Below, piece after piece: positions 1-64,000 of a DNA stretch of 64,000 bases. Position 1 is the first letter of the stretch, and every line of letters starts with the position of its first letter. The DNA lies in the NCBI RefSeq assembly GCF_002335445.1, contig NZ_BDME01000001.1:1-64000 (forward strand), given 5' to 3'. The notes below the pieces were generated by a model that was not told where the DNA came from, did no database searches, and saw nothing but the letters and a program-made list of their open reading frames with translations. Position numbers and translations under genes: made by a program. Source of the DNA: Lebetimonas natsushimae (GTDB lineage: Bacteria > Campylobacterota > Campylobacteria > Campylobacterales > Nautiliaceae).

Positions 1-65
1 GGCCTGCTACTTATCTCTAAGCTCTCAATCATCTCCATCACGCTCTCTTGCGTTTTGGGAATGAA

Positions 66-94
66 AGTATATTATATTTTCTCCCCCCTGTCAA
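66..94 (-). promoter_or_regulatory. Strong sigma70-type promoter reading out of the left edge
   Basis: On the minus strand there is a perfect TTGACA (-35, positions 94-89), a 17-base spacer and TATACT (-10, positions 71-66). Most promoters here show only an extended -10, so this stands out. Transcription would start near 59 and run leftward through a leader-like stretch with no open frame. Such near-consensus promoters usually drive rRNA or tRNA; that identity is inference because the gene lies outside the window. Confidence 0.65.
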
Positions 95-149
95 GTACTC
101 TTTCCTGTTTTTTTTGAAAAAATTTGAAATTAATGATGGGTTAATGTTA

Positions 150-791
150 TTATTTACTTTTTAAAAGTAAAATTTCAAATTCTAATATATTAATAGGAAA
201 ATTTTTTATGAATTTTTTTAATTTTCCTATATCTGCTCTTACATTTCCGGAAACTCCTGAATATTTTATATATTCTAAAAGTTTCACAGGATTATCAAAA
301 TTTAATACATAGTTTAATATTTTGATTTCAGGATTTAAAATTTGAGAACTTTTTAAAATTTTTTCTTTTGAATAAATCGGAGATTGAATTCCGAGATAAT
401 TATGTAATAATTTAAAAGTATTAGAACTAAAAACAGCTAACAAATAATTTTTATTTAAATTTTTAATTTCTTTAAAAACAAAATCTAAATCTTTTGCCCA
501 CTGAAGAGCTGAAAAAGAGATAATCTGTTCAAAATCATATTTTTTAATCTCATTAAAACATTCTTTTGTATTAAAATCTAATTTTAATGTTTTACAGGGG
601 TGAAGTTGAAGCATTTTTTCACTTATATCGATTCCTAAATAAAAATCAAATTTTTTATATTTACAAATAATCCCATTTCCGCATCCCAAATCAATCACTT
701 TTTCTTTAACAAAAGGCAAACAATTTTCAATTATTTTTTTTTGTATTAAATTATACTCAGAATAAGTATGTGCAAATTTATCAAAATTCAT
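150..791 (-). CDS. BioC-like SAM-dependent methyltransferase
   Basis: This 213-residue protein is a class I SAM-dependent methyltransferase, most like malonyl-ACP O-methyltransferase BioC, which starts pimeloyl synthesis for biotin. Motif I, VIDLGCGNG, lies at residues 32-40. The N-terminus (FDKFAHTYSEYN) and the later SALQW segment are typical of BioC. No other biotin gene is in the window, so the substrate is inferred. It is divergent from secG across a 40-base promoter region. Its 3' end faces the leftward promoter at the window edge. Confidence 0.7.
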   Translation of the reverse strand: MNFDKFAHTYSEYNLIQKKIIENCLPFVKEKVIDLGCGNGIICKYKKFDFYLGIDISEKMLQLHPCKTLKLDFNTKECFNEIKKYDFEQIISFSALQWAKDLDFVFKEIKNLNKNYLLAVFSSNTFKLLHNYLGIQSPIYSKEKILKSSQILNPEIKILNYVLNFDNPVKLLEYIKYSGVSGNVRADIGKLKKFIKNFPINILEFEILLLKSK

Positions 792-802
792 TTTCTCTTT
801 TT

Positions 803-811
803 TGTTATAAT
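803..811 (+). promoter_or_regulatory. Extended -10 promoter for secG operon
   Basis: TGTTATAAT matches the extended -10 form TGnTATAAT, 20 bases before the secG start. No -35 is evident, which is usual for Campylobacterota vegetative promoters. Confidence 0.6.
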
Positions 812-831
812 TCTATCAAAAAAGGTAAAAA

Positions 832-1128
832 ATGACATCAGTTTTATTTATAGTGCAAATTGTTTTAGTTATTGCAATCGTAATTTTAGTATTACTTCAA
901 AAATCTCAGTCTATGGGACTTGGGGCTTATTCAAGTTCTAATGAAAGCGTATTTGGTGCAAAAGGGCCTATGAATTTTTTAGCAAAACTAACCATTACTT
1001 TAGGGTTTTTATTTGTATTAAATACCTTAACTCTGACATACTTATATAATAAACAGGCAAACACTTCTGTGGTGAATGAAGTTAAAATTCCTAAATCAGC
1101 CCCACTACCTCCCGCACCTGTAAAATGA
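832..1128 (+). CDS. secG: Preprotein translocase subunit SecG
   Basis: SecG is the small accessory membrane subunit of the SecYEG channel. This 98-residue protein has two membrane segments (about residues 4-21 and 52-70) joined by the typical loop with LLQKSQSMGLGA and a phenylalanine-glycine pair. The C-terminal tail is proline rich. It heads an operon with a deacetylase, frr and pyrE; secG-frr-pyrE is a conserved Campylobacterota arrangement. An AAGG site lies just before the start. Confidence 0.93.
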   Translation: MTSVLFIVQIVLVIAIVILVLLQKSQSMGLGAYSSSNESVFGAKGPMNFLAKLTITLGFLFVLNTLTLTYLYNKQANTSVVNEVKIPKSAPLPPAPVK

Positions 1129-2051
1129 GATTTTTTCTTTTTTTTCTGCCCATTTTACTTTTTGCAGAAGCCCATATTTTTGTACTTCACAGAATCAACG
1201 ACCCCAGGCACTCTTATACAAACACTTCAACTGCAGAACTTGAAAAATATTTTAAATATATAAAAAGCCATAATTATAAAGCAATAAAACTATCAACTCT
1301 TATAAAAAAGATAAAAAATAAAGAAAACATTGACAATTACGTTGTTTTTACAATAGATGACAATTATAAAAGTTTTTATATAAACGGACTTCCTTTATTT
1401 AAAAAAAACAATATCCCTTTTACACTTTTTGTATATACCCAGGCAACTGAAGGAAAATGGGGGGATTTTATGACCTGGGACATGGTAAGAGAATGTGCCA
1501 AATATGGAGAACTTGGAGTACACAGCTATGCCCATCCACATCTTCCAAAACTCAGCAATCAAGAAATAAAAGAAGATACATTTAAAGCTATAAATTTATT
1601 TAAAAAAAGAATAGGCTATGTGCCTGATATGTATGCATATCCGTATGGAGAATATGATGATAGAGTAAAAAATATAATTTCAAAATATTTTAAAATTATT
1701 GCCAATCAAAATCCGGGAGCAATTGACCTAACTACACCTATTAATGATTTAGACAGAATCGCTTTAACCGGAAAAGTAAATATTGCTAAAAAATTAAAAT
1801 TTAAAAGACTTCATATAAAAAATTTGGTTATACAAAGAAATAAAAATCTAATTCAAAAAATTTCAGGGAAAATTCAGGAAAATCTTTCTTATGTAAATAT
1901 TTATCTCACAGATTTCGGTTGGAAATACCATATAAAAGTTAAAAATCACAAATTCAGTTTTTATCCTGATTTTAAACTCAAAAGATTTAGAAACAGGGTT
2001 ATCATAAGGTATAATTATAAAATCTTTTCAAGAATGATAATAAAATATTAA
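1125..2051 (+). CDS. Secreted polysaccharide deacetylase (NodB family)
   Basis: This 308-residue protein begins with a signal peptide (about residues 1-15). It carries a NodB-type deacetylase fold: FTIDDNYKSF has the catalytic and metal Asp pair (D78, D79), and HSYAHPH has the metal-binding HxxxH element. Such enzymes remove acetyl or related groups from cell-wall or surface polysaccharides; the substrate here is unknown. The lysine-rich last 90 residues are outside the usual domain. Its ATG overlaps the secG stop as ATGA, suggesting translational coupling. It sits unusually between secG and frr. Confidence 0.82.
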   Translation: MRFFLFFLPILLFAEAHIFVLHRINDPRHSYTNTSTAELEKYFKYIKSHNYKAIKLSTLIKKIKNKENIDNYVVFTIDDNYKSFYINGLPLFKKNNIPFTLFVYTQATEGKWGDFMTWDMVRECAKYGELGVHSYAHPHLPKLSNQEIKEDTFKAINLFKKRIGYVPDMYAYPYGEYDDRVKNIISKYFKIIANQNPGAIDLTTPINDLDRIALTGKVNIAKKLKFKRLHIKNLVIQRNKNLIQKISGKIQENLSYVNIYLTDFGWKYHIKVKNHKFSFYPDFKLKRFRNRVIIRYNYKIFSRMIIKY

Positions 2052-2060
2052 GGAGGAATT

Positions 2061-2615
2061 ATGGAAAAAGTTTATGAATTTGCAAAAGACCATATGCAAA
2101 AAAGTATCGATGTATTAAAAAAAGATTTAAACACACTAAGGACTGGTAAGGTGTCTATACATGTGCTTGACGGAGTCAAAGTTGAATATTACGGAACACC
2201 GACCCCACTTAATCAGGTAGCAAACATAAATGCTGTTGATGCTACAACAATTGTGGTTCAGCCTTGGGATAAATCAATAATTAAAGATATTGAAAAAGCA
2301 ATCCAAGAGGCAAATGTCGGTGCTAATCCGAATAACGACGGAGATACAATTAAAATGTATTTTCCCCCAATGACAGAGGAAGAAAGAAAAAAACAGGCTA
2401 AAAAAGCTAAAGAATTTGCTGAAAAAGCAAAAATTGCAATCAGAAACGTAAGACGCGAAGCAAATGATAAAATTAAAAAAATGTTTAAAGACAAAGAAAT
2501 CACTGAAGATGATGAAAGAAGAGGACTTGAAAAAGTTCAAGAAATTACTGATAACTTTATAGCGAAAGTAGATGAAACAGTAAATAAAAAAATTGATGAA
2601 GTTATGAAAGTATAA
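2061..2615 (+). CDS. frr: Ribosome recycling factor
   Basis: RRF works with EF-G to split the post-termination ribosome. The 184-residue length is normal. LRTGKVSIHVLDGVKVEYYGTP is the conserved N-terminal part, and the C-terminal helix carries RRGLEKVQEITD. It follows the deacetylase gene by 9 bases with a strong AAGGAGG ribosome binding site, the best in this operon. Confidence 0.97.
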   Translation: MEKVYEFAKDHMQKSIDVLKKDLNTLRTGKVSIHVLDGVKVEYYGTPTPLNQVANINAVDATTIVVQPWDKSIIKDIEKAIQEANVGANPNNDGDTIKMYFPPMTEEERKKQAKKAKEFAEKAKIAIRNVRREANDKIKKMFKDKEITEDDERRGLEKVQEITDNFIAKVDETVNKKIDEVMKV

Positions 2616-2618
2616 AAA

Positions 2619-3227
2619 ATGAATGTAAAAGATATTTATGAAAAACATGGAGCCTTACTTAAAGGTCATTTTCTTTTAAGCAGTGGAAAACACAGCCCTT
2701 ATTATCTACAAAGTGCAAGAGTTTTAGAATATCCAGAAGTTGCAGAAGAGTTGGCAAAAGCTCTTGCAAAAGAGATTATAGAAGCAGGAATCAAAGTAGA
2801 TACAGTATGTTCTCCTGCTATAGGGGGTCTTTTAGCAGGATATGAACTGGCACGTGCTCTTGGAGTTAGATTTATTTTTACTGAAAGAGTTCAGGGTGAA
2901 ATGACTTTAAGAAGAGGATTTGAAGTAAAAGAAGGAGAAAAAGTATTAATCTGTGAAGATATTATCACTACCGGCGGTTCGGCAATGGAAGCCGCAAGGG
3001 AAATTGAAAAAAGGGGAGGAGAGGTTGTGGCATTTGCCGCAATTGCCAACAGAGGCGTATGTAAAAGAGTAAACGGAAAAACCACAAGAAAACCTGAATG
3101 TAAGTTACCGAAAAACAAACCTCTTTTTGCACTTGAAGATTTTGAATTTGATGTATACGAACCAGATGAATGTCCAATGTGTAAAGAAGGAAGCAAACCG
3201 ATTAAACCCGGTAGCAGGGGAAATTAA
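2619..3227 (+). CDS. pyrE: Orotate phosphoribosyltransferase
   Basis: PyrE joins orotate to PRPP to make OMP in pyrimidine synthesis. The 202-residue protein has the N-terminal [16 protein letters not shown] segment and the PRPP loop [17 protein letters not shown]. The C-terminal extension contains four cysteines, two of them in CPMC, and could hold a metal, but that is inference. It lies 3 bases after frr with no clear ribosome binding site. Other pyrimidine genes (pyrF near 12 kb, pyrC near 53 kb) are scattered in the window. Confidence 0.96.
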
Positions 3228-3634
3228 TGTCCTGTCCCCTTTGTAATTCTGAAAATGAAAATATTATTTACAAAGATGCTTTTTTTAGAATTATTTTAGT
3301 AGATGAAATTCCGGGTTACATAAGAATCATTACCCAAAAACATATTAAAGAATTTAGCGAACTAAGCGATGAAGAAGCTGTAAAACTTACATTAATTATA
3401 AAAAATCTGGAAAAAGAAATTTTAAAGACACTAAAACCTGATAAAATTAACATTGCAGTACTTGGAAATATGGTACCGCATTTGCACATCCATGTAATTC
3501 CGAGATACGTTAACGACCCGTGGTGGCCGGATGCCACTTTTTGTGCTAAAAAGAGAGAATTCATTTATCCTCCTTTTAATGCGGAAAAATATAAAGATAC
3601 CCTCCTTCAATGTCTAAAGAATTTATCACTTTAA
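3227..3634 (+). CDS. HIT family nucleotide hydrolase or transferase
   Basis: The histidine triad HLHIH lies at H85, H87 and H89 of 135 residues, with the usual downstream WWP segment. HIT proteins cleave or transfer nucleoside phosphate groups; the substrate cannot be read from sequence. A CxxC pair at residues 3-6 near the N-terminus could be part of a zinc site. Its ATG overlaps the pyrE stop by one base, and its end overlaps the next gene by 25 bases. Confidence 0.9.
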   Translation: MSCPLCNSENENIIYKDAFFRIILVDEIPGYIRIITQKHIKEFSELSDEEAVKLTLIIKNLEKEILKTLKPDKINIAVLGNMVPHLHIHVIPRYVNDPWWPDATFCAKKREFIYPPFNAEKYKDTLLQCLKNLSL

Positions 3635-4650
3635 GTCTTTTTTATTTCCTCTTTTTTGCCCTTATAGGCGATTATGTAATTTTTATGCCAAAAATGTATT
3701 CAAACTTTTTTACTCCTGCACAAATTGGAATTATTTTTTCAATGCTTCCAATTGCCAGATTTTTAACACCGTTTTTATTTTTTAAACTAACTATCAATAA
3801 AACAACTTTTTTAATTTCTTTAATAATTTCTACTTTAGCCGCTTTTTTATTACTTAGCCACAATTTTTCCATTATCTTAACGGCATTTTTTTTCATCGGA
3901 GCAAGTTTTAGTGTTATTTTCCCGTATATTGAATCAATTGCCATTGAAAAACTAAAGGAAAAATACGGCCAGGCAAGGGTTTTTGGAAGTTTCGGCTTTA
4001 TGCTTTTTGGAATTATTTTTTCATATTTTAAAATTAATTTCATTTATGTGTTTATCATTTTAATAATATTAACAAATATAACATCCTTATATTTTTTGGA
4101 AGACAAATCTGTAAAAAAAGAAAAAGAATCTATAAATTTTTTAATCGCATGGAAATTTTGGTTGGCTTTAATTTTAATGCAAATCAGTTTTGGAGGATTT
4201 TATAATTTTTTTACTATTTATAATTTAAATCATCACATTCCAAAAGAAATAAACGGCTGGCTCTGGGCAATTGGGGTAATTGCGGAAATCGGAATTTTCT
4301 TGATTCAACATAAATTTATTAAAAAATTTCACCCTCTTTTTTGGATTAAACTGTCTATTTTATTAACATCAATCAGATGGTTCATGCTTTATATTTTCGC
4401 AGGAAAAGTAATTTTTATAGCTCTGTCCCAATTAATTCATGCCTTTTCATTTGCGATTTTTCATACTTCAGCCCTTCTTTATTTATCAAAGATTTATAAA
4501 AACAAAACGCTGGCCCAACAGTTTTACGCAGGAATCGGTTACGGCTTGGCGGCATTTTTGGGAAGCATAATTTCAGGATGGCTTTACGGGGAACATTTAT
4601 TTTTGTATGAAAGCGTAATTGCAATACTAGGATTTTTGATTATGCTATAA
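3610..4650 (+). CDS. MFS transporter
   Basis: This 346-residue hydrophobic protein has about ten to twelve membrane helices and resembles the nucleoside/phenylpropionate permease-like branch of the major facilitator superfamily. The GQARVFGSFGFMLFGI stretch matches the conserved helix 4 region of that branch. It is shorter than the usual 380-400 residues. The substrate is unknown. It begins inside the 3' end of the HIT gene, so it is probably translated by coupling. Confidence 0.8.
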   Translation: MSKEFITLSLFYFLFFALIGDYVIFMPKMYSNFFTPAQIGIIFSMLPIARFLTPFLFFKLTINKTTFLISLIISTLAAFLLLSHNFSIILTAFFFIGASFSVIFPYIESIAIEKLKEKYGQARVFGSFGFMLFGIIFSYFKINFIYVFIILIILTNITSLYFLEDKSVKKEKESINFLIAWKFWLALILMQISFGGFYNFFTIYNLNHHIPKEINGWLWAIGVIAEIGIFLIQHKFIKKFHPLFWIKLSILLTSIRWFMLYIFAGKVIFIALSQLIHAFSFAIFHTSALLYLSKIYKNKTLAQQFYAGIGYGLAAFLGSIISGWLYGEHLFLYESVIAILGFLIML

Positions 4651-4651
4651 T
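4643..4651 (+). promoter_or_regulatory. Extended -10 promoter before the ATPase gene
   Basis: TGCTATAAT, a perfect TGnTATAAT, overlaps the stop codon of the MFS gene and lies 17 bases before the next start. It gives the ATPase-rnhB part of the cluster its own promoter. Confidence 0.55.
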
Positions 4652-4668
4652 TAAGCAAAAAGGTTTTT

Positions 4669-5631
4669 ATGTTACCTAAAAAGATTTATGACAGAAAAAT
4701 TAAACTTAATTTTGAAAACACTTTAATTACTGGACCAAAAGGGGTAGGTAAAACATTTTTAATTTTTAATTTTTTAAAAACTTTTAAAGGTACTTATGAA
4801 TATTATGATTTTTCAGATTACAGGGAAAAACAGTTTAAATTTGATGCGGATTTAATCATTTTTGACAATTTTGACTTTTCAATTGAAATCCCTGATAAAA
4901 TAACTTTTATTACTTCAAATGAAAATATAAATTTAGAAAATTTTAAAAAAATAGAATTAAGACCTCTTGATTTTGAAGAATTTTATGCATTTGAAAAACT
5001 TTCATCCCCTACCCATGCATTTGACAAATTTTTAAAATTTGGAAATTTTGCAAAAAATGCTTTTGTAGAAGATTATTTTAAAGAGGAATATTTAAAAGAA
5101 ACCTTTGAATTATTGCCGTACAATAAAGAAATCTTAAAATTTTTCTTTTCACATATTGGAGAAAAATTAACCTTGTATCAAATATTCCAAATATTAAAAA
5201 AAAGAATAAAAATAAGTAAAGACAGTTTTTATAAAACAACAAATGAATTAATAAAAAATAAAATAATTTATGAAGTTGAAAAATTTAACGCCCCAAAATC
5301 TCCTAAAAAATTTTTTGCTTATAATTTTGCATTTAAAGATATCCTTACAAATAAAAAAAATCTTTTACATAAATTTGAAAATATGATCTTTTTGGAACTT
5401 AATGAAAAAAAAATCTATTATAAAGATACTCTTAATTTTTATCTGCCCCAAAAAGAGATGGGAATTCTTGTTATGCCTTTTGCAAACGAAGATGCTATAA
5501 TAGAAAAATTAGATAAAGTCACTGATGTAAAAAAAATTGAAGTTATTACAATTTCTAATGAAATTGAAATAAAACATAAAAATTTTGAAGTGGAGGTAAT
5601 ACCGTTTTGGCAATGGAGATTTGCGGAATAG
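4669..5631 (+). CDS. P-loop ATPase of the AAA_14 / DUF4143-like type
   Basis: This 320-residue protein has a Walker A (GPKGVGKT, residues 22-29) and a Walker B (DLIIFDN, residues 61-67). The LRPLDFEEFYAFE segment is like that of AAA_14 ATPases. The second half looks like a winged-helix plus a restriction-like fold as in DUF4143, but I cannot confirm catalytic residues. The role is unknown. It overlaps the RNase HII gene by 25 bases, so the two are likely co-translated. Confidence 0.72.
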   Translation: MLPKKIYDRKIKLNFENTLITGPKGVGKTFLIFNFLKTFKGTYEYYDFSDYREKQFKFDADLIIFDNFDFSIEIPDKITFITSNENINLENFKKIELRPLDFEEFYAFEKLSSPTHAFDKFLKFGNFAKNAFVEDYFKEEYLKETFELLPYNKEILKFFFSHIGEKLTLYQIFQILKKRIKISKDSFYKTTNELIKNKIIYEVEKFNAPKSPKKFFAYNFAFKDILTNKKNLLHKFENMIFLELNEKKIYYKDTLNFYLPQKEMGILVMPFANEDAIIEKLDKVTDVKKIEVITISNEIEIKHKNFEVEVIPFWQWRFAE

Positions 5632-6215
5632 ATGAGGCGGGTAGAGGACCGATAGCCGGGCCATTGGTGGTAGCAGGATGCATGTTTAAATGGAAAATGG
5701 ATAATGGGAAATTAAAAATAAAAAATGAAAAAATAGATATTGAAAATATTTTAGAAGAAATTAAGGATTCTAAAAGATTAAATGCCATCAAAAGAGAAAA
5801 GCTGTTTGAAATAATAAAAGAAATTTGTATTTACCATATAGTTTGGGTTGATAATAAAACTATTGATAAAAAAGGGCTTTCATTTGCCATAAACTATTCC
5901 CTTAAGGAGATAAAAAATAATATTAAAGCTAAAAAATATTTGTTTGATGGAAACAGCAGTTTTGGAGTAGATGGAATAGAAACAATAATTAAAGGTGATA
6001 GTAAAATAAAAGAAATTGCCGCTGCAAGTATTTTGGCAAAAGTCAGCCGAGACCAGTATATGATAGAAATTTCCGATAAATATCCTGAATATAACTTTAA
6101 AAAACATAAAGGTTATATTACAAAAGAACACATTGAAGAAATTAAAAAATACGGATTCAGTGACATTCACAGAATTAGTTATAAATTAAAAGCTCTTGAA
6201 CCTACACTATTTTAG
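5607..6215 (+). CDS. rnhB: Ribonuclease HII
   Basis: RNase HII cuts RNA in RNA-DNA hybrids and removes misincorporated ribonucleotides. GIDEAGRGPIAGP supplies the first two acidic residues, FDGN the third and KVSRD the fourth. I chose the TTG start because GGAGG lies 10 bases before it; the ATG two codons on would be 16 bases away. Between GC and the DSKRL motif there is an extra stretch (WKMDNGKLKIKNEK) encoded by a dispersed AATGGA-type repeat, absent from ordinary family members. Confidence 0.95.
   Translation: MAMEICGIDEAGRGPIAGPLVVAGCMFKWKMDNGKLKIKNEKIDIENILEEIKDSKRLNAIKREKLFEIIKEICIYHIVWVDNKTIDKKGLSFAINYSLKEIKNNIKAKKYLFDGNSSFGVDGIETIIKGDSKIKEIAAASILAKVSRDQYMIEISDKYPEYNFKKHKGYITKEHIEEIKKYGFSDIHRISYKLKALEPTLF
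5688..5732 (+). repeat. Dispersed AATGGA-unit element, copy 1 (in-frame in rnhB)
   Basis: The DNA AATGGAAAATGGATAATGG followed by an AT-rich tail is shared closely with copies near 15.1 kb and 27.2 kb. It is inserted in frame and adds about 18 residues to RNase HII between two conserved motifs. Confidence 0.7.
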
Positions 6216-6222
6216 GAGAATT

Positions 6223-6918
6223 ATGAAAAAAATTTTTATTAATATTTTATTTTTTGCTTATTTAAATGCAGCATTTCCCAACTGGTATTATAAAATCAAA
6301 AACATTCAACAACAAAAAAAAGCATTTGTGGAAATTATGTTACCCCTAATTCAAACAGAAAATCAAAAAATATCAGCTTTAAGAAAAAAAATTATAAAAA
6401 TATTTAACGATCCTAATTTAATGTTGAATCCCAAAGAAATCGGCTTTTTAGCCAAAATTGCAAAAAAATACAAAATAAAAAACATTTTAGATAAGACTGA
6501 ATATCTAAAAAAAATAGATACTATCCCCCCTTCCCTTGCATTAGCACAAGCAGCAATTGAAAGCGGCTGGGGAAAAAGCAGATTTGTCAGACTCGCAAAT
6601 AATATTTTTGGTCATTGGGAATATTCAAATAAAGGTATCCAGCCAAAAAGCAAATATGAAAATATCGATATTAATTATTCTTTAAAAGTATTTCCAAGTC
6701 TTGAAGATTCAATCAGGGCCTATATGCTTAATCTTAACAGAAACCCCGCCTATAAGGAATTTAGAAATGTCAGATTTTACTATAAACTTAACAATAAAAA
6801 ATTTACCGGAACAATTGCTGCTAACACTATGAAACTTTACTCCCAAAAAAGAGATGAATATGTTAAGCTCTTAAAAACAATGATAACTTTAAATCACTGG
6901 GAAAAATTTGATAAATAA
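6223..6918 (+). CDS. Exported Bax-like glucosaminidase
   Basis: This 231-residue protein has a signal peptide (about residues 1-17) and a glucosaminidase domain of the Bax/FlgJ type: PPSLALAQAAIESGWGKSRF with the catalytic Glu, then NNIFGHW. It should cleave the glycan strands of peptidoglycan in the periplasm. I start at 6223 because TAGGAGAATT precedes that ATG; an upstream in-frame TTG would lie inside rnhB. It follows rnhB by 7 bases. Confidence 0.88.
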   Translation: MKKIFINILFFAYLNAAFPNWYYKIKNIQQQKKAFVEIMLPLIQTENQKISALRKKIIKIFNDPNLMLNPKEIGFLAKIAKKYKIKNILDKTEYLKKIDTIPPSLALAQAAIESGWGKSRFVRLANNIFGHWEYSNKGIQPKSKYENIDINYSLKVFPSLEDSIRAYMLNLNRNPAYKEFRNVRFYYKLNNKKFTGTIAANTMKLYSQKRDEYVKLLKTMITLNHWEKFDK

Positions 6919-6982
6919 ATTTTTGTCATTTAAATATCATTTAAAATGATTAAAATATTATTAATAAAAAAAAGGAGATCCA

Positions 6983-7783
6983 ATGGATAAATACATTAAT
7001 TTGGCAACACAGTGGGGAATAAAAATACTCGGAGCCATTGTTATTTACATAATAGGTAAATGGCTTGCTAAAATTGTTACAAATATCATTAAAAAACTCT
7101 TAGAAAAAACTAATACAGATGTGACCTTAATTAAATTTTTAGGTAATTTAACTTATGTAGGTTTATTAATTTTAGTGATACTCGCAGCCCTCGGGACATT
7201 AGGTGTTGACACATCTTCATTTGCTGCAATTATTGCAGGTGCGGGTTTGGCCGTAGGTATGGCGCTTAAAGACAATATTTCTAATTTTGGAGCAGGTGTG
7301 TTAATTTTGATGTTAAGGCCCTTTAAAGTGGGGGATTTTGTAGAAATTGCAGGAACATCTGGTACAGTGGATGAAATAGGGATTTTTAATACTACTTTAA
7401 AAACAGGGGATAACAGAGTGATTATTATCCCAAACAATAATATAATAGGAAATAATATAATTAATTATTCAAAAGAAAAAATAAGAAGAATTGATTTAGT
7501 AATAGGTGTGGGATATGAAGACGATTTAAAACTTGTAAAATCAACTTTGGAAGAAATTTTAAATAACCATCCGAAAATATTAAAAGAACCGGCTCCAACT
7601 GTGGCGCTCGCAGAACTTGCTGATAGCAGCATAAATTTCAATGTAAGACCGTGGGTTAAAAGTGAAGATTACTGGAATGTCAGAAGTGAACTACTTGAAA
7701 AAATTAAAGAAACTTTTGATAAAAAAAACATTAATATCCCTTATCCTCAAATGGATGTACATGTAGACCAAAAAGCGGCTTAA
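6983..7783 (+). CDS. Small-conductance mechanosensitive channel, MscS family
   Basis: MscS opens under membrane tension to release solutes in osmotic downshock. The 266-residue protein has three membrane helices in the first 110 residues. The pore helix AGLAVGMALKDNISNFGAG has the alternating Gly/Ala pattern of TM3. The beta domain with FKVGDFVEIAGTSGTVDEIG follows, and the length matches the short E. coli MscS. A strong AAGGAGA site precedes the start, and AT-rich DNA upstream probably holds its promoter. Confidence 0.95.
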   Translation: MDKYINLATQWGIKILGAIVIYIIGKWLAKIVTNIIKKLLEKTNTDVTLIKFLGNLTYVGLLILVILAALGTLGVDTSSFAAIIAGAGLAVGMALKDNISNFGAGVLILMLRPFKVGDFVEIAGTSGTVDEIGIFNTTLKTGDNRVIIIPNNNIIGNNIINYSKEKIRRIDLVIGVGYEDDLKLVKSTLEEILNNHPKILKEPAPTVALAELADSSINFNVRPWVKSEDYWNVRSELLEKIKETFDKKNINIPYPQMDVHVDQKAA

Positions 7784-7795
7784 CTCCCGCTTTTT
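7770..7795. terminator. Bidirectional terminator hairpin between convergent genes
   Basis: AAAAAGCGG at 7770-7778 pairs with CCGCTTTTT at 7787-7795 across an 8-base loop. The A and T tracts make it work on both strands. It lies over the overlapping stop codons of mscS and the dehydrogenase gene. Confidence 0.75.
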
Positions 7796-8700
7796 ATAAA
7801 ATTTTTTATATTTTCATAAATTCCCTGCATCAATTCATTTCTTGCCTCTATACTTGTCCAGGCAACATGAGGAGTTAATAAAACTTTATTACTTTTTAAA
7901 AGTGGATTATCTGAATTAATCGGTTCTTTTTCAAAAACATCAAGCCCTACAAAAATATCATTTTTTTCTAAAATTTTTGCCAAATCTCTCTCATTTATTA
8001 TTCCACCTCTTCCAACATTTATTAAAATAGTGCCATCTTGAATTAATGATAATTTTTCAAGATTGAGTAAATTTTTGGTATTTTCATTTAAAGGTGCATG
8101 AATTGTGATAATTTTTGAAGTTTTAAGTAAAGTGTCCAAATCAACTTTTTTAAATTCGTCTGAATTGTTTTTTCCGCTTGTTGAATAATAAACAACCTCA
8201 GCCCCAAAAGCTTTAGCTAATCTTGCCACATTTTTTCCAATTTCACCAAGCCCTATTATTCCCCATCTTTTACCTTTTATCTCGAACCAGTTTTGAATAT
8301 GGGTAAATATTTTTGAATTAGGATATTCACTTCTTGTGTATTTGTCAAAATAACAAATTTTATTTATTAACCCCAAAACCAAAGCAAAAGTATGCTGAAC
8401 CACAGCATTAGTAGAATATCCGGCCACATTCCTTACAACTATCCCTTTCTTTTTAGCATACTCCAGATCAACATTATTCATCCCCGTTGCCGCAATTTGA
8501 ATAAATTTAAGTTTAGATGCATTATCCATAACATTTTTATCAATTACAAACTTGTTAGTTACTACAATATCCGCATCTTTAATTCTTTCAATTACCTCAT
8601 CCCTCTCTGTTATCTGATAAATCACAACCTCTCCAAACTCTTTAAATCTTTCAAAATCAACATTTCCAAGAGTCAAAGCATCTAAAAAAACTATTTTCAT
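7780..8700 (-). CDS. D-2-hydroxyacid dehydrogenase
   Basis: This NAD-dependent oxidoreductase of 306 residues has the nucleotide-binding motif GIIGLGEIGKNVA, the substrate Arg segment LINVGRGGIINE, the DVFEKEP Glu and the HVAW His. It resembles glycerate or hydroxypyruvate reductases; the exact substrate is not clear. Its stop codon overlaps the mscS stop through the palindrome TTAA. It is divergent from the DUF3108 gene. Confidence 0.9.
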   Translation of the reverse strand: MKIVFLDALTLGNVDFERFKEFGEVVIYQITERDEVIERIKDADIVVTNKFVIDKNVMDNASKLKFIQIAATGMNNVDLEYAKKKGIVVRNVAGYSTNAVVQHTFALVLGLINKICYFDKYTRSEYPNSKIFTHIQNWFEIKGKRWGIIGLGEIGKNVARLAKAFGAEVVYYSTSGKNNSDEFKKVDLDTLLKTSKIITIHAPLNENTKNLLNLEKLSLIQDGTILINVGRGGIINERDLAKILEKNDIFVGLDVFEKEPINSDNPLLKSNKVLLTPHVAWTSIEARNELMQGIYENIKNFIKSGS

Positions 8701-8710
8701 CTTCTTCCTT

Positions 8711-8719
8711 TGGTATAAT
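8711..8719 (+). promoter_or_regulatory. Extended -10 promoter for DUF3108 gene
   Basis: TGGTATAAT is a perfect extended -10, 19 bases before the ATG, which implies a leader of only about 12 bases. Confidence 0.6.
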
Positions 8720-8737
8720 TTCTAAAAAAGGGGCTCT

Positions 8738-9439
8738 ATGAGATATATTTTACTATTTTTTTTAATAATTTCAGTTAATGCAAAAACCCTAATCGCAATA
8801 TATGAGGCAAAATACGGAATTTTTGGAACAATTGCCACTGCAAAAGGAATTTTTGAGCGAAATGCAACAAATTATAAAATAGATACCACAGTAAAAACAA
8901 AAGGTTTAGCGGCTGCATTAACTAAACATATGGTTCAAAAATATACTAGTATTGGAATAATTAAAAACAATATGCTTATTCCGTTAAAATATATAACTTA
9001 TAGAAAAAAAGGAAATAAAGAATATAAAAGAATCTATTATTTTGACCACAAAAATAAAATTATCATAAGAAAAAAATATTTTAACAATAAATTTGACGGA
9101 AAAGAAAAATTTGACTATTACGCTCCGCAGGATGTTTTAAGCCTTTACTTTAACCTGCCACATCTATTAAAAAATAAAAAAACTTATACATTTTTTGCAC
9201 TCGGTGCTAGAAAAAGTGACGGAAGAGTTGACGTTAACTTTTGTAAAAAAAATATATTTAATGAAAAAGGAATCTGTATAAAAGGAAATTTATACAACAA
9301 AGTTTTTGCCGGAGACAGAGGGATAGTGTATTTACTAATTAATCCCAATAACTGGGTAACATTAAAAGGTATAGTAAAAAATGTATTAAAAATCGGGGAC
9401 TTAAAAGGAAAAATTATATACTTTAAACAAGTCCCTTAG
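8738..9439 (+). CDS. Exported DUF3108-type protein
   Basis: This 233-residue protein has a signal peptide (about residues 1-15) and a beta-rich, lysine-rich body. YGIFGTIATAKGIFE and the YYAPQDVLSLYFNLPHL segment match the DUF3108 pattern seen in Campylobacterota and other Proteobacteria. It is probably periplasmic. The function is unknown. Its 3' end overlaps the 3' end of accC by 17 bases in convergent orientation. Confidence 0.65.
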   Translation: MRYILLFFLIISVNAKTLIAIYEAKYGIFGTIATAKGIFERNATNYKIDTTVKTKGLAAALTKHMVQKYTSIGIIKNNMLIPLKYITYRKKGNKEYKRIYYFDHKNKIIIRKKYFNNKFDGKEKFDYYAPQDVLSLYFNLPHLLKNKKTYTFFALGARKSDGRVDVNFCKKNIFNEKGICIKGNLYNKVFAGDRGIVYLLINPNNWVTLKGIVKNVLKIGDLKGKIIYFKQVP

Positions 9440-10757
9440 TTTCTAAATATTTAGTATCATAATTATTGTTTAAAAAGTCTTCATTTTCAAGCATTTTTAA
9501 ATGAAACGGTATTGATGTTTTAATTCCGCTTATTTGAAATTCTTTTAGAGCTTCTTTCATAACTTCAATAGCTTCGTTTCTGTCTTTTCCGTAAGTTATA
9601 ACTTTTGCAATTAAACTGTCATAATACGGAGGAATAATATATCCAGAATAAATATGGGTATCAACCCTCACATCTTTTCCGCCCGGAATATAAAGTTTTT
9701 GAATTTTTCCAGGGGAAGGGATAAATTTTTCAGGATCTTCCGCCAATATTCTGCACTCAATCGCATGGCCTTTTAAGTTTATTTCATCTTGAGACGGAAT
9801 TTTATCCCCTTCTTCGACTCTTATCATCCACTCAACCAAATCAAGTCCGCTTACCATTTCACTTACGGGATGTTCAACCTGAAGTCTTGTATTCATTTCC
9901 ATAAAATAGAAATTTAAATTTTTATCTACCAAAAATTCAATAGTTCCCGCTGAATAATAACCAATTGCTTTTGCTGCCCTAACGGCAGTTTCATGAAGCT
10001 TTTTTCTTGTATTTTCATCTAAGATAACGGCAGGTGACTCTTCAATTAATTTTTGATGCCTTCTTTGAAGCGAACAGTCCCTTTCCCCCAAATGAATTAC
10101 ATTTCCGTGTTTATCCCCTAAGATTTGAACCTCAATGTGACGAGGTTTTTCAATATATTTTTCCATATAAATGGTTGGATCTCCAAAAGCGCTCTGGGCT
10201 TCTGAACTTGCAGCCAAAAATGCATTTTCAAGATAACTTTCATCCTCTACCACCCTCATTCCTCTTCCACCGCCGCCGCTTGCGGCTTTAAGTATTACAG
10301 GATAACCAATTTCACGTGCAACTTTTTTAGCCTCCTCCACATCTTTTATAGCACCCTCACTTCCGGGAATTACAGGTACCCCCGCTTTTTTCATAACTTC
10401 TTTAGCTTTTGACTTATCCGCCATAAGTTCCATTACTTCTAAACTTGGACCTATAAAACCTATATTATGCGCTTTACATATCTCCACGAATGTCTGATTT
10501 TCACTTAAAAATCCGTACCCAGGAAAAATTGCATCACATTCTGTCATTTCAGCTGCAGTCAAAATTGCCGGAATATTAAGATAACTTTCACTACTTTTTG
10601 CAGGTCCAACACAAACACCACCGTCTGCAAATTTCAAATAAATAGCATCTCTGTCGGCAGTAGAATATATACAAACCGCTTCTTTTTTTAATTTATGAAT
10701 GGCTCTGATTGCCCTAAGTGTAATTTCTCCCCTGTTAGCAATTAAAATTCTTTTCAT
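9423..10757 (-). CDS. accC: Acetyl-CoA carboxylase, biotin carboxylase subunit
   Basis: AccC carboxylates the biotin on AccB with ATP and bicarbonate, the first step of fatty acid synthesis. The 444-residue length is normal. The ATP-grasp glycine loop KAASGGGGRGMR and the EMNTRLQVEHPVSE motif are intact. The accC start overlaps the accB stop by 4 bases. accD lies apart near 14 kb, and accA is not in the window. Confidence 0.97.
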   Translation of the reverse strand: MKRILIANRGEITLRAIRAIHKLKKEAVCIYSTADRDAIYLKFADGGVCVGPAKSSESYLNIPAILTAAEMTECDAIFPGYGFLSENQTFVEICKAHNIGFIGPSLEVMELMADKSKAKEVMKKAGVPVIPGSEGAIKDVEEAKKVAREIGYPVILKAASGGGGRGMRVVEDESYLENAFLAASSEAQSAFGDPTIYMEKYIEKPRHIEVQILGDKHGNVIHLGERDCSLQRRHQKLIEESPAVILDENTRKKLHETAVRAAKAIGYYSAGTIEFLVDKNLNFYFMEMNTRLQVEHPVSEMVSGLDLVEWMIRVEEGDKIPSQDEINLKGHAIECRILAEDPEKFIPSPGKIQKLYIPGGKDVRVDTHIYSGYIIPPYYDSLIAKVITYGKDRNEAIEVMKEALKEFQISGIKTSIPFHLKMLENEDFLNNNYDTKYLETKGLV

Positions 10758-11197
10758 AATTTTTTAACCTTAAAAAGTGGAGTGTCAAATTCAACAGGCT
10801 GTCCGTCTTCTACTAAAATATCCAGTATCTCACAGTCAAATTCCGCTTCAAGTTCATTCATTATTTTCATTGCTTCAATAATACATAGGGTCTGCCCTTT
10901 TTTTACTTTATCCCCAACTTTTACATAAGGTGGTGAATCGGGACTAGGAGCCTGATAAAAAGTACCTACCATTGGAGAGGTGATAAGTTCCCCTTCCACT
11001 TCACATTCAGGTTTAGCTTCAACTTTTTGGACAGCTTTCGGTGCTTCAACAGGAACAGGAGTTTGAACTGCTGTAGCAGGTGCAGCTTTTGCAGATTTAT
11101 CTAAAAAAATTCTAAATTCTTCATTTTCAAATTCTAACACATTTGCCTTTGAATTATCAAAAATTTCAATTATCTTTTTTAAAGTTTTTACATCCAT
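10754..11197 (-). CDS. accB: Biotin carboxyl carrier protein
   Basis: AccB carries biotin between AccC and the AccA-AccD transferase. The 147-residue protein has the biotin motif EAMKIMNE with the acceptor Lys at 111. An Ala/Pro-rich linker at about residues 36-60 separates it from the N-terminal helix. It is the first gene of accB-accC, divergent from dcd; this neighbourhood is conserved in Campylobacter. An AAGGAG site precedes the start. Confidence 0.97.
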   Translation of the reverse strand: MDVKTLKKIIEIFDNSKANVLEFENEEFRIFLDKSAKAAPATAVQTPVPVEAPKAVQKVEAKPECEVEGELITSPMVGTFYQAPSPDSPPYVKVGDKVKKGQTLCIIEAMKIMNELEAEFDCEILDILVEDGQPVEFDTPLFKVKKL

Positions 11198-11242
11198 AAT
11201 ATATACTCCTTAATGCTTTTTAAAATGATAACATAAATTTGA

Positions 11243-11248
11243 TATAAT
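11243..11248 (+). promoter_or_regulatory. -10 element for dcd
   Basis: TATAAT in the context GATATAAT lies 26 bases before the dcd ATG, within the 76-base divergent region shared with accB. Confidence 0.5.
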
Positions 11249-11273
11249 TTTAAATATTCAATAAAGGATAATA

Positions 11274-11834
11274 ATGGGTGTAAAATCAGATAAATGGATA
11301 AGAACAATGGCCAAAGAATTTGGTATGATAACCCCATTTGAAGAAAAACAGGTCAGACAAAACACTATAAGTTACGGGGTAAGTTCCTACGGATACGATA
11401 TAAGGGTAAGTGATGAATTTATGGTATTTACCAATATAAATTCAACTATAGTAGACCCTAAAAATTTCGATGAAAAAAATGTTGTCAAAATTAAAGGAGA
11501 CTGTATAATTCCTCCAAATTCATTTGCCTTGTGCAGAAGTGTGGAATATTTTAAAATGCCAAGGGATGTGCTTGCTATTTGTGTAGGAAAATCCACATAC
11601 GCCAGATGCGGAATTATTGTAAATGTAACACCGATTGAACCTGAATGGGAGGGGCATATTACTATTGAAATAAGCAATACCACCCCTCTTCCCGCAAAAA
11701 TATATGCAAACGAAGGGATTGCCCAGCTTATATTTTTAAGTGCTGATGATGAAATGTGTGAAATTAGCTATGCGGACAAAAAAGGCAAATATCACGGACA
11801 GATAGGAATCACACTTCCTAAAGTGGACAGATAA
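11274..11834 (+). CDS. dcd: dCTP deaminase
   Basis: Dcd converts dCTP to dUTP, supplying dUMP for thymidylate synthase (ThyX is in this window). The 186-residue protein has [15 protein letters not shown] near the start, [12 protein letters not shown] in the core and the C-terminal [11 protein letters not shown]. It belongs to the dUTPase-like superfamily. It starts a long plus-strand operon that runs to ribE. Confidence 0.96.
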
Positions 11835-11835
11835 A

Positions 11836-12546
11836 ATGGGAAATAAAAAAGAAATGAAATTATGTATAGCCCTTGACTTGCCAAACAAAAAAGAAAATTT
11901 AAAATTAGCTGAAAAAATCAGTGAAAATGCAAATGATATATGGTTAAAGGTCGGATTTAGAAGTTATATAAGGGACGGAAACGAATTTTTAAAAGAATTA
12001 AAAAACCTCGGATTTAATATATTTTTAGACTTAAAATTGTATGATATCCCAAACACCATGGCTGATGCGGCAGAGGAGATTGCAAAACATGAAATTGATA
12101 TGTTTAATGTACATGCAAGTGCTGGTGAAAGAGCAATGAAAGAAGTAATGAAAAGAATTTCAAAATTTAAAAAAAGACCGTTAGTTTTAGCAGTAACAGC
12201 CTTAACCAGTTTTTCAAATGATGAATTTAAAAAAATTTATAATGACGATATTGAAAACAAAGCGAAAGAATTTGCTGAAATGGCTTTTAATGCCGGCCTT
12301 GACGGAGTGGTCTGTTCAGCATATGAAAGTAAAATGATAAAAGAAATCACAGATAAAAACTTTTTAACCCTGACTCCTGGCATAAGACCTTTTGGAGAAA
12401 ATGCGGGAGACCAAAAAAGGGTGGCAGACATAGATTTTGCTAAAGAAAATTTAGTTGATTTCATAGTTGTTGGAAGACCGGTTTATAAAGATAAAAATCC
12501 AAAAGAAAAAGTAGAAAAAATTTTAGAAAAACTCAAGGAGATTTAA
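11836..12546 (+). CDS. pyrF: Orotidine 5'-phosphate decarboxylase
   Basis: PyrF makes UMP from OMP. The 236-residue protein has the catalytic [10 protein letters not shown] motif near residue 62 and the phosphate-binding [16 protein letters not shown] region near the C-terminus. It starts one base after dcd ends. In other Campylobacterota pyrF often follows nusB; here it is placed with dcd instead. Confidence 0.96.
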
Positions 12547-13283
12547 TGAAAAAACTGTTTTTAAGTTTAGGTATAGTTATCAGTCTATTTGCAAGTGATA
12601 AATTACTATCGCAAAATGAATTAAACAATGTATTAAAATCAAGTATTCTTTATCCAAGATTATCACAAGATATTAAAAAAGGCATTATAAAGGTCAGAGG
12701 TGTTAAAAAAAACGGATTTTACATAATTAATATTCAGACTAAAAGAGGGGCCGGAAATATATATATAACAGCGGACAAAAAATATACAATAATCGGAAGA
12801 ATAATAAATAATAAAAACGGCAACACATTACAAGGTAATTTTCCGGTAAATAAAAAAATAGTTACCGAAGGTGTATCATTTACTTTTGGAAAAGGAAAAA
12901 AAGATTTATACGTTGTAACAGACCCAGAGTGTCCGTTCTGCAGAATGATGGAGAAAAAAACAAAAGATAACCTGTCAAAAAATTACAGAGTTCATGTGAT
13001 TTTATTTCCACTTCCTTTTCATAAAGATGCAAAAAATATGAGCTGCTATATTTTAGCCGGTAAAACAGATAAAGAAAAAGCTAAAAGATTTAAAGAAACT
13101 CTACTTGGCGGAAATGAGTGGAAAAATTACAAACCAAGCAAAATTGAACTTCAAAAATGTATGCAAGCACTTGAAAAATCAAAAAAAGCGGCAAATGAAC
13201 TTCAGGCAAGAGGAACTCCAAGTGTATATGATAAAAATTTCAATTCAGTTGAATGGCCAAGTTTAATTAAGGATAAAAAATGA
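12546..13283 (+). CDS. DsbC/DsbG-like periplasmic thiol-disulfide protein
   Basis: This 245-residue protein has a signal peptide (about residues 1-16) and a thioredoxin fold with the redox motif CPFC at residues 129-132. The cis-Pro segment GTPSVYD lies near the end. The region before the fold resembles the short dimerisation domain of DsbC, so a disulfide isomerase role is likely. A strong AAGGAGATTTA site precedes the ATG, which overlaps the pyrF stop by one base. Confidence 0.85.
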   Translation: MKKLFLSLGIVISLFASDKLLSQNELNNVLKSSILYPRLSQDIKKGIIKVRGVKKNGFYIINIQTKRGAGNIYITADKKYTIIGRIINNKNGNTLQGNFPVNKKIVTEGVSFTFGKGKKDLYVVTDPECPFCRMMEKKTKDNLSKNYRVHVILFPLPFHKDAKNMSCYILAGKTDKEKAKRFKETLLGGNEWKNYKPSKIELQKCMQALEKSKKAANELQARGTPSVYDKNFNSVEWPSLIKDKK

Positions 13284-13969
13284 GTTTTATTGACGCCACT
13301 CTTTGTGCAAGCTTAAAAATAATCAGGGCACTTCATGAAGAAGAGAATATTTTCGAAGAAAAAGGTATAGGATTCGGGGGAGACAGAAGTTTAAAAATAG
13401 ATTTATTGGCAGAAGAGTTTTTTATAAAGGCATTAAGCCATTATGGCAATATTTTTTCAGAAGAGAGAGGTTTTATAGATAACGGCAAAAATAAAAAAAT
13501 AATAATTGATCCAATTGATGGAAGTTATAACGTATCAAACCATATTCCTTATTTTGGATGCAGCGTTTATCTGGAAAATGAAGCGGCGGTGGTGGTAAAT
13601 TTAAGCAACGGGGATTATTTTGTAAAAGATAAAAACGGCAAAAGATTTGAAAATCTTTTTAGAAAACCGTTTCAATCAAATTATCGTCACGATGTTATTC
13701 TTTTTGAAAAAGCATATAAAAATCCTGATATTGTTGCAAAACTTAACAAACATAACTTAAAATTCAGAGCACCTGGGGCACTTAGTTTATCTTTATGTTA
13801 TGGAGAATTTTCAAAAGCAGTGATTTACAAAGGTGAAATAAGAGAATTTGATATAGCGGCGGCAAGATTTTATAATAGTGAGTGTTTCTGGTATTTTGAA
13901 AATGATTTAATCTTAATGGCTCCAAAGAAAAAAGATTTAGAAGAAGTTCTTTCAATTATAAAGGAATAA
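13280..13969 (+). CDS. Inositol monophosphatase family protein
   Basis: The 229-residue protein carries the metal-binding motif IIDPIDGSYN and a preceding SEERG Glu, as in IMPase-type phosphatases, and FDIAAA near the end for the third metal ligand. It may act on inositol phosphate, PAP or fructose bisphosphate; the substrate is not decidable. An IMPase gene next to accD is conserved in Campylobacter. Its ATG overlaps the previous stop. Confidence 0.86.
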   Translation: MSFIDATLCASLKIIRALHEEENIFEEKGIGFGGDRSLKIDLLAEEFFIKALSHYGNIFSEERGFIDNGKNKKIIIDPIDGSYNVSNHIPYFGCSVYLENEAAVVVNLSNGDYFVKDKNGKRFENLFRKPFQSNYRHDVILFEKAYKNPDIVAKLNKHNLKFRAPGALSLSLCYGEFSKAVIYKGEIREFDIAAARFYNSECFWYFENDLILMAPKKKDLEEVLSIIKE

Positions 13970-13971
13970 AA

Positions 13972-14817
13972 ATGGGATTTAGTAATTTTTTGAAAAAATT
14001 TAAAAAACCTCATCCAAAAAAAGATGAAAGCAGCAACTGGATAAAATGCCCTGCATGCGGAGCTATCAGTTTTTATAAAGAAGTTCAAAAGCAGAACAAT
14101 ACCTGTCCAAAATGCGGATATCACTTTAGAATGAGCGCAATTGATAGAATCAATCTGCTCGCAGATGAGGGCACTTTTGTTGAATATGACAAAAATTTAA
14201 AACCAAACGACCCGCTTAATTTTGTAGATAAAAAAAGTTATAAAAAAAGAATAGAAGAAAACAGTAAAAAAACAGGCAATTATTCTTCCGTTATAAGCGG
14301 AGAATGCACGATAAATTCCATATTAGCACAGCTTGTTGTTTTTGATTTTAATTTTATGGGAGGAAGTCTTGGAAGCGTTGAGGGAGAAAAGATAGTAAGA
14401 GCAGTAAAAAGAGCAATTGAAAAAAAATGCGGCCTTGTAATCGTATCAACCAGCGGCGGGGCAAGAATGCAGGAGAGCACTTTTTCACTTATGCAGATGG
14501 CAAAAACTTCAGCAGCATTAGCCAGCTTAGCGGAGCACAAATTACCTTATATTTCAGTTTTAACAGACCCGACTTTTGGAGGGGTCAGCGCTTCATTTGC
14601 ATTTTTAGGGGATTTTATTATTGCAGAACCGGGAGCAATGATTGGATTTGCCGGACCTAGGGTCATTAAACAAACTATTGGGGAAGATTTACCTGAAGGC
14701 TTTCAAAGAGCTGAATTCTTATTAGAACACGGTCTTATTGATATGGTAATTAAAAGAAACGAACTTAAAAAAACTATCGGAGATTTATTAAAATATACCC
14801 TAAAGAGCGCTTCTTGA
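13972..14817 (+). CDS. accD: Acetyl-CoA carboxylase, carboxyltransferase beta subunit
   Basis: AccD with AccA transfers the carboxyl group from biotin to acetyl-CoA. The N-terminal zinc ribbon uses C26, C29, C45 and C48, and the crotonase-like core holds STSGGARMQES and PTFGGVSASFA. The 281-residue length is usual. It starts 2 bases after the IMPase gene. Confidence 0.97.
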   Translation: MGFSNFLKKFKKPHPKKDESSNWIKCPACGAISFYKEVQKQNNTCPKCGYHFRMSAIDRINLLADEGTFVEYDKNLKPNDPLNFVDKKSYKKRIEENSKKTGNYSSVISGECTINSILAQLVVFDFNFMGGSLGSVEGEKIVRAVKRAIEKKCGLVIVSTSGGARMQESTFSLMQMAKTSAALASLAEHKLPYISVLTDPTFGGVSASFAFLGDFIIAEPGAMIGFAGPRVIKQTIGEDLPEGFQRAEFLLEHGLIDMVIKRNELKKTIGDLLKYTLKSAS

Positions 14818-15521
14818 TTTATGCGCTTCTCGATTGGGACTGCTTACAAAAATACAATATCTCCATTAAGGATTTCTGTAAAAGTGCCAAAGGATTAAAA
14901 GCAAAATATCTCCAATACAGGGATAAAAATTCTTCACTTGAAAAAAAGCTGCAAAGAATTAAAGAAATAAGAAAATACTGGAAAAAAACGTTAATAGTAA
15001 ATGACACAATTGAGCTTTTAGCTTTTGCAGACGGTATTCATATAGGACAGGAAGACCTTGAAAATTTATGTAAAAAATTTCAACTATCTAAAAAAGAAGT
15101 TATTGAAAATCTTAAAAACGGAAAACTATTACAATGGAAAATGGATAATGTAAAATGTAAAATTGATAGTAAAAAATTAAAAATGAAAAATGATTCTCCA
15201 TTCTCCATTCTCCATTCTCCATTTATAGTAGGTCTTTCCACCCATAACAGAGAAGAGATACTTGAAGCTAATAAACTTCCGCTTGATTATATAGGGCTTG
15301 GGGCTTACAGACCAACTCAGACAAAAGATACCTCAAATATTTTAGGAAAAAAAATTATTAATCTTATAAAATATTCTTATCATCATGTAGCTGTTATAGG
15401 AGGAGTTAAAATTTATGATAAAATTCCGGCTATAAAAGTTATAGGAAGTGATATATGCAGATTAACGTCTATTCAATCGAAAAAAAAGAAGATTTTAAAA
15501 AAGAAATTGAAGAATTTATAA
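14814..15521 (+). CDS. ThiE-like thiamine phosphate synthase / TenI relative
   Basis: This 235-residue TIM barrel resembles ThiE: QYRDKN, the diphosphate-binding [20 protein letters not shown] and the late VIGGV. ThiE joins the pyrimidine and thiazole parts of thiamine, but some relatives lack that activity. The start is TTG, sharing TTGA with the accD stop. A 30-residue insert (QWKMDN to HSPF) between GKLL and IVGLSTHN is encoded by a dispersed repeat. Its 3' end overlaps rlmH by 67 bases. Confidence 0.75.
15133..15223 (+). repeat. Dispersed AATGGA-unit element, copy 2 with inverted ends (in-frame in thiE-like gene)
   Basis: The element starts with AATGGAAAATGGATAATG and ends with four CATTCTC-type units, which are the same unit in reverse complement. 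It therefore has inverted termini and could fold into a hairpin. It is 91 bases long and its reading frame stays open. Confidence 0.75.
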
Positions 15522-15886
15522 AAAAATCTCGTCCATTTGCAGATGTTAAAAATATAACTCTTTATTCTAAAAATCTTTCTAAAACAAATAGTCCACAAAA
15601 AGAGTATTCAAATATTTTTGAAAAATATACAAAAGACGGTTTTAATATTATATTAACTCCCGATGGAAAACTTATGGATTCCACAGAATTTTCAAAACTA
15701 TTTGAATACCCAAAAATTAATTTTTTCATAGGAGGTGCATGGGGGTTTGATGAAGACTTCAAAAAAAAAGGGATTAATATTTCATTAACACCTTTAACAC
15801 TCAGCCATAAAATAGCAAAAATAGTTTTATTCGAGCAAATTTACAGAGCTCTTACTATAAAAAATAACCATCCATATCATAAATAA
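15455..15886 (+). CDS. rlmH: 23S rRNA pseudouridine-1915 N3-methyltransferase
   Basis: RlmH is a SPOUT methyltransferase acting on helix 69 of 23S rRNA in the assembled ribosome. The 143-residue protein has [14 protein letters not shown]-like [24 protein letters not shown] and the diagnostic C-terminal HPYHK. Translation starts inside the ThiE-like gene, with AGGA before the ATG. rlmH next to dksA is conserved in Campylobacter. Confidence 0.95.
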
Positions 15887-15895
15887 GGAGAAAGA

Positions 15896-16258
15896 ATGAC
15901 TATGAACAACTATCATATTTTTAAAGAAAAACTTCTTGAGAGAAAAAATGAAATCATTAAAATATTAAATGATTTGACAAATGAAATAAAAGAACTGACA
16001 TGCAGCGAAGTATGTGATGAAGGTGATGAAGCTATGAGTGCAATGGACAGTGGAAGAAAACAGCAAATTTATATTACCTTAAAAAATGAGCTTGAAGAAA
16101 TCGATATAGCTCTTAAAAAAATAGACGAAGGAACTTATGGAATTTGCGAAATGTGTGAAGAACCTATTAATAAAGATAGACTTTTAGTAAAACCATATGC
16201 AAAATATTGTATAATTTGTAGGGAAATCATAGAAAAAGAAGGAAAAAACAAAAAATGA
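15896..16258 (+). CDS. dksA: DksA/TraR-family zinc finger regulator
   Basis: DksA-type proteins bind in the RNA polymerase secondary channel and help ppGpp adjust transcription. This 120-residue protein has an N-terminal coiled coil (about residues 1-75), the tip motif DEAMSAMDSG, and a C4 zinc finger at C84, C87, C105 and C108. A strong AAGGAG precedes the ATG. Confidence 0.9.
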   Translation: MTMNNYHIFKEKLLERKNEIIKILNDLTNEIKELTCSEVCDEGDEAMSAMDSGRKQQIYITLKNELEEIDIALKKIDEGTYGICEMCEEPINKDRLLVKPYAKYCIICREIIEKEGKNKK

Positions 16259-17175
16259 AGAAATATTCTATTTTCAGTATTATTTTTATAGCTTTAATAG
16301 CGCTTTTTGTTTATATGGAAGATAATTCAACCACAACATTCAGCATTTTTGGAATTAATCTATCAATTCCAAATGCTGTATGGGTAGCGATATTTTTAGG
16401 ATTATTTTACATTTTATCCATTCTATTTTTTGTTTTTATCCATTTACAAAACTTTTTTTATAAAAAGAATATCCAAAAAGATATAGAAATTATGATTAAT
16501 AATATTAAAAATGCAGTCCTTTATAAAAACAATATAAAAGATGTAAAAATCCTCAAATATTGCAACAATTTTGTAAAAAACATAAAAGGTTTGGAAATTG
16601 AACCAAATCCCACTGAAAAATTTGAATTCTTTGAAGACATTAAAAAACTTAAAAATGGAGAAACTATAGAAATCAGCAAATATAAACTTGATGAAAACAA
16701 TCCATGGTTTATTTTAAATGTAAAAAACAGAATCAAAAATGATGAAAAATACGCTAAAGAAGTATTAAAAAGATTTAAAAATGAAGAACTAAAAAGAGAG
16801 GCTTTTTGTATTTTTGCTAAAACAGCCCCGATTTCAGAAATTTTAAAATATGACTATCCAATCACAAAAGATATCATTTTAGCCCATATCAAAGATGAAG
16901 ACTTAAAAAAATTAATAGAAAAAGTAAAACTTGATAAATTTGAAGAAATAGAAATTGCAAAAGCGATTTACGCCACCAGAACGCCTGATGAAGAATTAGA
17001 TTTAACTGCTCCTCTTCCTTATGCAAATGCATATCTCGCTTTAAAATACGAACACATAGAAAAAGCAAAAAAAATTATAGAAGAACATTCTCTTAAACTT
17101 TTTGAATACTTGATAAAACTCAAAGAATGCGGTCTTAAAGTTGAGGTAGATGAATATCTTAACGCAATCACCTAA
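16255..17175 (+). CDS. LapA-like membrane protein
   Basis: This 306-residue protein has two N-terminal membrane helices (about residues 4-20 and 38-64) separated by a short beta-like stretch, as in LapA/DUF1049 proteins. A long lysine- and glutamate-rich cytoplasmic helical part follows. The function is unknown; LapA-type proteins are tied to envelope and lipopolysaccharide regulation. It overlaps dksA by 4 bases (ATGA) and dusB by 26 bases. Confidence 0.55.
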   Translation: MKKYSIFSIIFIALIALFVYMEDNSTTTFSIFGINLSIPNAVWVAIFLGLFYILSILFFVFIHLQNFFYKKNIQKDIEIMINNIKNAVLYKNNIKDVKILKYCNNFVKNIKGLEIEPNPTEKFEFFEDIKKLKNGETIEISKYKLDENNPWFILNVKNRIKNDEKYAKEVLKRFKNEELKREAFCIFAKTAPISEILKYDYPITKDIILAHIKDEDLKKLIEKVKLDKFEEIEIAKAIYATRTPDEELDLTAPLPYANAYLALKYEHIEKAKKIIEEHSLKLFEYLIKLKECGLKVEVDEYLNAIT

Positions 17176-18076
17176 ATTTTTTTTAGCCCCTCTTGCCGGT
17201 TACACAGACTTACCTTTCAGAAGCGTTGTGAAAAAATTCGGATGCGATTTAACCTTTTCAGAAATGATAAATGTAAATGCCATTGCATATAATAATCAAA
17301 AAACAAAAAAAATGATGCAAAAATCACCGCTTGAAAAACCGTATTTTATCCAGTTAGCGGCAAACAACACTGAAAATGCAATAAAAGCGGTTGAAATGAT
17401 AAATGAAAATGATGAAATTGACGGAATTGACATTAATCTTGGATGTCCTGTAAACAAAGCCAGGAGAAGCGGATTTGGAGGAGTTTTACTTAAAGATGAA
17501 AACAAAGAATTATTAAAAGACATAGTTTCAGCCATTGTAAAAACATCAAAAAAACCTGTAAGTGCAAAAATACGTCTGGGATTTGATGAAATAGTGGCCA
17601 TTGAGAGAGCCAAAATGTTGGAAGATTTAGGAATTGAATTTTTAACAGTTCACGGCAGAACAGTTAAACAGATGTATAAAGGCGAAGCAAACTATGAGGA
17701 AATAAAAAAAGTAGTGGAGGCTGTAAATGTTCCGGTAATTGCAAACGGGGATATTACAGATTATCAAAAAGCAAAATACGTGTTAGATTATACAGGTGCC
17801 GCAGGAGTCGCAATAGGAAGGGGTGCGGTAGGAAAACCCTGGATTTTTCTTGAAATGAAACAAAAAGGTGAAATTACAAAAGGACAAAAAAAAGAAGTTA
17901 TACTTGAACATCTAAAACAGATGCACAATTTTTATGGAGATTACGGAGTAATTTTATTTAGAAAACATGCTCATGCCTATTCAAAAGGAATAGAAAAAGC
18001 CAGCGAATTTAGAAGTAAAATGAACAGTGTTACGGATTTTAATGAAGCAATTAAGCTTATTGAGGAGTATTTTTAA
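17150..18076 (+). CDS. dusB: tRNA-dihydrouridine synthase
   Basis: Dus enzymes reduce uridines in the tRNA D-loop with FMN and NADPH. PLAGYTDLPFR opens the barrel, NLGCPVNKARRSGFGG holds the catalytic C99, and HGRTVKQMYKGEAN binds FMN phosphate. The 308-residue size fits the DusB group, though the exact uridine target is uncertain. It starts inside the preceding gene and overlaps ribE by one base. Confidence 0.93.
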   Translation: MNILTQSPKFFLAPLAGYTDLPFRSVVKKFGCDLTFSEMINVNAIAYNNQKTKKMMQKSPLEKPYFIQLAANNTENAIKAVEMINENDEIDGIDINLGCPVNKARRSGFGGVLLKDENKELLKDIVSAIVKTSKKPVSAKIRLGFDEIVAIERAKMLEDLGIEFLTVHGRTVKQMYKGEANYEEIKKVVEAVNVPVIANGDITDYQKAKYVLDYTGAAGVAIGRGAVGKPWIFLEMKQKGEITKGQKKEVILEHLKQMHNFYGDYGVILFRKHAHAYSKGIEKASEFRSKMNSVTDFNEAIKLIEEYF

Positions 18077-18678
18077 TGTTTAACGGACTGATACGAGAAA
18101 TTGGAAAAATAAAAAGCAACAGTCACAATAAATTAAGAATCATTTCAAAACTTACACCTCAAATTGGAGATTCAATAGCTGTAAACGGTGCGTGCCTGAC
18201 TGTCACTAAAATTTTTCCCGACGGATTTGAAGTGGAGCTCTCACCTGAAACCCAAAAAAAAGTTGCAATTGAAAATTATCAAAGCGGTAAAAAAGTACAT
18301 TTGGAAGAAGCCCTTCGTTTCGGAGACAAAATAGACGGACATTTAATTCAGGGACATATTGATGCCATTGGGGAAATACTTGAAATTAAAAAAAACAGAA
18401 ATTCGTATGACATTGTTATAAAAACAGATCCCAAAATTATGAAATATATTGCCGAAAAAGGATCTATTGCAATAGACGGAGTAAGTTTAACAGTAAATGA
18501 TGTTTTTTCTGACAGATTCAGACTTACCATTATCCCCCACACCTTCGAAAACACCCTCTTTAAAGAATATAAAATCCACCAAAAAGTGAATATAGAAACA
18601 GATTTGTTTGCCAGATATATATACAATATGTTAAAAAAAGATAAAAACAGTTTTGATGAAATTTTAGCCTGGTGGTAA
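18076..18678 (+). CDS. ribE: Riboflavin synthase alpha subunit
   Basis: RibE dismutates two lumazine molecules to riboflavin; lumazine synthase (ribH) is at 38 kb. The 200-residue protein consists of two similar barrel repeats, each with a SxxVNGxxLTV-like motif: GDSIAVNGACLTV and KGSIAIDGVSLTV. GHLIQGHIDAIG is also conserved. It ends the operon that begins with dcd. No flavin riboswitch is seen nearby. Confidence 0.96.
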   Translation: MFNGLIREIGKIKSNSHNKLRIISKLTPQIGDSIAVNGACLTVTKIFPDGFEVELSPETQKKVAIENYQSGKKVHLEEALRFGDKIDGHLIQGHIDAIGEILEIKKNRNSYDIVIKTDPKIMKYIAEKGSIAIDGVSLTVNDVFSDRFRLTIIPHTFENTLFKEYKIHQKVNIETDLFARYIYNMLKKDKNSFDEILAWW

Positions 18679-18744
18679 TATATTATTATATTAAGGAAAA
18701 TTTAAGAAATTTAATTTTTTAACCCCATTTTAATAAAAAAGATT

Positions 18745-18750
18745 TATACT
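18745..18750 (+). promoter_or_regulatory. -10 element for the HtrA-type protease gene
   Basis: TATACT lies 31 bases before the start in the 103-base gap after ribE. No heat-shock CIRCE repeat is visible. Confidence 0.4.
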
Positions 18751-18781
18751 TATAAAGAACAAAAACTTTTAAGGAGAGGTT

Positions 18782-20164
18782 ATGAAAAAATTAATGTTAA
18801 GTTTGAGTTTGGCTGCCGCACTGTTTGCAGGTCATATAAATATAAAGAGTGATAATTCTGTATTAAACAGGGTTGCACCAAATCAAAACCAGGTAATATC
18901 ATTTGCACCTATTGTAAAAAAAGTGATACCAAGTGTTGTAAATATTTCTACTACCAAAATAGTAAAAATTAAAATACCTGAACAGTTCAGAAGATTTTTT
19001 GAAGACCCGTTTTTTAAAAGATTTTTCGGACCGTTTGGAAACATTCCAAATACACCAAAAGAACAAAAAGAATATGCATTGGGCAGTGGTGTAATTATTT
19101 CAAAAGACGGATATATAGTTACAAACAACCATGTAGTATCAGGTGCCACAAAAATTATTGTAAAAACATCTGACGGTAAAAAATATAAAGCAAAACTAAT
19201 AGGCACAGACCCTGGTACTGATATAGCAGTAATCAAAATAGAAGCCAAAAATTTAAAACCTATAACTTTTACAGATTCAGACAAAGCAAAAGTGGGGGAT
19301 ATAGTTTTGGCAATAGGTGAGCCTTTTGGTTTGGGTGAAAGTGTAACACACGGAATTATAAGTGCAAAAAACAGAACTTCAATAGGGCTTAATTCTTATG
19401 AAAACTTCATTCAAACAGATGCGGCGATTAACCCCGGAAACAGCGGAGGAGCACTTGTAGATTTAAAAGGCAGACTAATCGGAATAAATTCCGCAATTAT
19501 TTCAAAAAGCGGCGGAAACAACGGGATAGGATTTGCAATTCCAAGCAACATGGTTAAATTTGTGGCAACTTCGCTCATAGAAAAAGGAAAAGTTGCAAGA
19601 GGATATCTCGGAGTTTTAATTAGTGATATTGATTCAAGCAAAGCAAAACTTTATGGAATCGACCATGGAGTACTTGTAAATAAAGTTCAAAAAGGAAGCG
19701 CGGCTGAGAAGGCCGGAATTAAACCCGGAGATATTATTGTAGCTGTTGACGGGGAAGAAGTTAAAAACGGAGGAGAACTTAGGAATAAAATTGCTTTTAA
19801 AGGTGCAGGCAGTACTGTTACATTAAAAGTTTACAGAAATGGAGAATATATTACCCTTAAAGCCAAATTAAAAGCCCTAAAAGCTAAAAAAGAAAAAATA
19901 GAAAATATAAAACTTCTTGAAGGATTGACTCTAACTGAAAAGAAAAATGAAGTAAAAGTGGCTGAAGTAACTCCAAATTCTTACCCGGCAATGGTCGGTA
20001 TTGAAAAAGGAGACATAATTTTGGCCGTAAAAACAGTAAAAACAGGAAAATGGATTAAAGTCCATTCAATAGATGAAATTAAAAAATTGCTAAAAGATTT
20101 AGACAGAGGAGATGCGTTAATAAAACTAAAAAGAGAAAATTCAATATTTATAATTCAACTATGA
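18782..20164 (+). CDS. htrA: Periplasmic Do-family serine protease/chaperone
   Basis: HtrA/DegQ degrades or refolds misfolded envelope proteins. The 460-residue protein has a signal peptide (about residues 1-16), a trypsin-like domain with His117 (TNNHVVSG), Asp147 (GTDIAVI) and Ser221 (NPGNSGGAL), and two PDZ domains (about 265-360 and 375-460). An AAGGAGAGG site precedes the ATG. It overlaps yaaA by 4 bases. Confidence 0.95.
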   Translation: MKKLMLSLSLAAALFAGHINIKSDNSVLNRVAPNQNQVISFAPIVKKVIPSVVNISTTKIVKIKIPEQFRRFFEDPFFKRFFGPFGNIPNTPKEQKEYALGSGVIISKDGYIVTNNHVVSGATKIIVKTSDGKKYKAKLIGTDPGTDIAVIKIEAKNLKPITFTDSDKAKVGDIVLAIGEPFGLGESVTHGIISAKNRTSIGLNSYENFIQTDAAINPGNSGGALVDLKGRLIGINSAIISKSGGNNGIGFAIPSNMVKFVATSLIEKGKVARGYLGVLISDIDSSKAKLYGIDHGVLVNKVQKGSAAEKAGIKPGDIIVAVDGEEVKNGGELRNKIAFKGAGSTVTLKVYRNGEYITLKAKLKALKAKKEKIENIKLLEGLTLTEKKNEVKVAEVTPNSYPAMVGIEKGDIILAVKTVKTGKWIKVHSIDEIKKLLKDLDRGDALIKLKRENSIFIIQL

Positions 20165-20859
20165 AAATATTATTAGCACCGAGTGAGAGAAAAACAAAAG
20201 GGGGAGAATCTCCCCCTATTAATAAAAATTCCTTTAAATTTTTCGAAATTTATGAAAAAAGAGTTGAAATAATTAAAAAATATGATAAATTTTTGCAAAA
20301 AACAGAGGATATTAAAAATTTCGGAGATGATAAAACTTCTGTTTTTTCCCGTCCTACCAAAAAAGCGATTTTGAGATATTCAGGCGTTGCATTTGAATAT
20401 TTGGATTATCCTACACTTGATATAGACTCACAAACATATATAGATGAAAATGTTTTAATTTTTTCCAATCTTTTCGGAGTTATAAGCGCAAAAGACCTTA
20501 TCCCTTTTTATACCCTAAAACAGGGAGCAAAACCCGGATTTGATATATATAAAGCTCACAAAGAGATATTTACCCCTATTTTAGATGAAATAAATGAAAA
20601 AGAAATTTTTATAGACTTAAGGGCCAAATTTTATGAAAAAATTTATAAACCCAAAAATGCCATTACTTTTAAATTTATAAAAAACTCTAAAGTAGTAAGC
20701 CATTTTGCAAAAGCATACAGGGGAAAACTTACAAGAATAATTGCGATTAATAAACCTAACTCTGTTGAAGAACTTTTAAAAATAAATTTTCCAGATATCA
20801 AAGTTATTGAAATAATAGAAAAAAAAGGAATTAAAGAAATAGTTTCGGAAGTGGATTAA
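20161..20859 (+). CDS. yaaA: YaaA family protein (peroxide stress)
   Basis: YaaA lowers free iron and protects DNA in E. coli under peroxide stress. This 232-residue protein has the family N-terminus KILLAPSE, the FSRPTKKAILRYSGVAFEYLDY middle and the C-terminal FAKAYRGKLTR. A GC-rich hairpin lies in its early codons. It is coupled to the protease gene by an ATGA overlap and ends in a 4-base overlap with the convergent coiled-coil gene. Confidence 0.88.
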   Translation: MKILLAPSERKTKGGESPPINKNSFKFFEIYEKRVEIIKKYDKFLQKTEDIKNFGDDKTSVFSRPTKKAILRYSGVAFEYLDYPTLDIDSQTYIDENVLIFSNLFGVISAKDLIPFYTLKQGAKPGFDIYKAHKEIFTPILDEINEKEIFIDLRAKFYEKIYKPKNAITFKFIKNSKVVSHFAKAYRGKLTRIIAINKPNSVEELLKINFPDIKVIEIIEKKGIKEIVSEVD

Positions 20860-21392
20860 ACATCATCAAATCCGTCAAAATCATCAAATCCGCTTTCAAA
20901 ATCTGTATCTCCTGCTTCTTCTTCATAACTTTCAAAATAATCATTATCCATAACATCATCATTAGCTAAATTATCATTAAGTTTTTCATCTATTTCATCA
21001 AGTTTTGTATCTATTTCATTTAATTTTTCATCTATTTCATCTAAATCCACATTATCTATTTCATTTTCATTCATACCAAGACTCTCTCCCAAACTTTCAG
21101 GTGTAACTGAATGATCAAACAATAAATGATAAAGCCCCATGCCAGCCATTACACCGGTTAAACTACCTAAAAAACTACTTCCAAAGCCACCTAATGAACT
21201 GTTTGAAGAAACTTTCTGATTCTGTTGCATTTGAGGCTGCGGATTTGCTTTCAAATCCTGACTTGAGAACTTTTTTCCACCTTCTCCTAATTTTTCTTCT
21301 ATTCTGGAAACTCTTTTATCTAATTCATCCATTTTTTCAGCCAATTTTTCAAGAACTATTCCCATTTTTTTAAGTGTGTTTTCAATTTCCAT
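20856..21392 (-). CDS. Coiled-coil acidic protein following mreC
   Basis: I do not recognise a family. The 178-residue protein has an N-terminal coiled coil (about residues 1-40), a Gln/Asn/Ser-rich linker, a Gly-rich hydrophobic hairpin-like segment (about 72-100), a heptad-like repeat built on EIDEKLNEID, and a very acidic C-terminus ending FDGFDDV. I start at 21392 because AAGGAGGT precedes that ATG; the upstream in-frame TTG overlaps the ribosome binding site. It is the last gene of the mreB-mreC operon, where mreD is often found. Confidence 0.7.
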   Translation of the reverse strand: MEIENTLKKMGIVLEKLAEKMDELDKRVSRIEEKLGEGGKKFSSQDLKANPQPQMQQNQKVSSNSSLGGFGSSFLGSLTGVMAGMGLYHLLFDHSVTPESLGESLGMNENEIDNVDLDEIDEKLNEIDTKLDEIDEKLNDNLANDDVMDNDYFESYEEEAGDTDFESGFDDFDGFDDV

Positions 21393-22119
21393 TTTTACCT
21401 CCTTCAATTACATAAAAAAACTCCGGATGCATATTATTATAATAAAGATTTACCTTAGCCTCTTTATAAAGTTTCTTCTCTGTAACTTCAGTTATTATAC
21501 CAACTTTTGCACCCTTATAAAATATTCCGTCAAGCCCGCTTGTAATAACTTCATCACCCACTTTTACATCTTTAAATTTTGGTATATATTTAACTCTATC
21601 TATTTTACCGTAAAAAATACCTGGAATTTCGGATTTTCCAATATAAACGGCGTATCTTGTTTTTTTATTCGAATTAAGAATAGCCAGTGAAAAATTACCA
21701 ATATTTTTAATTACCTCCCCTGCTACTAAATTATTATAAACAAGCCCTTTGGGTTTGTCAATTTTTTTATTATAACTTATGTAAATCTGACTGAAATCTG
21801 GAATAGAAGCATAAGAGATAGTATATGTGAAAACGAGGTTTGGTTTATTTATAATTTTAAAATATTTTAAATCTCTGCATGCTAAAATTTTAGCATTTAA
21901 ATCATTAATTTTGTTTTCTAAATTTTTATTTTCTTTTATCAAAATTTCAATTTTTTTGGCTTGGTTAAAATGCGAATTTATTTTATTTGATATGTTATTT
22001 TTAATTTCAACTAAAAATTTATTTACATATAAAGAGGCTTCAATAATTTCATTTTTAAAAACATAAGCAAATAAAAAAGCAAAAAGAAAAGTTAAAATTA
22101 TTATAAATTTTTTATTCAT
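21382..22119 (-). CDS. mreC: Rod shape-determining protein MreC
   Basis: MreC links cytoskeletal MreB to periplasmic cell-wall enzymes. The 245-residue protein has one N-terminal membrane helix (about residues 5-22), a coiled coil (about 45-85) and a beta-rich periplasmic domain with VTSGLDGIFYKGAKVGIITEV. It overlaps mreB by 8 bases and the next gene by 11. Confidence 0.93.
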   Translation of the reverse strand: MNKKFIIILTFLFAFLFAYVFKNEIIEASLYVNKFLVEIKNNISNKINSHFNQAKKIEILIKENKNLENKINDLNAKILACRDLKYFKIINKPNLVFTYTISYASIPDFSQIYISYNKKIDKPKGLVYNNLVAGEVIKNIGNFSLAILNSNKKTRYAVYIGKSEIPGIFYGKIDRVKYIPKFKDVKVGDEVITSGLDGIFYKGAKVGIITEVTEKKLYKEAKVNLYYNNMHPEFFYVIEGGKNGN

Positions 22120-23137
22120 CTATGGTTGAGAGAAGTTCAATTTCATCTAAAACTTTTCCAGTCCCTTTTGCAACTGCAAGTAACGGCTCTTCTGCTACAA
22201 ATACCGGAAGATTAACAAGATCGCTTATATATGTATCAAGTCCTCTAAGAAGTGCACCTCCACCTGTCATTACTATTCCGTTTTCTACAATATCGCCTGC
22301 TAAGTCTGCCGGAGTATCTTCCAAAACTTCTTTTACCGCTTCCCCTATATCTTTTACAGGCTCTTTTAATGCTTCTCTGATATCTTCACTTGTTACGTTA
22401 ATTGTTTCAAGAAGCCCAGAAATTCTGTTCTTACCCTGAATCTGCAAAGTCAATTCTTCTTCAAGTTTGACAGCACTTCCTATTTCTTTTTTAATCTCTT
22501 CCGCTGTTCTTTCACCTATTATCAAATTATATTTTTTGTTTATGTAATCTACTATTGCTTTATCAAATTTATCTCCGGCAACCCTTATTGATTTACTGAC
22601 AACAAGACCTCCTAAAGAAATAACACCGATTTCTGTGGTACCTCCCCCGATATCTATAACCATACTACCCTGCGGCTCTTTTACCGGAAGTCCGGCACCA
22701 ATTGCCGCAGCCATAGGCTCTTCTATCAAATAAACTTCCCTGGCCCCCGCACTCATAGCCGATTCTTTTACAGCTTTTCTTTCAACCTGAGTAAGTCCAA
22801 AAGGAACACATATTACAATTCTGGGACGTATTAATGTTTTTCTGTTATGTACTTTTTGAATAAAATGTCTAATCATCTCCTCCGTTACAGTAAAATCTGC
22901 TATTACTCCGTCTTTCATAGGACGGATTGCAATAATATTTTTAGGAGTTTTTCCAACCATTTCTTTTGCTTTATGACCAACTGCTAAAACTTTTCTTTTA
23001 TATTTATCATCCTGAATAGCCACAACACTTGGTTCGTTTATTACAATACCCTTGCCTTTTACGCTGACTAATGTATTTGCAGTACCTAAATCTATCGCTA
23101 AATCACTGCTGAAAAGTCCGAGTAATTTATTTAACAT
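22112..23137 (-). CDS. mreB: Rod shape-determining protein MreB
   Basis: MreB is the actin-like filament that guides side-wall synthesis. The 341-residue protein begins [17 protein letters not shown] (phosphate 1 loop) and contains [18 protein letters not shown] (phosphate 2) and [15 protein letters not shown] (adenosine). It overlaps clpX by 11 bases, in the order clpX-mreB-mreC conserved in Campylobacter. Confidence 0.98.
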
Positions 23138-24350
23138 CTGTGTTCCTTTTTATAAGAATTGGTTCAGTTTTGTTTTCTATTACATCCTTGGTTATTATTA
23201 TTTCATAACCTCTGTATTCAGGTAAATTAAACATAATATCAACCATTGCTTCTTCTAAAATAGCCCTAAGCCCCCTGGCACCAGTACCTCTTTCAATTGC
23301 TTTTTTAGCAATAGCTTTTAGGGCATCTTCTTCAAAAGTAAGTTTTACACCGTCCATTTCAAAAAGAGCCTGATATTGCTTAATCAATGCATCTTTTGGC
23401 TCAGTGAGTACTCTTACTAAATCATCTTCATCAAGCTCTTTTAAAGTTGCAATTACAGGAAGTCTTCCTATAAGTTCTGGAATAAGCCCATATTTAACCA
23501 GATCTTCTGGTTCTGCAAGAGCATAAATATCATCTTTTTTCATTTTGGCTTTTGTATTTCCCAAAAATCCGACAGTTGAACCTTCTAGTCTTCTTTGAAT
23601 TATTTCGGCAAGTCCGTCAAAAGCACCACCGCATATAAATAAAATATTGGTTGTATCTACCTGTATAAATTCCTGATGAGGATGTTTTCTGCCTCCCTGA
23701 GGAGGAACATTTACAATATTTCCTTCAATAATCTTCAAAAGCGCCTGCTGAACACCCTCACCGCTTACATCTCTTGTAATTGATGGATTTTCACTTTTTC
23801 TGGCGATTTTATCAATCTCGTCTATAAATACAATCCCTTTTTCAGCCCTTTTAATGTCCCCGTCAGCAGCCTGAATAAGTTTTAATAAAACATTTTCAAC
23901 ATCTTCACCGACATATCCGGCCTCTGTAAGTGAAGTTGCATCGGCGATTGCAAGAGGAACATCAAGAAGTTTTGCAAGAGTTCTTGCAATTAATGTTTTA
24001 CCGCTACCTGTCGGTCCTATCATTAGGATGTTTGATTTTTGAATTTCTACGTCTTTACTATCACCGTAAAGTATTCTTTTATAATGGTTATAAACAGCAA
24101 CCGATACAATTTTTTTCGCTCTTTCCTGTCCTATTACATATTCATCCAAATGAGCTTTTATCTCTTTTGGTGTTAACAGTTTTATTTCATAAGATTTTTC
24201 TTTAGATGTTTTTTTAACCTCAGCCCCCATTAATATTTCATAAGCTGTAAGTACACAGTTTTTACAAATAAACGCCTTATTGTCCGGTGCAGCTAACAAC
24301 GGATTGTCTTCGCTTTCTACACTACCACAAAAACTACACTTTTCTAACAT
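23127..24350 (-). CDS. clpX: ATP-dependent Clp protease ATP-binding subunit ClpX
   Basis: ClpX unfolds tagged proteins and feeds them to ClpP. The N-terminal zinc domain has C5, C8, C29 and C32. Walker A is GPTGSGKT, the pore loop is AGYVGEDVE, and RGLRAILEE is in the C-terminal small domain. The 407-residue length is normal. clpP is not in the window. It overlaps lpxA by 17 bases. Confidence 0.98.
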
Positions 24351-25098
24351 ACGGTATTCCCCTTTTTGAATTTAATACAAACTCACATAGATGTTTTACA
24401 TATCTGTTTTGAGTATTTGAGAGTAATTTTTTTGCTGTTTCCTGAAGCGGTTTTCCGCTTTCAAACAACTCTTTATAAGCCTTTTTAATTTCATCTATAT
24501 CATTTCTGTTTTCTAAATTTCTTCTAAGTCCCGTAAGGTTAAGGCCTCTTAATTTCGCTCTGTTACCCTCAGCCAGACAATATGGAGGAATATCCTGACT
24601 TACGGCACTAGCTCCAGCCACCATTGCAAATTCTCCTATTTTTACAAACTGATGAATGGGAGTCATTCCCCCGATTACCACATTGTTTTCCAAAACCACA
24701 TGTCCGGCTAAAGTAGCGGCATTGGCCAAAATACAGTTATCCCCTATTATTACATCGTGGGCAACATGAACATAACCCATTAAAAGATTGTTGTTTCCTA
24801 TTTTAGTAACTCCTCCACCGCCTTCAGTTCCTGGATTTATTAAAGTAAATTCACGGATTTTATTGTTATCACCGATTTCCAAATAAGTTTTTTCCCCGTG
24901 ATATTTCAAATCCTGAGGGATTGAGCCAACAACTGCATGGGAAAAAATATGATTGTTATCTCCTATTTTTGTATAACCTGTAATTACGGCATACGGTTCA
25001 ACTATGCAGTTATCTCCGATTTCAACAAATTCATCAATAATCGCACCCTCGCCAATTTTACAGTTTCTGCCAACTTTTCCTTTAACAATTGCTTTCAT
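24334..25098 (-). CDS. lpxA: UDP-N-acetylglucosamine O-acyltransferase
   Basis: LpxA adds the first acyl chain in lipid A synthesis. The 254-residue protein is built from left-handed hexapeptide repeats, with the conserved [13 protein letters not shown] segment and the catalytic-histidine region [14 protein letters not shown]. The C-terminal helices carry GLNLTGLRR. It shares a base with fabZ upstream, as in other Campylobacterota. Confidence 0.97.
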
Positions 25099-25538
25099 TA
25101 TTTATCCATTATCATAGCTTTTAATTCAGCCTCACTTACCAGTTCATTATCCACATAAGCTTCACCTTTTAAATGCCAGATTTTCCCCCTGTGTTTTATA
25201 GTTGAAACCCTGTATTCAAGCCTATCACCAGGACGAACCGGTTTTCTAAATTTGGCATTATCAATACTCATAAAATATACAACCTTATCGTTTAATTCAT
25301 TTTTATCCATTACGGTAAACGGTAAAATTGCCCCGGTCTGGGCCATTCCTTCAATTATTAAAACCCCCGGATAAATAGGATGTCCCGGAAAATGACCCTG
25401 AAACACTGCATTTGTAATGGATATATTTAAATATCCTTTTACATATTCGCCTTTTTTTACTTCGGTAATTCTATCCACCAATAAAAACGGATATCTGTGA
25501 GGAAGCATATCTTGAATCTGCATAACATCATAAACCAT
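25098..25538 (-). CDS. fabZ: 3-hydroxyacyl-ACP dehydratase
   Basis: FabZ dehydrates 3-hydroxyacyl-ACP in fatty acid elongation and competes with LpxA for the same substrate pool. The 146-residue hot-dog protein has [13 protein letters not shown] and the active-site helix [20 protein letters not shown]. It lies 23 bases downstream of queH, so it may share that transcript. Confidence 0.97.
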
Positions 25539-25561
25539 TTATTGTATCCTTTTTTTAAAAA

Positions 25562-26644
25562 TTATATCAAAATTTCGCGTGTGTCAGGATATATTTTGGC
25601 ATTGATTTCAATATCGATAGAGGTTGGAACAAACTCATCTAAAATTATTACAGGAGAAAGATTAAAAGGCGTTTTTGTAAGAAATTCCCTGAGCTTTAAT
25701 TCCTCCTCAATTGTTAACGGGTTATAATAAATTTCTTTTATATTTTTATAATTTTTGTCTAAAATTTCATTCAATTTATTTACTGGAATAAAAATAACAT
25801 TTGCCCTGTTTGCATAAGCTACTTCATCTTTTACATATTCAATTCTGACTCTCTGTTTTCTTTCAAGATAAGAATAAAAAAGCGTATAATGAATTAAATT
25901 TTCCCATTTTCCATTTTCCATTTTCCATTTCATATTAGATCGAAGCAATCTGTAATTTAAAAAACTCTCTTTAACAATTTTATAATCTATTCCTTTTTCT
26001 TCTAGTTTTATCCTGTTTTCATAAAATACAAGTCTCTCCTCAATACTTGCAGGCAGTATTTGAAAAGGATAAGGAGAAATTAATTCGTCAATAACTTCCT
26101 GATTTTTTTTCTGCTGCCAGATTCCATAAATACATCCGCAGTAATCCTGACGGTAAAGCTGATTTTCTTTTGCAAATTCCTGCTGCTTTTGAGTCCCGCC
26201 TTTTTTTCTGTAATCCACTACCAAAAAATCAACCCCGTATTTTCTTTTTACCACCCTGCCGATAGATGCAAGTTGCTCCTGAGATTTCATCGGGGACATA
26301 AGAAGTGAGGTTGTGATTTTATTATCACCTATTTTTTTGGCAAATTTTGCCGTAGCTTCAAGGGAATGGTCAAAACATATAAAACACCGGCTCCCTTTTT
26401 CAGGTTCAAACTCTTTTCCCCTAACCGCTTTTAACCAGCTTTCATAATCATACTCACCTTCAATATACTCAACTCCGAGTTTTTCACAAATTCTTTTTGT
26501 ATCAAGGCTTCTTAATTTAAATTCGCTGTATGGATGAATATTTGGATCGTAAAAATAGCCTATTATTTTTTCATTCGGAAAATCTTCTTGAAGTCTTTTT
26601 ATAAAATATCCTGCATCAACACTGCAGCATAAATGAGCAACCAT
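25562..26644 (-). CDS. queH: Epoxyqueuosine reductase QueH
   Basis: QueH (formerly DUF208) performs the last step of queuosine synthesis in tRNA. The 360-residue protein opens with VAHLCCSVDAG (C6, C7) and has the second cysteine pair in YRQDYCGCIYG, plus RCFICFDH, as expected for metal-binding QueH. It is much longer than the usual 180-220 residues: a C-terminal extension of unknown role follows residue 200. The extension includes WKMENGKWEN from a dispersed repeat. queF is also in this window. Confidence 0.9.
   Translation of the reverse strand: MVAHLCCSVDAGYFIKRLQEDFPNEKIIGYFYDPNIHPYSEFKLRSLDTKRICEKLGVEYIEGEYDYESWLKAVRGKEFEPEKGSRCFICFDHSLEATAKFAKKIGDNKITTSLLMSPMKSQEQLASIGRVVKRKYGVDFLVVDYRKKGGTQKQQEFAKENQLYRQDYCGCIYGIWQQKKNQEVIDELISPYPFQILPASIEERLVFYENRIKLEEKGIDYKIVKESFLNYRLLRSNMKWKMENGKWENLIHYTLFYSYLERKQRVRIEYVKDEVAYANRANVIFIPVNKLNEILDKNYKNIKEIYYNPLTIEEELKLREFLTKTPFNLSPVIILDEFVPTSIDIEINAKIYPDTREILI
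25902..25933 (-). repeat. Dispersed AATGGA-unit element, copy 3 (in-frame in queH)
   Basis: On the coding strand, ATGGAAA units repeat head to tail about four times. The same unit makes up the other copies. The frame of queH stays open across it. Confidence 0.6.
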
Positions 26645-26671
26645 TTTTAACCTTAAAAGTATTTTTATTTA

Positions 26672-26714
26672 ATATAGCCAATTTTTTTTGAAATTTCAAT
26701 TTTTTTTGCTATAT
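26672..26714. promoter_or_regulatory. Divergent promoter with mirrored -10 elements
   Basis: ATATAGC at 26672-26678 and GCTATAT at 26708-26714 form an inverted pair. Each reads as a -10 (GCTATATT) pointing outward, to queH on the left and to the spermidine synthase-like gene on the right. Between them the 12-mer CAATTTTTTTTG occurs twice (26679-26690, 26697-26708). Confidence 0.5.
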
Positions 26715-26734
26715 TTAGCCAAAAAAGGATTACA

Positions 26735-27229
26735 ATGAGTCAGATAAAAAAAGAAATGATGGCATTAGTTGGGGCCTGCGTAAGTGAGGGAACAAAAGTA
26801 TTAACCCCAAGCGAATTTAATAACGAATTTAAAAAAATAATTACTGCTGAATTTGAAATTTATAATGAAGATACTGAAGAGAAATATGATTTAATCATTG
26901 AAGAGAGACCTACTGATTATATCAGAATGTATCAAAAATTAAACGACAAAGGTGTATATATCACCACTGCTGAGAGTTTAACAGACAAGGCGCTGTTTGA
27001 AAATTTAAGCAAAGTTTTTTATATTGTCCTACCTTATTATTACATTGAAGACGATAAAATTCACGCACTTGTATTTGCAAGCAAAAAACCTCACCCCACA
27101 GCCGATATTATAAGACACAGAAGCGATTTTGTTGAAAATGCATATTACTACCATACAGACATACATTTAGCTTCTTTTGTACTTCCAAAATATATTTTTG
27201 AAGAAATAAAAGATGTTATAAAAATGTAA
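26735..27229 (+). CDS. Truncated spermidine synthase-like protein
   Basis: This 164-residue protein resembles the C-terminal part of Helicobacter/Campylobacter SpeE. KYDLIIEERPTDYIRMYQKL, the FYIVLPYYY strand and the end segment YYHTDIHLASFVLPKYIFEEIKD align by eye with H. pylori SpeE. About 100 N-terminal residues, including the beta domain and first half of the Rossmann fold, are missing; no in-frame remnant exists upstream, where the divergent queH promoter lies. It may be a structural relative with another job. Catalytic activity is doubtful. Confidence 0.65.
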   Translation: MSQIKKEMMALVGACVSEGTKVLTPSEFNNEFKKIITAEFEIYNEDTEEKYDLIIEERPTDYIRMYQKLNDKGVYITTAESLTDKALFENLSKVFYIVLPYYYIEDDKIHALVFASKKPHPTADIIRHRSDFVENAYYYHTDIHLASFVLPKYIFEEIKDVIKM

Positions 27230-27266
27230 AATGGATAATGGATAATGGAAAATAAAAAATTTAAAA
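27228..27266 (+). repeat. Dispersed AATGGA-unit element, copy 4 (start of coaE)
   Basis: AATGGATAATGGATAATGG plus an AT-rich tail straddles the 15-base gap and the first codons of coaE. The ATG of coaE is one of the repeat's own ATGG units. Confidence 0.65.
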
Positions 27267-27814
27267 ACGCAGTTGTTCTAACAGGAGGAGTGGGTACCGG
27301 CAAAAGCACGGTTGCCTCATTTCTTAAACTTTATGGATACAAAATAATAGATGCCGATGAAATAAGCAAAAAAATTTTTGAAAATAAAAAAGAAAAAATT
27401 AAAGAAATTTTCGGCACAACTGACAGAAAAGAGCTTAGAAAGATTGTATTTAACGATAAAGAAAAACTAAAAATTTTAGAAGATTTAATTTTACCTGAAG
27501 TTAAAAAAAAAGTATTAAATTTAGCCAAAAAGTATGAAAAAGACGGTGTTATTTATTTTGTGGATTTGCCTCTTTTTTTTGAAAAGCAAAATTATGACGA
27601 ATTTGATAAAGTATTAGTAGTTTACGCGCCAAAAGACCTTCAGATTAAAAGGGTAATGAACAGGGACATGGTTGATGAAAAAGGGGCATTATCCATTATA
27701 AACAATCAAATGGACATTGAAGAAAAGAAAAAAAGAGCTGATTTTATAATAGACAATTCAAAAGATTTAAAACATCTGCAAAGAGAAATTGAAAATTTTT
27801 TAGATATGATATAA
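27245..27814 (+). CDS. coaE: Dephospho-CoA kinase
   Basis: CoaE phosphorylates dephospho-CoA in the last step of CoA synthesis. The 189-residue protein has the P-loop TGGVGTGKST, then IIDADEISK and the FVDLPLFFE strand. The ATG and first codons (MENKKFKN) come from a dispersed repeat, and no clear ribosome binding site precedes it. Coupling to the upstream gene, 15 bases away, is possible. Confidence 0.93.
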   Translation: MENKKFKNAVVLTGGVGTGKSTVASFLKLYGYKIIDADEISKKIFENKKEKIKEIFGTTDRKELRKIVFNDKEKLKILEDLILPEVKKKVLNLAKKYEKDGVIYFVDLPLFFEKQNYDEFDKVLVVYAPKDLQIKRVMNRDMVDEKGALSIINNQMDIEEKKKRADFIIDNSKDLKHLQREIENFLDMI

Positions 27815-27815
27815 T
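27807..27815 (+). promoter_or_regulatory. Extended -10 before the 75-residue gene
   Basis: TGATATAAT overlaps the coaE stop and lies 20 bases before the next ATG. Confidence 0.5.
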
Positions 27816-27834
27816 AAATAAAAAAGGAGGGGAA

Positions 27835-28062
27835 ATGAAAAAAGTTATTCCCATTGCAGAATTTCCTTTAGCACATACAAAAGAAGGGGTTATCAGTATA
27901 ACCCATATTGAAGAACCATACGGAGAAGGAAGCAAACCGGTTGTAAGCATCGGTATTTCAATAAACGGAGAAAAACCGGACTGGAAAGCCCATATTCCAT
28001 ATGAAAATATAGATGATGTAATAAGTGCACTGAAAGTGGCAAAAGAGAAATTTAAAGACTAA
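27835..28062 (+). CDS. Conserved-looking small protein of unknown function
   Basis: I do not recognise this 75-residue protein with confidence. It has a beta-rich middle (PVVSIGISINGEKPDWKAHI) and a C-terminal helix (DDVISALKVAKEKF), which recalls the PC4-like single-strand DNA-binding fold, but this is a guess. It has a strong AAAAAGGAGGGG ribosome binding site and its own promoter. It ends in a 4-base overlap with the convergent rsmB-like gene. Confidence 0.6.
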   Translation: MKKVIPIAEFPLAHTKEGVISITHIEEPYGEGSKPVVSIGISINGEKPDWKAHIPYENIDDVISALKVAKEKFKD

Positions 28063-28946
28063 TTTTTCCTGATTTTACAAAAGAAAAATCCGCTGTATGC
28101 ACCTTTTGGGAGTATTCTTACACTTTTTTTAACTTCCACTGAATATTCTTTATCTTCCCACTTGGTAATGCCTTCCTGAATATTATCAATTGGTAAATCT
28201 ACCTTTAAAATTTCGGCATTTGGATATTTTTTAAGTAAAAAGTCTATATTTTCTTCGTTTTCTTCCGGAGAAAAAGTACAGGTTGCATATATCATCTTTC
28301 CGCCGCTTTTTAGTGACTCGTAAGCAGAAATAATCAGCTCTTTTTGAAGTTTTGAAAATCTTTTAACCCTTTTTAAATTCCACCAGGTAACCTCCCCGTC
28401 AATATGGGCTTCGCTGCTGCAGGGAGCATCTAAAAAGACTTTATCAAACATCTCCCCGGTTGCCTTATATACAAAACGCCCGTCTTTATTATATGTCTGA
28501 ATATTTTTAGCCCCGTGTTCTTTAAAATTTCTTTTCATTCTAAAAAATCTTTTTTTATCAGGCTCAACGCTACTTACTTTTCTTGCTGTTTCGCTGAAAA
28601 TTAGGCTTTTTCCGCCCGGTGCCGCCGCTAAATCAAGTACCCAGTCATTTTCATTCACATTAAGACTAAGTGCCGCAATAATTGATGAGAGATTTTGAAT
28701 ATAAATTTTATTTTGGGTATAAGCAGAGGATTTTGTTATTTTTTTTCTCTCAACAATAGGTAAAGTATAAACATATTTGCTCCATTTAACCTGTTTTGGA
28801 AAAAATCCTTCTTTTTTTAGCTCATCTATTGCTTCAAGGTCGGCTTTATGTCTGTTTATTCTAAACGAAAACTCTGTTTTTTCTTTTAAACCTTTTAATA
28901 TTTCTGGATTAATTTTATTAACTCTTTCTTCAAACACTTTTTGCAC
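28059..28946 (-). CDS. RsmB/NOP-family RNA cytosine-5 methyltransferase
   Basis: This 295-residue enzyme has the SAM-binding LDLAAAPGGKS motif and both Cys motifs of RNA m5C methyltransferases: LDAPCSSEAH and ATCTFSPEENE. It is shorter than E. coli RsmB and lacks its N-terminal NusB-like domain. The exact RNA target is not clear. It is the last gene of the operon that begins with dnaA. Confidence 0.9.
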   Translation of the reverse strand: MQKVFEERVNKINPEILKGLKEKTEFSFRINRHKADLEAIDELKKEGFFPKQVKWSKYVYTLPIVERKKITKSSAYTQNKIYIQNLSSIIAALSLNVNENDWVLDLAAAPGGKSLIFSETARKVSSVEPDKKRFFRMKRNFKEHGAKNIQTYNKDGRFVYKATGEMFDKVFLDAPCSSEAHIDGEVTWWNLKRVKRFSKLQKELIISAYESLKSGGKMIYATCTFSPEENEENIDFLLKKYPNAEILKVDLPIDNIQEGITKWEDKEYSVEVKKSVRILPKGAYSGFFFCKIRKN

Positions 28947-28947
28947 A

Positions 28948-29334
28948 CTAAACCTTTGGCAGTTTTTTTAAAATACTCATATCAGCAGGGCTCAGTTCCC
29001 TGTTTTTTTCAATATCCTCATACCATTTATGGATCTGTGCCGTAGCTTCAAAAAGCCAGTCAATCACATCCTCTGGAATTTTATCTTTTCCTCTTACTTT
29101 ATCTAAAATATCTTCTATTAAATGTGCATAATTAGAAATTCTTTTTAATTTTAAATATGCTGTTGCCGATTTTAAATTATGAAACATTCTGAATAAATCA
29201 TTCACCGCTTCAGGATTGGAATAAAGCTCTTCCAACAAAAGGTCTAAATTATCTTCTATAACATCCATAAGCATTAAAAATTCATCAACAATACTGCTAT
29301 CGAATTCAGAATATAAATAATCTTTTACTCCCAC
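28948..29334 (-). CDS. Stand-alone Hpt phosphotransfer protein
   Basis: The 128-residue all-helical protein has the Hpt motif FHNLKSATAYL with phospho-acceptor His52, followed by a second helix pair. Hpt domains pass phosphate between histidine kinases and response regulators. No partner kinase or regulator is adjacent; the neighbours are thyX and an rRNA methyltransferase. It overlaps thyX by one base. Confidence 0.83.
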   Translation of the reverse strand: MGVKDYLYSEFDSSIVDEFLMLMDVIEDNLDLLLEELYSNPEAVNDLFRMFHNLKSATAYLKLKRISNYAHLIEDILDKVRGKDKIPEDVIDWLFEATAQIHKWYEDIEKNRELSPADMSILKKLPKV

Positions 29335-30686
29335 TAAATAATCCTGTTGTAATCCTCAAAATTAAGCTTCCAAACTTTAATTCCACAAAATCTCTCACCC
29401 TCAGGACAAATCGGTCTTAAACCTTGCTTATATCTTACGGCACATGGAGGCAAAAACTTACTAGCAGCACTAACGCCTGCGTTTTTCAACTGTTTAACCT
29501 GATTATAAACGATATCAAAAATCTCTTCCTGGGCATTGTAACACAGCCTCATCTGGGCTTTATGGGCAAATTCGTTAAAATCATCATGCTCCATTATTTC
29601 AATATTATGTGCATTCAAAAGTGCATATGCAGCTTCCCCAAAACCTAAACCAATGCTCTCTTTTTCAAAAAATTCATAACTTCTGTCAATTGCTTTTAAA
29701 TAAATATCCTTAACTTCCTTATTTTCCTCAATAACAGGTGGAATATAAAAATCTTTTTTATAAATATCTTTTAACTTTGGTCTGATTGCAGGGGAGCGTC
29801 TGTGACGCTGATTTTGTGCATCGGCTGAAAGTGAGAGTTTTATATATGAATTAAAACTCCCAAGAATTGATTCATCAAGATACATACTGCTAAGCCTCAT
29901 AACCCCTGCATAATTTGCATTAAGTTCAAAATCATAATCTACAATATCAAAAACTTTTACTTGTTCATTTTTAATATTATGTTTTTCTTTTATCTTTTTA
30001 ATATCAATTTCAGGGAAAATCACATTTTCATTTTCCGCAAATTCAATTAACGGTCTTAACTCTTCATCAATTTCAAGCATTTGCTCTTTTAACTGTTTTA
30101 TAAATTCTTTTGCTTCATTTTTGGCTTCAGGAATAACTTTTGCAGCTGTAATATATCTAAGGGCCGTAATTACGTTAACAGTATGGTAAAGATGGGCGTT
30201 CATACCCATCGGAAGCAGATACCTTGCGAATTCCTGAGCCTTTTTTTTAGCTGATTTTTTTTGAAATTTAGGCAATATTTTTTCAATAATAGGAATTAGT
30301 TTTTCTATTAAATCTTCATAATAACTAAACATTTCTTCATAAAAACTCTGCCATTTTTCTTTATCGGCATTTTTCGGATAAGTAAAATTGTCTATTTTCA
30401 TTTTTGCATAACGTTGGGAGATTTGTTCAGAATTGTAAAAAGGATGGGAATGCAAAAGTCTCCAAATTAAAAGCCTGCTCATTCCCTCTATCAAAAAAGT
30501 AAAATGATAATGCATAAGCGTTGTATGATGTCCCGCTTTAAAAATAGAACTTAATAGTTCATTTTTTTTATCCCAGTTGGCTGCATCTTCAGGAGTTACA
30601 ATATGTTTTCCAAAATAGCAGCTTCTTGCACTCCCTACTGCGATGTCTGTCGGTTTGTAATTATTCTTTAGTGCCGTTATTTTCAT
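29334..30686 (-). CDS. thyX: FAD-dependent thymidylate synthase, tandem form
   Basis: ThyX methylates dUMP with methylene-THF and FADH2. At 450 residues this is about twice the usual length and looks like two ThyX modules. The first half has HTTLMHYHFTFLIEG and NSEQISQRY; the second has SADAQNQRHRRSP. The RHR triad is thus in one half and the SxRY end in the other. I prefer the ATG at 30686 to a GTG six codons earlier; the 3' end of queF overlaps either start. Confidence 0.87.
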   Translation of the reverse strand: MKITALKNNYKPTDIAVGSARSCYFGKHIVTPEDAANWDKKNELLSSIFKAGHHTTLMHYHFTFLIEGMSRLLIWRLLHSHPFYNSEQISQRYAKMKIDNFTYPKNADKEKWQSFYEEMFSYYEDLIEKLIPIIEKILPKFQKKSAKKKAQEFARYLLPMGMNAHLYHTVNVITALRYITAAKVIPEAKNEAKEFIKQLKEQMLEIDEELRPLIEFAENENVIFPEIDIKKIKEKHNIKNEQVKVFDIVDYDFELNANYAGVMRLSSMYLDESILGSFNSYIKLSLSADAQNQRHRRSPAIRPKLKDIYKKDFYIPPVIEENKEVKDIYLKAIDRSYEFFEKESIGLGFGEAAYALLNAHNIEIMEHDDFNEFAHKAQMRLCYNAQEEIFDIVYNQVKQLKNAGVSAASKFLPPCAVRYKQGLRPICPEGERFCGIKVWKLNFEDYNRII

Positions 30687-31074
30687 ATTTTTCAATTCTT
30701 TCACTGTCTATTTCTATAACTGTATGGACATTTCCCCTTGGATTGAAATCCATTGTAATTTTCATATATTTCGGTTTTAGTTTATTATAAAGCGTATCAA
30801 AAATTTCATTTGCACTGTCTTCGTGGGAAATGTATCTGTTCATAAAAGAATTTATATAAAGTTTAAGGGCTTTTAGTTCCACTACCCATTCATCCGGAAT
30901 ATATTCAAGATAAACAGTCGCAAAATCAGGATACCCGCTTCTTGGACATTTACACATAAATTCAGGCAGGGTAATTTTAATTAAATAATTTTTTTTGTTT
31001 TTATTCGGCCATATTTCCAAATTTTGCGGATTAAATTCAATTATCTCTTTTTCACCGTATTTTAATTCATTCAT
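30661..31074 (-). CDS. queF: NADPH-dependent 7-cyano-7-deazaguanine reductase
   Basis: QueF reduces preQ0 to preQ1 in queuosine synthesis. The 137-residue protein is the short, unimodular form. FMCKCPRSGYPDF holds the active-site Cys (C43 by alignment), and the substrate segment LKLYINSFMNRYISHE with the binding Glu follows. gyrB-queF adjacency is common in Campylobacterota. Confidence 0.96.
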   Translation of the reverse strand: MNELKYGEKEIIEFNPQNLEIWPNKNKKNYLIKITLPEFMCKCPRSGYPDFATVYLEYIPDEWVVELKALKLYINSFMNRYISHEDSANEIFDTLYNKLKPKYMKITMDFNPRGNVHTVIEIDSERIEKYENNGTKE

Positions 31075-31082
31075 TTTATTCC

Positions 31083-33362
<2,280 letters not shown>

Positions 33363-33388
33363 TTACCTTTAAAATCTATTTTATTAAT

Positions 33389-33396
33389 ATTATATC
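33389..33396 (-). promoter_or_regulatory. -10 element for gyrB
   Basis: GATATAAT on the minus strand ends at 33389, about 30 bases before the gyrB start, and overlaps the dnaN stop codon. Confidence 0.5.
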
Positions 33397-34447
33397 AAAT
33401 ATTGAGTGGCATTACTATTGTTAGAAAATTTTCACTTTTCAACACAAAAGGAATATTCGGTTCATTTATTCCCAAAGTAAATGTATCTGTATCTATTACA
33501 GCTAAGAAATCTATAATATATTTGCTGTTTACAGCAAAAGTGAATTGTTCGATATCGCTGTTAATTTCAAAACTTGTTTTGGCCTGCATACTCTCTTCTG
33601 AAATACTTTCAAATTCTATTAAATTATTTTTAATACTGATCTTTACTTCATTTGAAATGATACTTATTTGTTTTAGATGCGATAGAAATTCATTTTTATC
33701 AATTTCCAATTCATATTTTAGTTGCTGAGGTATTATTTTTTCATATGCTGGAAATTTTCCATTGATTAATTTTGTGAAAAAGAAAGTTGAATCATTTTCC
33801 AGAATTAAATACACATCATCATAAAATATTTTCATATCATCTCTTATTATTCTTTTAATTTCAGCCAAAGATCGTTTTGGTACTATTATTTTGTTTTCTT
33901 TAGCTTTGGCATTTGAATAGTATATTGCAAGTCTTCTGGTATCAGTTGATACAAAATTGCTTTTTTCCTTTAGATCAAAAAGTGCTCCGTTTAATTCATA
34001 TTTTGGATTGTTGTTATCAATTACAGGATAGATTTTTTTGATTGCATCCTGAAATTCTTCAATGTTTACGTTTATTTCTTCTAAATCATTTGTATCAGGA
34101 AATTCAGGAAACTGGTTTGGATCGAATGAAATTAATTGATATATTGAAGTATCCTGTTTTATTACGATTTTATTGTTTTGGGAATATATTTCTATTTCTT
34201 TATTTTTTAAAGCTTTGATAATGTCGTTGAATTTTTTTGCATTGATTGTAATTTTGCCTTTTTTAATAATTTCACAGTCGGTTGTTATTTTTATTCCTAT
34301 CTCTTTATCTGTCGCTTTAATTGTAAGTTTGTCGTCTGCATTTATTAAAATATGTGATGTTATTTGAGTGTTGTCTTTTTTTTCTGTAAATCCCTGAACG
34401 TTTGAGAGTATACTTTCTATTAGAGGCTTTTCAATTTTTATATGCAT
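33395..34447 (-). CDS. dnaN: DNA polymerase III sliding clamp
   Basis: DnaN forms the ring that tethers the replicative polymerase. The 350-residue protein has three clamp-like repeats; VSTDTRRLAIYYS in the middle and the C-terminal FVLKSENFLTIVMPLNI are typical. AAGGAG precedes the ATG. It lies 124 bases after dnaA in the usual order. Confidence 0.97.
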   Translation of the reverse strand: MHIKIEKPLIESILSNVQGFTEKKDNTQITSHILINADDKLTIKATDKEIGIKITTDCEIIKKGKITINAKKFNDIIKALKNKEIEIYSQNNKIVIKQDTSIYQLISFDPNQFPEFPDTNDLEEINVNIEEFQDAIKKIYPVIDNNNPKYELNGALFDLKEKSNFVSTDTRRLAIYYSNAKAKENKIIVPKRSLAEIKRIIRDDMKIFYDDVYLILENDSTFFFTKLINGKFPAYEKIIPQQLKYELEIDKNEFLSHLKQISIISNEVKISIKNNLIEFESISEESMQAKTSFEINSDIEQFTFAVNSKYIIDFLAVIDTDTFTLGINEPNIPFVLKSENFLTIVMPLNI

Positions 34448-34571
34448 TTGTTTCTCCTTAAATTATATTTTTATAGTAGTAATAATAAGCATCGTTAATT
34501 TGTGAAAAACTTTATTTTTTACCATTATAGCGAAAAAATATCCGTGAATGTGAAAAACTTTTTTATTCACA
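34448..34571. other. Origin part downstream of dnaA
   Basis: This AT-rich 124-base gap between dnaA and dnaN holds TGTGAAAAACTTT twice (from 34501 and 34549) and TTATTCACA at 34563-34571. These match DnaA boxes with one substitution from TTATCCACA. Campylobacterota such as H. pylori have bipartite origins flanking dnaA, so this is likely one half, possibly with the unwinding element. Confidence 0.65.
34549..34571. repeat. DnaA-box dyad, copy A
   Basis: TGTGAAAAA faces TTATTCACA, forming an imperfect dyad of 23 bases. Nearly the same dyad occurs at 35902-35923 on the other side of dnaA. Confidence 0.7.
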
Positions 34572-35882
34572 TTATTCACTTTTTTTAAGTTGTATTTTAC
34601 TTTTAAGCTCTTCTATTTTCATTCTGAAATTAGAATCTTCTTTTAATTTTTTGTTAAAGCTTTTTATGGCATGGCTTACAGCACTGTGATCTTTTAATCC
34701 AAAATAAGTTGCAATTTTTGGAGTTGATTCTTGTGTAAATTCTCTTGCAAGATAAATTGCGCAACGTCTGGCCTGTACTATGTTTCTGTTTCTGCTTTTT
34801 GATGTTATTTCGCTAGGTTTTATATTAAATTCTTTTGCAATAAGCTCTATTATATCTTCAAGGGTAATATTTTCTTTTTTGTCTTTGATGTGTTCTTTTA
34901 ATGCCTGTTTTGCAAAATCAAGTGTTATTTCATTTACACCTAAAATTTTTGACATAGCGTTTATTTTGGTAATCATACCTTCAATTTCCCTTATGTTTGA
35001 ATCAAGTTTGGTTGCAATGTATTCTATTATTTCATCTGGCAGATAAATTCCGTTTAGTTCGCATTTTTTTCTGATAATTTCTATTTTGGTTTCAAGTTCA
35101 GGAGGCTGGATATCCACGATAAGTCCTGCTTCAAAACGGCTTCTTAGTCTGTCTACCAAATCATAAAGTTTTTTAGGTGGCCTGTCGGCTGTGAGGCATA
35201 TCTGTTTTTTTTGATTATAGAGTTCATTGAACGTATGAAAAAATTCTTCCTGAGTCTGCTCTTTTCCCGCGAAAAACTGCACGTCATCTATTAATAAAAC
35301 GTCGCAGTTTCTGTATTTTTCATGAAATCTCTCCGGTGTTTTCATTCTTATGTTTTCAATAAATTCATTCATAAACTGTTCACTTGTCACATACAGTACA
35401 TTAAGTCTGTTTTTTAGATAATTTCCGATTGCCTGAAGTAAGTGTGTTTTTCCAAGTCCGACGCCTCCGTAAATAAACAGTGGATTATAATTTTTTCCCG
35501 GGTTTTCCGCCACACTTTTTGCTGCAGTATATGCAAACTGGTTTGACGGTCCTACTATAAAACTTTCAAATGTATATTCTGGGATTAAAACTGAAATTTG
35601 GGTTGTTGTCTGGATTGGTTCTATATTGGTGATTTTGGGTTTTATTTTTCCTGTAATTATTTCTATGTTCGGTTTTATTCCTGTTTCTTTTTCATATAAT
35701 ACAGATATTTTTGGTAAATATTTTCTTTTGATGTATGTGGCTATAAATATATTCGGAGCTTTTATTATTAAATGTGAAGATGTTGAATTATCTTCATCGA
35801 GTATCAAATTTTTTAAAAATTTATTATAATTCACAGGATTTTCACTTTTTAGCTGATTTTTTATTTTTTCAAAAATATTCAA
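34572..35882 (-). CDS. dnaA: Chromosomal replication initiator DnaA
   Basis: DnaA binds the origin and opens it. The 436-residue protein has the Walker A GGVGLGKTH, Walker B LLIDDVQFF, a sensor region and the C-terminal DNA-binding signature DHSAVSHAIKSF. The start is TTG, with AAAGGA 5 bases upstream; TTG may lower expression. DnaA boxes lie on both sides of the gene, consistent with autoregulation. Confidence 0.98.
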   Translation of the reverse strand: MNIFEKIKNQLKSENPVNYNKFLKNLILDEDNSTSSHLIIKAPNIFIATYIKRKYLPKISVLYEKETGIKPNIEIITGKIKPKITNIEPIQTTTQISVLIPEYTFESFIVGPSNQFAYTAAKSVAENPGKNYNPLFIYGGVGLGKTHLLQAIGNYLKNRLNVLYVTSEQFMNEFIENIRMKTPERFHEKYRNCDVLLIDDVQFFAGKEQTQEEFFHTFNELYNQKKQICLTADRPPKKLYDLVDRLRSRFEAGLIVDIQPPELETKIEIIRKKCELNGIYLPDEIIEYIATKLDSNIREIEGMITKINAMSKILGVNEITLDFAKQALKEHIKDKKENITLEDIIELIAKEFNIKPSEITSKSRNRNIVQARRCAIYLAREFTQESTPKIATYFGLKDHSAVSHAIKSFNKKLKEDSNFRMKIEELKSKIQLKKSE

Positions 35883-35901
35883 TGTAATCCTTTAAATTTT
35901 A

Positions 35902-35923
35902 TGTGAAAAGTTTTTTATTCACA
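35902..35923. repeat. DnaA-box dyad, copy B
   Basis: TGTGAAAAG faces TTATTCACA across a T run, 22 bases in all. It matches the dyad at 34549-34571 with the same orientation. Confidence 0.7.
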
Positions 35924-35992
35924 TATTGAAGATTATGTGAAAATTTATGTGAATTTAATTTTACCATAAGCAAAAATAAATGTCTATAAGAG

Positions 35993-36022
35993 TTATTCAC
36001 ATAGTGAAAAAAGTGTGAATAA
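35993..36022. promoter_or_regulatory. Inverted pair of DnaA boxes
   Basis: TTATTCACA at 35993-36001 and its reverse complement TGTGAATAA at 36014-36022 are separated by 12 bases, just before ruvC. Confidence 0.65.
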
Positions 36023-36049
36023 AAGTTGAAAAATATGTGAAAGGAAATA

Positions 36050-36514
36050 ATGAAAATTTTGGGAATCGACCCTGGCACTATAAGATGCGGATATGCAATT
36101 ATTGAGACAAATCCAAAAATTCATTTAATAGATGCCGGTATAATAAAAATCAAAGAAAAGATGCTTCAGTATCAACTGGCAGAGCTTATAGAGGGAATTG
36201 ATAATATTTACAGCGACGATATTGAAGAAGTGGCGATTGAAGATATATTTTATGCATTTAATCCGAAAACCGTATTAAAATTGGCTCAGTTTCGTGGGGC
36301 TTTGAGTCTTAGAATTTTGCAAATTCACGGAAATTTCAGTGAATATACGCCTCTTCAGGTAAAAAGGGCGGTAACGGGAAATGGAAAGGCAAAAAAAGAG
36401 CAGGTTGCGTTTATGGTGAAAAAGATTTTGGGAATAAGAGGGGAGATAAAACCTCTGGACATTACAGATGCAATTGCTGTGGCAATTACCCACGCACAGA
36501 GGATAAAATGTTAG
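36050..36514 (+). CDS. ruvC: Holliday junction resolvase RuvC
   Basis: RuvC cuts Holliday junctions after RuvAB migration. The 154-residue protein has the first acidic residue in [14 protein letters not shown], the Glu in [11 protein letters not shown] and the final [21 protein letters not shown] precedes the ATG. It overlaps the next gene by 7 bases. Confidence 0.96.
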
Positions 36515-37089
36515 AAATTGCCGATATTATAGGGATTATAGCATTTTCTATAAGCGGATTTATAATAGGGGTTAAAAATAAATTGGATTTGCTTGGAATA
36601 ATACTCAGTGCTTTTTTTACAGCTCTAGGAGGGGGAATTATCAGGGATTTGTTAACTCGCAGGGAGATATTTGCTTTTAATAACTCACTTGCCGGAAGTA
36701 TTGTTTTAGGAGTGGTTATAACAGGAATATATTTAAAAATTCATCAAAAAAATATTGAAAATAAAACCATTTTTGTTTTAAGTGATGCAATAGGTCTTTC
36801 CTCTTTTTCCATATCAGGTGCATTGGCTGCGCTAGAAGCAGGGTTTAATATTTTTGGAGTGGTGTTTCTCTCTTTGATTACGGCGGTAGGTGGGGGTATG
36901 ATTAGAGATATATTAATAAATGAAGTGCCTTTTATATTAAAAGAAAAATTTTACGGTACTGTAAGTATTTTAATCGGTTTTATTTTGTATTTTTTCCATT
37001 TTGGTTTTATTATCCCTTTTATTTTCATTTTCGGGATTGTTTTAAGGGTGTTTGCCTATATAAATAATTGGCATTTGCCTAAAATTTAA
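36508..37089 (+). CDS. TRIC-type cation channel family protein (UPF0126)
   Basis: This 193-residue membrane protein has seven predicted helices in two repeats. Each repeat carries the glycine motif and Arg-Asp: [12 protein letters not shown] and [12 protein letters not shown]. Bacterial relatives form trimeric potassium-permeable channels; the physiological role here is unknown. Confidence 0.9.
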
Positions 37090-37090
37090 G

Positions 37091-37096
37091 TATAAT
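37091..37096 (+). promoter_or_regulatory. -10 element before the Host_attach-like gene
   Basis: TATAAT directly follows the upstream stop codon, 20 bases before the next ATG. Confidence 0.5.
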
Positions 37097-37116
37097 TAAA
37101 TAAAAAAGGATTAAGA

Positions 37117-37590
37117 ATGAAAGTTGGTGATTTAGTAATAGTTGCAGGACTTGGAGAAATAAAAGCATACATTGCAAATCCTAGGACCCCGGAAGCGGAA
37201 GCGGGGCTAAAACCAGATGAAATAAAACTTGATTTAATAAGAGCAATTGATGTGGTTGAAGCTCACAAAAAACTTCAGGATTTAATTACAGATACAACAG
37301 GTACTACTTATAAACCTGGATTTTTAGACAGGGCAACAAGCGGTGAAAAACATACTTTAAAACAGGAAATTATCAATGAAGCTGTTAAAGACGTGGCTGA
37401 AGATATTGATATGTTGATAGAAGAACACGCTCAGAAAAAAGTATTTCTATCACTTCCAAAAATTTATGCCAAAGATATTTTGGAAAAAATTAAAAATAAA
37501 GACAAAATTTTTAGAATAGTGGAAAAAGATCTGTTAAAAACAGATAAAAATAAACTCCCTGAAGAGTTTAAACCAGAGATTTTAAAATAG
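37117..37590 (+). CDS. Host_attach-like protein
   Basis: This 157-residue protein resembles the Host_attach (AtsE-like) family. A short beta N-terminus (VGDLVIVAGLGEIKAYIA) is followed by a charged helix, KKVFLSLPKIYAKDILEKI, and the end motif VEKDLLKTDKNKLPEEFK. The family name comes from plant-associated bacteria and does not prove attachment. Its 3' end overlaps nusB by 23 bases in convergent orientation. Confidence 0.6.
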   Translation: MKVGDLVIVAGLGEIKAYIANPRTPEAEAGLKPDEIKLDLIRAIDVVEAHKKLQDLITDTTGTTYKPGFLDRATSGEKHTLKQEIINEAVKDVAEDIDMLIEEHAQKKVFLSLPKIYAKDILEKIKNKDKIFRIVEKDLLKTDKNKLPEEFKPEILK

Positions 37591-37990
37591 TCTCTTTTTC
37601 TTTTGCTACTTTGTCAAGAATTCCGTTAATAAAGCTTTTTGATTTATCTTCTGAAAAATTTTTAGCAATTTTTACAGCTTCATCTATTACAATCTGATAA
37701 GGAGTGTCGGTAAATAGTATTTCATAAACTCCAAGCCTTAATATCTGTTTGTCAACTTTATCCAATCTGTCAAAATCCCAGTCTATCAGATGGTCTTTTA
37801 TAACCCTGTCGATTTTATCTAAATTTTCAGTAACACCTTTTAAAAGTTTTCTAGCAAAATTAGCTTTTTCGCCTTTTACTTTTTTGTCTTTAAGTATTTC
37901 TTCAAACTGATTAAATGCATCATCATTTCCCATCTCATTTGCATAAAGTGTTTGAACCACCGCTTCTCTTGCGTGAGTTATTGTTGCCAT
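37568..37990 (-). CDS. nusB: Transcription antitermination factor NusB
   Basis: NusB with NusE binds boxA RNA and supports rRNA operon transcription. The 140-residue helical protein has HAREAVVQTLYANEM near the start and VDKQILRLGVYEILF and VIDEAVKIAKNFSEDKSKSFINGILD at the end. It follows kdsA-ribH, a conserved Campylobacterota operon, with a small membrane gene inserted. Confidence 0.95.
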   Translation of the reverse strand: MATITHAREAVVQTLYANEMGNDDAFNQFEEILKDKKVKGEKANFARKLLKGVTENLDKIDRVIKDHLIDWDFDRLDKVDKQILRLGVYEILFTDTPYQIVIDEAVKIAKNFSEDKSKSFINGILDKVAKEKETILKSLV

Positions 37991-38190
37991 GTTTTCCTCC
38001 AGATTTTTATAAATAATAGTAATATAAAAATTATAAATTCAATTCCCAATAAATAAGATAATTCTTTGGTTGTGGCAGGGGGCATCAGATATTTGAAAAA
38101 TCTCAAAAACGCTCCGCTTACTAATAAAACAGTCCCTGCAATTATTATAGTTAAATCATATTTGTTTTTTAAACCAAATTTAAATTTCAT
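37978..38190 (-). CDS. Small two-helix membrane protein
   Basis: I do not recognise a family. The 70-residue protein has two hydrophobic helices (about residues 12-32 and 45-63) with a short PPATTK loop and basic ends. It overlaps ribH by 4 bases and nusB by 13 bases, so it belongs to the operon. This makes an unusual insertion in the usual ribH-nusB pair. Confidence 0.65.
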
Positions 38191-38651
38191 ATTTTTTTGT
38201 ATAAATTAATCATCTCAATTAGTCCCAGCATTGCCTCAAAACCTTTGTTTCCGGCTTTTGTTCCGGCCCTTTCGATTGCCTGTTCGATTGTATCTGTTGT
38301 TAAGAGTCCAAAAGTTACAGGTGTATCCGATTGAAGTGTTGTGTTTGCGATTCCTTTTGTTGCTTCCGCCGCCACATAATCAAAATGTGGTGTGGCACCC
38401 CTGATTACAGCCCCGACACATACAATACCGTCAAATTTATTTGTTTTTATTGCACGTTTTAGTGCAAAAGGAATTTCAAATGCACCTGGGACTAAAATTA
38501 AACTTAAATTCTCTTCCACTCCGCCGTTTCTTAAAAAGGCATCTTTTGCACCCTCTACCAGTCTGTCTGTTATCAGGTGGTTAAATCTGCTTGCAATTAT
38601 CGCTATTTTTTCATTTCCGTTTAGTTGTAAATTTCCTTCAATTATATTCAT
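38187..38651 (-). CDS. ribH: 6,7-dimethyl-8-ribityllumazine synthase
   Basis: RibH makes lumazine for riboflavin synthase (ribE at 18 kb). The 154-residue protein has [32 protein letters not shown] and [18 protein letters not shown] start at the ATG 38651 rather than a TTG one codon upstream, since AAGGAG lies 5 bases before the ATG. It touches the kdsA stop by one base. Confidence 0.97.
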
Positions 38652-39445
38652 CAATTCTCCTTACATTTATTTATGCAGTCAATATCTTTTAAAATATTCT
38701 GAAGTTCCTGTGGTGTGATCATATTAGGCCCGTCACTCAAAGCCTCATCCGGGTTATAATGTGTTTCAAAGAAAAATCCGTCAACCCCAACTGCAGCGGC
38801 AGCTTTTGCTAAAGGTGCAACATATTCTCTTTTTCCGCTGCTTTTACCACCGGCGCCCCCTGGCATTTGAACACTGTGGGTTGCATCAAAAACAACCGGT
38901 GCAAAATTTTTCATAATGACCAAACTTCTCATATCAACCACCAAGTTTCCATATCCGAATGTTGTTCCTCTTTCAGTCAGCCATACACCGTATTTTTTTG
39001 AATTTTCATAATTAGCTTCTCTGCAACCTCTGGTTTCTAAAACTTTTAAAACAGAATATTTCATATCTTCCGGGTTCATAAACTGCCCCTTTTTAATATT
39101 AACAATTTTATCTGTTTTTGCAGCTTCAACGAGTAAATCTGTCTGACGGCAAAGAAATGCGGGGATTTGTAAAACATCTACAACCTCGGCGGCTTTTTTT
39201 ACCTGCCATGTTTCATGCACGTCTGTTAACAGTTTGTATCCGAATTTTTCTTTTACCTCGTTTAATATTTCTAGTCCTTTGTCAATTCCCGGGCCCCTAA
39301 AAGAAGCAAGTGAAGTCCTGTTTGCTTTGTCAAAACTTGCTTTGAAATAAAAATTGTACTTTTCACTGTAAGGTTTTAAATACTTTGCAATTTTAAATAT
39401 TTGTTCTTTGCTTTCAATTACGCAAGGCCCCGCTATAAGTATCAT
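38651..39445 (-). CDS. kdsA: 3-deoxy-8-phosphooctulonate (KDO-8-P) synthase
   Basis: KdsA makes KDO-8-phosphate for lipopolysaccharide. The 264-residue barrel has [10 protein letters not shown], the SFDKANRTS phosphate loop, LTDVHE and [15 protein letters not shown]. It is the first gene of kdsA-ribH-nusB. A cysteine in the IAGPCVIES loop suggests the metal-dependent class, though I did not verify the other ligands. Confidence 0.97.
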
Positions 39446-39459
39446 TTATTACCTTTTTT

Positions 39460-39475
39460 TGATATGATTATATCA
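39460..39475. promoter_or_regulatory. Small dyad in divergent promoter region
   Basis: TGATAT and ATATCA are separated by GATT. The dyad covers likely -10 elements for kdsA (minus) and the GGDEF-EAL gene (plus). Confidence 0.4.
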
Positions 39476-39491
39476 TAATAAAGGAGAAGTA

Positions 39492-41573
39492 ATGACAAAA
39501 AGGGTGAAGAGAATTTCTTTATATATATTTTTATTACCTATATTAATGACTTTATTTACCGTCTTTATATCTTATACTTCAATTTATATATCTTTAAAAA
39601 ATTGTTTTTACAAACAACAAATGCAGATTCAAAGGGAATTTTTTAAAGAATTAAAAAAGAAAACAAAAAAAAGGGTGGAAATAGCTTATTCTGTTTTAGA
39701 AACGCTTTATAATAGAAAAATGAATGAATGTAAAAAATACAATGTTCCGGCTGATAAATGCAAAAAAGAATTTTTAAACGATATTGTGGATATTTTCGAT
39801 AACTTCAGATGGCCAAATAAGGGGTATATTTTTATTTTAGATTTTTACGGAAATACTCTTTACCATCCTGATCACTCTCTTATGAAAATAAACAGATGGA
39901 ATTTGACCAGAAACGGAATAAAGATTTTTCAACTTTTAGTAAATGAAGCTAAAAAACACCCAAACGGGACTTATGTAAGATATTTGGGATATAATTTTCA
40001 TAATAAAGCTGTATGGAAAGTTTCTTATGTGAAAGTTTTTAAACCTTTAAACGCCTTGATTGGAAGCGGAGTGTATTTAAATTATTTGGATAAAAGATTA
40101 TTGGAATTAAAAAAGAATCAACAAAAAATTTTTAAAACATTAAATAAAAAGTTATATACTGCAGCATTAATAGTTTTAATTTTAACGTTAATTATTTCTT
40201 TTATTTTGTCAAAAATAGTTCAAAAACTGTTTTTGAAATATGAAAAACAAATAGAAAATGAACAATTGGAACTTAAAAGAAAAAGTATAACCGATAATTT
40301 AACAGGTCTGTTTAACAGAAATTATTTAAAATATATATTTAGTTTATTTAGAGCAAAAGCAAAAAGAGAAAATAAAAAAATAGCTATTATATTTATTGAT
40401 TTGGATTATTTTAAAGAAATAAATGATACATTGGGTCATAAATACGGGGATATTTTATTAAAGATAATTGCGAGGAGATTTAAAGAGGTATTAAGAGAGG
40501 ATGATATTATAATCAGATTCGGCGGTGACGAATTTATTGTATTGTTGCTGTTTAATAAAGAAGAAGAGATTTTAAGTGTTATTGACAGACTGTATAAAAA
40601 AATAAGAGAAAAAATTTTATTAAAACATAAGGAATTTAATATCAATTTAAGTATAGGTATTTCTATTTATCCGGATGACAGCAAGGATTTGGACATATTA
40701 ATTAAAAATGCGGATATGGCAATGTATGAGGCCAAGAAGAAAGGAAAAGGAAGATTTGAATTTTTTAAACACGAACTTAGCAAAAAACTGGAGGAAAAAA
40801 CTGAGTTGAAGAATGATTTAATTGAATCAATTAAAAATGAAAATTTTGATATTTATTTTCAGCCGAAAATCGGTAAAAATGAAGATTTATATGGTGCTGA
40901 AGTTTTAGTAAGATGGAATCATCCTCAAAGAGGGTTATTGTTTCCTAATATATTTTTACCGATTGCATATGAAAAAAAATTAATTACAGACATTGATTTT
41001 ATTGTATTGAAAAAAGCCATTAAACAGTATAAAAAATGGGAAAATAACGGTTTAAATCCCGGAAAAATCAGCTGTAACATTACCACGATAGATTTGGAAG
41101 ATGAAAATTTTATTGATAAAATAAAAAAATTGTTAGAAGAGAATGAATTTGATGCTGAAAATTTAATTTTAGAAATTACAGAAGAAAATGTTATGAAAGA
41201 TCCTGAAAAAAATATTAAATTTTTAGAAGAACTCAGAAAATTGGGGTTGGGTATATCGATAGATGATTTTGGGACAGGTTATTCATCTTTGAGTTATTTA
41301 AAAAAACTTCCGATTACAGAACTTAAAATTGACAGGAGTTTTGTAAAAGACATTGGAAAAGATAAGGATGATGAAGAAATTGTAAGAGTCATAATTTTGC
41401 TTGGAAGGGTGCTCAATTTAACAATTGTTGCTGAAGGGGTTGAAACCGAAAAACAAAAAGAATTTTTGCTGCTAGAGGGTGTGGATGCTCTTCAAGGGTA
41501 TTTATATTCTCCTCCAATTAAAGCGGATGAATTTGAAGAAAAATTTTTAAGGAAACAAAATGGTTGTCAGTAA
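39492..41573 (+). CDS. Membrane sensor with Cache, GGDEF and EAL domains
   Basis: This 693-residue protein should make and/or break cyclic di-GMP in response to a periplasmic signal. Membrane helices lie at about 10-32 and 221-243, enclosing a single Cache-type sensor with NKGYIFILDFYGNTLYHP. GGDEF (344-348) is intact, with an inhibitory RxxD site (335-338). The EAL signature reads EVLVR (470-474), but E470, N529, E561, D591, D592 and K612 are kept, so both activities look possible. It overlaps dapF by 14 bases. Confidence 0.93.
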   Translation: MTKRVKRISLYIFLLPILMTLFTVFISYTSIYISLKNCFYKQQMQIQREFFKELKKKTKKRVEIAYSVLETLYNRKMNECKKYNVPADKCKKEFLNDIVDIFDNFRWPNKGYIFILDFYGNTLYHPDHSLMKINRWNLTRNGIKIFQLLVNEAKKHPNGTYVRYLGYNFHNKAVWKVSYVKVFKPLNALIGSGVYLNYLDKRLLELKKNQQKIFKTLNKKLYTAALIVLILTLIISFILSKIVQKLFLKYEKQIENEQLELKRKSITDNLTGLFNRNYLKYIFSLFRAKAKRENKKIAIIFIDLDYFKEINDTLGHKYGDILLKIIARRFKEVLREDDIIIRFGGDEFIVLLLFNKEEEILSVIDRLYKKIREKILLKHKEFNINLSIGISIYPDDSKDLDILIKNADMAMYEAKKKGKGRFEFFKHELSKKLEEKTELKNDLIESIKNENFDIYFQPKIGKNEDLYGAEVLVRWNHPQRGLLFPNIFLPIAYEKKLITDIDFIVLKKAIKQYKKWENNGLNPGKISCNITTIDLEDENFIDKIKKLLEENEFDAENLILEITEENVMKDPEKNIKFLEELRKLGLGISIDDFGTGYSSLSYLKKLPITELKIDRSFVKDIGKDKDDEEIVRVIILLGRVLNLTIVAEGVETEKQKEFLLLEGVDALQGYLYSPPIKADEFEEKFLRKQNGCQ

Positions 41574-42318
41574 ATATTCAGCAAGTGGAAATGATTTTGT
41601 AATTTTTCATACTTTTAGAAAAATAGACAGGAGTGGTGTGGCAAAAGTTTTGTGTAACAGATTCAGCGGGATAGGGGCCGATGGGCTTATTGTACTTTTA
41701 CCACATGAAAAATATGATTTTGAATGGCAGTTTTATAATGCTGATGGAAGCGAGGCAAGTATGTGTGGAAATGGAAGCAGGGCGGCTGCCCATTATGCGT
41801 TTGTAAATAATCTGGCAGATAAAAAAATGAAATTTTTAACCGGTGCTGGTGTAATAGAAGCCGAAGTTGAAGATAATACAGTAGAGAGTCAACTTACCCC
41901 TTATAAATTTTTGGGAAAATATGAAGATTTCGGAAAAAAATTTAAAATTTATGACACAGGTGTCCCACATATTGTAATTTTAGAAAATATTAATAATTTT
42001 GATAAAAATTTAGCAAGAAATCTCAGGGAGAAGTATAATGCCAATGTAAACTGGGCTGAAGTTAGGGATAACAAACTTTATGTTAGGACGTATGAAAGAG
42101 GTGTTGAAGATGAAACTTTGGCGTGTGGAACAGGTATGTGTGCGAGTTTTTTGGTTGCGAAAGATAACAATTTAATAGGAGAGAGTGTAAAAGTTTATCC
42201 AAAAAGCGGTGAAGAGCTTACAGTAAGTTTAAAAAATGGAACACTTTATTTTAAAGGAAAAGTAAAACACTGCTTTAGCGCAGTAATGGACGGGAAAAAT
42301 GAAAGGGATTTTGTGTGA
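41560..42318 (+). CDS. dapF: Diaminopimelate epimerase
   Basis: DapF converts LL- to meso-diaminopimelate for lysine and peptidoglycan. The two active-site cysteines are C69 (SMCGNGSRAA) and C189 (LACGTGMC). The 252-residue length is usual for Campylobacterota. It starts inside the end of the GGDEF-EAL gene, and the next gene starts inside its end. Confidence 0.96.
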   Translation: MVVSKYSASGNDFVIFHTFRKIDRSGVAKVLCNRFSGIGADGLIVLLPHEKYDFEWQFYNADGSEASMCGNGSRAAAHYAFVNNLADKKMKFLTGAGVIEAEVEDNTVESQLTPYKFLGKYEDFGKKFKIYDTGVPHIVILENINNFDKNLARNLREKYNANVNWAEVRDNKLYVRTYERGVEDETLACGTGMCASFLVAKDNNLIGESVKVYPKSGEELTVSLKNGTLYFKGKVKHCFSAVMDGKNERDFV

Positions 42319-43030
42319 TATAGGAGGGGTTTTATATGAAGGCGATAAATTAATTTCAGGTGCAGTAGAAGCTATAGATTATTTAAAAGGCAAATATAAA
42401 ATCAGGTTTTTATCTAATTCGTCAAGAAACACTCCTGAAAATATTTATAAAAAATTAAAAAATTTTGGGTTCAATATTGAAGAAAATGAGATTTTTACTG
42501 CTCTTTTAGCAATAAAAAAATATTTGATTGATAATAATAAAAAAGCATATATAATTGCTACAGATGAAGCAAAAGAATATTTAAAAAATATAAAAGGAGA
42601 GGGGGCTGTGGTTGTTGCAGATGCATATACAAATTTTTCTTATGAAGCATTAAATACAGCTTTTAGGAAAATAATAAAAGGAGCGGAATTTTTAGCCACA
42701 AATAAAAACAGGTATTTTAAAGAAAATGACGAATTATCCCTTGATGCTGGGGCTTTTGTTGCAGCTCTGGAATATTCAACTGAAAAAAAAGCCGAAATAT
42801 TCGGAAAACCGAGTTGTAAATTTTTCACAGAAGCAATAAATGATATGAATCTTAATAAAAAAGAGGTAATTATGATAGGTGATGATATGGAAAGTGATAT
42901 AATAGGTGCTAAAAAATGCGGAATTAAAACTGTCCTTGTAAAAATTGGAAAATTTAAAGAAAGTGATTTAAAAAAAGCAAATCCTGATTTTGTGGTTGAT
43001 TCAATAGCCAAAATTATGAAAATTTTATAA
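42299..43030 (+). CDS. HAD-IIA hydrolase, LHPP-like
   Basis: This 243-residue protein begins with the HAD nucleophile D7 in CDIGGVLYEG and has FLSNSSRN and the metal loop MIGDDMESDIIGAK. The usual second Asp (D+2) is glycine, as DIG instead of DxD. LHPP-type enzymes also vary here (DIS), so a related phosphatase is likely. The substrate is unknown. It overlaps dapF by 20 bases. Confidence 0.83.
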   Translation: MKGILCDIGGVLYEGDKLISGAVEAIDYLKGKYKIRFLSNSSRNTPENIYKKLKNFGFNIEENEIFTALLAIKKYLIDNNKKAYIIATDEAKEYLKNIKGEGAVVVADAYTNFSYEALNTAFRKIIKGAEFLATNKNRYFKENDELSLDAGAFVAALEYSTEKKAEIFGKPSCKFFTEAINDMNLNKKEVIMIGDDMESDIIGAKKCGIKTVLVKIGKFKESDLKKANPDFVVDSIAKIMKIL

Positions 43031-43075
43031 ATTAAACTATTTTGATACAATTTTATAAATTAAAAAAGGATATTA

Positions 43076-43498
43076 ATGAATTTAGATATAGAAAGTTTTA
43101 TTTCATTAAAGTTATCCAATACATTAAATACAATGAGAAAAGTTTTTAACAAAGCCATTTTGGAATATGATATATCAAGTGAGCAGTATATAGTTTTAAA
43201 GTTAATTAATGAAAAAAAATTAACTCCGACTAAAATAGCAGATATTTTAAATAAAGACAAAGCCGCTATTACAAGATTTATAAATGCTTTGGAACATAAA
43301 AAATTAATAAAAAAAGAAAATTTTATAGATAAACGTTCATATAAGATTGTAATTACGGAAAAAGGAAAAACTGTTTTAAAAGATATTGATAATATTGTTT
43401 TAAAATTTAGAAAAAAAATTGAAAAAAATATTTCTAAAGAAAAAATAGAGTGTTTATTTGAAGTTTTGGCTAAAATAGAAAAAATAATGAAGGATTAG
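43076..43498 (+). CDS. MarR-family transcriptional regulator
   Basis: The 140-residue protein has the winged-helix pattern of MarR: LTPTKIADILNKDKAAITRFINALEHKKLIKK, then a wing with IDKRSYKIVITEKGKTVL. Such dimers usually repress nearby genes. A -10-like TACAAT lies upstream, and the SurA-like gene starts one base after its stop. Confidence 0.9.
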   Translation: MNLDIESFISLKLSNTLNTMRKVFNKAILEYDISSEQYIVLKLINEKKLTPTKIADILNKDKAAITRFINALEHKKLIKKENFIDKRSYKIVITEKGKTVLKDIDNIVLKFRKKIEKNISKEKIECLFEVLAKIEKIMKD

Positions 43499-43499
43499 A

Positions 43500-44315
43500 A
43501 TGAAAAAATATATTTTAATAGGATTGTTAACTTTCAGTTTAAACGCAAAAGTGGTGGATAAAGTTATTGCAAATGTGGAAGGTGAGCCTATTACATCTTA
43601 TGAACTGCAAAATTTTTCAAAACAAAACAATCTTCCAAAAGATAAAGCATTAAGTATATTGATTCAGGAAAAATTAATTGACAGTGAAATTAAGAAAAGA
43701 GGTATAAGTGTAGATGAGTTTGAAATTGAAAATGAATTGGAAAATGTAGCTAAGCAAAACGGAATGGACCTGTTTCAGTTTAAAAATATTTTAGCGGGAA
43801 GGGGTGAACTAGAAAAAGTAAAAAAACAGATAAAAAACAATTTGTTAAAAAGAAAGCTTTTTAATCAGATAGTTCAGGCAAAATTAAAAATAAATCCCGA
43901 TAGTTTAAAAGATTATTATAAAAAGCATATTGATGAATTCAATGTTTTTGATTCAATACAGGTTATAAAATATACTTCGAACAACCCTGAAATTTTAAAG
44001 AAAATAAAAAACAACCCTTTAATGAATTCAGCGGTAATTACATCAAAAACATTGGTTTTAAATTCTGATAATATGCCTCTTGGAATGATATTTTTATTTA
44101 AAAATCTAAAAGAAGGGGAATATTCCCCTATATTTAATGAAGGTATGAATTATTCTATGTATTATGTTGTAAAAAAAGAAGGTAAAAAAATACTGCCTTT
44201 TGAAAAGGTTCAAAATATTATTTATTCCAAAATTGCTCAGCAAAAACAGGATATAATATTAAAAACATATTTTGACAGATTAAAGAATAGGGCTGATATA
44301 GAAATATTTAACTGA
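43500..44315 (+). CDS. SurA-like periplasmic chaperone/isomerase
   Basis: This 271-residue protein has a signal peptide (about residues 1-16) and a SurA N-terminal domain (DKVIANVEGEPITSYELQNF). A degenerate parvulin-like region with NMPLGMIFLFKNLKEGEYSP follows. It should escort outer-membrane proteins across the periplasm; isomerase activity is uncertain because the parvulin motif is weak. It ends in an 8-base overlap with the convergent DUF3343 gene. Confidence 0.8.
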   Translation: MKKYILIGLLTFSLNAKVVDKVIANVEGEPITSYELQNFSKQNNLPKDKALSILIQEKLIDSEIKKRGISVDEFEIENELENVAKQNGMDLFQFKNILAGRGELEKVKKQIKNNLLKRKLFNQIVQAKLKINPDSLKDYYKKHIDEFNVFDSIQVIKYTSNNPEILKKIKNNPLMNSAVITSKTLVLNSDNMPLGMIFLFKNLKEGEYSPIFNEGMNYSMYYVVKKEGKKILPFEKVQNIIYSKIAQQKQDIILKTYFDRLKNRADIEIFN

Positions 44316-44652
44316 TTTTACAGCTTTTAACTTCTATATTTCCCTCTATTTTTTTAGGTTTATTTTCTTCGTATCTGTATATTTCATAATTAATATTATG
44401 TTTTTTTAAAATATTTTTTATTTTATCTTTTTCTTTGGTTAAAATAGCGACTCCACAATCTTTAAAAATATTATCAGGGACAGGAATAGATTTTATATTT
44501 TCTTTTTTTAAAATTTTTTCTGCTTTTAACCCTGTTTCTATTGAATCAAAATGAAAATAAAAATATTCATAAAGATTTTCATTAGTCAATTTATAATAAA
44601 TTTCTTTTAAATGAAGTCTTATCCCATCAGGTAAATATTTAAGCTCAGCCAT
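44308..44652 (-). CDS. DUF3343-like protein
   Basis: The 114-residue protein has the DUF3343 core [21 protein letters not shown], then [16 protein letters not shown] with a conserved Cys. The family has been suggested to carry sulfur or selenium, but its role is not settled. An N-terminal extension of about 27 residues precedes the core. It overlaps rlmN by 8 bases. Confidence 0.75.
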
Positions 44653-45688
44653 TTTCTTCCTTTAATTTTTTTTCCCTAAGCTGTCCGCAGGCAGCTGAAA
44701 TATCCATTCCTTTACTTTTTCTTATAGTGCATAAAATACCTTTTTTTATTAAATAATCCTGAAATCTTTTCATTGTTTCATCATCTGGTCTTTGAAATTT
44801 AGTTCCTGGATATGGGTTAAAATAAATTAAATTTACTTTACTAGGAATTCCATTTAATAATTTTACCAGTTTTTTGGCTGCATTAATGTCATCATTCACA
44901 TCTTTAATTACCAAATATTCAAACATTACTTTTTTTCTTTTATCAATAGGGAATTCTCTGATTGCATCAATTACACTTTCAATATTATATGCTTTGTTCA
45001 TAGGAATTAATTTCTCTCTTGTTTCATTATCAACTGCGTGGAGGGAGATGGCTAAATTTACCCCTAAATTTTCATTTCCAAGTTTTTTTATTTTTGGCGC
45101 GATACCGGAAGTCGATACCGTCTGTCTTCTTGTAGAAATATTCATTCCGTCCGGATGGGATAATATTTTAATTGCTTTTACTAAATTTTCATAGTTATCA
45201 AGCGGTTCACCCATTCCCATATAAACAACATTTAATGCTTTATTTTCATCAAAGTTTTTAAATTTTTTCATCCACCAAACCTGTGCCACTATTTCGCCGG
45301 CACTTAAATTTCTTACAAATCCCCCTTTTGCAGTAAGACAAAAAGCGCATCCCACTTTACATCCAACCTGGGTGGAAACACAAACGGTATATTTATTTTC
45401 TTTCATTTTAATAAGAACTGTTTCAACTGTTCTTCCGTCTTTTAATTTGAATAAAAATTTTTCTGTTTCATCCATTGAAATTTCATGGTTTACAAGTTCA
45501 AAAGGGTTTATGATAAATTCTTTTTTTAATTTTTCTCTTAAAAGTTTTGGAATATTTTTCATTTCTTCAAAATTATCAACATATTTTCTATAAACCCAGT
45601 TATATAACTGTTTTACCCTGAATTTCGGCTCTATTCCCATTTCAATTAATTCTTCCGGTAAATAATCCATAAAAAATTTTTTATCCAT
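44645..45688 (-). CDS. rlmN: Dual-specificity RNA methyltransferase RlmN
   Basis: RlmN is a radical SAM enzyme that makes m2A in 23S rRNA and some tRNAs. CKVGCAFC is the iron-sulfur CxxxCxxC motif, [11 protein letters not shown] binds SAM and the late AACGQLRE holds the acceptor Cys. The 347-residue length is normal. It overlaps the nucleosidase-like gene by 8 bases. Confidence 0.96.
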
Positions 45689-46232
45689 TTTTTTCCTTTA
45701 TGATTTTTTCTTGTATTAAATAATCTATTAAAATTTTTTTTGCTTTTTTTAAATTTTGCAAGTATTCTTTATGTGCATTTTTATAGCAATAATTTGTTAT
45801 TACAAAAATGCCGATTGCAGGGATATTAAATTCCTTTGCCACTCTCAAGACTGAATAAAATTCCATATTTTCAGCATCAATTCCAAGTGTTAGGTATTTT
45901 TTAGACATTTTTTTACTAGTTGTAATGTAATTTGATGAATTTACAATTGTTTCACGTGAAACAGATAGTGATATGATATTATCAATCGGGGTATAGCATT
46001 TTTCTTTTAAAAAGCAGTGTTCAATATTTGATGCGGTTTTGGTTTTTATTATATCAAACGGTTTGAATTTTCCATAACTTCCAGCACTGCCTATAAAAAT
46101 TAAAAAATCAGGTTTATCAAATAATACGAGTCTTGTTAAATTTATTGCACTTTCTATTAAACCTATACCTATAGGGTGAGCAAATGAAAATATTTCCTGA
46201 TTTCCACTGCTTATTATTTGTATGTGTTTCAC
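45681..46232 (-). CDS. Nucleoside phosphorylase/nucleosidase-like protein
   Basis: The 183-residue protein has the PNP/UDP fold signature [17 protein letters not shown] and the [14 protein letters not shown] segment, in which Glu contacts the ribose. It may act on purine nucleosides or methylthioadenosine. It is shorter than the usual 230 residues. The GTG start lies inside a parS-like site, and a second perfect parS lies within the coding region. Confidence 0.75.
45948..45963. promoter_or_regulatory. parS centromere site (perfect palindrome)
   Basis: TGTTTCACGTGAAACA matches the bacterial parS consensus TGTTNCACGTGAAACA at every position. ParB binds such sites near the origin for chromosome segregation. 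It lies about 10 kb from dnaA, inside a coding region. Confidence 0.88.
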
Positions 46233-46240
46233 GTGAAACC
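46225..46240. promoter_or_regulatory. Second parS site, over a start codon
   Basis: TGTTTCACGTGAAACC matches parS at 15 of 16 positions. It spans the GTG start and part of the leader of the nucleosidase-like gene, so ParB binding could affect that gene. Confidence 0.8.
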
Positions 46241-46241
46241 T

Positions 46242-46673
46242 TTAATTACAATCTAAAATTATTTTGTATTTTAGTTCAATTTCCGCCGGTTTAAAAATTA
46301 TTTTTTCTTCATCAGGATTTAAAAAAATCAAATGTTTAACAGGACAGTTATATTTGTTTTTTATTTTCTGAATGATTTCATATTGATATTTGTCATAATC
46401 TATTATAGCAATTTTTATATTTTTAAATTTTGCATCTTTTGGTGCATAGAATCGGTTATTTAAATAATTTTCAATTTCCCTGGAGTCTTTTAAAACATAA
46501 CCGTTTTTAATTTTATAAAATTGAAATGGAAAAGTTAGGTTTTCTTTTGTTTGTATTAAAATCGCATCAATGTTTGGGACAATAAATTTTTTTTCTATTT
46601 TTGTAAATTCCACATCAAAACTAAATAAAACGGTACTAATTAAAAAAATTATAATTAATTTTACATTTTTCAT
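46242..46673 (-). CDS. Exported protein of unknown function
   Basis: I do not recognise this 143-residue protein. It has a signal peptide (about residues 1-18) and a mixed body with two cysteines (one in NKYNCPVKH, one near the end, LDCN). It lies 9 bases before the parS-covered gene on the same strand. Its ATG is supplied by a dispersed repeat and has no clear ribosome binding site. Confidence 0.6.
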   Translation of the reverse strand: MKNVKLIIIFLISTVLFSFDVEFTKIEKKFIVPNIDAILIQTKENLTFPFQFYKIKNGYVLKDSREIENYLNNRFYAPKDAKFKNIKIAIIDYDKYQYEIIQKIKNKYNCPVKHLIFLNPDEEKIIFKPAEIELKYKIILDCN

Positions 46674-46688
46674 TTTTCATTTTCCATT
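46662..46688 (-). repeat. Dispersed AATGGA-unit element, copy 5 (start of exported gene)
   Basis: On the minus strand AATGGAAAATGAAAAATG repeats run into the start of the exported gene. The ATG of that gene is one repeat unit. Confidence 0.5.
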
Positions 46689-46695
46689 CAAATTA

Positions 46696-47457
46696 TTAAA
46701 TTCTTACGCTTATATTGTTTTTTTGTAAATATTTTTTAAGTTCCATTATATCAATTTCCCTGAAATGAAAAATACTGGCAGCCAAAGCGGCATCGGCAGA
46801 ATGTTCAAAAACTTCTTTGAAATGCTCCATTTTTCCTGCCCCTCCGCTTGCAATTACCGGTACATGTACCATTTTAGAAATAATTTCAGTTATTTCTATA
46901 TCAAATCCCGCTTTTGTCCCGTCTGTATCCATTGATGTTAACAGTATTTCACCAGCTCCCCTCTCAACAACTTCTTTTGCCCACTTGATTGCATCAAGAC
47001 CTGTATCAACTCTGCCGCCTTTTATAAATACATTCCATTTTTTAGGCGCTATTTTTTTCACGTCAATTGCAACCACAATACATTGACTTCCAAATCTTTT
47101 TGCACCTTCATTTATAAAATCAGGATTTTTAACGGCGGCTGAATTAATTGAAACTTTATCACATCCTACATTGAGTAAATCGTATATATCATTTAATTCA
47201 CTAATACCCCCTCCCACAGTTAAAGGAATAAAAACTTCTTTTGCAACTTTTTTTACGATATCAACAATTGGTTTTCTGCCTTCATGACTAGCAGTAATAT
47301 CAAGGAAGGTTAATTCGTCAGCCTCTTCTTGGTTATATCTGATTGCAGCTTCGACAGGATCTCCCGCATCACGCAGTCCCACAAAATTTACCCCTTTAAC
47401 GACTCTTCCGTCTTTAACATCAAGGCAGGGTATAATTCTTTTTGCAAAATATTCCAT
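46696..47457 (-). CDS. hisF: Imidazole glycerol phosphate synthase cyclase subunit
   Basis: HisF closes the imidazole ring in histidine synthesis, using ammonia from HisH. The 253-residue barrel has [19 protein letters not shown] with the catalytic Asp and [15 protein letters not shown] with the second one. Other his genes are not nearby. It is divergent from rsmA. Confidence 0.97.
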
Positions 47458-47470
47458 ATATTACCTTTTT

Positions 47471-47479
47471 TGTTATAAT
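47471..47479 (+). promoter_or_regulatory. Extended -10 promoter for rsmA
   Basis: TGTTATAAT lies 33 bases before the proposed AUA start. A second perfect match, TGCTATAAT at 47509-47517, overlaps the start codon itself. Confidence 0.55.
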
Positions 47480-47512
47480 TTTAACATCTTTACATTAAAA
47501 AAAGGATATGCT

Positions 47513-48274
47513 ATAATCAAGGCGAAAAAAAAATTTGGTCAAAATTTTTTAAAAGACAGACATTATTTAAATAAAATCGTCGAAGCGATGCCCAATACTC
47601 AGAATTTAACAGTAGAGATTGGGCCTGGCTTAGGCGATTTAACGGAAAAGTTGCTGGAAAAAAGAAGAGTAACAGCAATAGAAATAGATAAAGATTTATG
47701 TGAAGTTTTAAAACAAAAATTTCCTGATTTAAATCTTTTGTGTGGTGATGTACTTGAATTTTGGAAAAAGGGGTCTTTAGCAGAAGAAAATTATGATTTG
47801 ATTGCAAATTTACCTTATTATATTGCAACAAATATAATTTTAAAAGCTTTAAAAGACAAAAATGCAAAAAATATTTTAGTTTTAATTCAAAAAGAAGTTG
47901 CAGATAAATTTAGTGCAAAAGTAGGTGAAAGAAATTATTCGGCACTGGCTATTTTAGCTCAGAGTGTGGCTGAAGTTAAAAAATTGTTTGATATACCTCC
48001 TGGAGCATTTGTTCCTGCTCCGAAGGTCACAAGCAGTGTAATTTTATTTGAAAAATTTAATGAAACTTATGATGAAGAATTTGCTAAATTTTTAAAAATT
48101 GCTTTTGCAAATCCAAGAAAAACGCTTAATAAAAATTTATCTGCAACTGGATTAAAACTACAAGATTTTGGACTTGATCCAAAATTGAGGCCTCATCAGG
48201 TAGACGGCTCTACTTTTTTCCAGCTCTTTTCCGCGCTAAAGGAAAGGAGTAAGAATGGAAATAACAAAAAATAA
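47513..48274 (+). CDS. rsmA: 16S rRNA dimethyladenosine transferase
   Basis: RsmA/KsgA dimethylates two adenines near the 3' end of 16S rRNA. The frame is open through the essential N-terminus IKAKKKFGQNFLKD, so an ATG at 47588 is too late: it would remove the RNA/SAM segment. The codon at the Met position is ATA (47513), with AAAGGA 7 bases before it; the only nearby ATG (47508) is out of frame. VEIGPGLGDLTEKL and the catalytic LPYY (NLPYYIAT) follow. The protein is 253 residues. Confidence 0.88.
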   Translation: MIKAKKKFGQNFLKDRHYLNKIVEAMPNTQNLTVEIGPGLGDLTEKLLEKRRVTAIEIDKDLCEVLKQKFPDLNLLCGDVLEFWKKGSLAEENYDLIANLPYYIATNIILKALKDKNAKNILVLIQKEVADKFSAKVGERNYSALAILAQSVAEVKKLFDIPPGAFVPAPKVTSSVILFEKFNETYDEEFAKFLKIAFANPRKTLNKNLSATGLKLQDFGLDPKLRPHQVDGSTFFQLFSALKERSKNGNNKK

Positions 48275-50180
48275 TGAAATAAATCAAATTTTAAATAATC
48301 AAAATCAAACTGACAAACAAAACAGTAAAAACAGTTTGACAGAAAAAACAAATACAAATAATTCAAATAATCAAGATAAAAAAATAAGAAATTCAAAACC
48401 TCAAAAAAAATTAGACCCTAAAAATTTTGTTTGGTTTAAAGATTTAAACAAAGCATTTAATGAAAATGAAAAAATTCACCAAGCAAGACTTACTACATAT
48501 AATAAAATTAATGAAAATACAAAAGGATGGGTTAGATTTACACCTCTTGGGGGGCTTGATGAAATAGGCGGAAACTGTGCAGTGCTTGAGACTGAAAACA
48601 GTGCAATAATTATTGACTGTGGAATGAGTTTTCCAAGTGAAGATATGCATGGAGTTGATATTTTGATTCCGGATTTCAGTTACTTAAAGGAAATCCGTCA
48701 TAAAATCAAAGGTTTGATTATAACCCACGGTCATGAGGATCATATAGGGGCGGTGCCATATTTGTTTAAAGAAATGCAAGTTCCGATTTATGGTACAAGT
48801 TTGCCTCTTGCAATGATAGAAAATAAATTTAAAGAACACAAAATACTTCAGTATAAAAGTTATTTCAGAAGTGTTAAAAAACGACATCCTATTCAAATAG
48901 GAGATTTTAAGGTTGAGTGGATTCATATGACCCATTCTATTATTGATTCATCATCTCTTGCAATTCAAACGCCAATAGGGACAATAATTCATACAGGCGA
49001 TTTTAAAATAGATCATACTCCGATAGACGGATATGCGCCAGATTTACACAGACTTGCATATTATGGGGAAAAAGGTGTTTTAGCGCTTTTCAGTGATTCT
49101 ACAAACTCATATAAACCCGGAGTTACTCCAAGTGAGAGTGTAGTTGGAAAAACATTTGATGATTTGTTTTTAAAAAGTAAGGGCAGGGTTATTATGTCAA
49201 CCTTTTCATCAAATATCCACAGGGTTTATCAGGCAATTGAAAGAGGTATTAAACACGGTAGAAAAGTATGTATAATCGGTAGAAGTATGGAACAAAATCT
49301 GAATGTGGCGATGGATTTAGGATATATTAAATTGCCAAGAGATATTTTTATAGACCCGTATGAAATCGGTAAATATCAGGATCATGAAATTTTAATTATT
49401 ACAACCGGTTCCCAGGGTGAAAGTATGAGTGCACTTTACAGAATGGCCATTGATGAACATAGACATGTAAAAATAAAAGAGGGTGATCAGATTGTAATTT
49501 CAGCTAAAGCTATTCCTGGAAATGAACCGACAGTTTCCCAACTTATAAACTTTTTAATGAAAAAAGGTGCAAAAGTGGCTTATCAGCAGTTCAGCGAAAT
49601 ACATGTGAGCGGACATGCAAGCCAGGAAGAACAGAAACTGATGCTAAGACTTGTAAAACCTAAATATTTTTTCCCGGTTCACGGAGAATATAACCATTTA
49701 ATGAAACACAGGGAAACCGCATTATCAACCGGTATGGATGAAAATAATATTTTTGTAATGGAAGACGGGGAACAATGGGAAATTACTCCAAAAAGAGTCA
49801 GGAAAGTGAAATCAGTAAAAACAGGTAAAATTTATATAGATAATCAAATTAATGAACAGATTGAAGATGATATAGTACTTGATAGGCAAAAACTTGCAAG
49901 TGACGGAATTATTATGATTGTGGCCCAAGTTGATAAACAAAATAAAAAATTAATAAACCGTCCAAGGGTTACAACATATGGAATCATCGCAGATAAAGAA
50001 GACAAAGCATTTGCAAAAGAAATGGAGGAGATTTTAATTAATTATATAAACCATGCAAAAGATTATGTTTATGAAAAAAACAGAATTTTTGAAAATGAAC
50101 TTAGAAATGTCATAAGAAAACATGTATTTAGAAAAACAAAAAAATACCCTACAATTGTTCCGGTGGTTTATTTTATGTAA
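48255..50180 (+). CDS. rnj: Ribonuclease J
   Basis: RNase J is an exo- and endoribonuclease of the metallo-beta-lactamase/beta-CASP type. The 641-residue protein has an Asn/Lys-rich N-terminal extension (about residues 1-85) as in Helicobacter RNase J. The metal motif THGHEDHIGAVP and the beta-CASP motif SGHASQEEQ follow. It overlaps rsmA by 20 bases. Confidence 0.95.
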   Translation: MEITKNNEINQILNNQNQTDKQNSKNSLTEKTNTNNSNNQDKKIRNSKPQKKLDPKNFVWFKDLNKAFNENEKIHQARLTTYNKINENTKGWVRFTPLGGLDEIGGNCAVLETENSAIIIDCGMSFPSEDMHGVDILIPDFSYLKEIRHKIKGLIITHGHEDHIGAVPYLFKEMQVPIYGTSLPLAMIENKFKEHKILQYKSYFRSVKKRHPIQIGDFKVEWIHMTHSIIDSSSLAIQTPIGTIIHTGDFKIDHTPIDGYAPDLHRLAYYGEKGVLALFSDSTNSYKPGVTPSESVVGKTFDDLFLKSKGRVIMSTFSSNIHRVYQAIERGIKHGRKVCIIGRSMEQNLNVAMDLGYIKLPRDIFIDPYEIGKYQDHEILIITTGSQGESMSALYRMAIDEHRHVKIKEGDQIVISAKAIPGNEPTVSQLINFLMKKGAKVAYQQFSEIHVSGHASQEEQKLMLRLVKPKYFFPVHGEYNHLMKHRETALSTGMDENNIFVMEDGEQWEITPKRVRKVKSVKTGKIYIDNQINEQIEDDIVLDRQKLASDGIIMIVAQVDKQNKKLINRPRVTTYGIIADKEDKAFAKEMEEILINYINHAKDYVYEKNRIFENELRNVIRKHVFRKTKKYPTIVPVVYFM

Positions 50181-52396
50181 ATTATTCTGTTTCTTCCTTT
50201 TTCCTTTGCTAAATACAAAGCGACATCCGCTCTTTGCATTAAAGAAATATAATCATCTTCTTCATTATATTCGGTTACGCCAAAAGAAGCAGTTACTTTC
50301 AAACCATTGAAATCATGATTTTCAATGGCCTGTCTTAATTTTTCAGCCAATTTTTTGGCATCACTTCCTTTTGTAAAAGGTAAAATAATAAGAAACTCTT
50401 CTCCTCCCCATCTTCCGAAAATGTCTGTTTTTCTGATATTTTGTTGTATTAAATCAGATATTTCCTTTAATACAAAATCACCTTTTGCATGTCCGTAAGT
50501 GTCATTAATTTGTTTAAAATGGTCAATATCAAAATATATAATCGAAAGCGGGGTATTGTATCTCTTTGCTTTTTCAATTTCTTCATTCAATCTTTTGTCT
50601 ATTGCTAATCTGTTTAAAATATTGGTTAACAATTTATCATGAGTTGCAACCATTTCCAATTCTTTTTTTATTTTTTTTATTTTTAAATATAAAATAATCA
50701 GTAAAATTAACATTAACAATAAAGTTGCTATAACAGTGATTCCTATTATAATTTTTGTTTTAACCTGTTTATAAGGTATACCGTTATTAATTACAACTGT
50801 AAAGTATTTGTTTAATATTTCTATTTTTTCCTGCGGAGTTAAATCATCAATTGCTCTGTTGAGTATTTGCTGGAGTGTTTTGTAATCATCTCTTATCATA
50901 AATTTTAGAGGGAAGGAAAAAGGAGTGACACCTTTTATGTTTATATCTAAAAATTTATCTTTGGTAATAAAATATCCTAAAACAGGAAAAATATCTATTA
51001 CTGCAAAAACATCCCCTTTTTCTAACAGTTTTAATCCTTCTTCCGTATTGTTTACCTGAACAATTTTGATTTTAGGATAATGTTTTTTTATTAATTCGTA
51101 AGCAGTGTAATTTTTTCCTATTGCTACTTTTTTTCCATATAAATTTTCCATATCTAAAATAGGGCTTACATTATTTTTAGTTGCTATTACGATAGGATAA
51201 GTTGCATAGGGTTTTGTAAAAATTGCGTATTTTTCCCTTTTTTCTGTATTGGTGGTGTTGGGCAGGATATCTGCTTCTTTATTTTCTATTTTTTTTAAAG
51301 CAGTTGTAAAATTAGGTGCAATTTCACATGTTTTTTTAAGATATGTTCTGTTGCTGATTAAATTCCAAAAATCTATAGAAATTCCGGTTAATTTATCATG
51401 TTTCATATAATTAAATGGAGGCCAGTTGGAAGCAGATATACAGTGAATAATATTATTTTCTATAAATTCTTTTTCTTTTTTTGACATAATATAAGGAGAA
51501 TATACAAAATCTAAAAAGTGAAAATTGTTTTTAATATTAAAAATTAATTGATATAATAGTTTGATTGCATTGATTTTATCTCTTTTAAATAAAAAATCTT
51601 TTGAAAGAAAGGGAATTGTTTTATAAGCTTCGTCTTTTAATTTATCATAAGTAAAATGTTGTGTATTGTATTTTTTTAAAATAACTGTGATTGTTTCATC
51701 AATATGATTTTTTGCATATTCCCAGCCTTTTTGAGTGGCTTTTACAAAATTTTTGACAGTTTTTGGATTGTTTTTTAAAAATTTTTCAGAAGTAAAAAGT
51801 ATGTCTCCGTAAGTATCGATTCCTTCACTTAATGGGGAAAAAAGTTTATACTGAACATTGTTTTTTTGTAAATAATACAATTGGTCTGTAGAAAAAATAA
51901 TATAAATTCCTTTTTTGTGTATTAAATCATTTATGGAATAGGGCTTGTTGGTACATTTTATATCTTTTATATCTATACCTTCTTTTTTTAGCATTGCAAC
52001 GATTGCAATATTATAAACCCCCATATTTGAGGAATGTATTGTTTTTCCTTTTAAGTCTTTAATAGATTTTATGGACGGATCCGTAGAAACAAGAGCTAAT
52101 GGGGTGTTTTCAAAAATAGGCATGAGAGCAATAACAGGTTTTTCCTTTAATTTGTAATATATCAGTGAGGAATTTCCTATACCAAAATCGGCTTTGTTTG
52201 TTAAAACATCATTGACGATATTGTTACCGTGGAATTCATTAAAATTTACATTCAAACCGAATTTTTTATAAAAGCCTTTTTCTTTAGCCATATAAAAACC
52301 GGCAAATTGAAAGGCATTTTTCCATTTTAAATCTAGAGTTATATTTGTAGCAGCGTAAACAGAAGATATTAATAAAATAATTATAAAAATTGGCAT
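50168..52396 (-). CDS. Diguanylate cyclase with two periplasmic binding domains
   Basis: This 742-residue membrane protein has a signal peptide, then an NMT1/THI5-like solute-binding domain (about 17-300). A second, SBP_bac_3-type domain (about 330-545) precedes one membrane helix (about 560-585) and a GGDEF domain. The active motif is GGEEF with an RKTD inhibitory site 5 residues before it, so it should make cyclic di-GMP. I start at ATG 52396; longer frames would cross the divergent promoter. Its 3' end overlaps rnj by 13 bases. Confidence 0.88.
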   Translation of the reverse strand: MPIFIIILLISSVYAATNITLDLKWKNAFQFAGFYMAKEKGFYKKFGLNVNFNEFHGNNIVNDVLTNKADFGIGNSSLIYYKLKEKPVIALMPIFENTPLALVSTDPSIKSIKDLKGKTIHSSNMGVYNIAIVAMLKKEGIDIKDIKCTNKPYSINDLIHKKGIYIIFSTDQLYYLQKNNVQYKLFSPLSEGIDTYGDILFTSEKFLKNNPKTVKNFVKATQKGWEYAKNHIDETITVILKKYNTQHFTYDKLKDEAYKTIPFLSKDFLFKRDKINAIKLLYQLIFNIKNNFHFLDFVYSPYIMSKKEKEFIENNIIHCISASNWPPFNYMKHDKLTGISIDFWNLISNRTYLKKTCEIAPNFTTALKKIENKEADILPNTTNTEKREKYAIFTKPYATYPIVIATKNNVSPILDMENLYGKKVAIGKNYTAYELIKKHYPKIKIVQVNNTEEGLKLLEKGDVFAVIDIFPVLGYFITKDKFLDINIKGVTPFSFPLKFMIRDDYKTLQQILNRAIDDLTPQEKIEILNKYFTVVINNGIPYKQVKTKIIIGITVIATLLLMLILLIILYLKIKKIKKELEMVATHDKLLTNILNRLAIDKRLNEEIEKAKRYNTPLSIIYFDIDHFKQINDTYGHAKGDFVLKEISDLIQQNIRKTDIFGRWGGEEFLIILPFTKGSDAKKLAEKLRQAIENHDFNGLKVTASFGVTEYNEEDDYISLMQRADVALYLAKEKGRNRIIYIK

Positions 52397-52417
52397 AATA
52401 AAAAAACCCCCCAAAAT

Positions 52418-52455
52418 TTGATATAATATAATTATATAAAAAAATATTATATCAA
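52418..52455. promoter_or_regulatory. Perfect inverted repeat in a divergent promoter
   Basis: TTGATATAATAT at 52418-52429 and ATATTATATCAA at 52444-52455 form a perfect 12-base inverted repeat with a 14-base spacer. Each arm contains a GATATAAT -10, the two facing each other. Confidence 0.6.
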
Positions 52456-52482
52456 CAAAACTTTTTAAATTAAAGGAGAAAA

Positions 52483-52722
52483 ATGAAGAAAAAAATAGAA
52501 TATCCAAGAATGTGGGGATATACTATTATAGGGGAAGATAAAGAAAAAATGAAAAATGCCGTAAAAGAGTGTATTGACAATCAGGAATGTGAGGTAAAAG
52601 ATTCAAAATCTCACGGAAAATATCATTCCCAAAAATTTGAGGCTTATGTAACAAGTGAAGAAGAAAGAAATGAATTTTTTAAAAGATTACAGCAGCATAA
52701 AGATATAAAATTTGTTTTATAA
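52483..52722 (+). CDS. DUF493 (YbeD/HP0495-like) small protein
   Basis: The 79-residue protein has an alpha-beta pattern with YTIIGEDKEKMKNAVKECI and the final strand KDIKFVL, like the DUF493 family including HP0495. The fold resembles regulatory ACT-type domains, but the role is unknown. AAAGGAGA precedes the ATG, and pyrC follows 9 bases on. Confidence 0.78.
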   Translation: MKKKIEYPRMWGYTIIGEDKEKMKNAVKECIDNQECEVKDSKSHGKYHSQKFEAYVTSEEERNEFFKRLQQHKDIKFVL

Positions 52723-52731
52723 AGGTTTAAA

Positions 52732-53700
52732 ATGATAATAAATACTCCGATAGATATGCATTTACATTTAAGAGAGGGAGATATCTTAAAAGATGTATTG
52801 CCTTATACAGAAAATCAGTTTGCAGCGGCTGTGGTGATGCCGAATTTAGTTCCTCCTGTAGACAATAAGGAAAGGCTGCTTTCTTATAAAGAAGAAATTT
52901 TAAAAACTGCTAAAAATTTCATTCCTCTTATGAATGTTTTTATGAGGGATTATAATGAAGATGAATTATTGGAATTAAAAGAGCTGATTTTTGCAATTAA
53001 ACTTTATCCTGCAGGAATTACTACAAACAGCGAGGGTGGGGTTAAGGGTATAGAATCTGTTTATCCAGTGCTTGAAATGATGCAGGAATTCGAAATTCCT
53101 CTTAGTGTTCATGGGGAGACTCACGGATTTGTAATGGAGAGGGAAAGGGAATTTATTCCTGTTTATGAAAAACTGGCCCGTGATTTTCCAAAACTTAAAA
53201 TTATAATGGAACATGTCGGGACTGCTGAAATGCTTGATTTGCTTGATAAATATGATAATCTGTATGCCACAGTTACCCTTCATCATCTGCTTTTAACATT
53301 AGATGATGTGGCAGGAGGTATGCTAAATCCCCACTATTTTTGTAAACCTATTATTAAAACTCCAAAAGACAGGGATGCAATACAACGATTCGTAAAATCG
53401 GGCCATAAAAAAGTTATGTTTGGAAGCGATTCTGCCCCTCATCCATTGAAAAATAAACTAAAAGGTGCTGCAGGAGTGTTTTCTGCACCTGTAATACTGC
53501 CTGCACTTGCTGAATTTTTTGAAGGTGATATTGAAACATTTCAAAAATTTATAAGCGATAACGCAAGAAATAATTTTAATATCAATGTACCTGAAAAAAA
53601 AGTGGAAATTGTAAAAGAAGAATGGAGAGCTCCTTATATAGTGGGTGAAATCAAACCTATGTTTGCAGGAAAAATTTTTAAATTTAAAGTTATAAGTTAA
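52732..53700 (+). CDS. pyrC: Dihydroorotase
   Basis: PyrC closes the ring of carbamoyl aspartate in pyrimidine synthesis. The zinc motif DMHLHLRE opens the 322-residue protein. FAIKLYPAGITTNSEGG has the Lys that is carbamylated, and MFGSDSAPHPLKNK has the Asp. It fits the short E. coli-like type II. A terminator follows. Confidence 0.95.
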   Translation: MIINTPIDMHLHLREGDILKDVLPYTENQFAAAVVMPNLVPPVDNKERLLSYKEEILKTAKNFIPLMNVFMRDYNEDELLELKELIFAIKLYPAGITTNSEGGVKGIESVYPVLEMMQEFEIPLSVHGETHGFVMEREREFIPVYEKLARDFPKLKIIMEHVGTAEMLDLLDKYDNLYATVTLHHLLLTLDDVAGGMLNPHYFCKPIIKTPKDRDAIQRFVKSGHKKVMFGSDSAPHPLKNKLKGAAGVFSAPVILPALAEFFEGDIETFQKFISDNARNNFNINVPEKKVEIVKEEWRAPYIVGEIKPMFAGKIFKFKVIS

Positions 53701-53742
53701 CGCCAAATTTAGGCATTGAACAGGTATTTAGGATAAAAAGAG

Positions 53743-53766
53743 TCCCGAAATCTCGGGATTTTTTAA
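53743..53766 (+). terminator. Rho-independent terminator after pyrC
   Basis: TCCCGA and TCGGGA pair around the loop AATC and are followed by TTTTTT. It is one of very few classical terminators in the window. Confidence 0.85.
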
Positions 53767-53788
53767 GTTTTGATTAAGCTTGTAGTAG

Positions 53789-53794
53789 TATAAT
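53789..53794 (+). promoter_or_regulatory. -10 element for the anaerobic ribonucleotide reductase operon
   Basis: TATAAT lies 25 bases before the nrdD start. I saw no clear FNR or NrdR box in the 118-base gap. Confidence 0.5.
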
Positions 53795-53818
53795 TTTCAA
53801 AAACCTCAGGGGCTACAT

Positions 53819-55930
53819 ATGAAAAAAGTAATAAAAAGAGACGGAAGCTATCAGAATTATTTCCCTTATAAAATTGAAGAAGCAATTATTAAAGCTTTTG
53901 ATGCCACAAATGTAAAATACGACCCTCATGTGTTTGAAGAAGTGATTGAGAGAATAAAAGAGATAGAAACCCCGGAAGTAGAGTTTATTCAGGATTTAAT
54001 AGAGAAATCTTTGTATAAACATGGATATTTTGATGTAATGAAAAATTTTATGCTTTATAGACACCTGCATAAACTTCAAAGAGAAAATCTGTTAGACAAA
54101 GAAGCCACATATATAAACTGCAATACCACAATAGAAGAATATATCAGCAAACAGGACTGGAGAATTCAGGCAAACTCAAATACGGGATATTCACATGCCG
54201 GACTTATAAACAATACCGCCGGTAAGGTAATAGCAAATTACTGGCTTGATAAGGTTTATTCCCCTGAAGAAGGCAGGGCTCACAGAGATGGGGATTATCA
54301 TATCCACGATTTGGACTGTCTTGCACCATATTGTGCCGGTTGGAGTTTGAGAAATTTATTGAATGAAGGGTTTAACGGAGTTAGGGGAAGAGTTGAAAGC
54401 ACTCCCCCAAATCATTTTAGAAGTGCTTTGGGGCAGATGGCAAATTTTTTGGGAATACTGCAGAGTGAATGGGCGGGAGCTCAGGCATTTAGCAGTTTTG
54501 ACACATATCTTGCCCCTTATGTTTTTAAAGATAAACTAAATTACAATGAAATAAAAAACGCAATTGAGAGTTTTGTGTACAATTTAAATGTTCCGGCCCG
54601 CTGGGGACAGAGTCCTTTTACAAACATTACACTTGATTTTAAAGTGCCGGATGATTTAAGAGATCAGATTCCTACAAAAAACAATAAGCATCTGTTTGAA
54701 GGAATAGAAGATAAAGAATTACTAGCCAAACTTCAAAAAAGAAATCCTAAAATCAAAAAACTAACCGATGCGACTTATAAAGATTTTGAACCGGAAATGC
54801 AGGAAATTATAAAAGCGTATTATGAAGTAATGACAAAAGGCGATGCAATAGGTCAGCCTTTTACATTCCCTATTCCTACGGTAAATATTACAGAAGATTT
54901 TGACTGGGATTCACCTGCTGCTCAGGCACTTTGGGAAAACACAGCAAAAATAGGAAGCAGTTATTTTCAAAATTTTATAGGAAGCCAGTATATTATAGAT
55001 GAAAACGGAAACAGAGTAAGAAACCCGAATGCTTACGAACCCGGGGCGGTCAGGAGTATGTGCTGCAGATTGCAGCTTGATTTAAGAGAGCTTTTAAAAA
55101 GAGGTGGCGGACTTTTTGGAAGTGCCGAAATGACAGGAAGTATCGGGGTTGTAACAATTAATATGGCAAGACTGGGATATCTTTTTAAAAGAGATAAAGA
55201 AGCACTTCTTGAGAGACTTGAATATCTAATGGAACTTGCTAAATCAACGTTAGAGAAAAAAAGAAAATTTGTACAGGAAATGTATGACAGGGGGCTTTAT
55301 CCTTATACAAGAAGATATCTCCCTGGATTTAACAATCATTTTTCAACAATCGGTGTAAACGGTATGAATGAAATGATAAGAAACTTTACCAACGACAAGG
55401 AAAATATAGCAACCAAATGGGGAATTGAATTTGCAAAGGAGATACTCGAATTTATGAGGGAAAAACTAAAAAAATTCCAGGAAGAGACAGGAAATCTTTA
55501 TAACCTTGAAGCTACTCCTGCAGAAGGAACAACATACAGGTTTGCAAAAGAAGATAAAAAAAGGTTTCCAAATATTATTCAGGCGGGATTTGAAGATGCA
55601 CCTTATTATACAAATTCATCACAACTGCCTGTAAATTATACCGATGACCCGTTCGAAGCACTTTCACTTCAGGATGAACTGCAGACTTTATATACAGGGG
55701 GAACGGTTTTGCATCTTTATATGAGTGAAAAATTAAGTTCGCCGGAGGCTGCTAAAAATCTGGTAAGAAAAGCAATTACAAATTTCAGACTGCCTTATAT
55801 TTCTATTACACCGGTATTCAGTGTATGCCCGAAACACGGATATATTCCGGGTGAACATGAATACTGTCCATACTGCGATGAGGAACTTTTACAGAAAATT
55901 GAAGAAGGTAAATTCAAACTTGATGATTAA
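53819..55930 (+). CDS. nrdD: Anaerobic ribonucleoside-triphosphate reductase, large chain without the radical domain
   Basis: NrdD reduces ribonucleotides with a glycyl radical under anoxia. The 703-residue protein has an ATP-cone (about 1-90), HIHDLDCLAPYCAGWSLRNL with the likely thiyl C172, and MCCRLQLDLRE with further cysteines. The zinc ribbon CPKHGYIPGEHEYCPYC lies near the end. It then stops after FKLDD, before the usual RVxGY radical loop. That domain is encoded by the next gene. Confidence 0.95.
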   Translation: MKKVIKRDGSYQNYFPYKIEEAIIKAFDATNVKYDPHVFEEVIERIKEIETPEVEFIQDLIEKSLYKHGYFDVMKNFMLYRHLHKLQRENLLDKEATYINCNTTIEEYISKQDWRIQANSNTGYSHAGLINNTAGKVIANYWLDKVYSPEEGRAHRDGDYHIHDLDCLAPYCAGWSLRNLLNEGFNGVRGRVESTPPNHFRSALGQMANFLGILQSEWAGAQAFSSFDTYLAPYVFKDKLNYNEIKNAIESFVYNLNVPARWGQSPFTNITLDFKVPDDLRDQIPTKNNKHLFEGIEDKELLAKLQKRNPKIKKLTDATYKDFEPEMQEIIKAYYEVMTKGDAIGQPFTFPIPTVNITEDFDWDSPAAQALWENTAKIGSSYFQNFIGSQYIIDENGNRVRNPNAYEPGAVRSMCCRLQLDLRELLKRGGGLFGSAEMTGSIGVVTINMARLGYLFKRDKEALLERLEYLMELAKSTLEKKRKFVQEMYDRGLYPYTRRYLPGFNNHFSTIGVNGMNEMIRNFTNDKENIATKWGIEFAKEILEFMREKLKKFQEETGNLYNLEATPAEGTTYRFAKEDKKRFPNIIQAGFEDAPYYTNSSQLPVNYTDDPFEALSLQDELQTLYTGGTVLHLYMSEKLSSPEAAKNLVRKAITNFRLPYISITPVFSVCPKHGYIPGEHEYCPYCDEELLQKIEEGKFKLDD

Positions 55931-55948
55931 ATCAAAAAAGGAGATAAT

Positions 55949-56116
55949 ATGGAAGAAAAAGTTTTGTCAAAAGAAGAAATTTTAGAAAAATTAAGAGAAA
56001 AAAGACAAAAATGTATGGTTTATACAAGGGTAATGGGATATCACAGACCTGTTGAGAGTTTCAATATAGGTAAAAAAGCTGAACATAAAGAGAGAAAATA
56101 TTATAAAGAAAATTAG
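55949..56116 (+). CDS. Separate glycyl-radical domain of NrdD
   Basis: This 55-residue gene encodes a short helix (SKEEILEKLREKRQ) followed by YTRVMGYHRPVESFNIGKK, which matches the radical loop and C-terminal end of NrdD. Gly30 is the predicted radical site. AAAAAAGGAGA lies just before the ATG, and a stop plus an 18-base gap separate it from nrdD, so it is a real separate protein, not a frameshift. The nrdG start overlaps its stop. It resembles the stand-alone radical domain YfiD/GrcA of pyruvate formate-lyase in concept. Confidence 0.88.
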   Translation: MEEKVLSKEEILEKLREKRQKCMVYTRVMGYHRPVESFNIGKKAEHKERKYYKEN

Positions 56117-56793
56117 TGAACGGTATTTATTCTATTCAAAAATTTTCCTCTCTTGATTTTCCAGGAAGACTATGTGCGATTCTTTGGTTTAGCGGCTGCA
56201 ATATGAGATGCCCTTACTGCTACAATAAAGATGTTGTGTTTGGAAAAAAACAGATTGAAGAAGATGAGGTAATAGATTTTTTAAAAACAAGAACGGGGCT
56301 GCTTGACGGTGTGACATTTACAGGAGGATGTCCTACTCTTTATCCCAATCTTATAAATTTTTCTAAAAAAATCAAAGATATGGGATTTGAAATAAAACTG
56401 GATACAAACGGTATAAACTTTGAAATTTTAAAAGAAATGAAGGATAAAAATCTTGTTGATTATATAGCCCTTGATTTTAAAGCCCCACCTGAGAAATTTG
56501 AGCAAATTACCAAAAACAGACATTATGAAAAATTTGAGAGTACTCTTGAAATGTTGATTAACTCTAATATTGAATTTGAGGTAAGGACTACTGTCCATAC
56601 GGATTTACTGGATGAAAATGATATAAATAAGATTATCACTATTTTAAAAAATAAAGGTTATAAAGGAACTTATTATCTTCAAAATTTCTTTGAAACCGAT
56701 AAAGAAACAATTGGAAATATTGGCCCTCAGAAAAGAAAACTTGATTTATCCCTTCTTGATAATTCAATACCTCTTGAATTTAGAAATTTTTAG
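56116..56793 (+). CDS. nrdG: Anaerobic ribonucleotide reductase activating protein
   Basis: NrdG is a radical SAM enzyme that installs the glycyl radical. CNMRCPYC gives the iron-sulfur cysteines C28, C32 and C35, and TFTGGCPTL is the SAM-binding region. The GTG start shares one base with the stop of the small radical-domain gene. At 225 residues it is longer than E. coli NrdG and nearer the NrdG2 type. Its target glycine should be in the 55-residue protein. Confidence 0.93.
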   Translation: MNGIYSIQKFSSLDFPGRLCAILWFSGCNMRCPYCYNKDVVFGKKQIEEDEVIDFLKTRTGLLDGVTFTGGCPTLYPNLINFSKKIKDMGFEIKLDTNGINFEILKEMKDKNLVDYIALDFKAPPEKFEQITKNRHYEKFESTLEMLINSNIEFEVRTTVHTDLLDENDINKIITILKNKGYKGTYYLQNFFETDKETIGNIGPQKRKLDLSLLDNSIPLEFRNF

Positions 56794-56799
56794 TATAAT
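56794..56799 (+). promoter_or_regulatory. -10 element for feoAB
   Basis: TATAAT (TAGTATAAT) directly follows the nrdG stop and lies 26 bases before feoA. Confidence 0.55.
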
Positions 56800-56801
56800 A
56801 A

Positions 56802-56820
56802 TCCTTAAGTTATTTAAGGA
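56802..56820 (+). promoter_or_regulatory. Inverted repeat over the feoA leader
   Basis: TCCTTAA and TTAAGGA form a perfect 7-base inverted repeat with loop GTTAT. It lies between the -10 and feoA and includes the AAGGA ribosome binding site, so it could be an operator (for example Fur) or an RNA hairpin. Confidence 0.5.
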
Positions 56821-56825
56821 AAAAC

Positions 56826-57071
56826 ATGAGTCAGAAAAAACTCTCCCAAATGCTGCCACAAGAAAAAGGTATCATTAAAAAAATAGGGAATATAGAAAAA
56901 CTTAAAGAGAGACTTTTGGAACTGGGCGCTTTAAAAAACACTCCCATAGAAGTTATACGTACAGCCCCTTTCGGTGATCCTATAGAGTTAAAAATAGGCA
57001 ATACCTATGTAGCAATCAGGAAAAATGAAGCAGATAAAATAGATGTTGAACTTTTTAAGGAAAAAAATTGA
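56826..57071 (+). CDS. feoA: Ferrous iron transport protein A
   Basis: FeoA is a small SH3-like partner of FeoB. The 81-residue protein has KLKERLLELGALKNTPIEVIRTAPFGDPIELKIGN, the typical FeoA core, though I quote only its flanks as key: LLELGA and PFGDP. It overlaps feoB by 4 bases. Confidence 0.93.
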   Translation: MSQKKLSQMLPQEKGIIKKIGNIEKLKERLLELGALKNTPIEVIRTAPFGDPIELKIGNTYVAIRKNEADKIDVELFKEKN

Positions 57072-59182
57072 TAACCATTGCTTTTGTGGGAAATCCGAAT
57101 ACAGGAAAAACAGCCTTAATCAATGCAATAGCCGGAACTGATTTGGAGGTTGGAAACTGGCCGGGTGTTACGGTTGAAAAAAAAGAAGTGACATTTAATT
57201 ATGGAAATGAAACACTTCATCTTATTGACCTGCCCGGCACTTACACCTTGTCTCCTTATACCATGGAAGAAAAAATTACAAGGGATGTAATATGCTCTTC
57301 TGACATAGACGGAATAATAAATGTTGTGGATACCACTGATATCAGACGTAATTTGTATCTCACACTGGAACTTATAGATTTGCAAAAACCTATTGTAATT
57401 TCCCTTAATATGTTTGACGAATTTACAAAAAGGGGATACAGCCTTGATATAGCAAAACTTCAAAATATTCTTGGAATTGTTTGTGTACCTACCATTGCAA
57501 CAATAAAACTTGGGGTAAAAGAAGTAATTAACAAAAGTGTTGAAGCTGTAAAAAACAATCATATTCCAAAAATAATGCCTTACCAGGAACATATAGAAAA
57601 AGAGATTGATTTTTTAATAAAAAAGATGGAAAATATTGATTGCAGATTAAAAAGATTTTTGGCTATCAAACTTTTGGAAAATGATGAATTTGCCATTAAA
57701 AGAATTGAAGAAAAAGCCCCCTTTATACTTGAAGATGTAAAAAATGCAAGAGAAAGACTAAAGAAGCATTTTGGAATGAGTGTAAAAGAATTTATTATTC
57801 GGGACAGATATCAAAGGATTGATAAAATATTAAATAAAGTTATGCAAAAACCGTTAATAGACAAAGTTCTTTTAAGTGATAAAATTGACGGTATTGTTTT
57901 GCATAAATGGCTTGGTCTGCCTGTGTTTTTTACAATAATGTTTTTAATGTTTAAAATAACATTTGACGGCAGTTCTCCATTTGTTGAGTGGATGGGGGGA
58001 TTTTTTGAAAATTTTGTATCTCCTCATTTAAGGGCGGCAATGACAAATCTGCCAGAGTGGCTTAGTTCTTTTATAGTTGACGGAATGGTAAGCGGTGTGG
58101 GATTGGTTCTTTCATTTTTGCCACTTTTATTTTTTTTGTATTTTTTTATGGCTGTTTTGGAAGAGAGCGGATATATGGCAAGGGTCAGTTTTTTGCTTGA
58201 TAAACTGGCTTCAAAACTTGGAATAAAAGGAAATGCTTTTATATCCTTGATTATCGGGTTTGGCTGTAATGTGCCGGCTGTTTATTCCACAAGGACTATG
58301 AGTTCATTTAGGGAGAGAATTATTACAACATTGATGATTCCGTTTATGAGCTGCAGTGCAAGGCTTCCTGTTTATGCCCTTTTTGCGGGGCTGTTTTTTT
58401 TTTCTTATCAATCAGTAATTATATTTTCTTTTTATATTATTGGAATTGCAGTCGCTTTTATAACCGCTTTTTTGGCAAATAAAATAATTCCAAAAACATA
58501 TACGAAACCTTTTTTTCTTGAACTTCCAACTTATCATATACCCACACTCAGGGGTATTTGGATTTTAATGTGGCCAAAACTCAAAGATTTTATAGTAAAA
58601 GCCGGAACCGTAATAGTGGCGGCATCCGTGATTCTTTGGGTTGTTATAAATCTTCCGCCAAATTCAACCCCTAAGAGTTCATATCTTGCTGAAATGTCAA
58701 AAAAAATTACGCCTGTTTTTAAGCCTTTGGGATTTGGAGGACACTGGGAGCCGGTAGCCGCTTTAATTCCAGGAACATTGGCAAAAGAGGTAATTATAGG
58801 GTCTCTAGGTACAATTTACGGTGTTGAGTCGGATAAAAAACCTGTTGCAAAAAACGGAATTTTAAAAGATTTTATAATTCAAATGAAAAGTTTATACAAT
58901 GCTTTTGCCGAGTCTGTCAGAAATCTTTTTACTGTAAAAATTAAAACACTGGAAATTGAAAAGCAGCCTTCAGAGCTTCAACAAAAAATAAAAAGCCAGT
59001 TTACATCTTTGGGGGCTTTCAGTTATCTTGTTTTTGTGCTTTTATATATCCCCTGTGTTTCAACCATGGCGGCGATAAAAAACGAGTTTGGATGGAAGCT
59101 GATGATATTTGAAACAGTTTTTTTACCGATAGTGGCATATTTTGTTTCATTTGTAATTTATAATTTTTTAAGGTTTATATAA
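57068..59182 (+). CDS. feoB: Ferrous iron transporter FeoB
   Basis: FeoB imports Fe(II) across the inner membrane. The N-terminal G domain has GNPNTGKT (G1), GNWPGVTVEKKE (G2 region) and DLPGTY (G3). The membrane part contains the gate motifs GFGCNVPAVYSTRTM and SCSARLPVYALF. The 704-residue length is usual. The start is a TTG in the 4-base overlap with feoA. It shares one base with the TauE-like gene. Confidence 0.97.
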   Translation: MITIAFVGNPNTGKTALINAIAGTDLEVGNWPGVTVEKKEVTFNYGNETLHLIDLPGTYTLSPYTMEEKITRDVICSSDIDGIINVVDTTDIRRNLYLTLELIDLQKPIVISLNMFDEFTKRGYSLDIAKLQNILGIVCVPTIATIKLGVKEVINKSVEAVKNNHIPKIMPYQEHIEKEIDFLIKKMENIDCRLKRFLAIKLLENDEFAIKRIEEKAPFILEDVKNARERLKKHFGMSVKEFIIRDRYQRIDKILNKVMQKPLIDKVLLSDKIDGIVLHKWLGLPVFFTIMFLMFKITFDGSSPFVEWMGGFFENFVSPHLRAAMTNLPEWLSSFIVDGMVSGVGLVLSFLPLLFFLYFFMAVLEESGYMARVSFLLDKLASKLGIKGNAFISLIIGFGCNVPAVYSTRTMSSFRERIITTLMIPFMSCSARLPVYALFAGLFFFSYQSVIIFSFYIIGIAVAFITAFLANKIIPKTYTKPFFLELPTYHIPTLRGIWILMWPKLKDFIVKAGTVIVAASVILWVVINLPPNSTPKSSYLAEMSKKITPVFKPLGFGGHWEPVAALIPGTLAKEVIIGSLGTIYGVESDKKPVAKNGILKDFIIQMKSLYNAFAESVRNLFTVKIKTLEIEKQPSELQQKIKSQFTSLGAFSYLVFVLLYIPCVSTMAAIKNEFGWKLMIFETVFLPIVAYFVSFVIYNFLRFI

Positions 59183-59976
59183 TGATTCAGTATTACATAC
59201 TTTTGGGAATTATAACGGGTATTTTTGCAGGGGCTTTAGGTGTAGGAGGAGGGCTTGTTATAGTTCCGGGGCTTTTTTTGATTTTTAAGCATTTTCATCT
59301 GTTTAATTCTGAATATATGCATTATGTGGCCGGGACATCTTTGATGATAGTCTCTTTTACCGTTATAGGAAATATTATTTCTTATGAGAAGCAAAAAAGA
59401 ATAGACTGGAATCTTTTTAAAAAACTTGTTTTTTATATTGTTCCGTTTAATATAACAGGTGCCTTGATAGCAAGTTTTCTTCCTTCAAAGATTCTTGAAA
59501 AGTTTTTTGGACTTGTTATTTTGATTTTATGTATTAATATGATAATAAATACATTTAAAAAATATAAATTAAAAGTAAATTATGAAAAAAAAGAAATTCC
59601 TTTTGTTATGAAAATGGTTATAGGAATTGTAATGGGGCTTAAATCCGGAATGTTTGGAATAGGAGGAGGCGCTTTTATAACTCCTATTTTACTAAATTAC
59701 GGAGTTGATATTAAAAAAGCCACAGCCACCACTTCGGCGCTTATTCTGCCTCTTGGAATTATCGGAACTTTGATGTATATTTTATTAGGGCTTAAAAGTA
59801 ATTATCCGTATACCATTGGTTATGTATATCTGCCGGCGGTTTTACTTGTGGCGCCTTTTTCTGTGGCTTCCACTTTTATAGGGGCATGGATGTCACATAA
59901 AATGTCAAAACTCTGGCTTAGGGTTTTATTTATTCTGTTTTTGTTTTTTATAAGTTTACATTCACTTTTGGGTTAA
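59182..59976 (+). CDS. TauE/SafE family membrane transporter
   Basis: The 264-residue protein has about eight membrane helices in two halves. Each half starts with a glycine motif: GALGVGGGLVIVP and GMFGIGGGAFITPI. The family exports sulfite, sulfoacetate or similar anions; the substrate here is unknown. It follows feoB directly, so it is co-transcribed with iron uptake. Confidence 0.88.
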   Translation: MIQYYILLGIITGIFAGALGVGGGLVIVPGLFLIFKHFHLFNSEYMHYVAGTSLMIVSFTVIGNIISYEKQKRIDWNLFKKLVFYIVPFNITGALIASFLPSKILEKFFGLVILILCINMIINTFKKYKLKVNYEKKEIPFVMKMVIGIVMGLKSGMFGIGGGAFITPILLNYGVDIKKATATTSALILPLGIIGTLMYILLGLKSNYPYTIGYVYLPAVLLVAPFSVASTFIGAWMSHKMSKLWLRVLFILFLFFISLHSLLG

Positions 59977-59985
59977 AGGAATAAA

Positions 59986-60591
59986 ATGCTTTTTGATAAT
60001 TTGGTTAATGATTATGAAGCCTGGTTTGAAAAACATCCTGAAATTTATGAAGAGGAGATAAAAACTATTAAAACTCTGCTTCCTGAAGGAAAAGGTATTG
60101 AAATAGGGGTCGGTACCGGCAGATTTGCAGCACCTCTTGGTATAAAATTCGGCATTGAGCCAAGCAAAGAGATGGGTGAGGTTGCCAAAAAAAGGGGTAT
60201 TGAAGTTGTAAATATGACCGCAGAAGAGATGGATTTTAAGGGGGAATTTGATTTTGCTCTGATTGTCACTACTATTTGCTTTGTAAAAGACCCTCTAAAA
60301 ACGCTTCAAAATACATATAAAGTATTAAAAAAAGGAGGGTTTATACTGGTTGCTTTTGTGGATTTGAATTCTCCTCTTGGAAGATTTTATGAAAAACATA
60401 AACAAAAATCCAAGTTTTATAAAGAGGCTACCTTTTTTACGAAAGATGATATAATAGATTTATTAAGTAAAGCAGGATTTGATGATTTTGAATGTGTTGA
60501 AAATTTATATGGCAAGAATTTGGATAATTTGAGTTTTGGAATAAATAAATGCAACGGCGGGGCGTTTAAAGTAATAAGGGGTAGAAAATGA
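59986..60591 (+). CDS. Class I SAM-dependent methyltransferase
   Basis: The 201-residue protein has motif I as GIEIGVGTGRFAAPLG, and FGIEPSKEM binds the SAM ribose. The LKKGGFILVAFVD strand is typical. It resembles small UbiE/Methyltransf_11 enzymes. The substrate is unknown. It overlaps the next gene by 4 bases. Confidence 0.85.
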   Translation: MLFDNLVNDYEAWFEKHPEIYEEEIKTIKTLLPEGKGIEIGVGTGRFAAPLGIKFGIEPSKEMGEVAKKRGIEVVNMTAEEMDFKGEFDFALIVTTICFVKDPLKTLQNTYKVLKKGGFILVAFVDLNSPLGRFYEKHKQKSKFYKEATFFTKDDIIDLLSKAGFDDFECVENLYGKNLDNLSFGINKCNGGAFKVIRGRK

Positions 60592-61283
60592 GATTCAGTA
60601 TAGTTTTTGACAACTACAGGGCAAATGAAAAACTGGAGAGTTTTTGGGGATTTGGATGTATGATAAATGATGATTTTTTGTTTGATACAGGAAGTAACGG
60701 AAGAGCGCTTGTTAGGAATATGGCAAAGATGAATTTTGATTTGGAAAAATTAAAATATCTTTTTATTTCCCATCCACACTGGGACCATATTGGTGGGATT
60801 GATTCTGTTGTTGATGTAAACAGAAATTTAACTCTTTTTTTACCTGATTCTCTTTCGGCTTTATATATAAGGGATTTAAAGAAACTCAGCGAAAAAGTAA
60901 AAGTAATAAACGAATATCCTACAAGGCTTTTTGATAATTTTTATTCAACCGGAGTTATGCATCCGGTAGGTGAACAAAGCCTTGTAATTGATGAGGGTGA
61001 ATTTTCTATTGTAGTTACGGGATGTGCACATCCGGGAATTGTAAATATTGTAAAAAGAGCGATTGAAATGCTAAATAAACCCGTTCTTTATGCACTTGGC
61101 GGATTTCATTTAATGAGAAGCTCTGAAGAAGAAATAGCAGAGGTTATAAAAGAGCTTAAAAATTTAGGGGTAGAATATGTAACGCCTACTCACTGCAGCG
61201 GGGATTTAGCAATTGAAATGTTTAAAGAGGCTTATGGTGAAAATTATATTCCGGGGGGAGTCGGAAGGATTATTGAGTTTTAA
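60588..61283 (+). CDS. MBL-fold metallohydrolase
   Basis: The 231-residue protein has the metal motif SHPHWDHIGG, a later TGCAHPGIVN His and LGGFHL. This pattern fits the group that includes the dihydropterin-aminobenzene phosphate synthase-like proteins. Function is unresolved. It is coupled to the methyltransferase by an ATGA overlap and ends in a 4-base overlap with trmH. Confidence 0.86.
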   Translation: MRFSIVFDNYRANEKLESFWGFGCMINDDFLFDTGSNGRALVRNMAKMNFDLEKLKYLFISHPHWDHIGGIDSVVDVNRNLTLFLPDSLSALYIRDLKKLSEKVKVINEYPTRLFDNFYSTGVMHPVGEQSLVIDEGEFSIVVTGCAHPGIVNIVKRAIEMLNKPVLYALGGFHLMRSSEEEIAEVIKELKNLGVEYVTPTHCSGDLAIEMFKEAYGENYIPGGVGRIIEF

Positions 61284-61906
61284 TTTTTTTTATGTCTTAC
61301 TCTTCTTAATTCTTTTTCAATTATATCTTTATAAGCCCATTTTTTAAGGGTTTTTTGAATAATTTCCTCTGTAAGCTGAGGCTTATCATACATACCTTTT
61401 AAGCTTCTTTGCCTCTGGGCTTCGTATAAAATAACTGCGTTTGCTACTGACACATTAAGGCTTTGGCTCATTCCATACATAGGAATAATCACTTTTTTGT
61501 CCGCATATTTTATGCTTGTTTCACTTGCCCCGTCAACTTCGTTTCCAAGAACAATTAAAGTTGGTTTTGTATAATCAACTTCCCTGAAATCAACTGTATC
61601 TTCATCAAGCAGGGTAACTACCACCTGATAGCCTTCTTTTTTGATATCCTGATAAAATTTTTCAATGTCATCAATGTATTCATGAAAAATCCATTTGTGA
61701 GCACCCATCGTGATTTCGTTGTTTAATTTTACTTTTTTTTGATGGCGGTAATATAATTTTCCCACATTTACAGCATCACAGGTCCTGACAATTGCCGCAA
61801 GGTTGTGGGGCGAATATACATAATCCATAAAAACCCTCAGGGTATCCTGGCGGGTGTAAAGGATTTTTTTCATTTTTTCTAGTCTTTCCTCATTAACTAA
61901 ATACAC
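61280..61906 (-). CDS. trmH: SpoU-family tRNA/rRNA 2'-O-methyltransferase, TrmH-like
   Basis: The 208-residue SPOUT enzyme has DYVYSPHNLAAIVRTCDAV (motif 1), IVLGNEVDGAS (motif 2) and IPMYGMSQSLNVSVANAVIL (motif 3). TrmH methylates G18 in tRNA; the C-terminal basic tail supports tRNA binding. I am less sure of the exact target. It lies 9 bases after the permease gene. Confidence 0.9.
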   Translation of the reverse strand: MYLVNEERLEKMKKILYTRQDTLRVFMDYVYSPHNLAAIVRTCDAVNVGKLYYRHQKKVKLNNEITMGAHKWIFHEYIDDIEKFYQDIKKEGYQVVVTLLDEDTVDFREVDYTKPTLIVLGNEVDGASETSIKYADKKVIIPMYGMSQSLNVSVANAVILYEAQRQRSLKGMYDKPQLTEEIIQKTLKKWAYKDIIEKELRRVRHKKN

Positions 61907-61915
61907 TTTACTCCT

Positions 61916-62695
61916 TTAGTTTTTTTTCAACAGACTCAAAAAAAGTGCAGCAGTTGCAATTATAACAATTGCCGGGGTTGGGGCTATATCATATTTTGCA
62001 CTGATACAAATTCCGGCTGTTGTAAAAACTGCAGCTAAAACAGAGCTTAAAATAATCATTTTATAAAATTTATTTGTAAATCTCTCAGCAATAAGCGGAG
62101 GAATGGTAAAAAGGGCCAAAACCAGAATAATTCCAATAGCCCTTACACTCATTACAATACTTAATGTTGTAAGGATTAAAAACAGGGTATAAATTAGATT
62201 TGCATTTATTCCCCTTAAATATAAAAATTCTCTGTCATAACTCATTGCAAGAAAATAGTTGTAAAGTAAAATAATTGAAATTATTAAAACAATATCAACG
62301 CTTATCATATATTTTAAATCATTTGAATCAACAAGTAAAATATTTCCGAAAAGATAGCTTAACACATCCGAATGATATCCGGGTGCCATGGATAAAAAGA
62401 GAATTCCCAAACTCATTCCCACAGCCCATATAACTCCTAAGAAACTATCAAGTCTGTTTGGATATTTAACTGAAATAAAAGCTAAAATAAGGGTTAAAAA
62501 CAAAGCAAAAACGGTGGTTGTAAGTAAAACACTGCTTCCAAGAAAAATGGCAAGCCCGATTCCTCCAAAACTTCCGTGTGCAATACTTCCCGTAATTGCG
62601 CTTGCTTTATTTATTACTATCAAAGAGCCTATTATTCCAATGGCAATGCTAAGCAGCACTCCTGCGTATATTGAATTACTTATTAAATCCCACAT
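61916..62695 (-). CDS. Metal ABC transporter permease (ZnuB/MntB type)
   Basis: The 259-residue protein has about eight helices and belongs to the ABC-3 permeases for zinc or manganese. SIAHGSFGGIGLAIFLG and the late RAIGIILVLALFTIPPLIAERF are family hallmarks. It overlaps the ATPase gene by 20 bases. Confidence 0.93.
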   Translation of the reverse strand: MWDLISNSIYAGVLLSIAIGIIGSLIVINKASAITGSIAHGSFGGIGLAIFLGSSVLLTTTVFALFLTLILAFISVKYPNRLDSFLGVIWAVGMSLGILFLSMAPGYHSDVLSYLFGNILLVDSNDLKYMISVDIVLIISIILLYNYFLAMSYDREFLYLRGINANLIYTLFLILTTLSIVMSVRAIGIILVLALFTIPPLIAERFTNKFYKMIILSSVLAAVFTTAGICISAKYDIAPTPAIVIIATAALFLSLLKKN

Positions 62696-63404
62696 CTGTA
62701 TCCTTTAAAAATTCCATTAATTCCACTTCACAGAAATGCTGGTCTGTTGGAATATTAAGTTTAGGCCCTTCGTGAATAATGGCAATTTTATTTATATATG
62801 CTATTTTATCTACTTCTTTAAATAATATTTTAATATCATGGCTTACTACTATTCTTGTTATATCAAGACTTTCTATTAAATCCAAAATTTCTTTTTGGCC
62901 TTTTATATCAATTGCGCTGGTCGGTTCGTCCATTATCAAAATTTTTGGTTCAGTTGCAAGAGCACGTGCAATTAATACTTTTTGCCTCTGGCCTCCTGAG
63001 AGGTCGCGTATTTTTTTATCTTTTAAATGGGCAATATTTAATCTCTCAAGCATTAAAAGAGCTTTATGTTTGTCTTCTTTTGAATAAAAAAACTTGCCTT
63101 TTTTAAGTCTTCCCTGCAGTACTATATCAACAACGGTTATAGGAATATCAAGTGAGAAAGTTGTATATTGAGGAACATATCCTATTAAATGGCGTGCTTG
63201 AAGTGGGGATTTGCCATAAATTTTAATCTCTCCCCTGTTTGGCTTTAAAAATCCTAAAATCAGTTTTAAAAGAGTGCTTTTTCCCCCTCCGTTTGGACCT
63301 ATGATGGCCAAAAATTCTTTATCCATGAGGGTTAAATTTATATTTTCTAAAATCCAGTCTTTATCGTATTTAAAATATAAATTTTTTATTGTAATGGCTT
63401 TCAT
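62676..63404 (-). CDS. Metal ABC transporter ATPase (ZnuC/MntA type)
   Basis: The 242-residue ATPase has Walker A GPNGGGKST, signature LSGGQRQ, Walker B ILIMDEPTSA and the switch His in VVSHD. It drives metal uptake with the permease and binding protein beside it. It overlaps the binding-protein gene by 4 bases. Confidence 0.95.
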   Translation of the reverse strand: MKAITIKNLYFKYDKDWILENINLTLMDKEFLAIIGPNGGGKSTLLKLILGFLKPNRGEIKIYGKSPLQARHLIGYVPQYTTFSLDIPITVVDIVLQGRLKKGKFFYSKEDKHKALLMLERLNIAHLKDKKIRDLSGGQRQKVLIARALATEPKILIMDEPTSAIDIKGQKEILDLIESLDITRIVVSHDIKILFKEVDKIAYINKIAIIHEGPKLNIPTDQHFCEVELMEFLKDTDVGFNK

Positions 63405-64000
63405 TTAAGTGCTTTTATAAGTTTTTTGATTGTAATTCTCGGATCTTCATTTAGCGGGCTTATTACATATGTTTTAGCACCTATTTTTTGTGCAATAATT
63501 TCAGCATATTTTTTAGGAAATTCCGGTGAAATGATTACAGTTTTTATGCTGTTTTCCTTTGCAATTTTTAAAATTTTATTCAAGTAAGAAAAGCTCGGTT
63601 CTTTTCCCTCTTTTTCGAGAGCTATTTCTTTTATGTGAAAATCCTCTGCAAAATGATAAAATGCGGGATGGAATGTAATAAAGGATTTTTGTTTTATGTT
63701 TAAAAATCCCTCTTTTTCAAGACTGGCCAGTGAATCAATAAATTTTACATAATTATTTAGATAAAATTTTTTATTTTCAGGGTCTGCTTTAATGAGTTCA
63801 TCCAATACCACTTTTGCTTGAAGTTGCAATTTAGCGGGACTTAGCCAGATATGAGGGTTAGAATTTTTGTTTAAGTATTTTCCAAAATATACCACTTTAA
63901 TGTCGGGATTAACTTCTTTTATTTTTGAGAGGTATTTTTTATCAAATGGTACGCCTATTGTAAAATAAATATCGCTTTTTTTAATGTTTTTAAGTTCTTT
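63401..64000 (-). CDS. Metal ABC transporter substrate-binding protein (ZnuA type), partial
   Basis: The open frame runs off the right edge, so the signal peptide and N-terminus are missing. What remains has IYFTIGVPF, the metal His in NPHIWLSPAKL, FITFHPAFYHFAEDF and KTVIISPEFPKKYAEIIAQ. No His-rich loop is visible in this part. Zinc or manganese is likely; the metal cannot be told from this fragment. Confidence 0.9.
   Translation of the reverse strand, partial: KELKNIKKSDIYFTIGVPFDKKYLSKIKEVNPDIKVVYFGKYLNKNSNPHIWLSPAKLQLQAKVVLDELIKADPENKKFYLNNYVKFIDSLASLEKEGFLNIKQKSFITFHPAFYHFAEDFHIKEIALEKEGKEPSFSYLNKILKIAKENSIKTVIISPEFPKKYAEIIAQKIGAKTYVISPLNEDPRITIKKLIKALK

Follow-up and report, generated by a model that had tools for sequence, protein, structure and literature searches.

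The E. coli gene infC starts with the codon AUU, and the bar minigenes of phage lambda read AUG-AUA-UAA. Very few near-cognate start codons are conserved across a whole family, and the known regulatory case is infC, which itself encodes an initiation factor. In S. aureus, working AUA starts are found in infC and ccpN, and the non-canonical starts tested in reporters support roughly 10−30% of the expression obtained with AUG; the main effect of such starts is attenuation (PMC13009471).

The start region described here is that of ksgA (also named rsmA), i.e., the inferred rare start sits on the gene of a universal rRNA dimethylase whose loss relaxes start-codon choice. KsgA dimethylates A1518 and A1519 of 16S rRNA. 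In the absence of these methyl groups initiator selection is relaxed, for which an effect through IF3 binding has been proposed, and loss of RsmA loosens initiation fidelity (review, PMC7949028). Among the proteins upregulated when KsgA/Dim1 is deleted in E. coli and H. volcanii, non-AUG starts are over-represented, the E. coli proteomics being noisy, and earlier reporter work, known here only as cited in that study, found elevated non-AUG initiation in KsgA-deficient bacteria (PMC7897474). No description of a rare start codon for ksgA was found in the literature, which was searched as open-access text only.

The window, i.e., the whole stretch of 64,000 nucleotides that was analyzed, is from Lebetimonas natsushimae, a member of the Nautiliaceae, which are hydrothermal-vent bacteria. 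The ksgA region of the window contains the following features.

46696−47457, reverse strand: hisF, the divergent neighbor (open reading frame and translation).
47471−47479, forward strand: probable sigma-70 extended −10 element for the ksgA transcript, TGTTATAAT; the window is enriched in TGNTATAAT.
47501−47506, forward strand: Shine-Dalgarno (SD) sequence AAAGGA, invariant in 21 genomes, with a core common to many genes of the window and of average predicted strength.
47507−47517, forward strand: TATGCTATAAT, also readable as an extended −10 element (a rival reading); it matches TGNTATAAT, with flanks that differ from those of intergenic sites.
47508−47516, forward strand: out-of-frame mini-ORF of two codons, ATG-CTA-TAA here and ATG-NTA-TAA in relatives, whose ATG and TAA do not vary among 21 genomes.
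47513−47515, forward strand: inferred AUA start codon of ksgA, there being no NTG to start from; 6 nt from the SD, invariant in 21 genomes and aligned with the TTG, GTG and ATG starts of other Campylobacterota.
47513−48274, forward strand: ksgA (rsmA) coding sequence, 253 aa; TIGR00755 220 bits, model positions 1−255 of 256.
48255−50180, forward strand: downstream gene (open reading frame and translation), which we take to be RNase J-like from sequence recognition, with no model test.

The product of the gene matches known KsgA structures and, when initiated at the AUA, gives a full-length match to TIGR00755 above the cut-off (220.4 bits, cut-off 171), with residue 2 at model position 1, as required of an RsmA/KsgA rRNA dimethyltransferase. 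Read directly, positions 47500−47530 are AAAAGGATATGCTATAATCAAGGCGAAAAAA. The codons of the ksgA frame are AAA GGA TAT GCT ATA ATC, followed by AAG GCG AAA AAA AAA TTT GGT (K A K K K F G) and CAA AAT TTT, and the stop-to-stop frame gives ...LKKGYAIIKAKKKFGQNFL. With the prefix 47 omitted, AAAGGA occupies 501−506, T 507, the out-of-frame ATG (AUG508 in the mRNA) 508−510, CTA 511−513, TAA 514−516, ATA 513−515 and ATC 516−518; the stop codon of the mini-ORF overlaps the AUA by 2 nt.

The ksgA frame is open far upstream, yet no ATG, GTG or TTG is found between the distant upstream stop and ATG 47588, i.e., there is no NTG ahead of the conserved KAKKKFGQNFL. Starting at ATG 47588, the first in-frame NTG, removes the first 25 residues including this segment, and the shortened form scores 189 bits with TIGR00755, begins at model position 30 and loses positions 1−29 and 31 bits. 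The N-terminal motif (K)KxFGQNFL that marks membership is kept only with a translation start at or near the AUA. Given an AUA start, automatic annotation limited to NTG would probably truncate KsgA in Nautiliaceae. Among the 73 open reading frames of the window (a crude list), ksgA is the only one for which a comparison of the N-terminus with relatives was made and showed the lack of an NTG start.

The AAGGA core is located 5−6 nt before the start codon in 24 of 29 genes of the window (range 4−11 nt). At ksgA, the distance from the SD is 6 nt for AUA, 1 nt for AUG508 and 9 nt for AUC. The original prediction, that rsmA begins with AUA, is borne out by the lack of an in-frame NTG and by the ATA at the homologous start, its coordinates are correct, and the ATG at 47508 is, as it claimed, out of frame and stopped at once (M-L-stop); only the gap between AAAGGA and ATA, given there as 7 bases, has to be changed to 6 nt. 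A TAA or TGA in the ksgA frame directly precedes AAA GGA in several to many relatives, which means that the start must fall within AAA-GGA-TAT-GNT-ATA-ATC. The criteria for an AUH start, i.e., no NTG, an AUH at the homologous codon at SD spacing, and conservation of the rare codon (here in 21 genomes of two families), are met at ksgA. That AUA is the start codon is strongly inferred and leaves little room for doubt, with the reservation that data on the protein N-terminus, ribosome profiling or reporters do not exist for this family. The initiator tRNA has A37 and U33, with which U(−1) AUA A(+4) could form additional pairs.

Forty relatives were searched, and the start regions were laid out codon by codon. 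At the start of ksgA, AAAGGATATGNTATAAT is carried by 19 of the 20 Nautiliaceae genomes with a readable ksgA and by both genomes of a sister family; of 21 Nautiliaceae genomes, 19 have the exact 17-mer a single time, at ksgA, the other two being G004 and G011 (incomplete, with no ksgA found). The block reads AAA GGA TAT GNT ATA ATC in every Nautiliaceae ksgA except that of G004, and G032, one of the two sister-family genomes that share the block, has the same block but with ATA ATA. Over positions 47501−47517, 16 of 17 bases are invariant across 21 genomes, while 47511 (N) takes all four bases; the second codon of the mini-ORF is ATA, CTA, TTA or GTA (ATG-ATA-TAA in 8 of 21 genomes). From −12 to +4 no site other than N has changed in these genomes, and parsimony on the protein tree gives a mean of 3.9 changes for leader sites, six for N511 and none for T507, A508, T509, G510 and T512. 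Chance would hardly produce such a block. For five sites to stay unchanged at the leader rate, a Poisson estimate gives ~3e-9, which assumes equal neutral rates and is a guide only. A conserved SD and AUA alone would not require TATG.

In the sister genome G041, ksgA is found behind plsY and folB, not opposite hisF, and the block is unchanged despite these new neighbors, i.e., it belongs to ksgA. Matches to the block pattern in other families proved to be unrelated sequences, the sister family excepted, and a phage database search gave no match. In G004 (L021, G004:C47), where the block has decayed, what used to be the SD region has become part of the reading frame; ksgA there looks as if it starts at an upstream TTG with its own putative SD, AGGTGG. 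The comparison of start codons in sister species, proposed as a check on the original prediction, revealed no family orthologue with ATG at this place, whereas the ATA recurs in 20 genomes besides that of the window.

In other Campylobacterota, the usual ksgA start is TTG, GTG or ATG, either at the homologous codon or close to it. Exactly at this codon, with which the AUA aligns, the NTG is TTG in 16 cases, GTG in one and ATG in four; the remaining genes have their ATG, TTG or GTG start located a few codons further upstream. Among ~165 further records examined from beyond the AUA clade, in which the same genome sometimes recurs, two more are without any NTG start. One, G040 (L290/L025, G040:C41), reads CAAGGATTTCCA-ATT-AAAGTAATTGCAAAAAAAAGG, with the SD AAGGA, 6 nt and ATT, which probably represents an AUU start, here in another family, as judged from the sequence of a single genome with 8% contamination. 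The other, G104 (L289/L213, G104:C1; a single-contig genome), reads CAAGGAGAAAGT-ATC-GAGCATAAGGCC, with the SD AAGGAG, 5 nt and ATC, which is predicted to be a probable AUC start, again from one genome. Both cases suggest that near-cognate starts may arise repeatedly in ksgA, each being a single genome that needs confirmation. The infC gene of Nautiliaceae begins with ATG (in G000, locus L160, in a weak SD context, CGAGGTTAAACTATG), in contrast to the AUU of E. coli infC and the AUA of S. aureus infC, so the rare start in this family is peculiar to ksgA. In Sulfuricurvum and Sulfurimonas (L037−L046, L053−L095), ksgA has an ATG ~7−9 nt after a −10-like box and no SD, which suggests that these mRNAs may be leaderless.

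The element TGTTATAAT at 47471−47479 is well placed and would probably serve the ksgA transcript, for which a start at ~47485 and a 28-nt leader are predicted; the start is inferred and there is no measurement. In the window, TGNTATAAT is found 23 times where 6.3 are expected, and it is located upstream of ksgA in most family members at a variable distance from the SD. The start of the RNase J-like gene overlaps the end of ksgA by 20 nt (48255−48274), an arrangement that suggests possible translational coupling. Folds of the leader RNA were weak, and none was common to the relatives. With a canonical 16S tail assumed for the SD pairing energies, the spacer adds energy in two genomes (L010 and L017) and not in four others (L001, L002, L020 and L158). 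An extended SD-anti-SD helix of the S. aureus type in all members was not supported by the six genomes tested, and extended pairing, being inconsistent, was rejected as an explanation. The 16S rRNA was not found in the G000 assembly, although its completeness is listed as 100.

Autoregulation is the most likely function of the block because loss of KsgA has been published to raise initiation at non-AUG codons; experimental data on the regulation itself are lacking. We lean, with reserve, toward an AUA start of ksgA on an ordinary SD, where AAAGGA-U-AUG-NUAUAAU is an initiation region tuned to initiation stringency. The invariance of the SD, AUG, UAA and AUA and the fitting spacing of the AUA alone are observed, while the response to stringency is inferred. 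In this reading, 30S subunits that carry the full methylation would, with IF3, reject the AUA, or would be drawn to the AUG with its dead-end two-codon ORF, and KsgA would stay low. When KsgA is short, 30S subunits without A1518/A1519 dimethylation would discriminate start codons less strictly, the AUA would be accepted and KsgA would rise, as is expected for an AUA-started ksgA from the raised non-AUG initiation in KsgA-deficient cells. The net effect would be negative autoregulation via the enzyme's own ribosomal product, like that of infC via IF3, and might serve to detect and correct insufficient ribosome methylation in the cell. For this feedback via KsgA methylation, which is inferred and not demonstrated, the balance is even or slightly positive. 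The original prediction also held that the AUA would be sensitive to IF3 and would link ribosome assembly to initiation fidelity; a link between KsgA and initiation fidelity is supported by the literature (PMC7897474, PMC7949028), and the rRNA methylation by KsgA is a more direct route than IF3 alone.

The out-of-frame ATG, whose invariance the original prediction missed, does not differ among the 21 genomes and probably belongs to the device. Whether AUG508 has a translational role has not been shown and could go either way; initiation there may be infrequent, given its distance of only 1 nt to the SD. Only tentatively can the choice between two codons be regarded as a sensor of ribosome maturity, with mature 30S subunits engaging the AUG or nothing and immature ones the AUA, such that KsgA is made and rRNA methylation would act back directly on the methylase by way of start-codon selection from a single SD. 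As a decoy, AUG508 would form with the AUA a direct readout of stringency, the weak point being, again, its distance from the SD. Alternatively, it would deliver terminating ribosomes to the AUA by reinitiation. Against autoregulation through the AUA, the bacterial studies used general non-AUG starts and not the ksgA block, the block is gone from one Nautiliaceae genome (G004), AUU and AUC each rest on one genome, and the invariant TATGNTATAAT is also compatible with an extended −10 promoter.

The rival explanation that survives best, though unlikely, is that the weak codon merely holds KsgA low, without feedback and with no translational role for the ATG. All start-site evidence applies here as well, weak TTG and GTG starts of ksgA are common in the order (see the counts at the homologous codon above), and attenuation is what non-canonical starts mainly bring about in S. 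aureus (PMC13009471). However, the unchanging T507, A508, T509, G510 and T512 are left unexplained next to an N511 that has changed six times, and KsgA loss reportedly raises non-AUG initiation (PMC7897474), so some feedback would be automatic.

Rather improbable is a helper function of the mini-ORF, where initiation at AUG508 yields a dipeptide, the ribosome stops at the UAA and the SD re-sets it onto the overlapping AUA. The AUG and UAA are conserved and the geometry of their overlap with the AUA is fixed, and E. coli reinitiation is IF2-dependent and falls when IF3 is in excess (PMC2268962), but the 1-nt distance of AUG508 from the SD is outside the 4−11 nt range of the window and loading should be poor.

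It is also doubtful that the block is conserved mainly as DNA, i.e., that TATGNTATAAT is an extended −10 element which overlaps the ksgA start and blocks evolution of an ATG, the AUA being a tolerated by-product. Each fixed base at 507−517 fits TRTGNTATAAT, with N free, such that the sequence match is fulfilled, and TGNTATAAT is the main promoter signature here; because G041 and L017 have no clear second −10 upstream, the promoter reading is not excluded. Yet the transcript would begin near codon 5 and contain no ksgA start codon, and a leaderless mRNA from the TATAAT at 47512 was rejected for want of a start codon. In the family, intergenic TGNTATAAT sites have TT in front in 27 of 38 cases and TA in 2 of 38, and the next base is mostly T, whereas the ksgA block has TA before and C/A after in all 21 genomes; the promoter-like flanks and position (TT before, T after, 18−34 nt before the start codon) are not found at the block. 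In addition, internal promoters are poorly conserved in the phylum, with 6 of 41 positions shared by C. jejuni and H. pylori (PMC3847290). Finally, a sequencing or assembly error, or another reading of the gene (a frameshift from ATG508 or a start at ATC 47516), has the nearby ATG as its sole support and is hardly tenable: the block is identical in 21 independently assembled genomes, complete ones included, i.e., the one-base error that would have refuted the original prediction is ruled out by 20 further genomes, a frameshift would have to be −1 and has no slippery sequence since N511 is free, and the ATC is 9 nt from the SD, which is the wrong spacing, with ATA in its place in the sister family.

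The block is a simple, portable sequence for testing whether translation initiation monitors ribosome maturation. Like infC of E. coli (AUU) and S. aureus (AUA), ksgA combines a near-cognate AUH start with an SD at working distance and a product that affects start-codon discrimination. Unlike infC, the gene is that of an rRNA methylase, an AUG mini-ORF overlaps the start, and the regulation is inferred. The S. aureus starts of ccpN (AUA), citZ (AUA) and cvfC1 (AUU) were found by initiation profiling, and those of ccpN and cvfC1 are, like the ksgA block, conserved in relatives (PMC13009471). Extended SD motifs are predicted for S. aureus infC, cvfC1 and ccpN, whereas ksgA has an average SD with no consistent spacer pairing. 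The AUU of pcnB, the second known near-cognate start in E. coli, limits expression, as far as its citation in PMC13009471 goes. The product of pcnB is unrelated. We know of no overlapping AUG at the pcnB start. The ksgA mini-ORF resembles the lambda bar minigenes in being a two-codon AUG-NNN-UAA, and differs from these in that its second codon varies and that it sits on the start of a gene.
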